From contig NC_026744.1 in the NCBI RefSeq assembly GCF_000210295.1, positions 4,230,617 through 4,294,616 on the forward strand: DNA of 64,000 bases, read 5' to 3'. The notes beneath the pieces were generated by a model. It saw only the letters and a list, made by a program, of their open reading frames with translations, had not been told where the DNA came from and did no database searches. Shown here piece after piece: positions 1 through 64,000 of the stretch (within the stretch, counting starts at the first letter, position 1; every line of letters starts with the position of its first letter). The stretch comes from Trypanosoma brucei gambiense DAL972. Taxonomy: Eukaryota; Euglenozoa; Kinetoplastea; Trypanosomatida; Trypanosomatidae. A program made the translations under genes and the position numbers.

Positions 1-1350
1 ACGACCGAGCACGAAAGCATAAACAGATGTGAGCACCGGTGTCCATACGGTAAATGATTCCCGTAGGCGAACTGCCGCGTCACCTACGGAAGAAGGCGAA
101 GGCACAACAGTTTTGGTGTCACGTGACCTTGCGCTAAGCACCTCGTAGGAAGGGTACAGCATCTACATCCCTTGCCTTCACAAACATGTGCGCAGTATGT
201 GGGGGCACGATCCCCACGGTCCACGCACAGCACCGCCTAACACATAAACTCAATGACATTTCGGAAGTTACTCACCCCACACAGAGCTTCCTGAAGCGGA
301 GGAAGGGAAACCTGTTGCCACGTGGTTTCCATAAGCAGACGCACAGGCTCTGCTTCTTGACCGCAAGTCTGGTTGCCTTCCTCGTGCCCCAGTGAGTGGT
401 GCAAAACAAGTCGGAAGGCATTTCCACAAGGTATCCACAACGCTTCTCGAAACTGAAGCGCCCACCGATGAAGATATGCAGTCAGCCTTTCACAAAAATC
501 AAACCCGCTGATTGTCCCTGGCATCAGCAGGGATGTCAAAAGATGGAATACTTATATACCACTAACAACAAATTCCATGACTCTCCTTGCCCAAGTTTGA
601 TACAGAAACAAAGGACCGGAAGATCACGCGGCATCAACGTGCGTTGTGCCTCCATTTCTTTCGATCATTCCCAACGAGGAAAAAAAGTGAGCAATGTAAT
701 GAGGATCGTAATAACAAGCACGTATAACACCAAACAACCGGGAAGGGTGACCAACATGAAGCAGTGCAACGAGGAAAAGTTCACAGAAATTGACCTTCCA
801 CGATACGCACGTGGGTGCGGCCCTTATTCAGGGAAGATAAAACAAAGATAGAGAAGGGAGCAAAGAGAGGAAAACTTAGTCCTACTGGGACCCACACACA
901 GACACACACACGTACAGGTACAAAGGCAACGCCGCACTTCCAATATTCCCCACTGCATATTGGAAGAAATAATGGCAAGTAGCTCGCCCCCACAGCAGCG
1001 TTATTTTTCTATACCTCTATCTGACCTTAGTCACATACATCCCATTAACCAGACACGAACGCGCGGACGCGCTCCCACACGCCGCACCATCGGGAAGATG
1101 CAAGCTTCTCCAAACGAAAATAGTAGTCAAGCAACCCCCTCCACCTCTCGCTGGTCCCATTAGCATTTTCCCCGTTTAGCTCCGTTGGTTTCGCTTGGGG
1201 TTTCTATATGTGTCAATTCGTTGTATAGATATCATCGAGTTATATTTATGGAACGAAACGGAAGGGGTGTTGGCAGCTAGGAAAAACAGCTACAAGCAGA
1301 AAACCAAACAACAGCAATAGTATAACACTGGCAACCACATGTCATTGCGG
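1..1350. other. Non-coding stretch, 3' flank of the first gene
   Basis: No convincing gene is seen here. The next gene to the right ends at 1351 on the minus strand, so this DNA should hold its 3' UTR and the intergenic region before a gene that lies beyond the left edge. Short open frames on either strand (for example plus 396-851) have no recognisable domains and run against the transcription direction. A short CA-rich repeat lies near 893-914. Confidence 0.6.
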
Positions 1351-3183
1351 TTAGAGTGTGGTGCCCTGGGGTCTTGTGTATATTGTGGCCAGCCCTATAA
1401 CACGGACAGGGTCGGTTGTAAATTGCGAATTGTACAACTTGTGACCTCCCTCAACACCGCCACCTTTCTTTGCCACGGGAAAGGAAATGGGCTTCACTTC
1501 GGGGAGTGCCTGAAAACCGGACATGAGGCACTCGCTCACGGTCACCCAGAGAGGGCTCCTACGCTTAAGGGACGTCAAGAACGCTTGACGCTGCTTGCCG
1601 AGAACGGGGCGCCACTTGGAGTCAAGCATGAAGTGTGCCGACTTGCTTGACTTTGGAAATATGGAGAGAACTTCATCGGGGTTCACCAGGTCGTCTATGT
1701 TGTAGAACTCTTCATTCGTCCCACCACCGGAATCATCGTCATATTCTTCTATGGAGGCACTGCCAATAAGAACATAGTTATTGATATGCTTTTTCTCTAT
1801 ACCTACGCCCATTCGTTTCGCACCGAGAGGAGTCACCCAAATGGGACTAGACAACTTGTGCTTAAGTGCAAAGGCGCGCAACTTCGCTTCACCGCGGCGA
1901 CCAACAAGCTTTCCATTGAGAACGGCTATCGAGCGGATAGCGGGAACAGCCAAGTGGGGCTCTGTCAAACATACGGCGTTGTAGTAACGACGCAACGTGG
2001 CGTCTTCGGCCAAAAACCCGCGGATGGGGACTGGTGAACGGCTAGCGCCCACAGTAATACTAAAAGAGCGTACAATGGAGCTCGCGTCGAGCTTGTGGTT
2101 CTTGGCATCCTCATCATGGGGCTCGGGAGGTTTGCGCACCGACTTACCTCTAAGCAACTGCACCTTATGATCACAGGCTTCAGCGAAAGCGGAGTACTTG
2201 GGCTTTTGTAACCCAAAATCCCTGACGTTGACGAAGTGGTAAGGGTACCTAGGATCATTTACCGCCGCCATAGACTTCACGAGTACACGAGACCTCATCA
2301 CTTCCCACCCATTCACACCGTATATGAAGTACAGATCATACCCAAAAGCATCAGGATGATCCTCCTGCAGTTCCTTCAGCAGTTCCTTCTGCGCTTCCTT
2401 CGGGATGCTGGACAAGGAAACAACAAACCCGGTCATATTAGGGGCGAGTACACCCTCATTTTCACACCCTTTATTTACCTCAAGGTTCAGATGTTTGAGC
2501 TGCTTTTCGGCCACCCACATGGGTGAGGTGTAACCTCGAAGAATACCAACAGCCAAAAGGATGTCATGTGCGGGCTGACCAAGCCTCTTCCCGGTTGCAG
2601 CGTTCAGAGTTATGCCCCTTTGTGGCTCCCCTTTATACGGATCATCTAACTGCTCAGCACTGTACACTGAAACGGAACTCTGCTTTCGAATATCAATAAC
2701 GTCCTTCCGGTTTACCTGCACACCCAGCTCGGAAGCAATATCGGTGTCTATGTACAATACACGATCAGACTCTTCTTCGTTCAGAAAGCGGCGAAGACGA
2801 TCACCAGTGACAGATTTCCATTTCATTCTTGTGGAAAGAATACCCACACCAGACCCGAAGAAGGGCGGGTGTTCATCCATTATGCGCTTCTGCACACTTT
2901 TCGGTACCGAAGAAAATGGAATGACGCTCTTTACGTTCAAGTGTATTATGGTCGGAGCCTCCCCAGGAAGCACCACAGCGTTACATGAACGACGGGACTG
3001 TGCCAATGTCAACCAGTGCCTCTTCACGTAGTGTCTCTCCTTAGCGACAGAGCGAAGCGCGGCCTGACACGAAGGGGAGAAGGGCGCGTTCGTAACAGAT
3101 GATAGCACACTTACCTCGGTATGGACAGTTGACAAGCGCTTTCGCTTTAATAACACTCCGGTAAGGTAAAATACACCACGCAT
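1351..3183 (-). CDS. Conserved trypanosomatid-type protein with repeated SP-x-WV motifs, possibly mitochondrial
   Basis: I do not recognise the family. The frame opens upstream with GTG, but the first ATG is at 3183 and gives 610 residues. The start (MRGVFYLTGVLLKRKRLSTV) is basic and hydrophobic with no acids, like a short kinetoplastid mitochondrial presequence. The body contains at least three diverged copies of one unit at roughly residues 194-236, 421-466 and 520-563. Each has a Gly-rich segment, a helix and then the motif SP-[MIL]-WV, followed by a Leu-Gly pair. A weaker fourth copy may lie near 117-157. An acidic stretch (EEYDDDSGGGTNEE) separates the last two copies. A strong splice acceptor lies 145 nt upstream. 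Repeats of this kind suggest protein or RNA scaffolding in the mitochondrion, but that is inference. Confidence 0.85.
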   Translation of the reverse strand: MRGVFYLTGVLLKRKRLSTVHTEVSVLSSVTNAPFSPSCQAALRSVAKERHYVKRHWLTLAQSRRSCNAVVLPGEAPTIIHLNVKSVIPFSSVPKSVQKRIMDEHPPFFGSGVGILSTRMKWKSVTGDRLRRFLNEEESDRVLYIDTDIASELGVQVNRKDVIDIRKQSSVSVYSAEQLDDPYKGEPQRGITLNAATGKRLGQPAHDILLAVGILRGYTSPMWVAEKQLKHLNLEVNKGCENEGVLAPNMTGFVVSLSSIPKEAQKELLKELQEDHPDAFGYDLYFIYGVNGWEVMRSRVLVKSMAAVNDPRYPYHFVNVRDFGLQKPKYSAFAEACDHKVQLLRGKSVRKPPEPHDEDAKNHKLDASSIVRSFSITVGASRSPVPIRGFLAEDATLRRYYNAVCLTEPHLAVPAIRSIAVLNGKLVGRRGEAKLRAFALKHKLSSPIWVTPLGAKRMGVGIEKKHINNYVLIGSASIEEYDDDSGGGTNEEFYNIDDLVNPDEVLSIFPKSSKSAHFMLDSKWRPVLGKQRQAFLTSLKRRSPLWVTVSECLMSGFQALPEVKPISFPVAKKGGGVEGGHKLYNSQFTTDPVRVIGLATIYTRPQGTTL

Positions 3184-3328
3184 ATCTCGTGTGTCACCCT
3201 TCGTCACGTATTGCCGGGGGAAACGCTAGAGCTATGCGCTAGCTAGTCACACACTTTCAGCTACTTGAACACCCACGCGTAGGGTTAGCCAAGATCCCAA
3301 GGAACAGCCCCACGAGAAATCTACACCC

Positions 3329-3378
3329 CTAGAAGTAACAATAATGTGCAAGTCAAAAAAAGCGGAGAGAGAGAGTGA
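3329..3378 (-). promoter_or_regulatory. Probable trans-splice acceptor for the 610-residue protein
   Basis: On the minus strand a CT-rich tract (CACTCTCTCTCTCCGCTTTT, positions about 3378 down to 3359) is followed by the first good AG at 3330-3329. This would leave a 5' UTR of about 145 nt before the ATG at 3183. It follows the usual trypanosome rule of a polypyrimidine tract plus the next AG. The exact site is inferred. Confidence 0.55.
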
Positions 3379-3434
3379 AAACATGTTTTAAAACAAAAAA
3401 AGCGAGAGTCTTTTCCTCAGGAAAAAAAAAACAC

Positions 3435-3452
3435 CACTGTGCGACCACAGTG
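3435..3452. other. Small perfect stem-loop
   Basis: CACTGTG, the loop CGAC, then CACAGTG form a 7-bp perfect hairpin. It lies about 300 nt downstream of the NDPK stop on the transcribed strand, in the NDPK 3' UTR or the spacer after it. The function is unknown. Confidence 0.35.
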
Positions 3453-3746
3453 CTAAATTTTGACTTGTAAGGGAGTTTAAACTATCAGTGAGTATTACCA
3501 AGAATTCATCCCACTCTAGAGACCAACGTTTTCATCTCCTTCCACGCCTCTATCTGATCCTTTTCGGGAGATGTCGGGTTCCTTTTTGTTCTTTTCGAAG
3601 TAGAAAGTAAAAAATAGACCGGTCTTTAAGGCCGCACTACGTTCCCCTCGTTTCATTTGAAAATCATCCGCTTTCCCCCCAAAAAAATTAATACAGTTTC
3701 ATATACTGTCCTTAAAGTAAGAAATCCCCAGCGTTCCCCACGCACA

Positions 3747-4208
3747 TTATGCCCTTTCATAAATTTGCTTGACGGAGTGGGACGTCCAGCTTACCAGCTC
3801 CTCCGTCTTGAACCAGAACGCGATTTCGCGTTTGGCGCTTTCCACGCTGTCGGACCCATGGCACACATTGCGGCCAACATCCACGGCGAAGTCACCACGA
3901 ATGGTGCCAGGGAGCGAGTCTGCGGGGTTCGTTGCGCCCAAAAGCACACGGCCGCCCTTTACAACACCGAGGCCCTCCCACACCATACCGACGATAGGGC
4001 CAGAGGAAAAGTACGACACAAGGCCACTGTAGAAGGGTTTCGATGCGAGATCAATGTAGTGCTGCTTGGCTTGTTCCTCAGTGGGCTGGAGAAGTTTGAG
4101 ACCAACAAGTTTGTAGCCCTTGTTCTCGAAGCGCTTGATGATTTCTCCCACGAGATTACGCTGCACGCCATCGGGTTTGACTGCAATGAAGGTCCGCTCG
4201 CTGGGCAT
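3747..4208 (-). CDS. NDPK: Nucleoside diphosphate kinase
   Basis: This enzyme transfers the gamma phosphate from ATP to nucleoside diphosphates through a phosphohistidine, keeping NTP and dNTP pools balanced. The protein has 153 residues, the usual length for the group I family, and starts at an ATG. The N-terminal strand ([12 protein letters not shown]) is typical. The active-site segment [17 protein letters not shown] contains the catalytic histidine, residue 117. The Kpn-loop region ([17 protein letters not shown]) is also present. Nothing is truncated. Its neighbour on the right is MCM7, which is not functionally coupled except through DNA precursor supply. Trypanosome NDPK has been reported in the nucleus and cytosol. 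I recall this sequence as the T. brucei enzyme. Confidence 0.98.
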
Positions 4209-4648
4209 GGCGCACTTAAAACTTACTTCGGAGGATAGTGTCGTTTGATAGCTCGACTTAAAGTTATAGAGGAGAGGAACGAAATTTTATTTTCAAAAAA
4301 GAATGTCACTGAAGCGCAGGCGGTCACGGTCGCATGAATATCCACTCTTGAAACCGACCAGCCCCTGGGGGAAACCCGCAAAAGAGGACGTATGCGTTGA
4401 AGGAAAAGGAAAGTCCTTCATGAGAGCACAGAGAAGGCTCCGATATCCAGAACGGCGACAACGACAACAAATGGCGTGGGCCCCCGTCCATTCGGAGTTG
4501 AAACCAGAGCAACCTTAACGTCCCACAAGGATCCGCCCTTCTCACTACTTCAAGGCTTGTATTTGGATCTTGCCGAGTCTCTTCTCTATCCAGTGTCATG
4601 TACCTCTTCCTTGATTTACCAACGGAAAAATTAAAGTCTATGGTGCTT
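4209..4648. other. Intergenic region, NDPK 5' side and MCM7 3' side
   Basis: About 440 bp without a gene. A pyrimidine-rich stretch on the minus strand (near 4262-4282) is followed by an AG at 4258-4257, a plausible spliced-leader acceptor for NDPK. The rest is probably the MCM7 3' UTR. Confidence 0.6.
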
Positions 4649-6844
4649 TCACTCCAGTGAAAAGTGAACAGTGTTCCCGCTCACTTCCCACACACCCACG
4701 TCCGCGTAAGTGTTCAAACAGCGTTGTAAATGTGACTCGTCAATACCTTTTATCATAAGAGCCGGTCGCACCTCAGCCAAATCAATCGACCCCCTGGAAC
4801 GAGCCAATTCCTTAATGGTCGAGAAAATTGCAGCATCAGATGTTGTCACCATTCGCCGCCCACCGGTATCCACACGTTCTTGTAGCGAAATCTTACTACA
4901 GTCTAAAAGCCGACCAGCCTCTCGTACATCAGCTTCAACGACACGGTCGGAGAAGCGGAGTCGCGCGCATGCTTGCGAGAGGCGAATGATACTGAGTAGT
5001 GTCCGCGCGGTAACAACGTTTGTGTGACGAACACTCTGAGCCCGCATTTCACAATAAATGTCACTGATAACCTTTGCTGCAGAGCTGTCAACAATAGGGT
5101 GAATTTTTTTGGCTTCACCAACGTATGCCTGCAGGAAATCCTTTCCAAAGTAGTCACTTGACAAACCGTAAAACCCATTGTCGGATACCGTCCCTGGTGC
5201 CACACCGTGCAAATGAACATAGGTTACGTGCATCGAAAGTTCTGCATCCCGTTCCCGGTTTGATTCGTCAAGCAGAAGCCAAAGGACATCGAAACGAGAA
5301 AGTAGCGCGGGAGGTAAATTTACATTCTCACTCGGTGTCAAATTGCGGCGCCAACGTCCATACTTGGGGTTTGCGGCGGCTAAAATAGATGTGCGGGCAT
5401 TGAGCGAAGTAATTATCCCAGCTTTAGCTATAGACACCATCTGTTGTTCCATTACCTCATGTAACGCTGTCCGATCGCTATCGTCCATTTTGTCAAACTC
5501 GTCAATACAGCAAATACCCCGGTCCGAAAGAACCAATGCGCCACCCTCAAGCATCACCTCTCCGGTGTAAGTATCTCTAGTCACAGCCGCCGTTAAACCA
5601 ACACCAGAACTGCCCTTCCCTGTTGTAAAAATAGAACGAGGGGCTACCGAAGCAATCCATTTCAAAAGCTGACTTTTGGCGACCCCGGGATCCCCCATCA
5701 AGCATATGTTGGTGTCACTTCGTATGCGAATCCCGTTGGCAATGGAGCTTCCCCCAACCAACAAACAGAGTAGTGCCTTTTTAACATCCTCCATTCCCCA
5801 GATTTCTGGTGCCACGCTTCGCGTCAGCTTCTCAATAACAACCTCCTTGTCGGGATGCTGCTTCACATTATCTACCTGAATCTTCAGGTCATCTGCAGCC
5901 TCCTGATAGCTGCGCCTTTCCAACTCAATGCGCAGAGCGCGAAATAGAGTCTTCACCATTGTTGATGCCCTAAATGCTTCATGGCCTTGCCCAGTAGACG
6001 GATCAGGGCAATACGTCCCCACAACCTTTACAACCTGTCCTGGGGTTGCTATTCGTGTCTGCTCACCCTCACAAATGACACGAATCGTACGAGGAATGGC
6101 ACCTCGGGGCACGTACTGGGGAAGTTCCTGTAAACGAAGCTCCTGGTGCTTGGTGAACTTACTTGCCTTATACTGAGGGAGGAGACGACCTACGGTATTG
6201 TTCAACCTGCAGCGCTGTGACTGGCACACCATTAGCGGGGTCAGGCGATCCCCAATAACTTGCTGAAATGTGGTCTCAGCACACACCTCGCAGACAGATA
6301 CTAACATTGATAGCTTGGGGCGTACAGCTGTTGCGGCAATACAAATTCCACGCAACACAACGAGTGTGCCTATCAAACCCCCCTTTAACTGCCTGAGAGG
6401 CACAGGCTCAGAGAAGCTAGTTAAGGGCATCACAACCAGTTCGTAACGTCTCGTAAGTAATGGAGGAAGATGCTGTCCCGCTGTCTGCGCCTCTAAAATA
6501 AGGTGATCAATCATATCTTCTTCGAAATAAGCCTCCGGAATTATCTCATCCACAACGCGATACATCTCTTCACGGTACCCCATGACATTCATTTGGATTC
6601 GCTGCGCCAGGTACAACTGCCCATAAAGTTGTATGTCATCTAGATCAACAGTGAAAACGTTTGTCTCCCTACGGGCTACCCGAGCCGCCATATCCATGTA
6701 TTTCATCCCGCCAGACGCATCACGAAACTCTTCAAAGAAACGTCTGCACAAATCACGATCGGCCAAGTAGTTGGGATACTTGGAGGTGGCAGCTACAGCA
6801 AATGCCGCCTTTTTGGTCTGCTCTTGCGTCGGCCCGTCCGCCAT
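4649..6844 (-). CDS. MCM7: DNA replication licensing factor MCM7
   Basis: MCM7 is one subunit of the hexameric MCM2-7 replicative helicase. The first ATG, at 6844, gives 731 residues; the frame extends upstream only with non-ATG codons. An N-terminal zinc-binding motif has the pattern C-x2-C...C-x4-C (CEVC and CQSQRC, about residues 185-213). The AAA+ core has Walker A GDPGVAKS (about 384-391), Walker B CCIDEFDKM (about 445-453) and the arginine-finger motif SRFD (about 516-519). The spacing and the IDEFDKM signature identify the MCM family. The overall match to MCM7, rather than another subunit, rests on my recognition of the whole sequence and on gene order. A splice acceptor lies 35 nt upstream. 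Confidence 0.95.
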   Translation of the reverse strand: MADGPTQEQTKKAAFAVAATSKYPNYLADRDLCRRFFEEFRDASGGMKYMDMAARVARRETNVFTVDLDDIQLYGQLYLAQRIQMNVMGYREEMYRVVDEIIPEAYFEEDMIDHLILEAQTAGQHLPPLLTRRYELVVMPLTSFSEPVPLRQLKGGLIGTLVVLRGICIAATAVRPKLSMLVSVCEVCAETTFQQVIGDRLTPLMVCQSQRCRLNNTVGRLLPQYKASKFTKHQELRLQELPQYVPRGAIPRTIRVICEGEQTRIATPGQVVKVVGTYCPDPSTGQGHEAFRASTMVKTLFRALRIELERRSYQEAADDLKIQVDNVKQHPDKEVVIEKLTRSVAPEIWGMEDVKKALLCLLVGGSSIANGIRIRSDTNICLMGDPGVAKSQLLKWIASVAPRSIFTTGKGSSGVGLTAAVTRDTYTGEVMLEGGALVLSDRGICCIDEFDKMDDSDRTALHEVMEQQMVSIAKAGIITSLNARTSILAAANPKYGRWRRNLTPSENVNLPPALLSRFDVLWLLLDESNRERDAELSMHVTYVHLHGVAPGTVSDNGFYGLSSDYFGKDFLQAYVGEAKKIHPIVDSSAAKVISDIYCEMRAQSVRHTNVVTARTLLSIIRLSQACARLRFSDRVVEADVREAGRLLDCSKISLQERVDTGGRRMVTTSDAAIFSTIKELARSRGSIDLAEVRPALMIKGIDESHLQRCLNTYADVGVWEVSGNTVHFSLE

Positions 6845-6879
6845 AGGCAGGACGATCTTGCACACAATTCAACAACCAA

Positions 6880-6913
6880 CTGAGAGGCGGAAGAGTAAGA
6901 AAAAAAAGGTCCT
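6880..6913 (-). promoter_or_regulatory. Probable trans-splice acceptor for MCM7
   Basis: The minus strand reads CCTTTTTTTTCTTACTCTTC and ends in CTCAG, with the AG at 6881-6880. This gives a 5' UTR of about 35 nt before the ATG at 6844. It fits the polypyrimidine-tract-plus-first-AG rule. Confidence 0.6.
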
Positions 6914-7317
6914 GTATAACATGAAAATTGTAGATAGCAACGGGCAAATGATGACTCATACCCTCAACACCAAGAAGGGAGAGATGTGCCGAAACACTTG
7001 ATGTTTTCAAAGTCCTCCTCAATATTCAGATGGATTCATTACGCTGCACAGAAGTCACATCCCACCATCATCCTGTCCCGTATCTCCATTCGGTGTGCAA
7101 TATCTTCCCTTCCACAAAGATAGATAACAAATGAAAAACTTGTTGAACCAACCATAATGGTCAAAGCGGAAAGAGAAACCAGCTCAGGGAAGGTGAAAAG
7201 GGGAAATAGTAAAAAAAAAGGTAGCGATCATTCACAAGCTGCTAAAATAGTAAAATAAACAACCTCACGCATATACACAAGACTCCTACTACATGGTCAG
7301 GATCCTAGAAATTTAAA

Positions 7318-7339
7318 TATATTCCAGGCCTGGAATATA
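7318..7339. repeat. Perfect 22-bp palindrome
   Basis: Each 11-base arm reads TATATTCCAGG and its exact reverse complement, with no loop. The flanks on both sides are also AT-rich but imperfect. It could form a cruciform or be a dimeric protein site; no function is known to me. Confidence 0.7.
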
Positions 7340-7409
7340 AATATCAGTTTTGTCGTGAGGTGGATATGTTAAATCACCTAGCAACAACGTACCACCGACG
7401 AAACACCGT

Positions 7410-7550
7410 CCCCCCCCCCCTCTTCGGGGATTCTACTGAAGACAGAAACACAGGGAAAGTACACACATAAGCACACACACCGAGCATCCAATCCTTCAGT
7501 TTAATTAAAAACGAACGAACGTACTTCCTTCTCCCCCCCCCCCCGCCCCC
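7410..7550 (-). other. Two long G-runs on the RNA strand (G-quadruplex-capable)
   Basis: The plus strand has C11 at 7410-7420, and C12-G-C5 at 7533-7550. The transcript of the unit would therefore carry runs of 11, 5 and 12 guanines in the region downstream of TBCA. A related block (CCC-TA-C6-G-C7) is at 7926-7944. Quadruplex formation is inferred from the base pattern only. Confidence 0.5.
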
Positions 7551-9153
7551 GATCACAGGGTTCTAGCGGTAAGTCCCTTTGCCACCACCACCACCACAAG
7601 GTGCTCTCATGAGCAAAAAAAAAAACGTGTCCCTCGTTGAAGGAGTGCCCAAGACCACGAACATTAAGGAATGAAATCACCCATTGTCATATATTACCTT
7701 TAATAGGAACGAACGGTTTTTCTTTTTCTTTTTTTCGCCACAACGCACTAATCAACAAGCAACACACATAAAGAGGGGAATCAAAAATAGTAGGAGTTTA
7801 GTGAGAGGTCAGCGAGCCTCACTAACACATTCACTTCAAGAAAATATTTTATATGCCACAACACCGACAACAACGCCGCATCTCGTTTCCGTGTAAAAAC
7901 GAAACGCGATGTCGGGTTTGTGTAACCCTACCCCCCGCCCCCCCACACACACACACGTAGAAAAGGGGGCGGATGACATACTGAGAATAACCTGGCACGT
8001 ATATACGTATATAGGCCAGCGGCATAAATTTGTTCGCGCTCTTCAAACACGGACGCACATCTGTCTTCAAGTGGCACCAAGGATATTATCGAATACCATG
8101 GAAACGAAAGTAAGCGAGAGAACCCGGTACCATCGGTTACTTACTGAACGCGGGTTTTCAAACCGCATAGCGCACTCTGAAAAGTGGCGAAAGTGCTCTA
8201 TGCTATGTAGGAACCTTCATCCCACCTCCTCATGCTTACGCTGTTGGATAGTTATCAAAGCGAGAAATAATAACAATAATACGGAACCTTTCATTTACCA
8301 ACAACAACCGCCGATCTGTCGACTTATTTGGTGATTCCGCGGACAGAACAAAAAGAAAGGGGGATATCACAAAAAGCAAACTGCAGCGGTGTTGAGTAAA
8401 CATGCACAATGATATTAAGACACGGGGTCACAGTATTCACATGAACTGTCTCAAAGAAGCGGTCAACATCCCTTGGTATTACCTTGATCACTCAAAACCA
8501 ACCAACCGCCTGGAGGGTACAAGGGGGGAGCAACATTCAATTCGGTGCCTCGTTGAAACACAACCATATTCGGCAAACGAAGTGCCATCGGAAACACCCC
8601 GTGCTACAGCTGATAAACACATTTTGGGCCGCTTCTGTAGGCAAATTACCAAAGCGTCTCAGACGCTAAGGCAACGTATATTTCGAGCGTAAAATTTAAA
8701 AGATTGGCCGGGAGAACAAATAAAATGGACCAAACTTACCTGCAGATGACAGCGCTCATACGCTTCATGCAGATGTTATTGCCCTGATCACCGCAGAGCA
8801 TATTCAGTACATAAACAATAAGTGAAATCAGATACAATCCTGAAGTACCACTGACACTAAGCATTTAGGTATGAAAGTATACATTTGCAAATAGAACTTT
8901 CCACTTATTGGTTACTTCTTCCAGAGTGTTAGCTCTCTCAACTACGGTAAAGTTCAACACCGCCCTTGCCTTTGCAACAATGAACATAGAAGAAAGCAGA
9001 GCGGAGTACCCAACACACGAAAAATGGTGAGACACATGTGTTAAAAAGATGTAGAGCGCAAAAAAAAAACTTAAGTAAATTAATCTGAGAACACATGCCT
9101 CACTTCAATTAAAAAGGCAACACCACCGCTAAGGTTTCGTACTACCGATTGTA

Positions 9154-9540
9154 TTATTGTTTAGACAAAGTTAGCTGTGCACTTTCTAAAGTTGTACGGG
9201 CATCTTGCATTAACTCCCCTTCTTCCGCGTCGTTTTCGTGGGTGTCCAAAAAATCTTGCAGGTCTTTTATAGCGGCCCTCACTCTGTTTTCAGAGTGGGG
9301 AATCATCATTTGTGCCTCAGCTATGACATTCTCTTGTTGTTTTACTCGATCCGGGTTGGTATCCCTGATTGATTCTAGGCGTGCTGTTTCGCACACAACC
9401 TCCTTCTTTGCAAACTCCAGGTCTTTCATGTTACGTTTGAGTCCATTGACTTTGATTCTCAGAGCCTTTACAAAAGGATCTTCAGCCTGCTTTACTCGAC
9501 CAGCAAAGCGATTAGCAGCATTGCCCTCACTTGTCGACAT
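9154..9540 (-). CDS. TBCA: Tubulin-binding cofactor A
   Basis: TBCA is a small helical chaperone that holds beta-tubulin released by the CCT chaperonin before dimer assembly. The ATG at 9540 gives 128 residues; the frame runs four codons further with a non-ATG start. The protein is almost all helix, as expected of the three-helix TBCA fold. The family segment around AEAQMMIPHSENRV, followed by LQDFLD and a C-terminal TLESAQLTL, lines up with the animal cofactor (MMIPD and LDSVKL blocks). The N-terminal extension of about 20 residues is longer than in humans. Its upstream neighbour, about 250 bp away, is a TXNDC9 homologue that also acts on tubulin folding. Recognition is by motif memory only. 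Confidence 0.85.
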   Translation of the reverse strand: MSTSEGNAANRFAGRVKQAEDPFVKALRIKVNGLKRNMKDLEFAKKEVVCETARLESIRDTNPDRVKQQENVIAEAQMMIPHSENRVRAAIKDLQDFLDTHENDAEEGELMQDARTTLESAQLTLSKQ

Positions 9541-9791
9541 TTTACTCAGCAATCTGAGACCTGTCGTAGGAAAATATCACAACTGTCTCGCCGCTCGGGG
9601 GCTAGGTCTGTCTCCGCGCTCGACCCTACAACGTAAAAAGGGATGAGATATGCAAGCCCGCACACAAACAGATATATATTACCCAAGTAAAAAATATATA
9701 CGAGTATACGAGAAAAAATCTAGCCGAACCACAAAAGGATGGGGCTGATTAAGTACATCTTAGAAAAACAACCACATGATCTTAGGAGAGA

Positions 9792-10361
9792 TTAGTCATT
9801 ACCCTGATCCGCCGCAAACATCCCTTGTTCATTCAACATCCCATAGCTTGCAAGTACCTTAATTACAGTCTCGGAGGCAAAATCGTCAGTTCCACCAAAC
9901 TCATCAAACCCAATAATACTGTGGAAAGTGTTCTTGTTCTCTACTAGCATAAGCGTCGGCAGCATCAGAACATTAAATCTTTCCGCAAGAGAAGGTATTC
10001 TCTCCACATCAACATAGCAGAATCGCGTTTCGAAATGTTGAGGTGCGATTATCTGAAGGTGGCGCTCCAATATGGAGCACCTTGATGTGCTTCTTCTCAT
10101 AAAGTGAACGACAACCCGCTCAGATTCCTGCACAAACTGAAAGAATTCTTTCGGATCGGACACTTCATGAAGTCTTCCATGTCCCTTCCTTATCCATGCC
10201 TCCCTGCGTGCTTCCATCTCCTTCAGTGCCTTAAGCCTCTTTCGACGTATGTCCAGCAGCTCCTCGTCATCCATATTGTCAACACGCTCCATCTCATCGT
10301 CCACAGCACGCTCTATTGTCTCTGCGATCCGCAGAAGCGCCTGTTCTGCTGGATTCGTCAT
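9792..10361 (-). CDS. TXNDC9 / phosducin-like protein 3 homologue
   Basis: Proteins of this family (TXNDC9, PhLP3) bind the CCT chaperonin and modulate tubulin and actin folding. The protein has 189 residues from an ATG. Residues 1-60 are a charged helix (about 20-55). The thioredoxin-like fold follows from about residue 65: VVVHFMRRSTSRCSILERHL is the altered active-site region, with one cysteine (Cys95) in place of a CxxC pair. Later come the strand LPTLMLVENK and the family signature IIGFDEFGGTDDF. Loss of the second cysteine is normal for TXNDC9, so this is not a redox enzyme. The neighbour downstream is TBCA, another tubulin-folding factor. Confidence 0.88.
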   Translation of the reverse strand: MTNPAEQALLRIAETIERAVDDEMERVDNMDDEELLDIRRKRLKALKEMEARREAWIRKGHGRLHEVSDPKEFFQFVQESERVVVHFMRRSTSRCSILERHLQIIAPQHFETRFCYVDVERIPSLAERFNVLMLPTLMLVENKNTFHSIIGFDEFGGTDDFASETVIKVLASYGMLNEQGMFAADQGND

Positions 10362-10624
10362 TCCTTGTAAAGTAACCTTTAAAAACTGAACAAGAGGGAG
10401 AAAAAAATTTTTTTTACCAAACGCAAAAATGCCTCATCCAAAAGGCATACATATATCAACAAAGGAGTCAGTTGGCCTTCTGCACTCGCAACCTCAGTGC
10501 TCAATCCCCAACAAAGCTGAGTCTTGCGCGACACATCTATCCTCCTACCGCTTGGAAGGGCGGCCTACATCGACATCCACACCGGGTTACTTTCTCCGGG
10601 CTGCAGTTTAAACGCTCAACAATC

Positions 10625-11227
10625 CTACAAATGGGTATTGTAACTAGGATCTGTCGTTGCACACGAGGCTATAATATCAGCGTCCGTTTTCTCTCTAACA
10701 TTGCGAAGAAACGAATACGACGGGCAGCCCGTCGAATTGACAGGTGAAAAGAAACATACACGCATCTGCTTGACCACCAGTAACGTGCGGCGGAACGACA
10801 CACCACCGCTGACTGAATCGGTTATATCGCTGACAATACTTTGAATGATGTATTTGAAGGAGTGAACATACGCATCCCTTAACTGAAGCACAACGTCAGT
10901 TACCCATGGGACGAAATACGATCCATCCCTTGAGCGCGCATATAGTCGGATTTGCCACCTTATAGCGCTACAGAGCATTGCTCGGTCAGCAGCGGCTAAT
11001 ATTGCAAACGCACCATCCGTGTCATTTTTAAGATTATATACAATGGAAGAATAAAGCATTCTGGTCTCGGTATGATTGAGATTTCTCCCCGAGCCATATA
11101 AACCGCTCAATCCTTCCTGTGAGTAGTTCTCAGGAAGAACCAAAGATAAAGGTTCAGGCGTCAAAAGTTTCTCCCAACCTAAACCGAAAAGAATTACAAC
11201 AATACACATGCGATACAGGCGCCGCAT
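10625..11227 (-). CDS. Hypothetical protein with N-terminal hydrophobic segment
   Basis: I do not recognise this protein. The first ATG, at 11227, gives 200 residues; the longer frame starts at a non-ATG codon. Residues 1-17 (MRRLYRMCIVVILFGLG) are a basic plus hydrophobic segment that could be a signal peptide or a membrane anchor. The remainder is soluble-looking, with possible N-glycosylation sites (NYS, NHT, NDT, NST) consistent with a secretory-pathway protein. It is the last gene before the inverted-repeat island, with its 5' side facing the island. No paralogue is visible in the window. The coding call rests on length and sensible composition only. Confidence 0.65.
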   Translation of the reverse strand: MRRLYRMCIVVILFGLGWEKLLTPEPLSLVLPENYSQEGLSGLYGSGRNLNHTETRMLYSSIVYNLKNDTDGAFAILAAADRAMLCSAIRWQIRLYARSRDGSYFVPWVTDVVLQLRDAYVHSFKYIIQSIVSDITDSVSGGVSFRRTLLVVKQMRVCFFSPVNSTGCPSYSFLRNVREKTDADIIASCATTDPSYNTHL

Positions 11228-12058
11228 CGTAAATTGCTTAAATAACGAAAAGATAGTAGAAAAAACAATAGTACAAGCGACAAGACAAAAATAAAACAAA
11301 CCAAGCCACTTTTGGATGTCAAAATACCCCACCACCCACTGTTACCAACTCCCAACGAACGCGGCCACCTTCAAACACCACATACGGCACAAGCCTCATC
11401 ACTTACGAGACAACAACAAACGATAAAAGACGTCCATCAACAGTGACGCATCAAACAATTATTATAAGCCGTCACTGCAACAAAAACATAGAGACGAAAA
11501 ATCCGGTAATTCCCACTTCCGAGAAGCATCCATGGTGGAGAGACAACCGTTGATATAATAAAAACAAGACCAATGCCAAAAAGGCAGTGACAAAAACTAC
11601 AACTCACAACAGCATGCGCGGCCTCACCACCATCACCTTTCGCACAAAGAGTGAAAAGATAAAGGAGCATAGGACCACAATGCTACAAACAACACACAAC
11701 CTAAAAAAACGACAAGCAGTATACAACAAACATTCCAAATCGCCAATCATTACACAATCACCTAAATGAAAACAATAAAACAAACAGTAAAAAGGGAGTA
11801 AACCACTACACGAAGAGACCAGTAACCCCTCCAACTGCAGCAACATACGCAGCCAACGGAAAAAATGAGCAAAAAAAAAAACATCGACACAAACGAACAT
11901 TCAAATATATCACACCAACAAAAACAAAAGATATGCGAAAAGCGCCAGCAAAAGCCAACTACAAATACACCCTGACACGGAAAACCACAAAAAATTAATG
12001 AAAAAGTAGATACGATACGAAACAGACTCTACAACAATGCATCTCATCCCTATACAAA
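11228..12058. other. Non-coding DNA left of the inverted repeat
   Basis: About 830 bp of A-rich (plus strand) DNA with only short frames. It probably contains the 5' region of the 200-residue gene; pyrimidine-rich on the minus strand, so several splice acceptors are possible. Nothing else is seen. Confidence 0.6.
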
Positions 12059-13947
12059 AGATAAGCGACACATGCTTTCTTTTTTTGGGGGGGGCCTCGA
12101 AATGCACATAAACATTTCCTCCTCTATGAGGACTAAATGATGAGTCCCTCCCCCCCCTCCAATCAAATGAAAAAGGAAGTAGTGCATACACAAAGTGATG
12201 AATCGTAGATACAAAGGAAAAAAGCAAACAAATCACTGTGGACAGATGTATTTGTAAGGCCAGAAACATCCTCCAGTGCAAATATTGTTTCCTTCGGTAC
12301 GCTGAGTAAAAGAGTAGATGGGTAGCGAAATGCCAGAAGATTATCATACAACTATTGTTCAGGGAGGGTGTGTCACTGTAGATGGTACCGTGAAAGTTAC
12401 CGGAAAGAAATAAAGGACGGATCCGTGTGTAAGACAAAAGTAGCCATATTTTACAAACTACATGTCATTCTTTGTAGCCCTTTAAAACAAGCTCCACTCG
12501 AATTCAAGGTGGGAACCGCCTGCCACACATGGAAGTTGACTGACTATGACACTAGTCGGCAGAGGCATACGCATTCGTATTAATTCATTCCGCTTTTCCC
12601 CACTGCGCGGCGGACCGGAATGAGAACGAGGGCGGCATCATTGGTGCTGGAGAGTGGGAAAAGACTGCCCCATAATATTCCCGGCTCGAATCGTGAACAT
12701 TACTATGAAGGTTACCGTGAGGCAAAATCGCAGCATCCCGAGAAGGTACAACTCACCACGGTGGTGGAGGGAATCGTCCCTGTGCGGTTTTTATGCCATC
12801 ATTTCCAGTAACTTTAGCCGCTTTCACGGAGAAACACACCGGAGGGTGGAGCCGAGAATGCGGATGATACAGCCCGTTAGAATCAACAGCGGAAGTCGGT
12901 AAAGGGTGGACCAAACCTACTAACACCTCCTGAAGGATTCACGACACTTCCACCTCACTAATCAAAGGAAGAGAGGATTCGTGATCCAGCGGTACGTTGC
13001 GAGTGCAATTTGCTTCACTCTCGATTCGACTCGAAAGTAAAGCATACGGCGGGGAAAACATTGGCAGGCTGAAAAAAAAACGGGTAGGTGGGAAATAAAA
13101 TATGGCTCCGAAGCCACTTGTGCACACAGACGCCCTTATTGCTACGGCGCCCTCATGATCATTCTTACACATTTGTATAGTTTTGAGGGAGTCCGTAAAC
13201 ACAGAAAAGGGAACGATGATTCCGGACGTCGCGGATAGCAGGAAGTAAAAGGGAAAGAAGCAATGGGGCCACATCAGCAAATACGTGCTAAGGCACTCAT
13301 AGCAACCGAAACCAAACCGGTTACAAACTTGCTTTAGGTGCCAAGTTGTATCCAAGCGTGTTGATAATTGAAAGGGATTTGCGCAGCAAAATGGAATAGG
13401 AGAAGGGACTCTCACTGAGCAAACAATGATGCCAATAGTAAGAGCATGAGCGCAAATAAGCAACGGGTTCGGAGAGTCGTGCAATACATGGCAACGCTGG
13501 TTCGTGTAACGCCTCTCATTTCTTCTACAACAGGGAGTGAGCAGAGATGGAATGAATCCAAGGAGGGGGAGCGCCATCGTGAAAGTGCGTTACTGAAAGT
13601 TGTTCACGAGAGCTTTGCTAAATTTAACCAACCGGCTGGCCGATAGAGAGGGCGTCACTTCCCACAACATCGCTTGTGTGGGTTCCGTACGGCACCTGAA
13701 GATGGAGAGATACGGGATACTTCTTCCGATATAACTGAAACATCATGTGATTGCCGCATGCCATTTACTCCGGAGCAGAAGGTAAAGGGATGTGGGGTGG
13801 CACCATGGCCCAAGGTAGTGTTGGCCGAAAGCGTCTTAAGTGTAGCCAAGTATTTCTGAGGCAGGTGGGCCCCACCTGGCGTATTTGCAAACAGGAGAAT
13901 ATATATATATGGCGGAGTGGCGCCCCCCCCCAAAAAAAAAAAAAAAA
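12059..13947 (+). repeat. Left arm of the 1.89-kb inverted repeat
   Basis: This stretch is the reverse complement of 22951-24838. By eye I find about ten substitutions and a few small indels over 1.89 kb, so identity exceeds 99%. The outer limit is the sequence AGATAAGCGACACATGC at 12059. The inner limit is a C9 then A16 tract ending at 13947. Near the outer end there is a T7-G8 tract (12080-12094), so each arm has a poly-T/poly-G block close to both ends when each end is read inward. Near the inner end is CAGGTGGG-C-CCCACCTG (13862-13878), a small palindrome. The arm holds an ATG-started 212-codon frame (12939-13577, minus). Confidence 0.95.
12939..13577 (-). CDS. Hypothetical 212-residue ORF in the left repeat arm
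   Basis: An ATG-started frame of 212 codons, cysteine- and proline-rich, with hydrophobic stretches (LICAHALTIGIIVC, FPFYFLLSATSGIIVPFSVF) that could be membrane segments. The right arm carries the same frame intact (23319-23957, plus). The copies differ by at least one residue (Val or Ala before PLDHESS). An antisense frame of similar openness also exists in both arms, so an open frame alone is weak evidence. I see no known domain. In this arm it is sense to the polycistronic unit, in the right arm antisense. Confidence 0.3.
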   Translation of the reverse strand: MALPLLGFIPSLLTPCCRRNERRYTNQRCHVLHDSPNPLLICAHALTIGIIVCSVRVPSPIPFCCANPFQLSTRLDTTWHLKQVCNRFGFGCYECLSTYLLMWPHCFFPFYFLLSATSGIIVPFSVFTDSLKTIQMCKNDHEGAVAIRASVCTSGFGAIFYFPPTRFFFSLPMFSPPYALLSSRIESEANCTRNVPLDHESSLPLISEVEVS

Positions 13948-14303
13948 CATTCAGCGATGAAGTGTACAGCACTTATTCCACCAAATACTTTTACGGCTTC
14001 ATCACTTGGGCCTTCCCGGCCTCTATAACTCCGGAAATGGGAGAGCATCGAAACTTTGCCGAGCTGGTGCTCTCCTCGGGAAGGGGGTATTTCTCGCTGG
14101 CCCTTCTTTTGGCCCATATACGTACGCGTGTATCCGCCAAGGCTCCGAACCCCTACCTTATAATACAACACGTCAATCTTTTCTTCCCAACGCCCGATGC
14201 GAGCACCGAAGAACACGCTGACCAGACCGAACAGTGGGAAATACGTAAAAGGCTGCCGCCAACTCGGACCCACAAGCAACAGATATACGCCCGCTGCCGA
14301 CAT
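13836..14303 (-). pseudogene. Possible gene fragment broken at the repeat boundary
   Basis: From an ATG at 14303 a frame runs leftward with a plausible N-terminal hydrophobic segment (YFPLFGLVSVFFGARIG), a basic middle and about 119 residues of coding-like sequence. It then enters the A16/C9 tract at 13947 and continues into the repeat arm as poly-Phe and Gly followed by a tail that comes from the arm sequence. A natural protein is unlikely to end this way. It looks as if a small gene was cut when the arm was inserted or copied here. I do not recognise the product. Confidence 0.35.
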
Positions 14304-15819
14304 CCATCCATCCCTTGGTTTAACCGGCTTTTTCGTTACATGGGAAGAAGAGCGGAGGGAATAATTCGCCTAGTGCCACCCCACTGCAGCTCCGTAAGCT
14401 ATCGAACTTGCGATGAGCACAGAAAGCAGAGACCCCCACAATTATCGGCGTCTCATACCTCCGACTACCTGGGTGTTCGCCCGTTTATTTCTTAGTTTAA
14501 CTCACCGTCAACGCTACTAAATGATTGGCAGAAGGATATAGAGAGTCTTAGAAGAAGGTGGGAAATAGCCACCAATCCCACCACCAAAAACAGCACCCGT
14601 ATACACACTTATGGGCACATGCGGATCGGTTAAAATGTTTTGCAGGCAAGATTTGGATCACACATGCTGAAATACTAACCCCAGGTGATTAGTTAACCTT
14701 ACCTCTCTTCCACTGACCTTTGCGTCCCAACACTTCTTCGCCTCATCATACCATAGATCGCGTTAGTAGAAACGCATCTCCGGCGCCTCGGAATATCGTA
14801 GGATCCTCGTTTGGCGGCACATATCCAAGATGATCCCCAGCACTTCAGCGCGTTCGCATTTACTAATGATGGGACGCGCACCATCGCGACTTAATTACAA
14901 ACTTAAGCGGCTGCAGCTGCAGAACTGTTGTTGTGCCTCGGAAGTTGAAGGATGTTGTCGCCGTAAGGGCTCGCTTACCCTTCATGGTGGTTTATACGAC
15001 CTGCAATGCCCAAACCTCGAGGCGCATCGCCGCAATTTGTGCGCCAAAATTTTTAACATTTAAACCGCACTAGTGGAGTATCATGCGTTACAACTCGCGT
15101 GGAAGGACACCAACAGCCATGTGATTCACGCATAACCTGGAGCACCTGCAAGTGAATGGTTTACAAACGAGAAGACCCAATCTCAGCGTGTCCACGCGTG
15201 CTTCTAGGGTTTTGTAACTACCGGTCGTCGTTGGAGCCCTGTTCAAAAATAGCCTGCGAAAACTAAGGAGCTCACTAATGACGCTCCTTACACTTGCGGT
15301 TGTTTACCCCCACCCAACGACAGCTCCAAGAGCACCACCGCACCACCCAAGGTTCTGACGACCACAGCACTGCCACACTCCACAACCAACAGGGGTTCCA
15401 ATTTTGCGATCGTCATTTTCATTTACATTGCCGAGTGTAGCAAAACATCCATCCGCGGCATTGTCTTTAGTTTAAACCCAACATCAATTCTGTGACGAGT
15501 GAAGATTACCCATGGCATCTTCCGATACCTCCCCACAAATTTAACGCCGATTCTTCAAGCTCTCTCGAGGGACTTAATAACTGCATATCCTCAACAGCAA
15601 ACCCAAGAGAAGAGTTAAACTTCAACGCCCTTGTTTAGTTCCATATTCCCTGCGTCCACTACCCGTACCTCCAATGACCACCCTTATCCAAATAGTGAGA
15701 GTTTTCAACTTCCCCGAACCCTTTCTTCGGTACCCAGACAAACGCTAGTGAAACTCCGCGAAGTGGCGCAGCGCCGCAAAAATTCTCACAACAGAAGACA
15801 TTCAACCACAGCCAACTCA
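13948..15819. other. Left part of the loop between repeat arms
   Basis: 1.9 kb between the left arm and the leucine-rich-repeat gene. Apart from the possible gene fragment ending at 14303 no convincing gene is visible. It would include the 3' flank of the LRR gene. Open frames on the plus strand (13917-14495) overlap the fragment and have no domain. Confidence 0.5.
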
Positions 15820-16488
15820 TTAAGCTATTTTTTCACCAAGTTGCTTGGGCCCCATCTCCTTCAAAGGCAACTCCACCTCTTTTACGTTCACCCCTCTTCC
15901 TCTAACTTCACAAAGAATCGCATCATCAACACAATTCTCAGACATATGGATTGTATCCAATGACGGAAGAGTTTTAAAAAAATCTGTATCCACACTAGTA
16001 TTATAACACTCTGTGACGTCCAACGCCCTCAGTTGACTCATTCCCCTAAGTGCAGACGTATCACCTAAATGACCACAATAACGAAGCTTCACAGCCATAA
16101 GTGAAGTAATGCCACCAAAAAAGCTCACATCTTGAACGCCCAAACAAGAAACATTAACTAACTTCAACTTCATGCAACCTTTCAGAACATCAAAAACACG
16201 AATACTATTGCAATAGGAAATATCAAGTGCTATCAAATTCCTGAAATCCCTCAGGACACTGGTATCAGTAATACCTTGGCAACTTATCAACTGTAATTGT
16301 TGTAGTGTAGTAATTTCATGTATCCGCCTAATATTTGTTAGCGTCGTACAGTTGTTGAGAATTAGTGTCTGCCACCCGCTGCTTTGTGATTTTCTGAGGT
16401 ATTGTTCTATTGTCGCATTTGCTTCTACTCCAAAACTTTCCACTATTCCGACAACTTGCTGATATGTAGGGGGTTGCTGCTGAGTCAT
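15820..16488 (-). CDS. Leucine-rich-repeat protein, short, LRRP-like
   Basis: An ATG-started protein of 222 residues. From about residue 38 it shows six consecutive repeats of about 22-24 residues of the cysteine-containing LRR type, for example LQQLQLISCQGITDTSVL, LIALDISYCNSI, LMAVKLRYCGHLGDTSAL and LRALDVTECYNTS. This is the style of the trypanosome LRRP1/ESAG8-related families. Those proteins are usually several hundred residues long, so this is either a short member or a truncated copy. No RING domain, signal peptide or membrane segment is seen. It lies in the loop between the inverted repeats, next to the 3' end of the ingi element. Such proteins are thought to mediate protein-protein contacts; a specific role is not known. 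Confidence 0.75.
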   Translation of the reverse strand: MTQQQPPTYQQVVGIVESFGVEANATIEQYLRKSQSSGWQTLILNNCTTLTNIRRIHEITTLQQLQLISCQGITDTSVLRDFRNLIALDISYCNSIRVFDVLKGCMKLKLVNVSCLGVQDVSFFGGITSLMAVKLRYCGHLGDTSALRGMSQLRALDVTECYNTSVDTDFFKTLPSLDTIHMSENCVDDAILCEVRGRGVNVKEVELPLKEMGPKQLGEKIA

Positions 16489-17332
16489 ATCTTAATTTTC
16501 TTTCTTGTCGTATCTTAGTTTATTGCATGTCTTTCTGCATGTATTGACACCACAAATATAGCATTGAAAAGGAAGTTGTAACATGTGCATATTGTAACAA
16601 TATATATGGTGCAGAAGTATGTGAAGTGTACCGCTGTGTTCATTGCATCTCGTCAGGGGGGGGGGCACTTGTATGTTTTATAGAAAATTTAAGTATATTC
16701 AGCTGTATCGTTATGTTTCCTTACATCGTGAATAGCAGGCAAGCAGCACACAAGGAACACGTTTTTTTAAAGATTATGCGGTGCCTGTTTCAGTTCAATT
16801 GATTTTTTTTTGACAAAATAACCGCAAAGGGTAAACGCCAAATTGCCGCAGATGACAACGGCCAGCAGTGACTGACAGAAGGCCACTGCCCACCGGAAAG
16901 GAAAAAATCATAGAGCTTTTTTTCTCCGTCAGTACTGGCCTGGATCACGATATTCTCCTCTAAGCATAAAAGCACATATCTGCTATAAACCACCACAAAA
17001 ACATAAAAAAATATATTGCCTCCAACAATGTAGGAAAATGTGGAAGAACCCTCCTGCTGATCAAACGTCGATAACAACTGTCACTGCTACTTGATATTAA
17101 CCCCCACCCTTTTATATTGCTTAGCACACATGTACGGACAAACATTTTTTGCTCCGTCATCTCAAAAAAAAAAAAAAATCGCACACACACACTTTTCCTT
17201 CCACCTTTTAATCCCTATATGCACGAACGTATCGAATTATTAAAAATAAATAAAATCAAACGCTCCCCCATCACCACTTACCCTACCTTAAGCATCTGTT
17301 GCACCCATGGCCCGACGTCCCTGTATTTCCGC
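16489..17332. other. Loop DNA between the LRR gene and ingi
   Basis: About 840 bp with no gene. A G10 tract lies at 16656-16665 (C10 on the RNA strand, a possible pyrimidine tract for the LRR gene). The rest is AT-rich. Confidence 0.6.
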
Positions 17333-17343
17333 AGTAGAGATAA
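17333..17343. repeat. Ingi target-site duplication, 3' copy
   Basis: AGTAGAGATAA on the plus strand, directly after the poly(A) end of the element. It matches 22599-22609 exactly. Confidence 0.9.
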
Positions 17344-18889
17344 TTTTTTTTTTTTTTTAGAATTTTCTTCGTGCCTTCGTGGGAGTTTCCCCCCACTGGC
17401 GCGGCCATCAGCCATCACCGTAGAGCCCTGAAATGCTATCGGTCTGGCGACTGTGGCAGAGTCTCCCTTTTTTATTCATCCTAACACACCCTCTATAATT
17501 TTTGTTGTAGCTCCGCATTTGAACGGAATACAGCAGATGGGGCGAGAAGCCTCCCACCCCGGACTCTCCAAAAGATGTCAATTAGCAATCCTTTTGTTTT
17601 GATTTTTGTTATTTGTTTATTATTCTCTTCCCCTCTTTCTGTTTCTGTTGCTTGTTGACTGCATACCCCCCCCCTGTCTCTGAGTGTGTCTGGACTATTC
17701 CTGCGTCCGGTGCTTTTCCTGCTAGCTCCACACTCGGCAATAAGGGGGGAAGTTGCAGAAGTGAGAGTGGGTTGTATGACTGTTACATTAGGTGAGGACT
17801 TCACCTGCGGCCGGCTCCGTTCAACCGCAATGAGAAATTGTGCCAGCCTTTTGGAGAAGCATACATCCTGCACACACACACATACACCTTCTACCGCAAA
17901 CCTGACACGTAACTCCTTCAAACCGGGACAGCTCATCAAGTGCAGCGACGTTTCTTCGCAGTCGCCGCGTTGGTTGGTAACGGCGCGCTCTACCTTCATA
18001 CCGTGCATCTTCTTTTGATGTAGGGTGAGGCCAGTTTTTCTAGCACACTGCCTTCCGCATGTCGGGCACACCAACATGGATGTGTTTGTATGCGGGGAAT
18101 CAGTAGCACACAATTTTGTGCTTTTGCTGCATTTAAGCTCGACTCCCTCACCTTTATGGAAAGCCTTACAATGTCGGATGAGGGAGGCCCTGCAACTGAG
18201 CACTTTTTGGCACACACCACACTGCACCTCGCCTTTCCCCGGGGCGTCAACGTTTCCCTCACGGGCACGCTTTCGAGGAAATTGCACCACCACAACGGTA
18301 CCGTCCTCAGTCACTATGCTCTTATGTTTGAATTTCTTGTGTAGTGACAGGGAAGAGCATGTACCGAAGCTCGCCTCGCACAGGTCACATTGAAACGGCA
18401 GCTTCCGTGTATCCTGAGAGGCTGGTGCTGCTGGGACGCTACCATCTCCTTGCAATGAGTCCTCGTTCTCTCTCCACCTTTTCACGCGGCAAATACCGCT
18501 GCCTATGCCATGTATTGTTCTAAGGTGGTGTAATAGTCGGCCTGGCACTGCGAATTTGGAGACACAGATGATACAATGAAGCACCTGTGGTCTCATCGGG
18601 ACTCGTGTGCTTCGACGGTAAAGGAACAATCGCCACCACTGGAGGGGCTCCGGGGGGATATCCACTGCAGGTGTTGCATCGCCGTATTTGATCCTCCGGA
18701 GGGCATCAGCTCGCACAAAGCCCTGTTTGCTTACCATGTGCGTTACAGCACTCGAGCGGCATTGGTATGTGGCATCACATTCAGTACATTTGGTCGGTTC
18801 GGAGGTTCTCTGAAGAGTGCGTGTCGCAGCAGGTGGGGCCGTTTGTATTGTTGGCCCTATCGCTGCATGTTGCGGGTTACACCATCTGC

Positions 18890-19036
18890 NNNNNNNNNNN
18901 NNNNNNNNNNNNNNNNNNNNNNNNNNNNNNNNNNNNNNNNNNNNNNNNNNNNNNNNNNNNNNNNNNNNNNNNNNNNNNNNNNNNNNNNNNNNNNNNNNNN
19001 NNNNNNNNNNNNNNNNNNNNNNNNNNNNNNNNNNNN
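18890..19036. other. Assembly gap of 147 N inside ingi
   Basis: A run of N lies between the RNase H and the first C2H2 finger. The reading frame before and after the gap differs although 147 is a multiple of three, so the true length is not exactly 147 or another indel is hidden in it. The total element length close to the usual ingi size suggests that the gap size is nearly right. Confidence 0.95.
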
Positions 19037-22000
19037 ATGTTTTGTTGTAAAGTGGTTGCCCGTGATACCAAACCTATGAGTGTTCTCATGGACTTCTTCC
19101 GACCTAAGCACTCGCTTCGCATAAGCAATGATGTCGGGGATCCATGTGTCTCGCAACTGTGGTAAATCTGCGGCCTTTTTGGCCATTTCATCGCAAACCT
19201 CATTCCGTTTCACGCCACAATGGCCAAACACAAATTGCAGTCGGATACGTATCTTCCTTCTCTGAACTTGAAGCAGAAGCCTCCATAGTCGTCTTAGAAT
19301 TGGGTCCGTTACGGCTAGGGGGCCTATCTGCAGTGCTGTTAACATTGACAGCGAGTCAGAGAAGATGGACAACCTGCTCGGTGTGCTTCTGTATGCCGGA
19401 AGCCATTTCAGCAGCCGTTGCAGTCCTATCTCTAATGCTACGCATTCCGCTCTGTAACTGCATGAGAGTTCCCCTGCTCCGGTCTTGGGTGCACAAATCA
19501 GCGTGTTGTTTCTATAGAGCAGTGCAGCTGCTCCGGACTTCTTACCGAGGGACACGGATCCATCAGTCCACAATTCGTAGTGCTCTCGCCGCGGTGGCTC
19601 CTTCCCCCTCCGTGCAAAATGCCGTGCAATCCGCTTTTCGGAAACCTCCCTTTTGACATCGTCAGGGTCATCAGCGCACACAGGCTTTATCTGCGTGTGA
19701 AATATCGGTCGGCAGCTGTGGCGGAGCGTCGATGTCTCTAGTGGGTGCTCTCGTGGCTCAATGCGGAGGTGGGGATAAGACCGCATGATGCGGGAATGTA
19801 GGGCTCTGACTGGGTGTTTGTTGTGGTATACTTTTTCAGCACCGCGGCGCAAACATCTGCCTCGCGACTCACACATCAGCATGAATTTCATACTGCGCAC
19901 AAGAGTGGTCGTCTTGAGTGGCAGGAGGTTTTCTTCCAGCAGAGAGTCCTCTTTGCGCGTCCCATGCGGTATGCCGGCTATGATGCGACTGGCTTTGTGT
20001 TGTGCTGATGCAAGGAGGTCGCGACTTCGTTTCGAAGCGTCCCAGTACCATACCTCAATGCCATACATGGTGTGTGCCTGTACGAGTGCTAGATAAAAAG
20101 ATCTCAGTACTTGTCGTCTTGGCCCCCATGTAGAAGCTGAGATGGCTGCTATCTGCAGTAGTCGGAAGTCCATCTTGCGTCTCGTTTCGGCCGCATGTGT
20201 TGCCATCCCCTGCAGACACTGGAATGTTACTCCTAGAAGCTTCGGTGTCCTGTCAGCTCCTATTCTTTCGCCGTCCAGTTGTAATGTAAGGGGGTGGCGC
20301 TCTATACATCCGAAGAGTGTGCACTTCGTTTTCGCTACGTTGACAGACATGAAGTACTCTTTTGACCACTGTAACACCACGTTTAGACCGCACTGTAGTG
20401 TGTGGTTGATGACATCCCTCTCTGTGGGCCTCGCAAGTAGCGTTAGGTCGTCTGCAAAGAATCCGTGCTGCAGTAACGGCACTTCTGCAAGGCGCTGCTG
20501 GCTCAACGAGTTCATGACAATAATGAACATGATTGGACCAAGGACAGTTCCCTGTGGCACTCCTCGCTCAAATGTTCTGCTTCTGGAAAGCTTCTCCTTG
20601 AATCTCACTCTGCCAGTTCGGTTACTCAGAAATGATACGCACCACTTCACAATGTGGGGTGATACCTTCATTCTGTGCATTTCCCTCGCAATTTTGTCGT
20701 GGTCTACTGTATCGAATGCCTTCTCGTAGTCGACGAATACAGCACCCATACGAGATTGGTGCGTGGGACGGCAGAGGGCAGTGCGGACGTGCAGGAGTTG
20801 TTCGAGCGTTGAGCATCCGGGGCGAAAGCCTGATTGCTGCGGCGTCAGCTGGGACTCAACAGTGTCTCTAAGTCTCGCGGCAATTATGCGTTCCATGACT
20901 TTGCAGAGACAGCTCGTGAGCGTCACAGGCCTGTAAGAATCGAGGTCCTCCGCCTTTTTTCCGGCCTTCAGGATGGGGATGATAACACCAGTCTTCCATG
21001 CAGGCGGCACGACTCCCGTTCGTAGGCTCTCATTGAATAGCCTCAGAACAACATTCAGCGCTGTTCTACCGAGATGTTGCAGTGTCTCGTTGTATAAGCA
21101 ATCAGGTCCGGCTGCGGATCCACTCGGTAGCAGTTTGATTGATCTCCGTAGTTCAGCCATCGTGATGGGACTGAACTCACTCGCTATCGTCTTTATGGGT
21201 GCCGGTGGGTGTGAGTCGGGGTGCCTTCTTGCGCGGGACGAGTACAGTTTACTGAACCTCTCAGCTTGACGGTAGTCCGTGATGGCCGCGTTATCAGCAA
21301 GTACAGCCGGTGTGGTTAGTGGTCGTGGCGCATATACCTTCTTGACAATGTGCCAACTGCAGCGGTCTGACACCGCAAGTCTGGAGCATAGCGTGCTCCA
21401 TCTCTTCTTTGTGGTACGGTCCAGGATCTGCTTACGCGTGGCTACCAACTTTTCCCTTCGGTGGGAGGGTCCGCATCCAGCGATCTCCTCATCGAGTTTC
21501 GCGAGCTCAGGTGTCCAATGCGGATGGCGGCGCTCAATTTCTGTTCCAGGGTGTTGACGTTCTTCTCTCTACCAATTTTCCTGCAGAGCTCGTCAACCTT
21601 GAGACGGAAATTTCTCCAGTCAGCTTTTAGCCATGCGTACATGGGCTTTCGAAGCCGCGGGCAACTCAGTGCATCTGTGCCGTCTCCAACGATAACGTCG
21701 AAAAATATGTGATGGTGATCGCTATCAGGAGAATACAGCGATGTCCACGTGTACACTGTGCAATTCCTTGACAGTGTCACATCAGGGGTGGACTCCTAGT
21801 GGTGGCGTGTGTACCTGGTGCACTCACCAGTGTTGCAGACCAGAAACTGGTTGTCAATGCACCACTGTGTGAGGGTTTCACCCTTGGTATTTGGTGGGCT
21901 CACGCGATCCCATGCCAACGCGTGTGCGTTAGCGTCTGCACCGATGAGCTGGGCACCGTCAGTCGTCAGAAGCGTATCTAGGTCAGTTTCCGTGAAGGTG

Positions 22001-22335
22001 TGTTTTGGTGGGATGTATGCCGAGGTGACAGTCAGCGCCGTTCCACGTGCAAGGTGAATTGTTGCATGCACTTGTTCAATGCGACCAACAACGGCCATAC
22101 CGGTCTCGACTGGTATGTCCTCCCTCACTAGTATTGATACACCACCTTCTTTGCAGTTACGAGCTATTCCGTGATGTTGGTAGCCAGCAACGCTAAAGCA
22201 AGCCGCCTCTCCAGGCGTCATCCTTGTCTCGCTCAACAGACAAAAGGCGATCCGCTCATCAACAAGGGTTTTGTGGAGTGCTAATCTCTTTCCTTGAGAT
22301 AGCCCGGCGCAGTTCCACAGCATCCCGCGCAACGA

Positions 22336-22383
22336 CGGGCCGGGATTCTCTTCCACATCACCGGACAGCAGCATCTTAGTGCG
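22336..22383 (-). other. 2A-like ribosome-skipping motif at ingi N-terminus
   Basis: Residues about 70-85 of the ingi protein read RTKMLLSGDVEENPGP, a perfect D-V-E-x-N-P-G-P consensus. In the related L1Tc and ingi elements this motif separates a short N-terminal peptide from the endonuclease during translation. It is intact in this otherwise broken copy. Confidence 0.85.
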
Positions 22384-22521
22384 GATGATACTGCTGATGG
22401 CACGCTGGCACGTGCCCAGGGACCGACAAATGAAAAACGGTGTCCCAGCAAGACGCTGCTGATCCCTGTGCTGTATGATGCCGTAGCCGGAGCAAAGCAG
22501 TGTTCCCCATGAAAGGAACTC

Positions 22522-22598
22522 TGCTGGCTCTTGGCTTCCCCCGATGATACGGGGTACTGGACCCTGGCACCACGTTGAGGTGGCCGGCATCGCCAGGG
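22522..22598 (-). promoter_or_regulatory. Ingi 5' conserved Pr77-type promoter region
   Basis: The first about 77 bp of the element match the signature shared by trypanosomatid ingi-clade retroposons. In L1Tc this region is an internal RNA polymerase II promoter and encodes a ribozyme in the RNA. Activity here is inferred from conservation only. It also overlaps the start of the ORF. Confidence 0.7.
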
Positions 22599-22609
22599 AG
22601 TAGAGATAA
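22599..22609. repeat. Ingi target-site duplication, 5' copy
   Basis: AGTAGAGATAA on the plus strand, immediately outside the conserved 5' end of ingi. It is identical to 17333-17343. Confidence 0.9.
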
Positions 22610-22950
22610 CCTCAGCCATTGCGGAGTACTTGTGGGGACCAAAGGTGTGTTAAGTGCGGGAGAAATTGGTCTTTTTGTCACATTCCCTACATGATGCCCC
22701 AAATTCGCATATGTCGCATACATGGTTGGGTGCTTCCTGATAAGTGTTGTCTAGGGCAGTGCAGCCGTCTTCCACTTGCAGTTTTTCTTCGTAGTTGCCA
22801 CTTGCCCAATTGCATTCGATTGTTGTTTTCAACTCCCCACTACACTATTGATGTGATGGCGCTTCCAATTTGTTTTTGGGGGTTGACTGCTGATATGCTC
22901 GGCATATTTTTCCCTTCTTCCAAAGGCTCTCTCTTCTATATGTTTGTTTG
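22610..22950. other. Loop DNA between ingi and the right repeat arm
   Basis: About 340 bp with no gene. Before the ingi insertion it was contiguous with the sequence left of 17333. A TTTG repeat (22941-22950) abuts the T13 tract at the arm boundary. Confidence 0.6.
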
Positions 22951-24838
22951 TTTTTTTTTTTTTGGGGGGGGGGCGCCACTCCGCCATATATATATATTCT
23001 CCTGTTTGCAAATACGCCAGGTGGGGCCCACCTGCCTCAGAAATACTTGGCTACACTTAAGACGCTTTCGGCCAACACTACCTTGGGCCATGGTGCCACC
23101 CCACATCCCTTTACCTTCTGCTCCGGAGTAAATGGCATGCGGCAATCACATGATGTTTCAGTTATATCGGAAGAAGTATCCCGTATCTCTCCATCTTCAG
23201 GTGCCGTACGGAACCCACACAAGCGATGTTGTGGGAAGTGACGCCCTCTCCATCGGCCAGCCGGTTGGTTAAATTTAGCAAAGCTCTCGTGAACAACTTT
23301 CAGTAACGCACTTTCACGATGGCGCTCCCCCTCCTTGGATTCATTCCATCTCTGCTCACTCCCTGTTGTAGAAGAAATGAGAGGCGTTACACGAACCAGC
23401 GTTGCCATGTATTGCACGACTCTCCGAACCCGTTGCTTATTTGCGCTCATGCTCTTACTATTGGCATCATTGTTTGCTCAGTGAGAGTCCCTTCTCCTAT
23501 TCCATTTTGCTGCGCAAATCCCTTTCAATTATCAACACGCTTGGATACAACTTGGCACCTAAAGCAAGTTTGTAACCGGTTTGGTTTCGGTTGCTATGAG
23601 TGCCTTAGCACGTATTTGCTGATGTGGCCCCATTGCTTCTTTCCCTTTTACTTCCTGCTATCCGCGACGTCCGGAATCATCGTTCCCTTTTCTGTGTTTA
23701 CGGACTCCCTCAAAACTATACAAATGTGTAAGAATGATCATGAGGGCGCCGTAGCAATAAGGGCGTCTGTGTGCACAAGTGGCTTCGGAGCCATATTTTA
23801 TTTCCCACCTACCCGTTTTTTTTTCAGCCTGCCAATGTTTTCCCCGCCGTATGCTTTACTTTCGAGTCGAATCGAGAGTGAAGCAAATTGCACTCGCAAC
23901 GCACCGCTGGATCACGAATCCTCTCTTCCTTTGATTAGTGAGGTGGAAGTGTCGTGAATCCTTCAGGAGGTGTTACTAGGTTTGGTCCACCCTTTACCGA
24001 CTTCCGCTGTTGATTCTAACGGGGTGTATCATCCACATTCTCGGCTCCACCCTCCGGTGTGTTTCTCCGTGAAAGCGGCTAAAGTTACTGGAAATGATGG
24101 CATAAAAACCGCACAGGGACGATTCCCTCCACCACCGTGGTGAGTTGTACCTTCTCGGGATGCTGCGATTTTGCCTCACGGTAACCTTCATAGTAATGTT
24201 CACGATTCGAGCCGGGAATATTATGGGGCAGTCTTTTCCCACTCTCCAGCACCAATGATGCCGCCCTCGTTTTCATTCCGGTCCGCCGCGCAGTGGGGAA
24301 AAGCGGAATGAATTAATACGAATGCGTATGCCTCTGCCGACTAGTGTCATAGTCAGTCAACTTCCATGTGTGGCAGGCGGTTCCCACCTTGAATTCGAGT
24401 GGAGCTTGTTTTAAAGGGCTACAAAGAATGACATGTAGTTTGTAAAATATGGCTACTTTTGTCTTACACACGGATCCGTCCTTTATTTCTTTCCGGTAAC
24501 TTTCACGGTACCATCTACAGTGACACACCCTCCCTGAACAATAGTTGTATGATAATCTTCTGGCATTTCGCTACCCATCTACTCTTTTACTCAGCGTACC
24601 GAAGGAAACAATATTTGCACTGGAGGATGTTTCTGGCCTTACAAATACATCTGTCCACAGTGATTTGTTTGCTTTTTTTCCTTTGTATCTACGATTCATC
24701 ACTTTGTATGCACTACTTCCTTTTTCATTTGATTGGAGGGGGGGGAGGGACTCATCATTTAGTCCTCATAGAGGAGGAAATGTTTATGTGCATTTCGAGG
24801 CCCCCCCCCAAAAAAAAGAAAGCATGTGTCGCTTATCT
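22951..24838 (-). repeat. Right arm of the 1.89-kb inverted repeat
   Basis: Reverse complement of 12059-13947 with over 99% identity by eye. The inner limit is a T13-G10 tract (22951-22973). The outer limit is GCATGTGTCGCTTATCT ending at 24838, preceded by a C9-A8 tract (24801-24817). Differences from the left arm include single-base changes near 24256, 24034, 23971 and 23903, a two-base indel near 24710 and changes in homopolymer length, so the two arms are distinct loci. The mirrored 212-codon frame is at 23319-23957, plus strand. Confidence 0.95.
23319..23957 (+). CDS. Hypothetical 212-residue ORF in the right repeat arm
   Basis: This is the mirror copy of the frame at 12939-13577, also intact from ATG to stop. 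Here it is antisense to the polycistronic unit, so it is unlikely to be expressed as protein from read-through transcription. Its intactness probably reflects the very recent duplication or conversion of the arms rather than selection. Confidence 0.15.
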   Translation: MALPLLGFIPSLLTPCCRRNERRYTNQRCHVLHDSPNPLLICAHALTIGIIVCSVRVPSPIPFCCANPFQLSTRLDTTWHLKQVCNRFGFGCYECLSTYLLMWPHCFFPFYFLLSATSGIIVPFSVFTDSLKTIQMCKNDHEGAVAIRASVCTSGFGAIFYFPPTRFFFSLPMFSPPYALLSSRIESEANCTRNAPLDHESSLPLISEVEVS

Positions 24839-26137
24839 CCAGTGTTTTAATTTTATATATCGCATCGGCAGTCGGCCCGTAATGATTGGAGTTGCTACTG
24901 AAGCAAAATGGGGATAATACCGGGTGTGCAACAACTTGGCTGTGATATGGAAAGGTTTTTTTTTGCCCGCTCATATCTCCTTTCTTCCCGATTCTCCTTT
25001 TTTTTGTTTCTTTCCCTCCGTTGGGTCGAAGCATATCCACAAACTCGCAGTATGGAATCTAAAGCAAACCAGTTGCATTGTTAGTTAATATGCTTTTTTT
25101 TTTTCCGCATTTCGCAACTCCTAAAGAAGCGTGAGCGCAAAAAAAAAACCCCGGCGGGAGCGGAAGTAGGAATAAGTGAATGTCGACCACATCACATCTG
25201 CGCTGGGGCAACTTCTACACTGCAATTGTACAAACGAGAAGTAAAATGAGAACCGGAAGGGTGAGAGAATAATTAACAAGAAAAAAAAAGGAAAACGGCT
25301 CCTACGAGACGACATATTCAAAAATATGTTGCATCGGTTGAGGTGGCAACACACCAACAACCAGTGGGACGGCAGGGCTTCGCATGACGAATGGGAGGAG
25401 ACGCGTTTTCTTGAAGTTTCATTCCCCCCAAAATGTTATTCATTTTTCCCCTTTTTATGATGGTTTACATTCGAAAAAAAAAAATAATAATAATAACAAT
25501 AATGACATCAACAATAGTTTAAGGAATGTCCCTTGACAAAATATAAATACATGAAGAGAAGGAAAGGAAAGGGAGGGGCTCATGTTGAAATGCAGCACAC
25601 ATTTATCATCATTACCGCTTTGTGTTTCATTCGATTATGGGACTCACTACACCTTTTAATCCTCCTTCATTGGGAACATGAAAGTCGATGTAAAGTAAAG
25701 TGAAGGAGACATAGCGGACATAAACGAGTAAATGTTGAAACGCAATTCACTTTTTTCTTCCCACTTGGAAAGTCCCTCTGTTGTTCATTAGGTCGTCCCA
25801 TATTCCTTTTCATTTCCTTCTCCCTTTACAAATAATAATAGTAATAATATATCACGCAAAAGTGAGTGATATACAAGTGGAAAATAAATAAATAAACAAA
25901 TAAATAAATAAATACGAGACGCTCGATTTAAGGTACATTTCAAAAAAAAAAAGGAAAAAAAAGGGATCATGGCGCTAACAGAAAAAGAAAAAAAGAGGAA
26001 ACGCTTGTATCGTCTCTCGCACAATTTCCAAGGGGTCACTCTCACTAACATTTTCTACATTCATCCCCTCACTTCGTTTCATAACTCCCTCTTACTTTCC
26101 CCCTTTCTTTTTCCCTTCAGCATTTTAAAAGATTACA
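24839..26137. other. Non-coding DNA right of the inverted repeat
   Basis: 1.3 kb without a gene. It should hold the 3' UTR of the coiled-coil gene that ends at 26138. It has many homopolymer A or T runs, an AAT-type run near 25480-25500 and a TAAA microsatellite at 25881-25914. Confidence 0.6.
25881..25914. repeat. AAAT tetranucleotide microsatellite
   Basis: Imperfect tandem AAAT units, one of them AAAC. Located in the likely 3' UTR of the coiled-coil gene. Confidence 0.75.
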
Positions 26138-26536
26138 TCATGATGTTTGAGCGGGCCCATTCGATCCATTTTCAGGAGCTGCCGCCGTTGCACCAGCTGG
26201 CAGAAGCCCCAGTGGGGACGCGTGATCTGCAGGACCCCATTTCCGCAATGTCTCCAATTTTTCTTTTATTTCGCTCATCTGCTCTGCCAACCTGGAACGG
26301 GTTAACTTCACTTTATCCAACTTCGCCTTTACGTCCTTTTCCGCCTTTTCAATTTCTGCTCTTTGCTTTGCAAGTTCCTTCTGTTTGTATTGCAGCTCCT
26401 TTGAGTTCTTCTCACACAAACCGTCTTCCGTCCTCATTTCCCCGAGGAGTTCGGTGAAGAGGTCGATGTTTTGCTTCCGGAACTCCGCCTCACGCCGTGA
26501 AATGACGGCTTGCATCTCAACAAGCTTGCGATCCAT
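26138..26536 (-). CDS. Small coiled-coil protein
   Basis: An ATG-started protein of 132 residues. Residues about 1-97 are a continuous charged helix (for example LQYKQKELAKQRAEIEKAEK) predicted as coiled coil. The C-terminal 35 residues are Pro/Ala/Gly-rich and probably disordered. I do not recognise the family. Small proteins of this kind in trypanosomes often belong to the flagellum, basal body or kinetochore, but nothing here proves any of these. It is the first gene on the right side of the inverted-repeat island and lies between it and CARP1. Confidence 0.75.
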   Translation of the reverse strand: MDRKLVEMQAVISRREAEFRKQNIDLFTELLGEMRTEDGLCEKNSKELQYKQKELAKQRAEIEKAEKDVKAKLDKVKLTRSRLAEQMSEIKEKLETLRKWGPADHASPLGLLPAGATAAAPENGSNGPAQTS

Positions 26537-27787
26537 AATTCAGAGTGTTTTGTTTGCCCTTGTGTTCTTTTTTCTTTCCCACTTCTCGTTCTCTTGTTTT
26601 GACTTTTCACTGGCCTCTTTACTCTGCTAGTAGAAACGCGTTCCAAACGAATGAGCAGAAGGTTTCGCTTGCACACTAGCTCACAATTTCGGCTACAGTA
26701 TAACTACGCTGTGGGATTGGATTCGTTAAAGTGTGAGTAGTCCTTTCCTCCTTTACGTCGCTAATGTTTGGTTTGCTTTTAAATAACAGAAACTTACACA
26801 GCAAAACGAAATGGAATAACCGCAAGTATGTTGTTGTTCAGAAAATGATTCGCTGTTGAGACGGCCTCAGTCGAACCACTTTGTACAAAAATACAAAGAG
26901 ACGCATGTACATATAAATAAATAAATAAATATATATATATATATGTATTGCCTTGAATAGACCATACGTGCACATGTGAATAATACATATAACATACTGC
27001 CCATACATTGCGGGGACCAAATCAGTCACCGGACATCAAAAACAAAAACACAACACTGTAACGGTTTCTTCTACACGAACCAAACCATTTCCGTTCCTCT
27101 CCTTTGTCCCCCCTCTCTCTCTTCCATTACTTCTAAGGAAAGAATATATAAGGCAACTCCCTCCAACGAAATATGAACAAAGAAAATGAACTCCACACAC
27201 CGTATCAAAAAACCAAATATAGTAATAATAATAACAATACAATAAATAAATAAAATTACACAGCAATGCAGAAGAGAAAAATTAACACGCAAAAATTTAA
27301 GCACATGCATTTTTTTTCTTTTTTTTCTTTTGCTACATTACATAGCATGATAGGAATGTGATTTAACAAACAAACAAAAAGATCTCATAGAAGTGTGGGG
27401 TGTGAGTGAGGAGGAGTGACGAGAAGGGAAGATATGGAAGAAGGGTGGCGAGAAAGAAGAGAAAAGAGAGGAAATGAGATGAAAGGCACCGCTCAAAAAA
27501 CACAAAAAACAAGTGAGAGACCATCTTGTTGATATGCAACCCGCTGCTGCGTAACGTGCGTGTTTTCTCTTCTCTTCTTTTTTCTTTTTATTATTTTGAA
27601 TCGGTTGACACTTGTCCATGCGCTAAAACACTTCCTCAGGTACCGCTGATGTTCTCCTCTTAGTGTTGTATCCCTCGATGCCAGCACACATATTTCATTT
27701 TCTCCTTTTCTCTCCCTTAGCATCTTTTCTGTTCCGCCTCGCCCTGTTCCAAAGGGTGTCCGCTTCACATTTTTCAATTATTCACTG
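26537..27787. other. Intergenic region, coiled-coil gene to CARP1
   Basis: 1.25 kb without a gene, containing the CARP1 3' UTR and the 5' region of the coiled-coil gene. A mixed AAAT/AT microsatellite lies at about 26914-26944. Long purine and pyrimidine runs are present near 27300-27480. Short frames show no domains. Confidence 0.6.
26914..26944. repeat. AAAT and AT microsatellite
   Basis: Four AAAT-type units followed by about eight AT dinucleotides, in non-coding DNA. Confidence 0.75.
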
Positions 27788-29905
27788 TTACCTTTTCGCC
27801 ATGAACTCTTTGCTCTTGCGGTACAGGTGCACAAAACTCTGGTTAACTGAATTGGTGAGATAACTCGCATTGTGCTCTGTCTGACATAAGCTAATTAACT
27901 CCTGCGATTTCTTGTTGTTGTGCATAATTGCTTTTAATTCCGGAGGCACTGATTTTTCGAAAGCAGCCACATCCACCAGAAAGGCCTCGGTCAAGCCGTA
28001 ACTCGTCACGGTGTAGGTGTAGTGCGTCTTGAGAGAGGCGTATTCGTACGCCCCCAAGATTCGACTAATAAACAACTTGTCAGCAAGGGACCTCCGCCTT
28101 GAGATGCTTTCATAAGGACTCACAACATCTCCCCCCGGAGACGCGTCACCGGATACGGTTATCCTCACCGTAGCATATTCCCCCTCCTCGGTAGAGATGG
28201 TCGTCTCACAAACACCGCTATGTATGATAACAAACCGCTGAAACTTTTGTCCCTGAATCACAAGCTTCTCATCGTTGAGGAAAATGGTTGGGACGCTCAT
28301 CTCCCACATACGCATCATTAGCTGGCGCGTAAGACAAAATTGGATGAAAGGGTCCTTGGAAAGGGAACGAGGGACGGCACAGGGTTTCTCCACTTCCATC
28401 GCACGATGGGATTTGGCTGCTCCGCGGCAGTATAGGAAAGCTGCCGGTTCGCTCATTCCAACATCCATAAGAGCTTCACGGCTTATCCTCCAGATGTCAC
28501 AATAGTTCTGGCTTATTATGGTACACCTTTTTCGCTCGTTAACGCTGCAAGCGCATTCAAATATCCCCACACAACTGCCGCGCGGGACAAGGCGCTGGTT
28601 GCCGTTTGCCTCCAGGAGAACAGCAACGCCATCTTGTATGAAGTAAGCGGAGGGGTCCAGCTCCGACTTGGAGAAGAGGTGATCATTATTGTGGAGGACG
28701 ATGGGCTCCGCCTTGCTAATAATATTTTCCAGGGCAGCGTTGCTGAATTGCACAAAATAAGGGAAACTACGAAGAAATTCCACACGCAGAGGGAAGAACC
28801 TCTGCAAATTGGCGCGCCTCCTCACATCTGTTGCTTCCCGCTGTTTGCTCTTGATTTCCTGGCTCAACTGTTGGGCGACCTCCTCGAACCCCTCGGGTGG
28901 CACGCTCCATACGCCAACATCGGTTTCACAAATAATCGACGCACTTCTCGGCTCCTTACACACGAGAGCAAACTCGCCCACATAACATGGCGGCGAAAGC
29001 GTAAAACAGGCTTTGCTATTCTCCTTGATGCGCCTCTTCCCCTTCTCTCGATCGTTCATGATCACCGAAATGGTTCCAGCTGTGATCATGTACATGCAAC
29101 GGTCCACATCTCCTTCATGCATCAAATACGAGCCCTCCTTCAGATACAGCGGCCGGGCCTTGTGTCCCAGTTGCTCTAACAATTTATTTGGCCATCCATC
29201 AAAAAACGTACCCTGCATTCGGTGAATAATGGAGGGGGTTGGGAAAGGAATTTTGTCCAAATTGTCCCGCGTTAACTCCGCGGCTAGCATCCGTTTCCTC
29301 TGCACGGCCAACCGTCGTTTGATAATCGGCAGTAGGCGGAACTTAATCATCTCCATTGCTTCGTAGTCGCGCCGTTCTTTGATAAGAACAGTGAGGAAAA
29401 CATGTGATGTAATAATTGTGTACCACCTCGCCGCCCGGTGTTGGCGAACCTCCTCAATTAACACGTTCTTCAGATTTAAATGCCGCCTAAAAATGTACTC
29501 CCTTCTTGGGCGCTCATGTTCGTAGGCCGCGCGAAGCTCATTCTGTGCTCTAGCCTTAAGCTCGGCGCCACGCATTCTAACGTTTTCAAGGTATTCAACC
29601 TCGTTTCTTGCTTTTACATTACTGAGCCGTCGCAGGAAGTTCTCCTCGTTCAGCGGTTCGCACCTGCGCAGCCTAGAAACAATAGCTCTCTTTTCCCAGT
29701 CCGTGAAGACGCTGTTCATATTTATGTTCTCCACTATTTGGGCATACCGTCGCGAGCCTTGTCGCTGGGGCGGCAACGGGGGAACCGTGAAGGGTTGGAC
29801 AGGCTCAGTGCCCTGAAGAATGTCATCGCACGACGGCACGTCCGTTCGTGTGAGAAGCCAGTCATGATCACCCATAGCGTAGTCTGGGTATTCATAACTA
29901 CCCAT
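27788..29905 (-). CDS. CARP1: CARP1, cyclic nucleotide-binding-domain protein
   Basis: CARP1 was found as a cAMP response protein whose knockdown makes T. brucei resistant to phosphodiesterase inhibitors. The length here, 705 residues from an ATG, and the sequence match what I remember. It has three cyclic nucleotide-binding-like domains. The first (about 215-330) carries a good phosphate-binding cassette with VGEFALVCKEPRSASI. The second (about 375-485) has a degenerate cassette (VGIFECACSVNERKRCTI). The third (about 525-660) is also degenerate. The N-terminus (about 75-200) is helical and basic. No catalytic kinase domain is present, so it is a receptor or adaptor. A good splice acceptor lies about 113 nt upstream. 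Confidence 0.92.
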   Translation of the reverse strand: MGSYEYPDYAMGDHDWLLTRTDVPSCDDILQGTEPVQPFTVPPLPPQRQGSRRYAQIVENINMNSVFTDWEKRAIVSRLRRCEPLNEENFLRRLSNVKARNEVEYLENVRMRGAELKARAQNELRAAYEHERPRREYIFRRHLNLKNVLIEEVRQHRAARWYTIITSHVFLTVLIKERRDYEAMEMIKFRLLPIIKRRLAVQRKRMLAAELTRDNLDKIPFPTPSIIHRMQGTFFDGWPNKLLEQLGHKARPLYLKEGSYLMHEGDVDRCMYMITAGTISVIMNDREKGKRRIKENSKACFTLSPPCYVGEFALVCKEPRSASIICETDVGVWSVPPEGFEEVAQQLSQEIKSKQREATDVRRRANLQRFFPLRVEFLRSFPYFVQFSNAALENIISKAEPIVLHNNDHLFSKSELDPSAYFIQDGVAVLLEANGNQRLVPRGSCVGIFECACSVNERKRCTIISQNYCDIWRISREALMDVGMSEPAAFLYCRGAAKSHRAMEVEKPCAVPRSLSKDPFIQFCLTRQLMMRMWEMSVPTIFLNDEKLVIQGQKFQRFVIIHSGVCETTISTEEGEYATVRITVSGDASPGGDVVSPYESISRRRSLADKLFISRILGAYEYASLKTHYTYTVTSYGLTEAFLVDVAAFEKSVPPELKAIMHNNKKSQELISLCQTEHNASYLTNSVNQSFVHLYRKSKEFMAKR

Positions 29906-30397
29906 CTCTCCCCTCCCTTTTCTGAATTACTAAAAATTTATCCAGCCAACCACCAGTTGTGGTTTTATCAATATTACGTACCGCTGTAGTTAGCCGCGCG
30001 TGCGCGCCTACCCGACGCTGAGGGCAGGGGAAAGAAAGAGAAGTGAAGAAGGTAGGATGAACGCAAATGCTAAGGAAGTATACGAGCAAGAAAGTGAGTT
30101 CCGATGGACGAAATGGGTAACCCCCGGTTACATGAATGGTATGGTGGCGATGCACAAAGCCAGTCGTGCACGTGAGTAACAAATAACGCACCGAATATTA
30201 CAAATTCAATGTGCAGGAATCCAGTTATACTGATTAAGACGATAATGTTTGCCTTTTGTCTTGGAGGTGGTGAACCTCTCTCACTGGCATCAAACTCTCC
30301 CTTTGCAGCAACTGCCAATCAAATGTCCGCACACGAACCCTCCATTGTATATGGTGTAACACAAGCAGCAGGAGGGACGAGCGAGTGTGAGTAAAAT
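29906..30397. other. Intergenic region between CARP1 and the LYR gene
   Basis: About 490 bp that includes the CARP1 5' UTR and acceptor and the 3' UTR of the LYR protein gene. No other gene is seen. Confidence 0.65.
30018..30050 (-). promoter_or_regulatory. Probable trans-splice acceptor for CARP1
   Basis: The minus strand reads a CT-rich tract (TTCTCTTTCTTTCCCCTGCC) ending in CTCAG, with the AG at 30019-30018. The 5' UTR would be about 112 nt to the ATG at 29905. Confidence 0.55.
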
Positions 30398-30961
30398 TTA
30401 TGCTCCATCATTGTCCGTGCACTTAGTTTTTCGCTTCACCTTATGCTTTACACGGTGCAAATCACTATCACTGAGTTCGTTAGGCCCGTTCCAGCGGCCC
30501 AACTTTTTCAGCGTCGCCTTCACCTCCTCCACATCCTCGGGCCGAATCCTGTCGTGGTAACGACGGATGAACTCCTCAAGACTCACCGGGTCAATATGAT
30601 TGTGAGAAGCCCTGAGCGTGTCGGCGTCGTACTTGAAGAATATCTCATTGGACTTGCCTTTGCTGTACACAGGAATCAGCCCAGCGCGTATACCTTCATA
30701 TATTTGCTGGCCGCGGATATTTTGCAGCTCTGCTTCCTCGGGGGAATCATTACGATGACACCAAAATTCAAACTTGGTTTGCTTCCATGCTGCCACTATA
30801 GTCTTGTGGTCCGTGTCAAACTTGCGTATATACAGTTTGAGAAGCTGACGGTATAATAAAGCCGGTGAGATACACTTGAACTCTTTTGATGCAATCGGCC
30901 CCTCGGGTTTTGGAGAAATAAATTCTACTTTACTCCGAAAAAGGGACGGATTACGGCGCAT
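30398..30961 (-). CDS. LYR-motif protein, probably mitochondrial
   Basis: The ATG at 30961 gives 187 residues. The leading MRRNPSLFRSKVEF is basic and could target mitochondria. At residues 36-38 an LYR triplet begins a helix (ALLYRQLLKLYIRKFDTD) with a second basic helix after it. This is the pattern of Complex1_LYR proteins, which bind acyl carrier protein and help assemble respiratory complexes, Fe-S clusters or mitoribosomes. The C-terminal half, with a highly basic end (HRVKHKVKRKTKC), is not typical of small LYR proteins. The typical family member is about 80-150 residues, so this one is extended. A specific partner cannot be given. Confidence 0.7.
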   Translation of the reverse strand: MRRNPSLFRSKVEFISPKPEGPIASKEFKCISPALLYRQLLKLYIRKFDTDHKTIVAAWKQTKFEFWCHRNDSPEEAELQNIRGQQIYEGIRAGLIPVYSKGKSNEIFFKYDADTLRASHNHIDPVSLEEFIRRYHDRIRPEDVEEVKATLKKLGRWNGPNELSDSDLHRVKHKVKRKTKCTDNDGA

Positions 30962-31246
30962 GAAGAAAAAAACTGAACAAGAATCTCCTAGGAAGTACAA
31001 CAACTAAAAAGAAACCAAACACTCTTACAGTTTCCTAAATAAACAATAAAAGGGAGAACGGGTGACATAAAGAGCTCACAGAATGCACATAACAACAACC
31101 TACGAAACTCGCCGGTATTATTAAGAATCAACAGTGGAAATGCGCCGTACCATACTCTTACAAAGTAAACCCTCCGATTCCCACCACCCCACCCTCAAGG
31201 CGGAAGTAAGCACATCCTTATCGCTGCTTCTGTGGAGTTTTGCTCA
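30962..31246. other. Intergenic region between LYR and HAT genes
   Basis: About 285 bp with no gene: the 5' side of the LYR gene and the 3' UTR of the HAT-repeat gene. Confidence 0.6.
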
Positions 31247-34168
31247 TTAACACAGTGCGGGGATATTCTCAAATAACCTCAACAGCCACTCAGTATCCAC
31301 CGCCTTGTCCTTAAATAATGGGTCCGTTTCATACGTGGTGGGCAAGTTCTCCTTGACCATATCCTCGATCTTCTTCACATTAGGAACTCCAGTGACAGTC
31401 GACGATCCTCCAACGCCTCGAAGTGCGAGCGTAAGATCTTTCAAGAGTACACTCCGCGTGACGAGCCCCCGCCTATTCGGGGGGCGGCTAACCTTCTTCG
31501 ATCGCATGTCCAAATTTGTATGGGCTCCCTGCTTGCCATCCGCCTTTTCACCACTCAGACGAGATGTACGATCATTCATTCTACACGGCATCCATGACGT
31601 GTCATCGGGCATGGCTTCAACTACACCCTGAAGCGGAAAGTTTACAAATTTCTTTTCGGTGCCACCACCCGGAGTGGTGGGTCCGTGAAAAGCACTACTT
31701 TCCTCTAAACCCGCCCACTCAGAGGTAAATAAGCAGTTGTCGTAGGTTTGGAGCGGCACCGTTGCTCCGTGAATTCGTGTGCTGACCAGATCCAGTGGCA
31801 GCTTGAAGTACGATGCAAGACTATTAGCCTCCTTATCCACAACGAAGAAGGTATTGCGGATGCTTTCTATCTGTGTGAGTAGTGTATCCATGGCCTGTGC
31901 CGAAACCGAGACGAAATCGCCAGATGCGGGCGAAGAATAAACGGCAGCAAGTGCAAGTCTCAAATCTTCCAAAATGCCCAAAACTTGTGAGACCACAGAA
32001 GCGTCGCTATGGCAGATATCTGTGCAGCTAGAAGTGAAGTATTCATCCACACCACAATCGGCCAAATCCCAACCTTTATCTTTAGCTGAGCTCACGAACA
32101 TCTTAAGGTGATCTTTCCACCTTTCAAGGATCACAAGCGCCTGTACAAGGGCGCCATTTCGGATGAGCTCCAGTCTAATCCAGTGGTGGCAAAACGTATT
32201 AAACGCCCGTTGGCAACGACGTGGGGTAAAGTCCTTGCTTTCCCTTACAGCGCGACGCACAACCCCCATAATGAGAGAAAGAAAATCCACACGATGCATT
32301 GTGAACCGCGCGACAAGTCGTATGAACTGTGTATTAGTTACTTCTCGGTTTATACTACCCCACCGCATCCAGTTTACGGAGAGAAGTGTTACTTTTTCGA
32401 GAGCGGACACAACAGCATTAGTGCCCGCAAGCGACTCACCTTTCACATAATCCACGACCATGTTTCGTTGTTGCATCAGAAGCTCTTTCATTTTGCGGTG
32501 GGCACACTCCGGGTCACCAAGGTTGTTCAGCATATAATCACAGTACGCCACGCGCATGTAGAAGTTCCCGGGTAGTAGGTAAGAGACCCTCTCCAGAGCA
32601 TCTCGCACCATCACTCGCCGTTCTCTCTCGGATAGAAGCGGTTGCTTCTCCAGGCAGAAATCCGCGTAATTACACCAGCATAACGGCTCATGAGGGAATA
32701 TACTGGTCCGCATCAATAGAAAAAAGCGAACCCGTTCGTAGCCGAAAAGTTCGATGCCTGCGTAAGCGGAAGTGCTGCTCTCACGCTCGATGATGGTAGA
32801 CCATACTAACCACGCCTCGACCTCGGATCGATGCATGTGTTCCTCCTTTTCATCCCTCACGTCGAAAGCGCCGTCCACATGCAGCCGAACGGGTCGTGGG
32901 AGGTACAATGCCTTTGGCAAGAGATTACGAGTCGAGCTGCTTTGGGACGAAAAACCGCCAACCGATCCCATCAACTTGTTGAGCTCCGCCACAGCAGCTC
33001 TCGCCCTCACAAACCTCTCTTCCACTCGTCCTTCAGGTGGAGGTCTGCCCCGGTATTCCGTCTTCACGAAGTAGTCATAGTCTTCCTTAACCTCCTGAAG
33101 TTCCTGCAGGGGCGTGCGAAGCATCCTGATGTACAGCTTCCTCACCCACTCACGCCGTTGGTACATGTCAAGTATCTTGTCGCCTTTCCAGCGCAGAAAT
33201 TTCTTCCATATATCTGTACTCGCTGGACAATGCCCAACGTCCCGTTGCAACGCGGTGGTGAACACATTTTCCATCCCTGAGTCGTCCGGTTTTATGTAAA
33301 CCTCCAGGAAATCAACAAACAGACGGTACAGCTCAACACTAAAGCAAAGTGGAAGGTGACGGAAGAAACAGTTCAACACTCGACAGTACGAACGATAGGT
33401 TTCCTTTGCGTCGTCTTCGTGCCGCTCATCCCACAAGTACCGGCCTTTTGCAACCTCATTGATTTCCTTACGTAAATAATACGTGACGAGGGGCCCACTC
33501 GTCGGAAAGAAAAAGGTGGCTGCATGCCAAACGTGCCGGACCGCGTTGATAGGATACTCATCCAAGGAATTTAGCAGTGATATCCAGGATGAAACACTGT
33601 AAACATTTTTATTTACCTCAATGAGGTCCGTTATCATCGATGGCGTGGGGTTTGGAAGTTGCACCTCCGCCCGCTTGTATTTTGATTCATCCAGAGTTAG
33701 CAGCGGTCCCGTCACAAGGGGAAACAACACATTCCACGGTGAGAGGTCTCCAACACTATACTGCGAAAATTCCGGTAATGCTTCGATTCCTAAATCGTCC
33801 AGCATCCGCTGGCGGGCCTCGCCAAACGCTTGTTCCACGTCACTGTACACCGCAGAGAGCCGTTCCATCTCCAGTGCTTCTGACGTCTCATTCATCCATA
33901 CCAACATTCGACCCACATCGTCCGCCACCGTGTTCTCCACCTGAAGAGTGTGTTGCAGCTGATCCATCAGCTGCCTCTTCAACTCATCGCGCGTTTTATG
34001 GATGGCAACTAAGGCGGGATGGCGACAAAGAGCCTGGCGGATGACAAGTAAACACTTCTCATCTATGCGGGTGGAAGTCACCTCCTGCACGGGGGCCGCT
34101 GCCACCTTCCCTGTGGCGAACCGCAAGCGGTCCATCATGTCCCGAAGGCTACTCTGCTCATCCTCCAT
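31247..34168 (-). CDS. HAT-repeat protein, CstF77/Rna14-like
   Basis: A 973-residue protein from an ATG. From about residue 170 it has tandem half-a-TPR (HAT) units with their Trp and aromatic spacing (for example SVSSWISLLNSLDEYPINAV, SVELYRLFVDFLEVYIKP, DIWKKFLRWKGDK and SEVEAWLVWSTIIERESST). The arrangement of an N-terminal HAT block, a middle block and a long C-terminal tail is like CstF77 (Rna14), the scaffold of the mRNA 3'-end cleavage stimulation factor. Prp39/Prp42 U1 snRNP proteins are an alternative because they use the same repeats. In trypanosomes, polyadenylation and trans-splicing are coupled, so a role in mRNA processing is reasonable. No RNA-binding domain is visible. Confidence 0.72.
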   Translation of the reverse strand: MEDEQSSLRDMMDRLRFATGKVAAAPVQEVTSTRIDEKCLLVIRQALCRHPALVAIHKTRDELKRQLMDQLQHTLQVENTVADDVGRMLVWMNETSEALEMERLSAVYSDVEQAFGEARQRMLDDLGIEALPEFSQYSVGDLSPWNVLFPLVTGPLLTLDESKYKRAEVQLPNPTPSMITDLIEVNKNVYSVSSWISLLNSLDEYPINAVRHVWHAATFFFPTSGPLVTYYLRKEINEVAKGRYLWDERHEDDAKETYRSYCRVLNCFFRHLPLCFSVELYRLFVDFLEVYIKPDDSGMENVFTTALQRDVGHCPASTDIWKKFLRWKGDKILDMYQRREWVRKLYIRMLRTPLQELQEVKEDYDYFVKTEYRGRPPPEGRVEERFVRARAAVAELNKLMGSVGGFSSQSSSTRNLLPKALYLPRPVRLHVDGAFDVRDEKEEHMHRSEVEAWLVWSTIIERESSTSAYAGIELFGYERVRFFLLMRTSIFPHEPLCWCNYADFCLEKQPLLSERERRVMVRDALERVSYLLPGNFYMRVAYCDYMLNNLGDPECAHRKMKELLMQQRNMVVDYVKGESLAGTNAVVSALEKVTLLSVNWMRWGSINREVTNTQFIRLVARFTMHRVDFLSLIMGVVRRAVRESKDFTPRRCQRAFNTFCHHWIRLELIRNGALVQALVILERWKDHLKMFVSSAKDKGWDLADCGVDEYFTSSCTDICHSDASVVSQVLGILEDLRLALAAVYSSPASGDFVSVSAQAMDTLLTQIESIRNTFFVVDKEANSLASYFKLPLDLVSTRIHGATVPLQTYDNCLFTSEWAGLEESSAFHGPTTPGGGTEKKFVNFPLQGVVEAMPDDTSWMPCRMNDRTSRLSGEKADGKQGAHTNLDMRSKKVSRPPNRRGLVTRSVLLKDLTLALRGVGGSSTVTGVPNVKKIEDMVKENLPTTYETDPLFKDKAVDTEWLLRLFENIPALC

Positions 34169-34758
34169 ATTGATTCCCTGTTATGGATGCTCCGTGAGAA
34201 GGTCACGCGACAGGAAATACCAATTATGTTATGTACCACAGCTCTAGTATAATCCAATTATTACACACGAACGCCAATGCAATGGGGAGTGGCCGACCAT
34301 GAGTACGGACCACAGGGCGGTTCCCAGTTGACACGCGGCATGGTGAAAAGAAGCGTGGAAAAGAGTTAAGGGGGGATGAATGTTGGTGTGTGTGTGTGTG
34401 TGGGGGGGGGGGGCACCATCCAACAAAGAAGGATGTACATGAAGGCACGAAGAACCATAAGAGTTTACACGGAACCATGTGCGCCTCCGTACCAGTAACA
34501 ACAACGTACGGTAACTAACACGATAAGTCCCATCATCCCATTGAGACAAGTGACACAAAAGGGCGGGGAAAAAACAGAAACGATGGGGCAAGAGTAACAT
34601 CACCCTGCTCCTCCCGCGCAATAAAAGGGTCAGATGAAGCAATAAAAACAGGGATAGAAGAGAATGTGAAGGAGCAAAGAAAAGTTATCTTTTTTTTTTT
34701 TGCGTTGGTTAGTTGTCTCTGTGCGTCCCACTTCCGGCAGGTAACTCAACCCAAACAA
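34169..34758. other. Intergenic region with TG/G tract
   Basis: About 590 bp without a gene. A (TG)n run followed by at least ten G lies near 34384-34414 on the plus strand. On the RNA strand this is C-run then (CA)n, a pyrimidine-rich block upstream of the HAT gene. The right part is the 3' UTR of the RING-CH gene. Confidence 0.6.
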
Positions 34759-37700
34759 CTACGTGGGTCTGTCGATGAATGCAACACCTACAATGCTTTC
34801 GCTTTCCGCAGTTTCAACCAGGCGACGCAGGATGTGGTTTCTCACATAGCACAGTTTTGCACAGCACTCGAAACCCACATCGACACAGCCCTTCCACATA
34901 TTAGCAGTTGCTTCACGCACCATTAAAACTGCACTGGCCCCCGGTTTCGCTGCAGCGGGAGCAGCCACTTCTTGAGGTGCTGATACCACTCTGCTGTTCT
35001 CACCGTTGTTGCGTACGCGCACTTGCTGTACTCTCCCAAAAAAAGCGAACACGGCGGGTGATAGTCTTGTCCAGCATCTCAACAGCAGCCTAAATATTAA
35101 ACACAACGTGGCAATATCGAAGCGCATGAAGAAAGCACCAAAAGAGTCGACTTGCCGTACGTGCGGCCAAGCCATTACCGCCAGCGCAAATGGGAAAACT
35201 ATAAATGTTGTTGTCGTCATAAAAATAGGCATCACTGCGAAAGCTAACGCTTCAAATAGTGGCATGTGGTGACAACCACAGGAAAAGTAAAGCCTCACAG
35301 GCCCCAGGTCACTTTTCAGCTTATCAGTGAGGATTATGAGTGTACCTGTTGCCACTACGCCCACAACCCATAGAAAACCACACACAAAACCCGACGCGAC
35401 AACACAGGACGGGGAAAGAAAAAGCGCCAAAACGGAGGAGACGACACAAGCACCAACCATGAAGGGAAGAGCCAGCAGCAACAACGCAGCAACCAATAGT
35501 AAAGTAAGAAGACGCCCCATGCCAGGAAATTTTAGGCACCTAAAGAGTATCATCATCTGCTCTTCCGTCAGTGTACATGCTTGTTCTTCCCGTCGGATGA
35601 GTGGTGTAATTTCTATTGCTACTCGTTGGATGACCTCAGCGTCGTCGGCTGTGGCGTTCCGCTGCAATTCGTCGAGAGCAACCATGATTCTGCTACAACA
35701 CAAATGGGTGTACCAAGTAGGCATACCCGTAATGAGAGTTAATTCTCGCTGAGCAACATTTACCCCATCCACGTACTGTGGGCCTGCCCAAATACCGAAA
35801 GATGAACTAAATAGCCAACGACACTTCCACTCAGTAAACTGACGAACCCCCTTAAAGGGAAGCTCCACAATGCTCAGCATCCGACTCCATGCCTCGTTGT
35901 CATTTATCATGTAAACGGTTATTATACACCGACACCCATAAAAGAAGGTATCGACAAAGCATGAGCTGCGGACCACCAGGCAGTCAAATAGAGCAAGACA
36001 TATCCCCATCCAAATGCAAGAACATATGGAACTGCATGCAACAAAAGCCGTGCAGCGCAGAGCCTTTGAGAGAAATCCTGTGATCGAGATACCATCCCCC
36101 AACGCCAGGTCCCTGACATCGAATAGCTCTCCCATCTTGTCACCCAAACGACTATCCACATACCACGCGATATTAAGCGAAACGTCTACCAGCATAAACA
36201 CACCTTTTGCCCACCTAAATGATGATAACAAGTTGCGGGTTACCAGCAACACCAGCGGCTTGTCGTTCCGGGAGAAGAATTGATATGCACCGAAAGCGTA
36301 TGGAAGAAACCCTCCGCAAATAACCGCCACAATGAAATTTATTTCTGCACACACTCGAAGAAGGGCCCACAAATCAAGAAGTGCACAAAGCTGACGCAAC
36401 CCAGTGACGGATGCAACCTTATGTAGCATAGTCCAACGAAACCACCTTCCTGGAAGACGCGTAGCAAACCCTACGATAAAGAAAAACTGAGAAATCACGA
36501 CAGCCAAGATGACATCACTTACCGGCCACATCGAAGGCATATCCACCACGGAAACAATAACCGAAAGTGCGAAGAGAAAAAATAATACTGGGTCCTCAGC
36601 TTCCTCTCCATCCAGTATCACACCTTGGTCGACCGTTGCATTGATTCCACTTCGAAGCACCCGCGCTGCCCCGAAATCAAAACACACTTCCCTCCGCTCT
36701 GATCCCAACACAGTCTTCAACGACTTCAGCACAAGGAGGGTTGTTGGGCGCTCATCCTCATGCCTAACAGATACGGGAGCCGTTAACACGTGCCACGCCC
36801 TCTTTTTGTCCTCCGCAATACCAACGTTCCGGTCGTCATCAAAGAAGTCCATAGACAAAAAAAGAACCAAAAGCGTTGTTGTTCGAATGAAGAAGGTGGG
36901 TAGCACCAGAGCAGCCATGATGCACCGAAGCAGCGACAATGCTTCAAGTACGAAAGTTCGGAGAGGCACACAGCGAACCCCCTTCATGACAAAGACAACT
37001 ATCCAAATAACAAATGTCAGTCTGGCAAAGTATAAAGGGGCATGCAGTAGGTCTGAAGAACCCAGTGCTTCAATGAGTGGCTTGACCATCGCACCCCGCA
37101 TACGGGCCACATTCTCCGATGGGGACAACGTTGCCAATAAGGTATCCGCAACTTCCCAAGCACGGGAATTACCGTCAACGGCTACCCAAAGCTCCCACAT
37201 CTTAATGCGCACCACCTCTGGTGCTAGTACGCACAATACGGTACAGAAAACGTTAAGAAAGAAGAAGGGGAGAACGAGGTGTAGCAACTCCTCCTTCAAT
37301 TTTCCTCGGAGCGTTTTCGACTTGCCAGCATCACTATGTGCAGCTTCAATAGCCTGTAAAACAACCCCATCGTCCCTGGGATGCACGGCCACCTCCACAA
37401 TGAGACCCGATGTTGCACTAACCATCGGCTCCCCTTCGACATCACCTCCCTCTCCAGACGCATCATATTCGCCCTCTTTCCCCTCTTCGACGGCGTCGAT
37501 GCGCCAGTTTTGCAATTGATTTACCGCACGGCCTTCGAGGACAGGCCTCCCCTGCTCGTCCGCGTTGGGTGCTTCCCTAACAAAGGGCTCGATAGCGGGC
37601 CAGTGTTCCCGTACAAGTTTAAGTAACATTGAAGCTGCAGTAAGTTTTGTAAGGACCCACACTGTATATGACAGAGCTTCTGTAGGTCCCCATTCACTCA

Positions 37701-38094
37701 ACGTGTGGGTGTGTGTTAACGTTACTTTGACAGGTGAATATATACTTCCAGCACCCTTTAGGGACCCCTCCAACACGAAAGTTAGCCACGAAAAGATGGG
37801 CACCAACAAAGAAATGGAAAGTATTCTAGCGTTTTCTCGAATCCAAACTCTTGAGAAAATCCATATAAGCGTTACCCAGCGATAATTAGTCGCACTGATG
37901 GAGTAACTTGAGAGCTTTGCGACCCTACACGGTGTTCCGCACACTTCACAGATCAGCGACTTGCGGTGGCGCACCCATCGTGCAAGACACTTCGAATGCA
38001 CATATTTGATGGACCCATCGCAGCAACACGGACTAACACATTTCCCGGCGCTGCTGTGGCACATCCGGCAGCTGCGTTCTTCTCGTGATGACAT
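34759..38094 (-). CDS. RING-CH membrane E3 ubiquitin ligase, Doa10/MARCH6-like
   Basis: The first ATG, at 38094, gives 1,111 residues. Residues about 9-55 form a C4HC3 RING-CH finger (CRMC, CCC, H, CLARW, CEVCGTPC), which binds E2 enzymes. After it come at least ten hydrophobic segments spread to the C-terminus, for example LLVAALLLLALPFMVGACVV and VWVLTKLTAASMLLKLV. A RING-CH domain at the extreme N-terminus followed by a long polytopic body is the architecture of Doa10 (yeast) and MARCH6/TEB4 (animals), ERAD ligases of the endoplasmic reticulum and inner nuclear envelope. Sequence similarity beyond the finger is not assessed. A strong splice acceptor lies about 75 nt upstream. Confidence 0.85.
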   Translation of the reverse strand: MSSREERSCRMCHSSAGKCVSPCCCDGSIKYVHSKCLARWVRHRKSLICEVCGTPCRVAKLSSYSISATNYRWVTLIWIFSRVWIRENARILSISLLVPIFSWLTFVLEGSLKGAGSIYSPVKVTLTHTHTLSEWGPTEALSYTVWVLTKLTAASMLLKLVREHWPAIEPFVREAPNADEQGRPVLEGRAVNQLQNWRIDAVEEGKEGEYDASGEGGDVEGEPMVSATSGLIVEVAVHPRDDGVVLQAIEAAHSDAGKSKTLRGKLKEELLHLVLPFFFLNVFCTVLCVLAPEVVRIKMWELWVAVDGNSRAWEVADTLLATLSPSENVARMRGAMVKPLIEALGSSDLLHAPLYFARLTFVIWIVVFVMKGVRCVPLRTFVLEALSLLRCIMAALVLPTFFIRTTTLLVLFLSMDFFDDDRNVGIAEDKKRAWHVLTAPVSVRHEDERPTTLLVLKSLKTVLGSERREVCFDFGAARVLRSGINATVDQGVILDGEEAEDPVLFFLFALSVIVSVVDMPSMWPVSDVILAVVISQFFFIVGFATRLPGRWFRWTMLHKVASVTGLRQLCALLDLWALLRVCAEINFIVAVICGGFLPYAFGAYQFFSRNDKPLVLLVTRNLLSSFRWAKGVFMLVDVSLNIAWYVDSRLGDKMGELFDVRDLALGDGISITGFLSKALRCTAFVACSSICSCIWMGICLALFDCLVVRSSCFVDTFFYGCRCIITVYMINDNEAWSRMLSIVELPFKGVRQFTEWKCRWLFSSSFGIWAGPQYVDGVNVAQRELTLITGMPTWYTHLCCSRIMVALDELQRNATADDAEVIQRVAIEITPLIRREEQACTLTEEQMMILFRCLKFPGMGRLLTLLLVAALLLLALPFMVGACVVSSVLALFLSPSCVVASGFVCGFLWVVGVVATGTLIILTDKLKSDLGPVRLYFSCGCHHMPLFEALAFAVMPIFMTTTTFIVFPFALAVMAWPHVRQVDSFGAFFMRFDIATLCLIFRLLLRCWTRLSPAVFAFFGRVQQVRVRNNGENSRVVSAPQEVAAPAAAKPGASAVLMVREATANMWKGCVDVGFECCAKLCYVRNHILRRLVETAESESIVGVAFIDRPT

Positions 38095-38169
38095 GTGCTT
38101 AATGAGCAAGAATTAGGCGTGTGACCCCTGCCTTTCGTTTTGTTGTTCTTAACTGCCTTCTCAACCCTT

Positions 38170-38211
38170 CTGCGTGGCAAGAAAAAAAGGGAGAGAAAAG
38201 GATGGACCATA
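38170..38211 (-). promoter_or_regulatory. Probable trans-splice acceptor for the RING-CH gene
   Basis: The minus strand reads CCTTTTCTCTCCCTTTTTTT, then CTTGCCACGCAG, with the AG at 38171-38170. The 5' UTR is about 75 nt. This is one of the best matches to the trypanosome acceptor pattern in the window. Confidence 0.65.
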
Positions 38212-38383
38212 AGGAACAAACAACGGAACGACCCCGTAATGATTGCCAAAGGGAGAGAAGGATGGATCCACACACACAAAAAAACCTTCTCGTTTAGCAA
38301 GCACCTAGTCGTCTGTGCAGTAGCGCTGGTGCTGCGTGCGGCATAGCGATGGAAAACGATGGCGCAGAAGAAGCCATTAGAAG

Positions 38384-40078
38384 CTAATTTTCCTCCGATT
38401 TGACAGCGGCTTCTTCCAGTCCTTGGAAGCGCGGGAAGGTCTGAATGCCCAGCTCATCAGCAGCTAATGAAAGACGCTTATCCATCGTGCAAAGCAGCAA
38501 CTGATCACATGCGATCCCGCGCACGTCGCGGTGATGGCGGCGCACATGGTACTTAATGAAAGCGAAGAGCATCGTTCCGTCGGATATCTGCTCTATACCC
38601 TGAAGTAACGCAGCGCTACGCTGTCGAAAGGCGTACTGAAGCGCAACACAAGTATTGAGAATGCGTAAGTCGGGATCATTCTCACTTGCCATCTCATTGA
38701 GACGTGAATATGCCATACATGAGATGACGGAAAGCGAAATGCAGGGGAATTCTGATGACAGAGCCAAGACTTCCACCGAAGGGTCCCTGAGAATAGCAGT
38801 CACACGACTCCACAGCAGCGTGCGCATTGCCCGCTTCAGCGGCGCAGCGGAGTTCCATACTAGTTGGTGGGCCTCACGTACAGTTGTAAAAGGAATGATA
38901 ACGCGACGCAGAGACTTGCCTTCGAGGTGAGGATATTGCTTTCTTATGTGGACGTAAAAGTGGCTGAGCGCCAGGTTCTTGGACGCGCAGTGAATGAGAA
39001 AATTGGTGTCGAACACCAGCAGCACATCACCTCGCTTAAATGCCTCATCCGCAAGCTCAGACACGGGACGCCCGTGGAGGTCATTCAATGACATTACCTT
39101 CGCGCAGATGTTGCTAAGTGAGTTCAGGAGTGGACGGTACTTCCGGTGTACTTCACTAGTTGATAGCAACCGAAATGTCTTGTCGCTTCTGGGAGGTGGA
39201 CCAAAAGAATCATCTCGGGGGTGCATTCGATACGTGATGTCATTAATAACATCGTGAAGAGTAAAGTTGTGGTATGGGTCGGAAGAGTAAAGACAGTCCA
39301 CTAGACTTGTGTAAGTTGCCGTGATCCTTTGGTCGGGCTCTCTAGAAGAGGAAAATAACCCCAAATCCGCAGCCGCGTCCAACGCCGCTATCCACTGACC
39401 GGATTTTTGCAAGGGCTTCACTAGGGAGCCGAAAAGGGAAATATTTACCTGATGCCCCTCCGCCAAAGAGGAGGCTACAAGTCGCAGCATTTTGTCATAT
39501 TTCCCCGCTACACCCAGAGCTCGAACAATCGGTTTAATGTTTGAGGGAGCCATCGACATCAACGGCTGTTGGTGCAACACTTTAATGGCTTCACCCCAGC
39601 GGCCGTTAGACGACAATATGTTTATGAGACTGCGCGTGTCGGTTATGCTCTGGCGCATCCCCGGATGTTTCTTGTAAAGATGTATGGCATGCTCCCACAT
39701 GCCTGTGAAGGAAGCATACACCAAAGCTGACCTGGTTCCCTGATAAGTTGTGGCGTCTACATCCTCCTCCATTATCCGCTTGATGGCGTAGAAATTACTA
39801 TAGCGTTTAAATCTTTCCAGCGCTGTACCGACAAGGCGCGTGTGCGGGCGTACCTGCCCACATATTCCCTTTATTATTCCGTAGTAAAACAATGATGCAC
39901 TCCAAGAATTCTCCATTTTCAAAAGCCCTTGGTTTAGTTCCTCAGTTGTAGGCTGGTACACCCCCGAAAGCAGTTCTGTAACACTTTTATACACAGAGAG
40001 CACATCCACCCAAGTCCCGCAACCTGAAGAAGCCACGAGAAGCGGAAGGGCTCTCGTCGGCGGCGGAACCCGCTGCAT
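38384..40078 (-). CDS. PPR-like protein with C-terminal PIN nuclease domain
   Basis: The product has 564 residues if read from the ATG at 40078; an in-frame ATG at 40204 would add 42. I prefer 40078 because the only AG after the polypyrimidine tract is at 40181-40180, downstream of the first ATG, and the new N-terminus (MQRVPPPTRALPLLVASSGC) resembles a mitochondrial presequence. Residues about 90-260 contain degenerate helical repeats of pentatricopeptide style (for example ALVYASFTGMWEHAIHLYKK and SLINILSSNGRWGEAIKVL). The C-terminal 200 residues are a PIN domain. It has VFDTNFLIHC (first Asp), the middle segment TVREAH and the end motif CTMDKRLSLAADELGI. A PPR-PIN protein could cleave or bind mitochondrial RNA. 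It is not the PRORP type. Confidence 0.78.
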   Translation of the reverse strand: MQRVPPPTRALPLLVASSGCGTWVDVLSVYKSVTELLSGVYQPTTEELNQGLLKMENSWSASLFYYGIIKGICGQVRPHTRLVGTALERFKRYSNFYAIKRIMEEDVDATTYQGTRSALVYASFTGMWEHAIHLYKKHPGMRQSITDTRSLINILSSNGRWGEAIKVLHQQPLMSMAPSNIKPIVRALGVAGKYDKMLRLVASSLAEGHQVNISLFGSLVKPLQKSGQWIAALDAAADLGLFSSSREPDQRITATYTSLVDCLYSSDPYHNFTLHDVINDITYRMHPRDDSFGPPPRSDKTFRLLSTSEVHRKYRPLLNSLSNICAKVMSLNDLHGRPVSELADEAFKRGDVLLVFDTNFLIHCASKNLALSHFYVHIRKQYPHLEGKSLRRVIIPFTTVREAHQLVWNSAAPLKRAMRTLLWSRVTAILRDPSVEVLALSSEFPCISLSVISCMAYSRLNEMASENDPDLRILNTCVALQYAFRQRSAALLQGIEQISDGTMLFAFIKYHVRRHHRDVRGIACDQLLLCTMDKRLSLAADELGIQTFPRFQGLEEAAVKSEEN

Positions 40079-40179
40079 AAACAAAAGGCCACACCCTGTC
40101 CCACCTTGCACTATTTGTACTTCCTCACTTTTCCCTCTATGTGAGGGGGATTTAATACGTTGAGGGTGGGGCGAGGTGG

Positions 40180-40248
40180 CTGCAGTAAACGGTGGCAGTC
40201 GCATTCATAATTGCAGGTTCGCCGCGGGGGCAGGAAAGAGGAAGAGCA
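40180..40248 (-). promoter_or_regulatory. Probable trans-splice acceptor that decides the PPR-PIN start
   Basis: The minus strand has a pyrimidine tract TGCTCTTCCTCTTTCCTGCC (about 40248-40228). The first AG after it is at 40181-40180. No AG occurs between them. This site lies downstream of the ATG at 40204, so mature mRNA would lack that ATG. Confidence 0.5.
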
Positions 40249-40910
40249 ATAATGATAAGAACAGCGCAGAATACAATGTAGGCAAAGAAAGGTATCATAT
40301 AAATCAATCACGTCGAACGAAGCGACGGATTATTAGGAACATACGGTTCTTAACAACTAACATACACCAATAGCTCCCCTATATCTGTATTACCTCTTTA
40401 ATGAAGTTACTTGACATCGTACACTGCGACGGGGTTTCCCCCAATTTCCAAGTTACAGTGAGGAATTAAGAGCAAAAAAAATAATTAAAAAAATCGGGTT
40501 AGTTTATCCCCTTCTTTCCATAAATCAGTTCAAGATATAAAACAAATATACCCACTCCACATTACAGCATATAAAGGGAATAAAGGCAAAACAAAGCAAA
40601 GGATTTAATTACACACCCTTTCCCCCCTCTCGTAAGGGTTGCTGTACATTTGGATAGGCGCAAAAGTCCCTTGCACAAAGGCAAAAAGAGCATCACCAAA
40701 ACACAGAAAGAAGGAAACAAATAGGAAAACACAAAAGTAAGAAAAGCAGCTATAAAGAAGGAAGTAACAGCGAGAGTGATGTGGATAATGAAGTTTAAGT
40801 CTGTACAGTCAAAGACAACGATGCTTGAAAAGGTGGGGAGGTGGGAAATAGTCATAGAAATTTTAAAATATTTTTTTAAAATAGTAATTTTTACTTCGCC
40901 TTGTAGGGAG
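40205..40910. other. Intergenic region between PPR-PIN and HECT genes
   Basis: About 700 bp with no gene. It holds the HECT gene's 3' UTR and the upstream region of the PPR-PIN gene. A- and T-rich runs near 40470-40490 and 40860-40890. Confidence 0.65.
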
Positions 40911-43900
40911 TCACGCAAGTTCCATTTCCATTGCATGGTTAATTGCTGTCATGAGCTTTTCTTTAAATAGCTTGTACGTATCATACGGAGGAATTGTCAC
41001 AAGTGATGTGCACGATTGAGCCCGTGGGAGATGATCAATGCTCTCCGTTCCTTGTAGAACTCTGATTTTAGCAGCGAGGGGAGGCCGCTTTTGACCGCAG
41101 CCAAAACAAGGGAAAGAGGAGCGCTGACAAGGACTAAAATCGTCCATGACGCGCCAAAAAATTCCTTTGCTGCGCGGCGGAAGTTGTACTTCGAGCCACT
41201 GCCTCATCACTTCAGGCGTTATGTCGGGCTCACCGCACACCATTCGCTCCAGCTCCCTCCACGAAACACAGCGAACGACTCGCCTCGGTAAAACTGCCCA
41301 AAGACCTGTGCGAATAGCGCTTAACTGAGCGTCTAGTGAGTGAAGCAGACAACTCTCCGCGACCCGACGGTAGTGAGCCACTTGGGATTCTCCCGTCATC
41401 GTTGCGTTGCTAAAAGCAGCGGAAAGGCCCTTGGAAAAGTTTGGTATGATTTCCTCGGCCGCTGTGCTGAGGAGAAAATCTCCATCCCCCACAATCTTCT
41501 CCGCCGCATTATCGACGTAAAGATAATAATCCTTCACCATAAGTACATCTCCGACCATATACTTCCACAGAAAGGGTGAAAAATCCAAGGAAACTGGTGA
41601 TTTGGCTACAATGCAGTGAGCCATTATTTTTCCGAGTAAATTGAAAAGTGCAAGGCTGTGTGCTGAGTTGGCGGAGCTGTTGGGTACTAACCCGACCCTT
41701 TGAGAATGTTCCGGGTAGTGGAAAAGTGGACTCCGGTTGAAGGAGGTGTTCGGATAACACATGTCTGGATGGGTCATGATCTCCTCACTAAGGAAAGTCC
41801 ACAACTGTCTATACGGGCCTCCAAGATCTTGAGGTGAGTGTCCACTGTGAGTGATGTGCAGCTGCACTTTGAAGAGTGGGTGCTGCCTAAACATCCTGGG
41901 CTTGAATGAGCCAATCTGTTTATATATTTGAGACAGTATGGAGCAGTGGAGAACCGCCTCGGCCGTTCGTGGGAGATCGCAGTACAGCTCTGTTACGTGC
42001 ACTGTTATGCCCTGGGGCATGTCATTTATCTCCACCTGTGGAATGGCCACTAAATACCGCCTCGTGAACGGGCGCCGAACAATACATTTCAGCATAAGAA
42101 AGGCCTCAGGCAAACACCCAACGACAACGTCATCGTCCAAGTTAATGAAACGACGAGCGGTTGCCATGCAGCTCTCAGCAACACGAATAACCTTTGTGTG
42201 AAGCATCCTTTCCATGTCAGTAAGCGCCATGATCATCGGGTAGCGCAGGAGAGGCCCCCTTTCATGCACACCAGGCTCGCAGTGGAACGGAGAGACACCG
42301 CTCGCACTAATCTCAGTTACCCTTGATGGCTTGGCCTCCTCCAAATCTGAGAGATATGATGCCAGTTGTTCATAGAACGAAATGGGCATGTACGGCAGGA
42401 CGCTTTTTCCTTGGGAAGCGGCATCACCCCAACCTCGTACCCTGACGCAGGCAAAACGCCCAGCCAAGTCCGAGTAGTCACCGGGTAGGTAATGAAACTC
42501 ATTGACATTCAAAGAGATCCGCATGCCGTCGTTCGTGCCAGCAGACACGAAGGCATATAATGGCCCATCTCCGCGTCCAACAGGGATAGGTACAAACGGT
42601 CCACGAATTCCGTCAACGGACCATGCCACCACCCCCTTGTCATTGTCCAGAAGGCAACCAATCGTACACTTTGGCGACACTCCCTTTTCTGGTTTGTACT
42701 CTTCCTTTCTGTCATGGCACAAGAGTTCATTCCCCGTAAATCCAAAACTGTATGCGTCACTTCCAATGGGTTGGTCAGGAATATGACTGTGTTGTTTCGT
42801 CCCCCAACCGACGACAAATGGCACCGAGAGTTTCTCTGGCAATGTAACTTCATAATAGTACTTTCCCCGAGAGGCCACAGCGCATCGGCTCACGACCTTT
42901 CCCACAACGAGAGAGCCACCTTCAAACTCCCCGAATAAACAGACCGCCTCAACAACCGCCGCATGAAGCATGCCATCGTGCTCATCGCTAATGTCTACAG
43001 CCTTTGGCAGCTGGCACCCCTCACGAAACGCCTGGGCCAAATCCAGTAGGCACCGCAGTGGTGCCAAAGGAATATGGCGGACAGTGCTAGCGAGGAGTGA
43101 CTCCGGGAGAAACATCACAAGCTCCACTCCCGCGGCAACATCCTCCGGAATCTCCGAGTAATCCGAGCCGTCCAAGGCATATTGGTCAACCCACCTCACC
43201 AGCATGGATAACAACTGAAGAAGAACGCCATCGTGTCCCTCGCCGTAGCACCTAACAAGGCTGATAATGCATCCCAGAAGGTGTTGCCGGTACCTTCGGC
43301 AGCAGCGATGTGTTGCCGACACGATGGCGTGAAACGAATCCCAAAGAAGCGATGGAAAAGGTACCACGATTTCAGGGCGCAGTAAAACATATTTAGTGAC
43401 GAGATGCGATAAGGTGACACAATCCCATGGCTTTGTTGAGGGTTCTGAAATGGTCCGCAACGCTCCACACAGAAACCTTTGCAACAGCGCTCCATCTGTA
43501 CAAGTAGCAAACAGTTTCTCCGCCATAGGACTGGAGTGGTAAAGCACCACTGCTTGAACGTCGTCCCCACCAGCGCCGAGAAAGGAAAGATAGATGTGAC
43601 GGGAAAGCAGCACCACAAGCCGGTGTAGCGCCGACCCAACACCGCGTTTATACGACTTTTCCACCCCCGCTAGCGTATTTGTCAGGGGTTCAGTGGGGTC
43701 CCTCAAACCGGGAAGAGGTTCAACGTGAGCCAAGTCAGACAATGGAGGTATTCGCACCGTGTCGCAGCGGAAGGAACGCAACACAAATGCACTAGCACTT
43801 CCTTCTCTTGGCTTCCACTGCCCCGAAACCCTCAGACCACTGGCGTCTACGGTACCCTCCGCAATTACGATTCCGACGGAACGCTTTCCACTTGCAAGGA

Positions 43901-46900
43901 CGGACCCGACTTCTTCCGCAACTTCCTCAAATGAGGAGTGACACCCTCTCATTAGAAGACGAGTGACACAATAAACAGTTTGAAGAGGAGCAGTAAACAG
44001 TAGAAGGAATAAAGATCGGCTGCTGCGCCTAAACTTTCCCAACGCGGTGTATTTCATAGAACCGGTAGGAAGGTTAACGTAAGCTTCGCCCATGCAGTTT
44101 GCCTTCAACTGCAAAGAAATTGTGCCGCGGACTCCACCAGCAGCGCTAATTTCTCCTTCCCACACACCTTCTATTGTCATTCTCTTCATGGGATTGTTGG
44201 GACACGTCACCCGCAGCCCATGCTCAAAAAGGCTGCAAGGCAATCCACTGCTTGACGTCCACCACACATTCCCGGCACATTGTTTCACTGGAATGCAATC
44301 CAGCGTACTGAGTGAAACTCTTGAATGCGGTGCGTGAATCTTCACGCCCTCAAATACATCTGCAGTATTCTGTTTAACGACGCGAAAGATTTCCCCTCTG
44401 TGCACTCCACCAATTGCACAAACCAACATGTTGTACTTCACTGCGCAAAACCATGAATTACACAGAGATGAAGGTACAAAACCATCGAGGCGCTTATCAC
44501 CCAACTCAGCCAGGTATGTGCAACTCTCTGTGGCCATCACAGCATCCTGTAGGTCAGAAAAGAATTTCGCCTGAACATCGTTGCTTATTTCCACTGCTGC
44601 CAAGTGTCTCAGAATATCCACAAGTGCCGTACGGTGTGGGAGAACAACGGAGGAAAGGTCCTTGTTGTCGCACAACCCCTTTAGAATCAGCAAGAATCGG
44701 GATATCGCAAAGCCCTCTGCCACTGTTGGGCCACACTTTTCCAGGTTGCAGTTAAGCTCCCGTTCCTCAGATACCACACCATACGGATCAACCAACAGCT
44801 GTGAAAAAGGGACATGCCGAACTGCACCCCCCGCTGGAACATACAAAACCGCTTCATCACGATCAACAGCCACAACCCTGCCCTGAAGAAGCTCTCCGTT
44901 ATCAAAGGTAAATACAAGCACACCCACCATTGGGGAGTCTGTACATGGTACAAGCGGGACGCGGCAGTGCTCTGGCCTAAGCAACTTTACCCCACCGCTA
45001 CACGACACACTCACAACGCCATCAGTAACGTCATCCACAACTCCTTGAATTGTTCCACCACATTCTGGCAAGACGGAGGCTGTAATGTCCTTCTGTCCGA
45101 AGAGTACGAACCCTACAAGGTTAGGCTTTGATGAGCTCACATCAAGTGAGGCAATATCGCAAGACCCAAGCGTCGACCAATCACGTGCTATCACCACTTC
45201 ACCACACTGGAAATCTGCTTCAACAGTGATTGTCGAACTGTTTTGGAAGCCCCCTACAGAACGAGCAGAAAATCTTACTGCCTGATTCAGCGTCGAGTCG
45301 TTGCAGAGAGCCACAATTCCTGGTGTCCCCGAAACCAACTTCCCTCGAAGCGACACTGGGGAGACACCGAGTACTTCCGAGGCCTCACCAATACCAATGA
45401 ACGTAGGTACAACGGGGTCCAGCGGCTCTCCATCGGTTGTATTAATCGTGACGGTGAAAACCGCCCGATGCTTATACGCAATCCCCCATACTGTCAGAGC
45501 GTTGATTCCAGACGAAACCGCAACGCAATGCATCCGTCTTTCATCGACACAACATCCCTCACTTTTAAGGTAAAAGGCGCATACAGCAGGAATGACTACA
45601 CTCATTCCCACATCTAGTTTGCTTGGAGGGGTATTGTTGCTTACCAACAAGTTGGATCCCATCTCGGTAAAAGGATGGTGCGAGTGGGCGCAGAGCATAA
45701 AGCAGGACCTGCAAAGTTGATAGTCGACGCATTCATTGCACTTGTACCATTTCAACTGATTCATGTCAGTTGTCAGCTTCATCATAGGGCAGGAGTCACA
45801 TCTTTTCTTGAATTCTGCCAGAGACAGCGAAAAATGTGGCAGCTGCGTGGTTGTGCGCGTTACCTCCTCATTGTTCCGTGAAGGTAAAATAACGGCCACA
45901 GCGTCTGTATTGTAGAGATGAACGAAAGGGAATAACTCCTCGCCCTCAGGGACCTCGTCGTAGATCAATCCCAAAGGAGTTTCCTCCTGATTCACACCTT
46001 TGCGGTACGCATGAATGGTCCCTTCGTCCCGGTTAACATCAAGACGAACGATATCACCGCTGACAATGATGCAGTTAGGCTCCGCTATAGTACGAAATTT
46101 TGCATTGGTGCAGAGGTGAGGTAAACGCCACGGTGCAACATCCATATCGTGCAGCGCCCACGCCTCCGGGCTTCCCAATGTGAGGTCACGCCGTCTCCAA
46201 CCAAAGGAAGCGTTGCAAACACCAACATAATATCCTCCACCCAATATTTGTCCTACCTTTCCTCGGAGAAGTTGAAAGCGCAAGCTGAACTGACCTTTAA
46301 ATGGGACTGACGGCTCTGCGATTGCAATGAAGGGGGCTGACGAACCCTTCGTGTCGTTCAAAACTGTCGCCAAACTACCGCAGAAGTACGGCGGGAAACG
46401 GAAGCAAGGATTAGATAGGGCCGACGAAAAAGTATGACCGCAAGGAATACGTGACGGCTCTAGTAAAGTAGTATCTCGTACAAGTCGTTGAATACGATAG
46501 AAATGCATCGCGCGGACACTGAAAAGCGAGCGATTCCATAGCTCTTTTTCCTCCTCAAGGATGCGCTCCCGCTGCCGCACTTCGGTTAAAGAAAGCGCCT
46601 GTGTCGTAACCAATGGTGTAACAAGGCGCCTGAGAGCACCAACCAGGGCGTTAACACATTGACGCAATCCCCCTAGTGAGTGACCAGGCTGCTCCCAACG
46701 CAGCGCGGTGTGCATGAAACGGCTATTGTGTGGACGAAGATTGCCGAGGTGCTCGCAGAACGTGACACCTTCACAAGAAACGCTGGCACAATGGCTCATA
46801 AGCCGGCGGCACGACACAACCGCCACCTCACCATCGTGCCCACAAATCTCGAAGAGACGCGGATCTGCCACACCCCCAAACAATGCCAACGTGACAAAAG

Positions 46901-49900
46901 GAGTGACGCAATCATTGAGCTCACCGCATACGGCATCAACAACGCATTGCTCAAAGGGCTTCAGCGTTATCATACTCCGCAGCACATCGGTGGCTGCAGC
47001 CCTGAGAAGAGTGACGGGGGATATTGGCGACATCATCTCGCCTGACCCAATAAACGCGGAGGCATCGTCGTTGTAAAGCTGCACGAAGGGAACCAAATCG
47101 ATATCCGATGGAACATTGACGAAGAGTGTCTGGACGAAAGCATTCTCGCGGTAAAATTCCAGTTCCCGTTTCTCCCGCCGGACACGCACACGAATCGACT
47201 CCACACTCCCAAAGGACCGCTGAAAAGTATTGGGCGCCACGTGCGGGTTCGTTGCGTGCTGCAGCTGCGGTGACATATCGTGGAGGGCCCATACAAGAGG
47301 CGGGTTTAAAGATTTCCATCCTTGTGCGGTGCTCGTGGAAATCGGAAACGGGAGATGCGCAGCAGCAACACCAACATAGTACCCCCCTTTCAGTGAACTA
47401 CCAAGTGGATATCCTCTCCGGCAAATACGTACGGTAAACGAGGTGTCGCCGACCCTCGGCAGAACATTTCCCAGCACAACGCTCCGCTGCGCGCCCGAGC
47501 GCATCTGTGCCAGCTGTGCATGCGCAATCGTGACACATCGAGTATCGCACTTCAACCAGCGCAAAGAGAGGGGAATATGTTTGCGCTCACGGTCTCGAGC
47601 ATTTGCATGCACGAAGAGCATATTTACAAGTTGACGCACGACACCAGTATCGTGGACATGGCTGATATGGGGAACAAGCTCCGCCAAGAGTCCAACGGTT
47701 GCGAGCTGAACTGAATGCAAGGATGGTGACATCAGAACGCGTACTGTGCTTAACAGCATTTCCTCCAGTGCTTCCGGAAGGGGACGGACCCTCACAATCC
47801 GCACAACGAAACGTAAAGTATCAATATGCCGAAGAACTGACCACTCCGCAAATGGAGAAAGGCCGTCAGCAGCAACGTAAGACCCAGAACTGTCTCGTAT
47901 CTTGGCACCATCCTGTGTCACGAAAGACATTACATTACCCAGGTGCCGACAAACAGCGTCACAGCATTGAACCCAAAACGGCGTCATGCATGGATTAAAG
48001 TTGCATTGCAACGTAGAAGAGTGAGTGGTGATGTAGTGTAGAGCAACCTCCGAAGCGAAGGCGATGCTGTAGTGCGTTGGGACGTCAGCGAAACCGGGAG
48101 AGGCCCAAAGTCGGTTTAGGTCATAACGGAATGGTCGAAGCCCAAAGTTAACGGTAAACCCCACACGCTTCTTGTCGCCCATACGAATGGTTGGATAGAG
48201 GGAATCCTCTCCGCCCTTGATACCACCGGCAAAAGACATAAAGGTACCGTTGAGAGTAAAGAAAACACGACGGGTGAATCGGACAATACCGCAGCCGACC
48301 GTGTCGCCATAACCGAAGGGTGGAAGCTTAATAATGTGTGTCAAGCCAGAATCCTTGTAGAAATACACGGATTCATCAGGTCGGTCCACACAACTGTGAC
48401 AGTTGCTGATGCAGACCATGAAACTGCAGCACGAAGTTGAAAGTTCCACCTCGTAGTACAGCACCGGTGGGACATCGGTTAAATGGGGAGTGAGAGGTGG
48501 GATGCTCCACGCCTCATCCGCTCGCAGTACGAGTGGGGGCGAGCCGGCAGCTTTCTCGACCAGCACGCCCCTATCACACAAAGAAACACTAAGGTTAGGT
48601 ATGACAACAGAGAATCCGTTTGAAGCAAGACGCCTGTCGTACACTTGATCAGCCGGGGCTAACACTCCGCCTAATACCGGGTGGCAGCTCCTCGAACTGG
48701 CAGTAGAGTTACGCTTCCATCGCGTCTGCGCTCGCCATGTCGCTGGTAGCCTACAAACTGGCATGTGTATCGACTCCGCGAGGCGAATGAGAATGTTAAG
48801 CACCTCAGGCGCTGATGCCCTACTAAACAATTCGCAGTCCGTGGGGTCCCACGGGTGACACATGATGCTCAGTAGCTGAATGGTCAAGGACCCTTGAAGA
48901 GCCAGGGTCGTTGTTGCGACTTCTGAAGACATGTACACAGGGAGACTGTTGATGAGAATGCATCGGCACTTCCTCAACACGTCATAGAATGCCACACGCA
49001 CACGAGACTCCAAATCCACTCCAGAGCCAGTGAAATTTTCTAGAATATGCTTCCCTTTGGCTCCTTCATATACGGAAAAGACAACGTCAAGGATCTTTCG
49101 GACTGTGCGCGGCTCACATTCTACCGCCGGCTGTGATAGTAGCGTAGAAAGTATATGAAACCCCCGAGCAACGTTTAATGCGGCAACCGTTTGCTCCACC
49201 AACATGTCTTCAAGTTCGTCATGCGTACCGCCCTGCTCAACGAAATCGCGTAACTGGCTCAGAAGCTTCCGGGCGCCCTTCATCTCCTTTGGTTCTTTTT
49301 GATCTGGTGTCATGCTGTCACCATGAGCAACCTCGTCGCACGGCGGTACCGCAGCCTCGCCTTCTCGTTCCTGTGGCGGATACGGCACAAACCTTGCTTG
49401 AAGTGGCAACACGTCGCTTTGGCACGCAATACAGCGAACTGCCCAGCCGGCAAAATCCACAATCGACCGACGTGTTGCGTCCTTCTCAACTCCCTGAAGC
49501 AGATTCCCCCATTCCAAGGAGAACCCGCGCGACTCTAACTCTGCCTCTGCTTCATGTGGTTCCATGCCGCAATGTATAAGAAGCGCCAGAAGTGCCGAAA
49601 CAACAGGCCGCATCGACAGGCTGACCTTACCTTGCACACTTTGCCAGACCTTATCTGATAGTGTTTTTCCAGCACCCCTAGCGCCAAGGATATCCGACGC
49701 GATACCCAAACCCCCTTTTCGGCCAGGAACATACAACTGATGCTTTGATAGAGCTTCGCTGTTGAGTCCGTGATGGAACAGCGGCGCGAGAGGAAATGCA
49801 CGTGGCCTAGGAAAAACCACCAAGTGCTTTGCGACCGTTGTGAAGAGATTGAAGACACACTCACGGAATATGGTTCCCCAACTGCAGCCCACGGGTAAAT

Positions 49901-52900
49901 CGTAGTTGCTAGCGATAGTAAATGAGGCTTCACCCGTTCCGAAAAACACCAAAGGCAGTCCGGAAATTTCAAAGAAGGGGTATTCATTGCTTAACACAAA
50001 CGATATTGGGTCCGCGACACTGGTATCAGTTGCAACGACATGCACATCAGATGTGGACGCCCACCAGGAGATTACCACGGACTTTGCCCTCTTGTAGTCC
50101 AGTGCGAGCACAAACGGTGCGTCATCCGATCTGGGTACCACATCATATTCCTGCCGCGCCTCAAATCTGACAGTATTCACATCTGCCCCACCCACAACTG
50201 GGGCCGACTCCACCAAAGCCAGCAGAGCCTTCTCGATATCTGGAGTAACCGCTGCAGGGCACAGCACAGACACACTGATCAGCAGAGGAAAGAGACCCGT
50301 GTGAACCTCGGTTTCTTGTAGGCTGTCACGCCACCCACGGCTTTGGAGGAGCTTCCCCGCGTGCCTCACGTAGAGCTCCAAGAGCTGCGAAACGATTTTA
50401 CCTTGCCCGTGGCTGTGCAGTAGCTGCACTGAAATTATTGAAAACCACCACATGAGATGAGTGACTTTGCGACCACACGGTACATCATGTCTTTCCAATT
50501 CACATCGCCGGAGAAGGGAAGCAGTCATCGATATTATTTGTGAGGGAGCATCATTAACCACAGAGGAAAGAACAAATAAAAGGGAATCCTTTTGCATACA
50601 GGTGTAAAGTACATCAGCCGATTGAATGTCATCAGCGTTAAGCAAAACGCCGACTCGGTCCGAAACCGTCAGCAACGGGCCTCCGCCTGCGTTGAAGAGA
50701 GATGAAGCCACATCCTGAATCAAGTTCTTAGGAAGCCATCCCATCACTTTTTTGCAACAGCATTGCAGAGAAATAACAACAGATGAAAGGGGTGATTTTG
50801 CTCCTTCAACGGCAAACCGCTCCAAATATACGGTTCCCATCGTCGCAAGAGCGAGTAGCTTTACGCTCTTTGTCGTTGGCGTGGCGTTGCGTAGTCTGGT
50901 GACAATGTATTGAAGGTCGCCTGATCGAGCAGCATTTATTTCCTCAGGGATTCGAATAATACCCACCCCGTTGATGTAAACCCTTTTAAGAATTTCGTTG
51001 CAAACCCATGCTACGGAACCCCTATGCGCATCAGTTAGAGCAATGCAACTTACGTTTAACTGGTGCTCTCGCCTTGCGGCAGTGGAGATTGGTGTCATCG
51101 AAAATGTGGAGAGCCGCCGCTTGAAGGTATAGAGCGAAGACTCATCGCGCGAAAGGAAGTAGCGCGTCTCTGCGTGGCTCGCAGAGCAACGGTACACACG
51201 GGTAATGGTGTTGCAACCTTTCAGGACCTGAGCTACGACCTCGTCGCCGCCTCTGCATGATGAGGGGAAGACGAGGAGGGACTGGTAGTCGCTCACAATA
51301 ACTCTAGCACTCAGAAATTGTTCTTGGGGCAGAAAAATATCGTGCTCATACGGTTCTGTGGGTGAACAAGGACAGCAAACGACGCTGTCCCATATAAAGT
51401 TCTCTTCCAGCAACGTGAACCCTCGTGCGGTGACTAGCTCCTTCACCCATATCCCCTCACCTTCATCAAGGGGAAAGCAAAACAGCATTCCAGCGGTCGA
51501 TTCCACTGCTCGCGTGGTTGAAAACCTGTTGATTGAGTGCTGGCAGCACTCGTCACCACCCCACACCGCGAGCGAAGATACGTGTCCTACACCGTCAAGC
51601 ACAGTGACGGTGGCGATTTTGACTACCGCGAGGCTTGCTGCACGTACACCATGCAGCTCCACCGAAGTGTCATCCACACACAAGGTCCATAACCCCCTCT
51701 CCCACTTGCAGCTCACAAAGTGCCAAGGAACGTCGCTGGGAATCGCACCGAAGCAAGTGCACGTTCCCTGGGCCATCCTTATAACCCCATCCGCCAAACT
51801 TACGGTGAAAATCGTCTCGTGTGCTCTTATTTCAACGAGAACCCCGGAGAAGTCGCTGTGCACGTGACTGCATATGACAAGGAAGTCTACTTCAGAAGAA
51901 GCACCGTTTTCCAGCACATCCAACACGATTTTACTTTTTTCCAAGAGAAAAAGTGAGCTGCTCCTACCACTAGGTAGTTTGGGGGCAAATAGAAACTCCA
52001 GTTTGTCATCAGCTACATGTGTCGGGATTGCCGGGTGATCCGTTTCGCTCTCGTCCACGTACTCCAGCGAGGCATTTAGTACCACGTGGCGACGACCAGC
52101 CCGCGTTGTGAGTATGAGAGATGAAAAGGTAGATGAGAACTGCATAAACCAAAGTGTCTCCACCAATTCGGCATTTTGTGACCGTGCAACTAACCTTCCA
52201 CCGTCGACTTTCAGTAACATTATATCAAACAACGTGGCAACAGCCATAAATTGACCGCATGGCGAGACACAGAATGTGCGAATGCCACTCCTCTCTGGCA
52301 CCGCAATAGATAATTCAATCTCTTGGCCATGGCGTCCGTCAACAGGGGACATCAATGCACTCTTCACAGATAATGAGGGAGAAAAAACACGTAGTAGCTC
52401 CTCGTAATGCGGCACCGTCACAGGCACTACGCTCGATGCAGGACCAGCGCAACACTCCTCAAGAACCTCGACGTACTCCAGTATCTCCTTCATTTCGCCT
52501 CGGAGGAGGACGACAAACCCAAGAAAGCCGTAGAGAGCCTCCTCCTTCCCTTGGGAATAGTCGTCCTTCTTGACAATCTCTTTTAAGGTGTCAAGAGCTG
52601 CCGACACAACAGAATGATTCACGAGGCGTACTGCAAGTCGGTTCTTCTTGACAGTTGCCATCGCACAATCAGGAGTTGTCAGATTCTTGATGTCTAGTAA
52701 CCATGCGGATATGGTGTGGACCATCACCATTGTTCCAGAAGTAATGGCATGAAAGAGTGGAAGCGGCGCAACCGAAGACGCAGCTTCATCGTACAAGCTC
52801 GACAGAGAAAGTTGATAGTTGAGTGAATTGTCCTTGTTACTACCATCCTTGCTGGGTTTCATTACTGGTTCATAGCTCTCGAAGAAGCTCGTGACTAAGC

Positions 52901-53297
52901 TCTCATAGAGCTGGTATGGGGTAGGATCCTCAAGTGGATTGCGATACATATTGGCAAGGTCCTCCAAGTATCGCCGAGCTTCCTCCGGACTAACTGGATC
53001 CTCACCATCAAAGTCCGGTGGGGTTGGTGGGAGTGAAGACCCGCATGCCAACTTTTGTTGCTGCTTTTGCATATAAGGAAGGTACGCAATACGATACAGT
53101 TGCGGTAGTGTGAGGCAGTCCACGTGAAGTTCATTGCGATTGGGCAGAAACTCACCCCGCCCATGGGTATGACATGAAGTCTTCTGGGGCGACACCAGTT
53201 TAGCAGCCCCTGAGTTGCATGCCTCCATCATAGGCAACATGGCGGCATTAATATTTACATAGTTTCCGCTTAACGACGATGGTGGTATCGCCGTCAT
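40911..53297 (-). CDS. Giant HECT E3 ubiquitin ligase with SPRY and ZZ domains
   Basis: An unbroken ORF of 4,128 residues from the ATG at 53297. Domains in order: a LamG/concanavalin-like fold (about 470-600), a SPRY domain (about 1560-1700), two related SPRY-like domains sharing GGYYVGV and WALHDM (about 1950-2090 and 2340-2480), a ZZ zinc finger (about 2500-2545; CDSC, CNEC, CRSC), another SPRY domain (about 3450-3600; KYYYEVTLPE, VGWGTKQ) and a C-terminal HECT domain (about 3745-4128). The catalytic cysteine is residue 4096, in LPRAQSCTSL (codon at 41010-41012), and QDLGGPYR marks the N-lobe. This architecture recalls animal HECTD4 and the HERC1-type giants. Substrates are unknown. No frameshift is seen over 12.4 kb, so it is under selection. 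Confidence 0.95.
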   Translation of the reverse strand: MTAIPPSSLSGNYVNINAAMLPMMEACNSGAAKLVSPQKTSCHTHGRGEFLPNRNELHVDCLTLPQLYRIAYLPYMQKQQQKLACGSSLPPTPPDFDGEDPVSPEEARRYLEDLANMYRNPLEDPTPYQLYESLVTSFFESYEPVMKPSKDGSNKDNSLNYQLSLSSLYDEAASSVAPLPLFHAITSGTMVMVHTISAWLLDIKNLTTPDCAMATVKKNRLAVRLVNHSVVSAALDTLKEIVKKDDYSQGKEEALYGFLGFVVLLRGEMKEILEYVEVLEECCAGPASSVVPVTVPHYEELLRVFSPSLSVKSALMSPVDGRHGQEIELSIAVPERSGIRTFCVSPCGQFMAVATLFDIMLLKVDGGRLVARSQNAELVETLWFMQFSSTFSSLILTTRAGRRHVVLNASLEYVDESETDHPAIPTHVADDKLEFLFAPKLPSGRSSSLFLLEKSKIVLDVLENGASSEVDFLVICSHVHSDFSGVLVEIRAHETIFTVSLADGVIRMAQGTCTCFGAIPSDVPWHFVSCKWERGLWTLCVDDTSVELHGVRAASLAVVKIATVTVLDGVGHVSSLAVWGGDECCQHSINRFSTTRAVESTAGMLFCFPLDEGEGIWVKELVTARGFTLLEENFIWDSVVCCPCSPTEPYEHDIFLPQEQFLSARVIVSDYQSLLVFPSSCRGGDEVVAQVLKGCNTITRVYRCSASHAETRYFLSRDESSLYTFKRRLSTFSMTPISTAARREHQLNVSCIALTDAHRGSVAWVCNEILKRVYINGVGIIRIPEEINAARSGDLQYIVTRLRNATPTTKSVKLLALATMGTVYLERFAVEGAKSPLSSVVISLQCCCKKVMGWLPKNLIQDVASSLFNAGGGPLLTVSDRVGVLLNADDIQSADVLYTCMQKDSLLFVLSSVVNDAPSQIISMTASLLRRCELERHDVPCGRKVTHLMWWFSIISVQLLHSHGQGKIVSQLLELYVRHAGKLLQSRGWRDSLQETEVHTGLFPLLISVSVLCPAAVTPDIEKALLALVESAPVVGGADVNTVRFEARQEYDVVPRSDDAPFVLALDYKRAKSVVISWWASTSDVHVVATDTSVADPISFVLSNEYPFFEISGLPLVFFGTGEASFTIASNYDLPVGCSWGTIFRECVFNLFTTVAKHLVVFPRPRAFPLAPLFHHGLNSEALSKHQLYVPGRKGGLGIASDILGARGAGKTLSDKVWQSVQGKVSLSMRPVVSALLALLIHCGMEPHEAEAELESRGFSLEWGNLLQGVEKDATRRSIVDFAGWAVRCIACQSDVLPLQARFVPYPPQEREGEAAVPPCDEVAHGDSMTPDQKEPKEMKGARKLLSQLRDFVEQGGTHDELEDMLVEQTVAALNVARGFHILSTLLSQPAVECEPRTVRKILDVVFSVYEGAKGKHILENFTGSGVDLESRVRVAFYDVLRKCRCILINSLPVYMSSEVATTTLALQGSLTIQLLSIMCHPWDPTDCELFSRASAPEVLNILIRLAESIHMPVCRLPATWRAQTRWKRNSTASSRSCHPVLGGVLAPADQVYDRRLASNGFSVVIPNLSVSLCDRGVLVEKAAGSPPLVLRADEAWSIPPLTPHLTDVPPVLYYEVELSTSCCSFMVCISNCHSCVDRPDESVYFYKDSGLTHIIKLPPFGYGDTVGCGIVRFTRRVFFTLNGTFMSFAGGIKGGEDSLYPTIRMGDKKRVGFTVNFGLRPFRYDLNRLWASPGFADVPTHYSIAFASEVALHYITTHSSTLQCNFNPCMTPFWVQCCDAVCRHLGNVMSFVTQDGAKIRDSSGSYVAADGLSPFAEWSVLRHIDTLRFVVRIVRVRPLPEALEEMLLSTVRVLMSPSLHSVQLATVGLLAELVPHISHVHDTGVVRQLVNMLFVHANARDRERKHIPLSLRWLKCDTRCVTIAHAQLAQMRSGAQRSVVLGNVLPRVGDTSFTVRICRRGYPLGSSLKGGYYVGVAAAHLPFPISTSTAQGWKSLNPPLVWALHDMSPQLQHATNPHVAPNTFQRSFGSVESIRVRVRREKRELEFYRENAFVQTLFVNVPSDIDLVPFVQLYNDDASAFIGSGEMMSPISPVTLLRAAATDVLRSMITLKPFEQCVVDAVCGELNDCVTPFVTLALFGGVADPRLFEICGHDGEVAVVSCRRLMSHCASVSCEGVTFCEHLGNLRPHNSRFMHTALRWEQPGHSLGGLRQCVNALVGALRRLVTPLVTTQALSLTEVRQRERILEEEKELWNRSLFSVRAMHFYRIQRLVRDTTLLEPSRIPCGHTFSSALSNPCFRFPPYFCGSLATVLNDTKGSSAPFIAIAEPSVPFKGQFSLRFQLLRGKVGQILGGGYYVGVCNASFGWRRRDLTLGSPEAWALHDMDVAPWRLPHLCTNAKFRTIAEPNCIIVSGDIVRLDVNRDEGTIHAYRKGVNQEETPLGLIYDEVPEGEELFPFVHLYNTDAVAVILPSRNNEEVTRTTTQLPHFSLSLAEFKKRCDSCPMMKLTTDMNQLKWYKCNECVDYQLCRSCFMLCAHSHHPFTEMGSNLLVSNNTPPSKLDVGMSVVIPAVCAFYLKSEGCCVDERRMHCVAVSSGINALTVWGIAYKHRAVFTVTINTTDGEPLDPVVPTFIGIGEASEVLGVSPVSLRGKLVSGTPGIVALCNDSTLNQAVRFSARSVGGFQNSSTITVEADFQCGEVVIARDWSTLGSCDIASLDVSSSKPNLVGFVLFGQKDITASVLPECGGTIQGVVDDVTDGVVSVSCSGGVKLLRPEHCRVPLVPCTDSPMVGVLVFTFDNGELLQGRVVAVDRDEAVLYVPAGGAVRHVPFSQLLVDPYGVVSEERELNCNLEKCGPTVAEGFAISRFLLILKGLCDNKDLSSVVLPHRTALVDILRHLAAVEISNDVQAKFFSDLQDAVMATESCTYLAELGDKRLDGFVPSSLCNSWFCAVKYNMLVCAIGGVHRGEIFRVVKQNTADVFEGVKIHAPHSRVSLSTLDCIPVKQCAGNVWWTSSSGLPCSLFEHGLRVTCPNNPMKRMTIEGVWEGEISAAGGVRGTISLQLKANCMGEAYVNLPTGSMKYTALGKFRRSSRSLFLLLFTAPLQTVYCVTRLLMRGCHSSFEEVAEEVGSVLASGKRSVGIVIAEGTVDASGLRVSGQWKPREGSASAFVLRSFRCDTVRIPPLSDLAHVEPLPGLRDPTEPLTNTLAGVEKSYKRGVGSALHRLVVLLSRHIYLSFLGAGGDDVQAVVLYHSSPMAEKLFATCTDGALLQRFLCGALRTISEPSTKPWDCVTLSHLVTKYVLLRPEIVVPFPSLLWDSFHAIVSATHRCCRRYRQHLLGCIISLVRCYGEGHDGVLLQLLSMLVRWVDQYALDGSDYSEIPEDVAAGVELVMFLPESLLASTVRHIPLAPLRCLLDLAQAFREGCQLPKAVDISDEHDGMLHAAVVEAVCLFGEFEGGSLVVGKVVSRCAVASRGKYYYEVTLPEKLSVPFVVGWGTKQHSHIPDQPIGSDAYSFGFTGNELLCHDRKEEYKPEKGVSPKCTIGCLLDNDKGVVAWSVDGIRGPFVPIPVGRGDGPLYAFVSAGTNDGMRISLNVNEFHYLPGDYSDLAGRFACVRVRGWGDAASQGKSVLPYMPISFYEQLASYLSDLEEAKPSRVTEISASGVSPFHCEPGVHERGPLLRYPMIMALTDMERMLHTKVIRVAESCMATARRFINLDDDVVVGCLPEAFLMLKCIVRRPFTRRYLVAIPQVEINDMPQGITVHVTELYCDLPRTAEAVLHCSILSQIYKQIGSFKPRMFRQHPLFKVQLHITHSGHSPQDLGGPYRQLWTFLSEEIMTHPDMCYPNTSFNRSPLFHYPEHSQRVGLVPNSSANSAHSLALFNLLGKIMAHCIVAKSPVSLDFSPFLWKYMVGDVLMVKDYYLYVDNAAEKIVGDGDFLLSTAAEEIIPNFSKGLSAAFSNATMTGESQVAHYRRVAESCLLHSLDAQLSAIRTGLWAVLPRRVVRCVSWRELERMVCGEPDITPEVMRQWLEVQLPPRSKGIFWRVMDDFSPCQRSSFPCFGCGQKRPPLAAKIRVLQGTESIDHLPRAQSCTSLVTIPPYDTYKLFKEKLMTAINHAMEMELA

Positions 53298-54477
53298 GGT
53301 GGCCCTGTAGAAACAAACAGCGAACAACCACACACTACTGCAGTCAGGATAATTATATCTTTTTTGTTTCAAAAAAAAAAAGCAGCTTATGTGTCTATCG
53401 TCACGCAACACGGTGGACAACGAAGGAAGAACGCGTGAAGGAGAAAAGATGAGACCCGAAGGGAGTCACAATGGCATCAGTAAAATAAGGCGCGGAGGTA
53501 AACCACAGAGATTGAAAATGAGATGCCTCAAAAAGGAAAAAAGGAAGTAAAACGTTCCTACTTCCCTACATAAGAAAAAAAAAATTGCTCTATAAACATC
53601 TAAGATGCTTTCTTTTTGCGACCAGAAAGCATCGGAAACGCATGTGAGGGTTCCTATCGGGACGCTCGTTTGTGTAGATGCCTCTGCAATAGTCAGCATT
53701 GTCTCAAAAAAGAGGCACAAAAATAAACAGGAGAAAAGGGTAAAAAGAATGGATGAAGGTAAAAGAACGAGATCCATATTTTTTCTGCGGCACGGATAAT
53801 AGAATCAAGCTGGCAAATCCTGCGGTTCCAATGACAGCCATCATATAATTGCCCACGGACGGGCACGCGCACGCATACATAAGTATGAGTGCACTAGTAA
53901 CATTCCCGTGCACACGTGCCGCAGCAGTAACGGTATTGCAGCCTCTCATCTGATCCCTTCGACTAATCGTCCTTGGTGCCAGCAGCCTGACCTCCGGCGC
54001 CTTCCCCACCAGGACGACGACGCGGCCCTCAGGTACCATCAGGACAGTTGTCTGTTGAGTTCACTTCTTGTACTGCCCCATTTACCCTTGGAACTGCTGG
54101 GTCGCCGCGGAAAAAGCTCCAAATCCACCTGAATACGGCAACGACAACGTACACAACGACCCAACACGCTACTCAGACCATTGTGTCTTGCTACCTTTTG
54201 TACACAAGGGAATGATGGATTAAGCAAACGGAGGAAATGGGAATACAAGGAGCGGAATGGTGACAAGGAGATAGATAGGTGAATTTACGCAAGCTAAGAG
54301 AATTCTCGGCACAGTGTAGGAGTGTGCATGGAGAGAACTTTCCAAATTCGAACTTTTCACAGAGGTCATCGGGTCAACTCAACAGATACGGACCCACCGC
54401 CACATGACACGCCGCTTCTCCCTCACCCTTTTCTGTAACAACTCACTCACCCAACACACGCTTCCAGAGACCACAAA
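53298..54477. other. Intergenic region between HECT and XPB-R genes
   Basis: 1.2 kb. Upstream of the HECT gene, on the minus strand, a T-rich tract (about 53370-53382) is followed by AG sites at 53339-53338 (CTGCAG) and 53306-53305 (CTACAG), either of which could be the acceptor. The right part is the XPB-R 3' UTR. One small frame (53704-54039, minus) is listed separately. Confidence 0.55.
53704..54039 (-). CDS. Possible small membrane protein ORF
   Basis: An ATG-started frame of 111 codons in sense with the unit, containing a hydrophobic helix (YMMAVIGTAGFASLILLSV) and a second hydrophobic tail. I do not recognise it, and its composition near the end looks like translated U-rich 3' UTR. It may be non-coding. 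If real it would be a small membrane protein between two very different genes. Confidence 0.2.
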   Translation of the reverse strand: MVPEGRVVVLVGKAPEVRLLAPRTISRRDQMRGCNTVTAAARVHGNVTSALILMYACACPSVGNYMMAVIGTAGFASLILLSVPQKKYGSRSFTFIHSFYPFLLFIFVPLF

Positions 54478-56811
54478 CTAACTCTCATGATAGACAACGT
54501 CATCGTTAGCGCCTACTAACCTTTGCAGCGGCAAGCGACAAAAGTCCCCACGTGGTTGCGTCGTCTGAGCGCCCGAGTTCCACTCGCGCTTGATATCCTC
54601 AGCGGTTTCGTCTCTCGCCCTCTTCATTTTCTTGTCTATCAAACCAGTTGCTGTGTCATTTGCCACACCTGGCTCATTCTGCTGTGACGTTGCATTTTGG
54701 TAATCCAACTCCCAACTCGCAACCACACGGCAAAGAAGCTTCTCCTGGTAGTCCAGGCTACGTGGATTGACAGATCCCTGTGCAGTGGGTGAAGCAACAC
54801 TGCATTTTAGTTCTTGTTTCTTGAAGGTGCCACGGAGTTTCGCCTGACGAATACTAACAACATCACCCGGTGCCGTGTCATCTACCCCCTCCACAGCAGC
54901 CTCCGGAGCGCCGTCAGGGTTAAACTCCGTGACACTACACGTGTAACCCTGATCCACGAGGAATGCAGTTCGGTGTGCTGCGTACGACATCTCAACGGTG
55001 TCTGTGCTGATCACAGTGTAAAACCAAGCGTCGGTGGGTTTGCCATTGCTCGCTTTTTCTTTGGGGCGCAGAATCCTCCCGAGGCGCTGTGCCTCTTGCC
55101 GTCTGCTTCCACCGTGACTGGATACCTGCACCACAACATTCGCGCTTGGAAGGTTTACACTAACATCTCCTACACGCGACAGGCAAACAACGTTTACCTT
55201 CGAGGTACTCTGAAAGTCAGAGAATATCATCAGGCGCTCCCGATGAGGCGTATCCCCGCAAACCACAGGTGCACCGAGAAGCTTGCTGTATTCCTTCAGT
55301 AGCATGATGTGGTCACAGAAAACGAGAATCTTCGAGGACTCGGCGACATGTCTCTTGACGATCTCCATAACGCACAGCATCTTGTTGGGGTTAGCAGCCG
55401 CAAGCATCACGAGAAGCGGTGTACCGTGTTGTGGCGATGTAAGCTCGCTGCTGCGCTCAAGGTACTCAAGACTGAAGCGGCGCGCCAGCGGCGTCAGCAC
55501 CTCGATGCAGGTCACGTGAGCTAAATAACCACTACTCGCCAGTCTTTCCCACGAAATGTCAAACAACTTTGGTCCTACCAAATGAAAAAGGTCACGTATT
55601 TTGGAATCCTCCCGCACATACGTTGCCGTCAGCCCCACAACGCCTTTAGCGTTGATGAAACCCAAGCTATCCTTGTACGCATCCGCAGGCATCATGTGCA
55701 CTTCATCCATGATAAGAAGACCGTACGGTTGGAACAGCCGCTCCTTAGGATTGGCCCTCCGGGGGTTTCTTCCCCGTCCATCAGCGTTCATTTCGAAGCC
55801 CTCCACCTGGCAGCGCGCCTGGGCCTTATGCGCAGTCACCAGCATACTGTACGTCGTCAGCACAATATCCGTCTCATCCGTGATCTCATCCTTCTGCTTT
55901 CCGGTCAGACATGAGATGCGTGCAGCCCCAACTGCTGCTGTCCGCACCTTCTCGCCAGTGGTACTATTCGACGGATCGCCCTCTTCATTGTTTGCGGGGG
56001 GACAAACGCTTGCGAACTCTAAAATCTGGTTTCTCCACTGCTCAACACTCACGCCCCCTGCGCAAAGTATGAGTGTTGGTTTCTTTACCTTACAAAGGAG
56101 CATGATACCGACAAGTGTCTTACCAGATCCACAGGGAAGAACTATACAACCACTGCGCAAAGCCCCATCGCTCGCCGCGGCGTCAACAGCAGCGATCTGG
56201 TATGGGCGAGGCCTAGTTTGAGACTTCAACGCAATGTTAACGTTACGAATGCTTGTATCCTTCTCATACTCGTATTGTTGTTGTAGCGGGTAGCCAAGCA
56301 GAACGCAGCGCTCGGCCACCACCCTCGCCGCGGCACGACTCTTAAGAAGGAAATGGGGGCACGCATCCTCACCAACGATTTCCTTGGGTTGGCAACAGAG
56401 GGATCGCACGACTCGGTCCTTTAACAATGTTTTTGCCGTTACAATATCCTTACATTCCAGCAACGTTCGCGACTCATCTATGACTACACGTGCCAAGTTA
56501 CACCGACTCATATACATCTCAGCAAAGGCACAAACACTCTCTCGGTAGGAAGCAAAACATTTATCACGAAAAAAGTAAACGTGGCCGTCCAAGAACTGAA
56601 TTACTTCTGACACCGATATGCTGGCGGAGGCAGCCGCACCCAGTGAAAAGTATGTCATACGGTATTCGTGCATCAGAGAAAGTCGTGAAACGGGCTCTGC
56701 GATAGTTGTGAGAAACCCCTGAATGTTAGCGAACGAAGGTCGGAATGCCTCGGCAAACAACACAACACAACCTTCCTTCTTGATTCTCTCCTCCAAGAAC
56801 AGGCACTCCAT
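54478..56811 (-). CDS. XPB-R: XPB-R, divergent XPB/ERCC3 helicase paralogue
   Basis: The ATG at 56811 gives 777 residues, the length I remember for the T. brucei XPB paralogue specialised for nucleotide excision repair. Superfamily 2 motifs: I (LPCGSGKTLVG, about residue 225), II (LLIMDEVH), III (TATYVRED, with the RED signature of XPB), IV (ILVFCDHIMLL), V (SRVGDVSVNLP) and VI (QEAQRLGRILRPK). The C-terminus carries a Lys/Arg-rich patch (IDKKMKRARDETAEDIKREW) likely to be nuclear targeting. XPB unwinds DNA around damage as part of TFIIH; kinetoplastids have a second, divergent copy for repair. Non-ATG codons extend the frame upstream but are not used. Confidence 0.92.
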   Translation of the reverse strand: MECLFLEERIKKEGCVVLFAEAFRPSFANIQGFLTTIAEPVSRLSLMHEYRMTYFSLGAAASASISVSEVIQFLDGHVYFFRDKCFASYRESVCAFAEMYMSRCNLARVVIDESRTLLECKDIVTAKTLLKDRVVRSLCCQPKEIVGEDACPHFLLKSRAAARVVAERCVLLGYPLQQQYEYEKDTSIRNVNIALKSQTRPRPYQIAAVDAAASDGALRSGCIVLPCGSGKTLVGIMLLCKVKKPTLILCAGGVSVEQWRNQILEFASVCPPANNEEGDPSNSTTGEKVRTAAVGAARISCLTGKQKDEITDETDIVLTTYSMLVTAHKAQARCQVEGFEMNADGRGRNPRRANPKERLFQPYGLLIMDEVHMMPADAYKDSLGFINAKGVVGLTATYVREDSKIRDLFHLVGPKLFDISWERLASSGYLAHVTCIEVLTPLARRFSLEYLERSSELTSPQHGTPLLVMLAAANPNKMLCVMEIVKRHVAESSKILVFCDHIMLLKEYSKLLGAPVVCGDTPHRERLMIFSDFQSTSKVNVVCLSRVGDVSVNLPSANVVVQVSSHGGSRRQEAQRLGRILRPKEKASNGKPTDAWFYTVISTDTVEMSYAAHRTAFLVDQGYTCSVTEFNPDGAPEAAVEGVDDTAPGDVVSIRQAKLRGTFKKQELKCSVASPTAQGSVNPRSLDYQEKLLCRVVASWELDYQNATSQQNEPGVANDTATGLIDKKMKRARDETAEDIKREWNSGAQTTQPRGDFCRLPLQRLVGANDDVVYHES

Positions 56812-57300
56812 AACCCACAATTTAACCCAAATCCAAACGCGTTGTAGCCCGCACTTCACAGAAAAGCGACCCAAAAGGGGGTCTTGGTTGAAAAGGGAGG
56901 AAGTTTGGATTGAAGTACAACTATGTTATCGCTTGGGACGCCGGTTCACACCAACTTTATTTAGTCAATGTGCGTATCGCCCTTCCATATGGTTGGGCCC
57001 CACTGGCACTACTGGCCTCGCAGTTCCACTCCTTAAAATTATCTACAGGCAAAACAGCACGATACAAAAACATAAAAAGGAAGATGGCGAAAAAAGATGC
57101 ATTAAAAAGAAAACTATATATGGTACCTAAATGCTTTGAATGCAATGCTTGTTAGCTTTGCCCCATACGCTGTAAGATACGGACAGTGCGGCAATGGAAT
57201 ATTTTCCCTCCTCATAACTGAGCAGTACAAAAAAAAATTTTAAACAAGACGAAAAATAAGAGAGAAAAATAAAAGGATGTGCTGATCCACATGCTTGCCT
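56812..57300. other. Intergenic region between XPB-R and RPL8
   Basis: About 490 bp with no gene. It holds the 5' side of the XPB-R gene (pyrimidine-rich stretches on the minus strand at about 56870-56910) and the RPL8 3' UTR. Confidence 0.65.
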
Positions 57301-58083
57301 CTACTCCTCCGGATGCCATGCGCCCCTGACAGCTCTGCTACCGCGAATCCGACCCGTGCGACGAGCGGCAATTAAACCAACCTTCTGTCCGGGTGGGGCG
57401 TGGCGCGAGACGGTGGAGGGGTGGCCAATGTGTTGATGGTTACCACCACCGTGAGGGTGCTCCACGGGGTTACGAGCCACACCACGTACCTTGGGCCAGC
57501 AGTTGCGTTTGCCACGGAAGCGGTAGAAGGAATTACCGGCTTTAAGGACCGGCTTTTCAATACGGCCACCACCGGCGACGATGCCAATCATGGCACGGCA
57601 GCTGCTGGGAACCGTTTTCTTCTGGCCGCTTGGAAGTTTGAGGCGGGTGCGACCCGTTTCAGTGTTGTGCGAAATAATAATGCAATAGTCGCCAGAAGCA
57701 CGGGCGAGGGTACCGCGGTCGCCAACCTTCGCCTCCACGTTGCAAACGATGCAACCCTCCGTGATTTGACCGAGTGGCAGGACATTCCCAATAGCAAGCG
57801 GTGCCTTAACACCACAGAGCATCGACTGTCCGGTGAACATGCCTTCCGGAGCGACCATCAATTCCTTCACGCGGCGGTATTTGTACGGGTGGCGGAACTC
57901 CACGCGCGCCAGCGGAGCACCGCGGCCGGGCTCGTGTTCGATGGCCTTCACAACACCGCGCATGAAACCGTGACGCTCGGCGTAGTCGAGAATGCGCAGC
58001 TTCGCGGGGCCGAGCCGCTTGTGGCCGTGCACCTGGTACACAGAGCCGTTGCCCTTACGGCAGGTAAGCACTGTCTTCCCCAT
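57301..58083 (-). CDS. RPL8: 60S ribosomal protein L8 (uL2)
   Basis: uL2 is a core protein of the large ribosomal subunit near the peptidyl transferase centre. The ATG at 58083 begins [20 protein letters not shown] and gives 260 residues, the usual eukaryotic length. The conserved C-terminal block with [16 protein letters not shown] carries the histidine cluster needed for subunit association and activity. [17 protein letters not shown] closes the protein, as in other eukaryotes. Codons look strongly biased. The splice acceptor is probably the AG at 58107-58106 after a CT-rich tract. Nothing is unusual. Confidence 0.98.
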
Positions 58084-58527
58084 TGTTTGCACGCAGAGTA
58101 GCACACTTAGGGTTCAGAAAAACAATGGGAGTGAGAGAACGCAAAGAAAACGGAAAGGAGAACAGGAGATTAAGGAACAAGCCTAAGGATTGGAAGCGCA
58201 GCACATCATCTCGCCAGCAAAGATAGCGAGTTGGCAGGGAATTAGCAAAAGGGTTCGAGTACGACAAGTGTGAACAAAAACGACAGGAAAGCAAAGATAA
58301 GTAGAGAATGAGGCAACACGTAAACGCCGAGGCATCGACTTTGCAAACTTGGGCGCTCACATTCGGTATCAACGTCACCATCAAACAGTAATATCAACTC
58401 ATTTGTATTGGAGTGAACAAAAATAGCGCTGGCCCAGCAGCAGCTGCTTCTATCGAAGTGATTATGCACATATTTGATGAATTAGGCTACTTAGAGAAAT
58501 ATCAATTTACCGCGCATTTCATTACCG
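58084..58527. other. Intergenic region between RPL8 and ATG4
   Basis: About 440 bp with no gene. It holds the RPL8 acceptor and 5' UTR on the left and the ATG4 3' UTR on the right. Nothing else is seen. Confidence 0.6.
58106..58175 (-). promoter_or_regulatory. Probable trans-splice acceptor for RPL8
   Basis: The minus strand has alternating CT-rich blocks (about 58175-58115) ending with CCCTAAG, with the AG at 58107-58106. The 5' UTR would be about 22 nt, short as is usual for highly expressed genes. Confidence 0.5.
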
Positions 58528-59574
58528 CTAGGTAACCGGTTGGGATGCTCCAGAAGACTCCTCGTCTCCAAACGACACGAGCGAACAAACGTCGGGGTCA
58601 TCCTCACTAAAGATGTGACCCACGCAATCACTCGTAGTGACTTCAATAAGGGGGAATATTAATGACGAGTTTGCGTCTTTGATATCGCCCGTGAATTGGC
58701 TAAAACTGTCGGGAGAATGAATATAAAACCCAAGCAGCACTGATGTACTACAGCTGGTCAGCGGCAACGTGTACCATTCACCTGAGATCTTCCCTTGAGT
58801 ATCGGAACACGTGAAAGCGCTTTGCGCATAATGAGGATCTAAGACAATGAGATTTCCCCCCTGATAGCCCATGAAAAAGAAAGCAGAGCCTTCTTTCCCT
58901 CCAACTGCACCCACAGTGCTTTCCATTCGAAGGCAACGCTTCAGCAACTTGGCGTACCCCTCAGAAATATGATGAGGTCCCAGCATCACGGGTATAAGCA
59001 ACAGCACGTGTTTGGAAAGGAGGAGTATCTTCCTCACCTCATCTTCCATCACTTGTCGGTCACGAAGAACAAGCACGTCCGGGCCTTGGCCACCACTGCT
59101 AAGATAATCCTCCATTAGGGCCCCCATAACTACCGCCACGTGGGTGGGACCAAACCAGCTACCACAAGGGGCGCCGTGCTGTACTCCCTTATTTGTTATG
59201 GCATGTATACCAAAGGGTGCCGAAGGATCATCATGGAAAAGGTGCTGAGTTGCTTGCTTTAGGGAAGGAACAATACTATCCTCAAATGAAGCACCGCCAC
59301 CGTTCTTGTAACGCATTAAAGCGTGGGCGAGCATCATTTGACCCGCACGAATCGTGCACCCCCACCCGATATCGGTTGTTGAGCCGTTCCTCAGTGGTTC
59401 AAACTGGCAACGATAAGAAAAATACAGTAGCTTGCAGGCCGCTAACTTTACCATTTCCGCGGTTCCACCTCCACAGTACGTACCTGAACCAACGACGTAT
59501 GCATCTTCTTCCTCTACCACATCTCGACTTCTACAACGAACCATACACACTATATTGTACACGAAACCAATCAT
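58528..59574 (-). CDS. ATG4.1: ATG4 cysteine protease, probably ATG4.1
   Basis: ATG4 processes ATG8 at its C-terminal glycine and removes it from lipid during autophagy. The first ATG, at 59574, gives 348 residues (a GTG codon would extend it by six). The catalytic cysteine is in GWGCTIRAGQMMLAHAL (about residue 73). The Asp-His pair is in LIVLDPHYAQSAF (about residues 247-249). A mid-region segment, GPTHVAVVMGALMEDY, belongs to the family fold. T. brucei has two ATG4 genes; I recall this one as ATG4.1 from its position, but the sequence alone does not separate them. The C-terminal tail (EDDPDVCSLVSFGDEESS) contains a short acidic hydrophobic stretch that resembles an ATG8-interacting motif. 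Confidence 0.92.
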   Translation of the reverse strand: MIGFVYNIVCMVRCRSRDVVEEEDAYVVGSGTYCGGGTAEMVKLAACKLLYFSYRCQFEPLRNGSTTDIGWGCTIRAGQMMLAHALMRYKNGGGASFEDSIVPSLKQATQHLFHDDPSAPFGIHAITNKGVQHGAPCGSWFGPTHVAVVMGALMEDYLSSGGQGPDVLVLRDRQVMEDEVRKILLLSKHVLLLIPVMLGPHHISEGYAKLLKRCLRMESTVGAVGGKEGSAFFFMGYQGGNLIVLDPHYAQSAFTCSDTQGKISGEWYTLPLTSCSTSVLLGFYIHSPDSFSQFTGDIKDANSSLIFPLIEVTTSDCVGHIFSEDDPDVCSLVSFGDEESSGASQPVT

Positions 59575-60021
59575 CTCACCAAGGGCCGGCACCAGCTCTT
59601 AGCTTTGCGACGCAGTACTTCCATTAAACCCCCCCCACGCTGCTTGCGCGTCAGAACAGTTCAGCTAGATGTGAAATGTCAAAGGAATGATGAAGAATGA
59701 AATGTACGTGACAAGGTTGCAAACAACTACCCCAAGAGGTAAAAATACGAGGGTTGTGTGACGCCCCTTCAAAATAACCTAGAGGCACACCATGATCAAG
59801 TTGGGTTCACAACGCTTGAGATTAAGCAGATGAAAAATTTATTTAGGGGAGTGTGAACCGAGAGAAAAGAGTAACCGATAAAAACAGAGTTGTCGCAGAG
59901 AGTAGAAGCAAGCGGAGTGACTGCTGCACCGCCTTCCTCAAAAAAAAAAATAATGGAATGGAATGGAAGGATAATTTTTGCCGCGTCAGAACAGACGCAG
60001 GCGATTTTATTTTTTTCCGAC
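59575..60021. other. Intergenic region between ATG4 and the WD40 gene
   Basis: About 450 bp with no gene. A short GGAAT-like triplet of repeats is at about 59952-59969. A short upstream frame in the ATG4 leader begins at an ATG around 59622 and ends by overlapping the ATG4 start codon; its use depends on where splicing occurs. Confidence 0.5.
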
Positions 60022-61098
60022 TTATGCAACATTGCACGTCGTCACAAATCCCATAGTGTCGCCAACAACGAGTCGGCTGCCACCAATAACAACACCGCAG
60101 TTCACGGAGGCCATTTGGCCCGTCGCCTCCCGCACACTTCCACTCGTGTCCAGAGGGGGCGGATCGCCCTCTTCAACATCACCCACACTCTCTTCCATCT
60201 CCACCTCTAAGAGTGGAAGTACATCCCAAGCGGATACCTCACCACAAACTGAGCACGTCACCAAACGAGGTCGTGGGGTTCCCGTCCACCCGATCACCGA
60301 CAAATTATTCTGAGCGTGTCCGGGAGAGGCGAAAATTTCCATTATGGAGTCACCGTCCTCAGTGGCCGTGGCAATGGAATACATCCCGTTTGCCCGACCA
60401 ATCGCCACGTAGCTTTCCATAAAAGAACAGGTTGTCAGAAGCGGTGGGTTTATCACCTCTCCGCTCGACGGAACCAGCCAGTCGTCACCCAATAAGTTAA
60501 ATTCTCCCTCCTGACGATTCGGTGAGGAAAAAATAGCACCCCCACCATCCATTCCAATGGCACAGAGCAACGGCGCAACGTCCTGCTGCTGTCTCTTAAC
60601 AAACCCAAGACCACAACACCAGTTCGAGAGCGAACCAAACGAAGGCGCATCAATAGTTTGTCCTCCACCCGAAAAACATGCCGGAAGGTGCGCAGTCGGG
60701 GAGCACTCGAGCAGACTAAATGGCGTTATGGCACCATCCTCGTCAACCACAAGTGTCGTGGTCTCACGTTGTGGGTGGGTGCCCCCCAAAAATGTGGCGA
60801 GCTCACACGTGTGCCTATACGAACAAAGTTTTGCGTGCCGGCGTAAGTCGTAGCTGGTAATCCACTCACCCGCCAGAACAAGTGCCATGTGCACATCTGC
60901 CGCCAGAAGTAACTCTGTCGCATCCCCCTCAGCTGCTACCGTGGGTCCGGCCTCAACACGAGCGTAATCTTTCTGCTTCAAACGCGTGTCCCAGAGAGTC
61001 ACGGCGCCTACGGTGTCGAGCGACCCAAAAGTAGTTGGGCATGTTGAGGAGGCGGCAATTGACATCACGGCGTGTCTGCCACGCCCAACCACCTCCAT
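60022..61098 (-). CDS. WD40-repeat protein
   Basis: An ATG-started 358-residue protein. WD-type repeats are visible, for example GSLDTVGAVTLWDTR (about 26-40), WITSYDLRRH, GRANGMYSIATA, and SVCGEVSAWDVLPL near residue 290, ending with a final strand VVGDTMGFVTTCNVA. It appears to be a single seven-blade propeller without other domains. No family specific enough to assign a role is recognised; similarity to small adaptor propellers such as WDR53 is only a suggestion. It lies between ATG4 and the myosin gene. Confidence 0.8.
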   Translation of the reverse strand: MEVVGRGRHAVMSIAASSTCPTTFGSLDTVGAVTLWDTRLKQKDYARVEAGPTVAAEGDATELLLAADVHMALVLAGEWITSYDLRRHAKLCSYRHTCELATFLGGTHPQRETTTLVVDEDGAITPFSLLECSPTAHLPACFSGGGQTIDAPSFGSLSNWCCGLGFVKRQQQDVAPLLCAIGMDGGGAIFSSPNRQEGEFNLLGDDWLVPSSGEVINPPLLTTCSFMESYVAIGRANGMYSIATATEDGDSIMEIFASPGHAQNNLSVIGWTGTPRPRLVTCSVCGEVSAWDVLPLLEVEMEESVGDVEEGDPPPLDTSGSVREATGQMASVNCGVVIGGSRLVVGDTMGFVTTCNVA

Positions 61099-62287
<1,189 letters not shown>

Positions 62288-64000
62288 CTACGTAACGTTG
62301 TTAAAAAGGCTACGCGCGGCCTCATCTACACTTCCATTCGTGCTTCGAAGAGCATTCTTCGCCTTCTCCTTTGAGACGCCAAGTTTCACTAACTGCTGCA
62401 CTTCCGCATCGAAGGACGTCCAACGACCCTTCTCCCCCTTTGGTGGTTTCTCCCTGAGCCGCTCACCCACGTCCTCGCAAAGCAACCGGGCAGCCGCCTT
62501 TTCCACGTCACCGCTATAATGCGTGAGTACAGGCACGACATGACTCCGGGGAAACCCCAAGTCCATCAGATCTCGTATTTTTGTCGTGTAGTCCGCCGCG
62601 GCATGTGCACTATGTTTCGCCTCTAACAGGATAGCACTCAATTGAGTGACGCCAATGCTATCTCGCAATCGATCCAACGTTACACGGGCGGATTCTTCCT
62701 TCAACAAATGTCGTCTCACAGAGGCAAGTTCTGTTTCCGTCACTCCGTAGCCCCGCAAGACCATCTCGTCACAGCCCGCTAGTCTGTAAAGGGTGTTAAT
62801 GCCATTGCGCAGAAACTTCTCAATGATCTGCTGCCGCATGCCGGCCTCATCCATCACACGCGTGAAGGAGAGCGGCAGAGATCCATCAAACCGCTGCCGT
62901 TGCATTTCAAGCAACGCCTTTAGTGATTCCTCACGCTTCGGTAGGAACAGCACGACGTCTCGTATTGTCACTACGCCAATAGACGGAAACAGAGCAGACA
63001 ACTCCTCTATCCAATCCATCAGTTCCCTGTTCGTGGCATTGACAGACATCTGCGCCACGCGCCGCGCCTGCTCCTCTCGTTCCAGCTTCAGCTCCGCTTG
63101 ACGGCGCTCTTCCACCCGACGTTTCGACTCACGATAAACATAAACCCACCGTCGGAGGAGAGGGACGCACCGACGTAAAAGACAACCCTTTCGGCGCAGC
63201 AGCAACCTCTCAAGTGAAGCCCACACTTCCGCACGGAGAAAGACTTTGGTACGGCCCACAGCGAAATTGGGGCTTGCCCAGTCGTAGAGCTTTTGATAGA
63301 CCGCGAGCATAGTCTTCGCCGCTTCTTCAATGCAATGACGCTTGTACAACTCTGCTGGTGACCGCGGCATAATGAGAAAGAAGTACCTGCAAAAGTCGTG
63401 AATGGAGCGGCGCACTGGGTATCCCTGCCGTTTTAGTTTAATGGTCTGTAACAAAGACGTCGATTCCAGTTGATTCGAAACGAGAACGTTTTCAAACAGG
63501 TGTGGACTTGCAGACATGTTGGGTTTAATGCAACGAACGAATTGGGTTTCCGTCAACTCCAACTCCTCTCTCAGTGCAGTTAGTTGATTTTGAAAGCGCA
63601 GCCCCACCGTATGTTTTCGATCATTGAGCACTGGGCCGTCAGAAAACAGGGAGCGAATGAACGTATCCGCAGAGTTGCTTACAGTCTGGTATACCTCATG
63701 CTTGATGCCATCTGTATTCTTCTCCAGCCAATCCCCTGTGGTGTAGTTCACGAAAGAGGCATAGTGCCTAACACCAAATTGGTTCGGAACGGTGCTTTTG
63801 GGAAGCACAAAGAACGTGTTTAAGGTTCGCCAATGGTCCCATACATTTTGAGTGAAACGCTCCGAGGTTCCAGTCTTGTAGTTGCACTCATTGTCAAGCA
63901 AGGCGAATATACCAAACCTCTTTTGTTCAAACATACCGATGCACTCCGTGTTGTCGGGAAAAGCCACTTCCGGGATACTCACGCCTTCGCTCTTACACTC
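62288..64000 (-). CDS. Unconventional kinetoplastid myosin with tandem UBA domains (C-terminal part)
   Basis: The gene runs off the right edge, so only the last 570 residues are here; the frame is open to 64000. The motor's lower part is recognised (ECIGMFEQKRFGIFALLDNECNYK, the actin-binding CIKPNMSASP region and LKRQGYPVRRSIHDFCRYF). After the converter comes a short basic neck (RLLLRRKGCLLRRC), a coiled-coil segment (about EERRQAELKLEREEQARR) and two UBA domains at the very end (about YTTKIRDLMDLGFPRSHV and FDAEVQQLVKLGVSKEKA). The motor plus UBA-tail layout is the class XIII/XXI type found in kinetoplastids; I recall T. brucei having one such gene here. The UBA domains suggest binding to ubiquitin or lipids. 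Confidence 0.93.
   Translation of the reverse strand, partial: ECKSEGVSIPEVAFPDNTECIGMFEQKRFGIFALLDNECNYKTGTSERFTQNVWDHWRTLNTFFVLPKSTVPNQFGVRHYASFVNYTTGDWLEKNTDGIKHEVYQTVSNSADTFIRSLFSDGPVLNDRKHTVGLRFQNQLTALREELELTETQFVRCIKPNMSASPHLFENVLVSNQLESTSLLQTIKLKRQGYPVRRSIHDFCRYFFLIMPRSPAELYKRHCIEEAAKTMLAVYQKLYDWASPNFAVGRTKVFLRAEVWASLERLLLRRKGCLLRRCVPLLRRWVYVYRESKRRVEERRQAELKLEREEQARRVAQMSVNATNRELMDWIEELSALFPSIGVVTIRDVVLFLPKREESLKALLEMQRQRFDGSLPLSFTRVMDEAGMRQQIIEKFLRNGINTLYRLAGCDEMVLRGYGVTETELASVRRHLLKEESARVTLDRLRDSIGVTQLSAILLEAKHSAHAAADYTTKIRDLMDLGFPRSHVVPVLTHYSGDVEKAAARLLCEDVGERLREKPPKGEKGRWTSFDAEVQQLVKLGVSKEKAKNALRSTNGSVDEAARSLFNNVT

Follow-up and report, generated by a model that had tools for sequence, protein, structure and literature searches.

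Is the long inverted repeat on chromosome 11 of Trypanosoma brucei gambiense DAL972 a source of endogenous small interfering RNAs (siRNAs), and has it been described before? Both points were raised in an initial annotation of a 64,000-nt stretch of this chromosome (here called the window; contig NC_026744.1, 4.2306–4.2946 Mb), which proposed the repeat as a candidate siRNA source and cautioned that it might be among the loci already reported.

The inverted repeat at 12059–24838 (4,242.7–4,255.5 kb of the contig) is real. The left arm (12059–13947, plus strand, 1,889 bp) runs from GATAAGCG to a terminal C9A16 tract, and the right arm (22951–24838, minus strand, 1,888 bp) is its reverse complement with T13G10 at the inner end; both are probably non-coding and were delimited by self-BLAST and alignment. 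Between them lies a loop of 9,003 bases (13948–22950) holding an open reading frame (ORF) with leucine-rich repeats (LRR) and a full-length ingi element, which bears out the annotated anatomy of ~1.9-kb arms around a 9-kb loop. Global alignment of the arms over 1,892 columns yielded 7 substitutions and 4 gap runs (7 gap bases), corresponding to ~99.4% identity with longest identical runs of 650, 406, 286 and 236 bp. The identity of more than 99% estimated by eye therefore stood, while the accompanying count of about ten substitutions plus small indels was slightly high. In self-BLAST, 12059–13945 matched 24838–22951 on the minus strand at 99.37% over 1,890 columns (7 mismatches, 3 gap openings, 5 gap bases, E = 0), the sole self-match within the window at E ≤ 1e-5, and a separate repeat search recovered the same arm pair as two ungapped pieces. 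The similarity is far beyond chance.

DAL972 is a whole-genome shotgun assembly whose contig order was taken from strain 927 (PMC2854126), and a single copy might have been placed twice in opposite orientations. Such an artefact is highly improbable given that the flanking sequence differs at each of the four arm ends, that 7 sites and 4 gaps set the two arms apart, and that a matching repeat was already reported in 927 (PMC3447711). Moreover, the sole N run of the window (147 bases, 18890–19036) sits inside the ingi, and hence no gap adjoins the arms or their junctions. The PCR check by the authors of that report covered IR3 and IR4 of this class, with IR7 not among them (PMC3447711). In other isolates, a search for ORFs spanning the right inner junction gave 0 matches among 11 candidates, and for the right outer junction only the window's own protein was returned. 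An arm query against the assembly (22,148,088 bases in 11 contigs) matched at least two places, both of them these arms; this number is a lower bound (2 candidates, both scored), the search having covered the 22.1 Mb ordered out of 32.6 Mb of published contigs (PMC2854126).

The caution about earlier listing was correct. In Table 3 of Tschudi et al. (2012), Tb927_11_IR7 is the only chromosome 11 repeat of the survey, located at 4.219–4.231 Mb in T. b. brucei 927, with arms of 1,814 bp and 3 mismatches (PMC3447711). It belongs to a class of seven repeats, IR1–IR7, with arm pairs from 422 to 10,011 bp that are 99–100% identical, and small RNAs were reported from 7/7 of them; the near-identical inverted arms described here (1,889/1,888 bp, 99.4%) conform to this class (PMC3447711). 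Tb927_11_IR7 yielded 9,296 AGO1-bound reads in the wild type, 52% of that number in dcl1−/− and 2% in dcl2−/−, these reads coming from T. b. brucei YTat 1.1 and being mapped to 927 (PMC3447711). T. brucei siRNAs measured 22–25 nt in that study, and DCL2 dependence was clear for IR1, IR6 and IR7 and weaker for the others (PMC3447711).

The gene neighbourhood points to the same locus. The window contains MCM7 (4649–6844, minus strand; Pfam MCM domains and a sub-threshold match to the MCM7 winged helix) and CARP1 (27788–29905, minus strand; 705 aa, Pfam cNMP_binding, i.e. cyclic-nucleotide-binding domains) as flanking landmarks. In T. b. brucei these are Tb927.11.16140 (PMC3581582) and Tb927.11.16210, likewise of 705 aa (PMC3811416), and the order MCM7, CARP1, XPB-type helicase agrees with the 927 numbers 16140, 16210 and 16270. 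The offset of 24 kb between the two repeats is unremarkable because IR3, which we also located in the gambiense genome, lies ~62–63 kb from its 927 coordinate. Hence, the repeat is very probably the T. b. gambiense counterpart of Tb927_11_IR7, a published siRNA source, with the RNAs of its arms pairing into dsRNA cut by DCL2; orthology appears from position, size and gene neighbourhood rather than from the 927 sequence. The proposal of an endogenous siRNA source is supported by this report from a T. b. brucei locus that is the same by position and anatomy (PMC3447711). When a further 638,046 reads were placed on the gambiense genome, none of its regions stood out from background (PMC3447711), but these reads had previously failed to map to 927 and so do not test loci shared by both genomes. 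Among the matches listed in our literature search, outside which most subscription papers lay, no other work on this repeat appeared, and nothing on this locus was found in the accessible parts of papers on RBP33 and RNAi factors.

How would siRNAs arise here? Pfam domains were recognised in 18 of the 33 window ORFs scanned (E ≤ 0.01), with 18 among the 24 minus-strand and 0 among the 9 plus-strand ORFs; the scan left out the plus-strand ORF 18576–19079, of 150 aa or more. The statement that all recognised genes point leftward thus holds, and these genes form no convergent transcription unit. RNA polymerase II moving leftward would traverse both arms, so that the RNA of each arm would be complementary to that of the other. 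Such RNAs could pair into dsRNA, either inside a single transcript or across separate ones (modelling the arm duplex with a dummy loop gave 1,881 pairs and about −3,882 kcal/mol), or an arm RNA might pair with the product of low antisense transcription. The dsRNA would then be cut by nuclear DCL2 and its products loaded onto AGO1. The same genome encodes, in open frames, a PAZ- and Piwi-containing (Argonaute-type) protein and five RNase III matches. KptA_kDCL, the Dicer domain of kinetoplastids, occurs in one open frame; in the 600-aa portion of this frame that was scanned, RNase III scored below the cut-off (24.9 vs 27). Argonaute and Dicer, the marks of a functional RNAi host, are present as predicted genes. 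Because the search of the assembly turned up no arm sequence outside this locus, the siRNAs, if they act at all, most likely target their own locus alone.

A single RNA folding back on itself, as initially suggested, is a possible route to dsRNA but one among several. Small RNAs map to restricted parts of the repeats and to the intervening region, as illustrated for IR3 (PMC3447711), a pattern that simple foldback does not account for by itself. Tschudi et al. read the small RNAs of the spacer as a sign of two-strand transcription (PMC3447711), and loss of H3.V raises siRNA levels at inverted repeats together with dual-strand loci (PMC4721609). The dsRNA may thus stem from the leftward polycistron plus low antisense transcription instead of arm pairing, making the inverted repeat incidental. 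We regard this as possible but the less probable reading, since all seven repeats surveyed in 927 yield small RNAs (PMC3447711) and transcription in one direction suffices for both complementary arm strands.

The loop prompts another candidate origin. At 17344–22598 on the minus strand it carries an ingi non-LTR retroposon of ~5.25 kb, confirming the initial annotation, with RVT_1, RNase_H and endonuclease Pfam matches, a frame broken into several ORFs, an A-rich end and the 147 N. It is bordered by two identical 11-bp copies of a target-site duplication (17333–17343 and 22599–22609, plus strand) and is an independent insertion; ingi copies of at least 1 kb elsewhere in the genome are 91–98% identical to it. 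ingi/RHS sequences supply more siRNAs than any other source in T. brucei (PMC3447711), and a full-length copy could in principle feed the siRNAs of this locus in place of the arms. This is very unlikely: in dcl2−/−, ingi/RHS reads remained at 67% (2,380,772 vs 3,555,719, raw counts with all copies pooled), so the pooled ingi/RHS siRNAs mostly survive the loss of DCL2, whereas those of IR7 fall to 2% (PMC3447711). Furthermore, arms and ingi have no sequence in common by self-BLAST at E ≤ 1e-5. The same published totals do not fit the earlier idea that the ingi is under the Dicer control of the arms.

An origin of the arms from ingi or RIME was rejected, as self-BLAST of the window (E ≤ 1e-5) shows nothing but the arm–arm match and the at least two places matched in the assembly are the arms themselves. 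One arm being a retroposed copy was also considered, given the A-run at the arm end, but was dropped because in neither arm did the ~43–49 bp stretches compared from its opposite ends have a direct repeat of at least 7 bp in common. Base skew was conflicting regarding the older arm, AT skew pointing to the left and GC skew to the right one.

The arms are unlikely to be coding. Their 212-aa ORF occurs on the left (12939–13577, minus strand) and, one base different and in opposite orientation, on the right (23319–23957, plus strand), and is probably not a gene: it has no Pfam match and scores −0.023 per codon, compared to +0.148 for MCM7. MCM7 and CARP1 were both in the training set and neither was left out when scored; the score also misses some coding frames, because the ingi ORFs score near zero as well. 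The single relative found, P0001 (source label 'lgn', 204 aa), follows another frame after residue 168, its last 36 residues matching the shifted frame at 34/36 positions in the left and 33/36 in the right arm, compared to 6 or 7 matches when read in frame. The 222-aa LRR ORF of the loop (15820–16488, minus strand; Pfam LRR_4, E 4e-8) has a weak coding signal (+0.086 vs +0.026 for the best other frame). Polypyrimidine-tract counts were uninformative, and an Rfam scan of the window found no family at gathering score.

As to function, it is somewhat more probable than its opposite that the repeat is a recombination by-product without a regulatory role, its siRNAs a harmless consequence of transcription; this is compatible with the repeat being the counterpart of IR7. 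The seemingly non-coding arms match at least two places, both themselves, and, with simple 20-mers excluded, none from the arms occurs again elsewhere in the window or within 200 kb of sequence from C7. In addition, the mRNAs tested at two convergent units were unchanged without DCL2 (PMC3447711). Against this, the repeat is apparently kept in two subspecies with almost identical arms, and so is IR3, whose arms of 3,636 bp in 927 with 1 mismatch (PMC3447711) correspond to 3,641 columns with 1 mismatch and 1 gap in gambiense. Arm–arm differences of 0.03–0.4% at IR7 and IR3 are far below the mean of ~4.6% for non-coding DNA between the subspecies, suggesting that the arms are homogenised; gene conversion may keep them alike. 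That long inverted repeats form a conserved class in T. brucei, their arms actively kept identical by selection for an siRNA-producing hairpin and not by chance gene conversion, is improbable.

The repeat is thus a known feature and carries little weight as a discovery, its siRNA locus having been in print since 2012. New but modest are the apparently non-coding nature of the arms and their matching only themselves (at least two places) in the searched assembly, and likewise the independent ingi insertion, the homogenisation signal and the retention of IR3 in gambiense. The original authors asked what keeps the repeats identical and whether RNAi helps (PMC3447711). A repeat in a human-infective subspecies with arms still near-identical is of some comparative use, since this question can now be put to the test with arm comparisons, both inside single strains and across strains.

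Compared with known systems, the repeat resembles Tb927_11_IR7 in its place on chromosome 11 at ~4.2 Mb (4,219–4,231 kb there, 4,242.7–4,255.5 kb here), in its span (about 12 kb vs 12.8 kb), in its arm length of 1.8–1.9 kb, in its arm identity above 99% and, by gene number, in its neighbourhood from MCM7 to CARP1. It differs in belonging to gambiense, in having 7 instead of 3 arm mismatches and in arms 75 bp longer; siRNAs were measured in T. b. brucei, while the gambiense repeat is known here from its sequence. A discrepancy is also seen at IR3, whose counterpart spans 8.2 kb in gambiense against 9.9 kb in rounded 927 coordinates. With siRNA loci at convergent transcription units it shares DCL2-dependent siRNAs outside retroposons, as published for IR7 in T. 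b. brucei, but those loci have facing genes whereas this window lacks convergence. Finally, unlike ingi sources, the arms are free of ingi sequence, the full-length element being confined to the loop.

Self-BLAST of the window (C11:4230617-4294616) listed a single minus-strand pair, 12059-13945 against 24838-22951, with 99.37% identity. Global alignment of the left arm (12059-13947) with the right arm (22951-24838) yielded 1,892 columns with 7 substitutions and 4 gap runs. Hence, the inverted repeat described in the initial annotation is real. The flanking sequence diverged immediately at all four arm sides in the self-BLAST, and N bases were found neither inside nor adjoining either arm. The arm sequence matched just two places in the searched assembly (22,148,088 bases in 11 contigs), both of them the arms themselves. 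Five of the seven substitutions are located within the 371 bp of 12624-12994, adjoining a 650-bp identical stretch; such clustering is expected from patchy gene conversion.

Seven long inverted repeats were found in T. b. brucei 927, with small RNAs reported at all seven (Tschudi et al. 2012, PMC3447711). One of these, Tb927_11_IR7, is placed there at 4219000/4231000 with arms of 1,814 bp and 3 mismatches; 9,296 reads were obtained in the wild type, with 52% of that number in dcl1-/- and 2% in dcl2-/-. The authors remarked on the near identity of repeat arms, and described small RNAs as confined to restricted repeat regions plus the spacer in a figure for IR3 (PMC3447711). Loss of H3.V was reported to yield more siRNAs at inverted repeats (Reynolds et al. 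2016, PMC4721609). By position and anatomy, the window repeat is most probably the gambiense form of the Tb927_11_IR7 locus, and hence a known locus. The central proposal that it would be an siRNA source is supported, and siRNA production had already been published for T. b. brucei.

Pfam matches at E ≤ 0.01 were obtained for 18 of the 33 window ORFs scanned (24 minus- and 9 plus-strand), all 18 on the minus strand, which bears out the leftward direction of recognised genes. They encode a Tc-38-type protein, nucleoside diphosphate kinase, MCM7, tubulin cofactor A, a phosducin/thioredoxin-like protein, an LRR ORF, three ingi ORFs, CARP1, Suf-type, RINGv and PIN proteins, a 4,128-aa HECT/SPRY protein, an XPB-type helicase, ribosomal L2, a C54 peptidase and a myosin/UBA protein. 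MCM7, CARP1 and the XPB-type helicase follow one another as their counterparts do in 927, where they are numbered 16140, 16210 and 16270 (PMC3581582, PMC3811416, PMC4138998), and the window is taken to be part of chromosome 11 of T. b. gambiense DAL972. Of the 32.6 Mb in the published DAL972 assembly, 22.1 Mb in 281 contigs were arranged along the T. b. brucei 927 genome (PMC2854126). At 62165-62242 lies a perfect (CA)39 repeat, which reads (TG)39 on the sense strand of the leftward genes. The number of Tb927.11.16180 places this gene between MCM7 and CARP1, somewhere within about 6845-27787 of the window. With a log2 change of -8.62, it is the first entry in a list of transcripts reduced in an acoziborole-resistant line of Lister 427 (PMC8648117 Table 2); for so large a loss, rearrangement at the inverted repeat might be a cause.

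A codon score was trained on 11 minus-strand window ORFs, including MCM7 and CARP1. Outside the arms, the nine minus-strand genes or probable genes tested, none of them from the ingi, scored +0.05 to +0.18 per codon, the 212-aa arm ORF (12939..13577 in the left arm) -0.02 and a 155-aa ORF spanning the left inner junction +0.01. The ingi ORFs scored -0.05 to +0.01; therefore, the score is blind to ingi coding. P0001, the single relative found for the 212-aa ORF, differs by 4 amino-acid changes across the first 168 residues, followed by a shifted frame. Throughout this stretch of 168 codons, the left and right arms are identical base for base.

The presence of the repeat in both subspecies implies that it is older than their split. 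Mean non-coding identity between T. b. gambiense and T. b. brucei is given as 95.4% (PMC2854126), which as a non-coding average not specific to this locus corresponds to about 87 differences per arm length. If the repeat predates the split, independently evolving arms should show about 87 differences or more, but there are 7 substitutions in the window repeat and 3 in 927. Taken as another strain, P0001 has at least 4 changes where both arms of this genome are identical, a sequence comparison that would point the same way. Using this non-coding average, we infer that inter-arm gene conversion is the simplest cause of the arm likeness.

Besides the LRR ORF, the loop (13948-22950) contains a full-length ingi (17344-22598), without which it would measure about 3.7 kb. 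Because an exact 11-bp direct repeat bounds the ingi, it entered the loop through its own, separate insertion; no ingi sequence was found in the arms. Searching the assembly with the loop returned at least 80 matches, the window's own two included; among those listed, the others of at least 1 kb had 91-98% identity and shorter ones 72-99%. A run of 147 N within the ingi (18890-19036) represents either a gap in the assembly or sequence that was withheld. The suggestion that the loop ingi shares the Dicer control of the arms fared less well. Published ingi/RHS totals, which pool all copies, were 2,380,772 reads in dcl2-/- (a smaller library) versus 3,555,719 in the wild type (PMC3447711), whereas Tb927_11_IR7 fell to 2%, and argue against it.

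A single leftward polymerase crossing both arms would produce two mutually complementary RNA stretches. Modelled with a dummy loop, full arm pairing would give 1,881 base pairs and about -3,882 kcal/mol. If the arms pair inside a single 12.8-kb precursor, they must do so before trans-splicing and polyadenylation, a constraint that does not apply to pairing of separate RNAs; antisense transcription may contribute some dsRNA. This genome has two Piwi matches, one within a PAZ+Piwi protein that we take to be AGO1, and five RNase III matches with open frames, one with a kinetoplastid Dicer domain and presumably DCL2. For T. b. brucei, DCL2 dependence and AGO1 binding of the IR7 small RNAs were shown (PMC3447711).

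A counterpart of the published repeat IR3 was found in a search covering 200 kb of contig C7, at 1188267-1191906 versus 1196504-1192864. To its right, a 505-bp stretch (1202295-1202799) is identical to the IR3 arm start, and 245-260-bp repeats with 97-98% identity recur around it. Thus, both published repeats examined (IR7 and IR3, out of seven) appear to be kept here. Compared with 927, the window repeat has 7 arm substitutions instead of 3 mismatches, while the IR3 counterpart has 1 mismatch and 1 gap in 3,641 columns compared with 1 mismatch in 3,636 bp (PMC3447711), and spans 8.2 kb versus 9.9 kb from rounded 927 coordinates.
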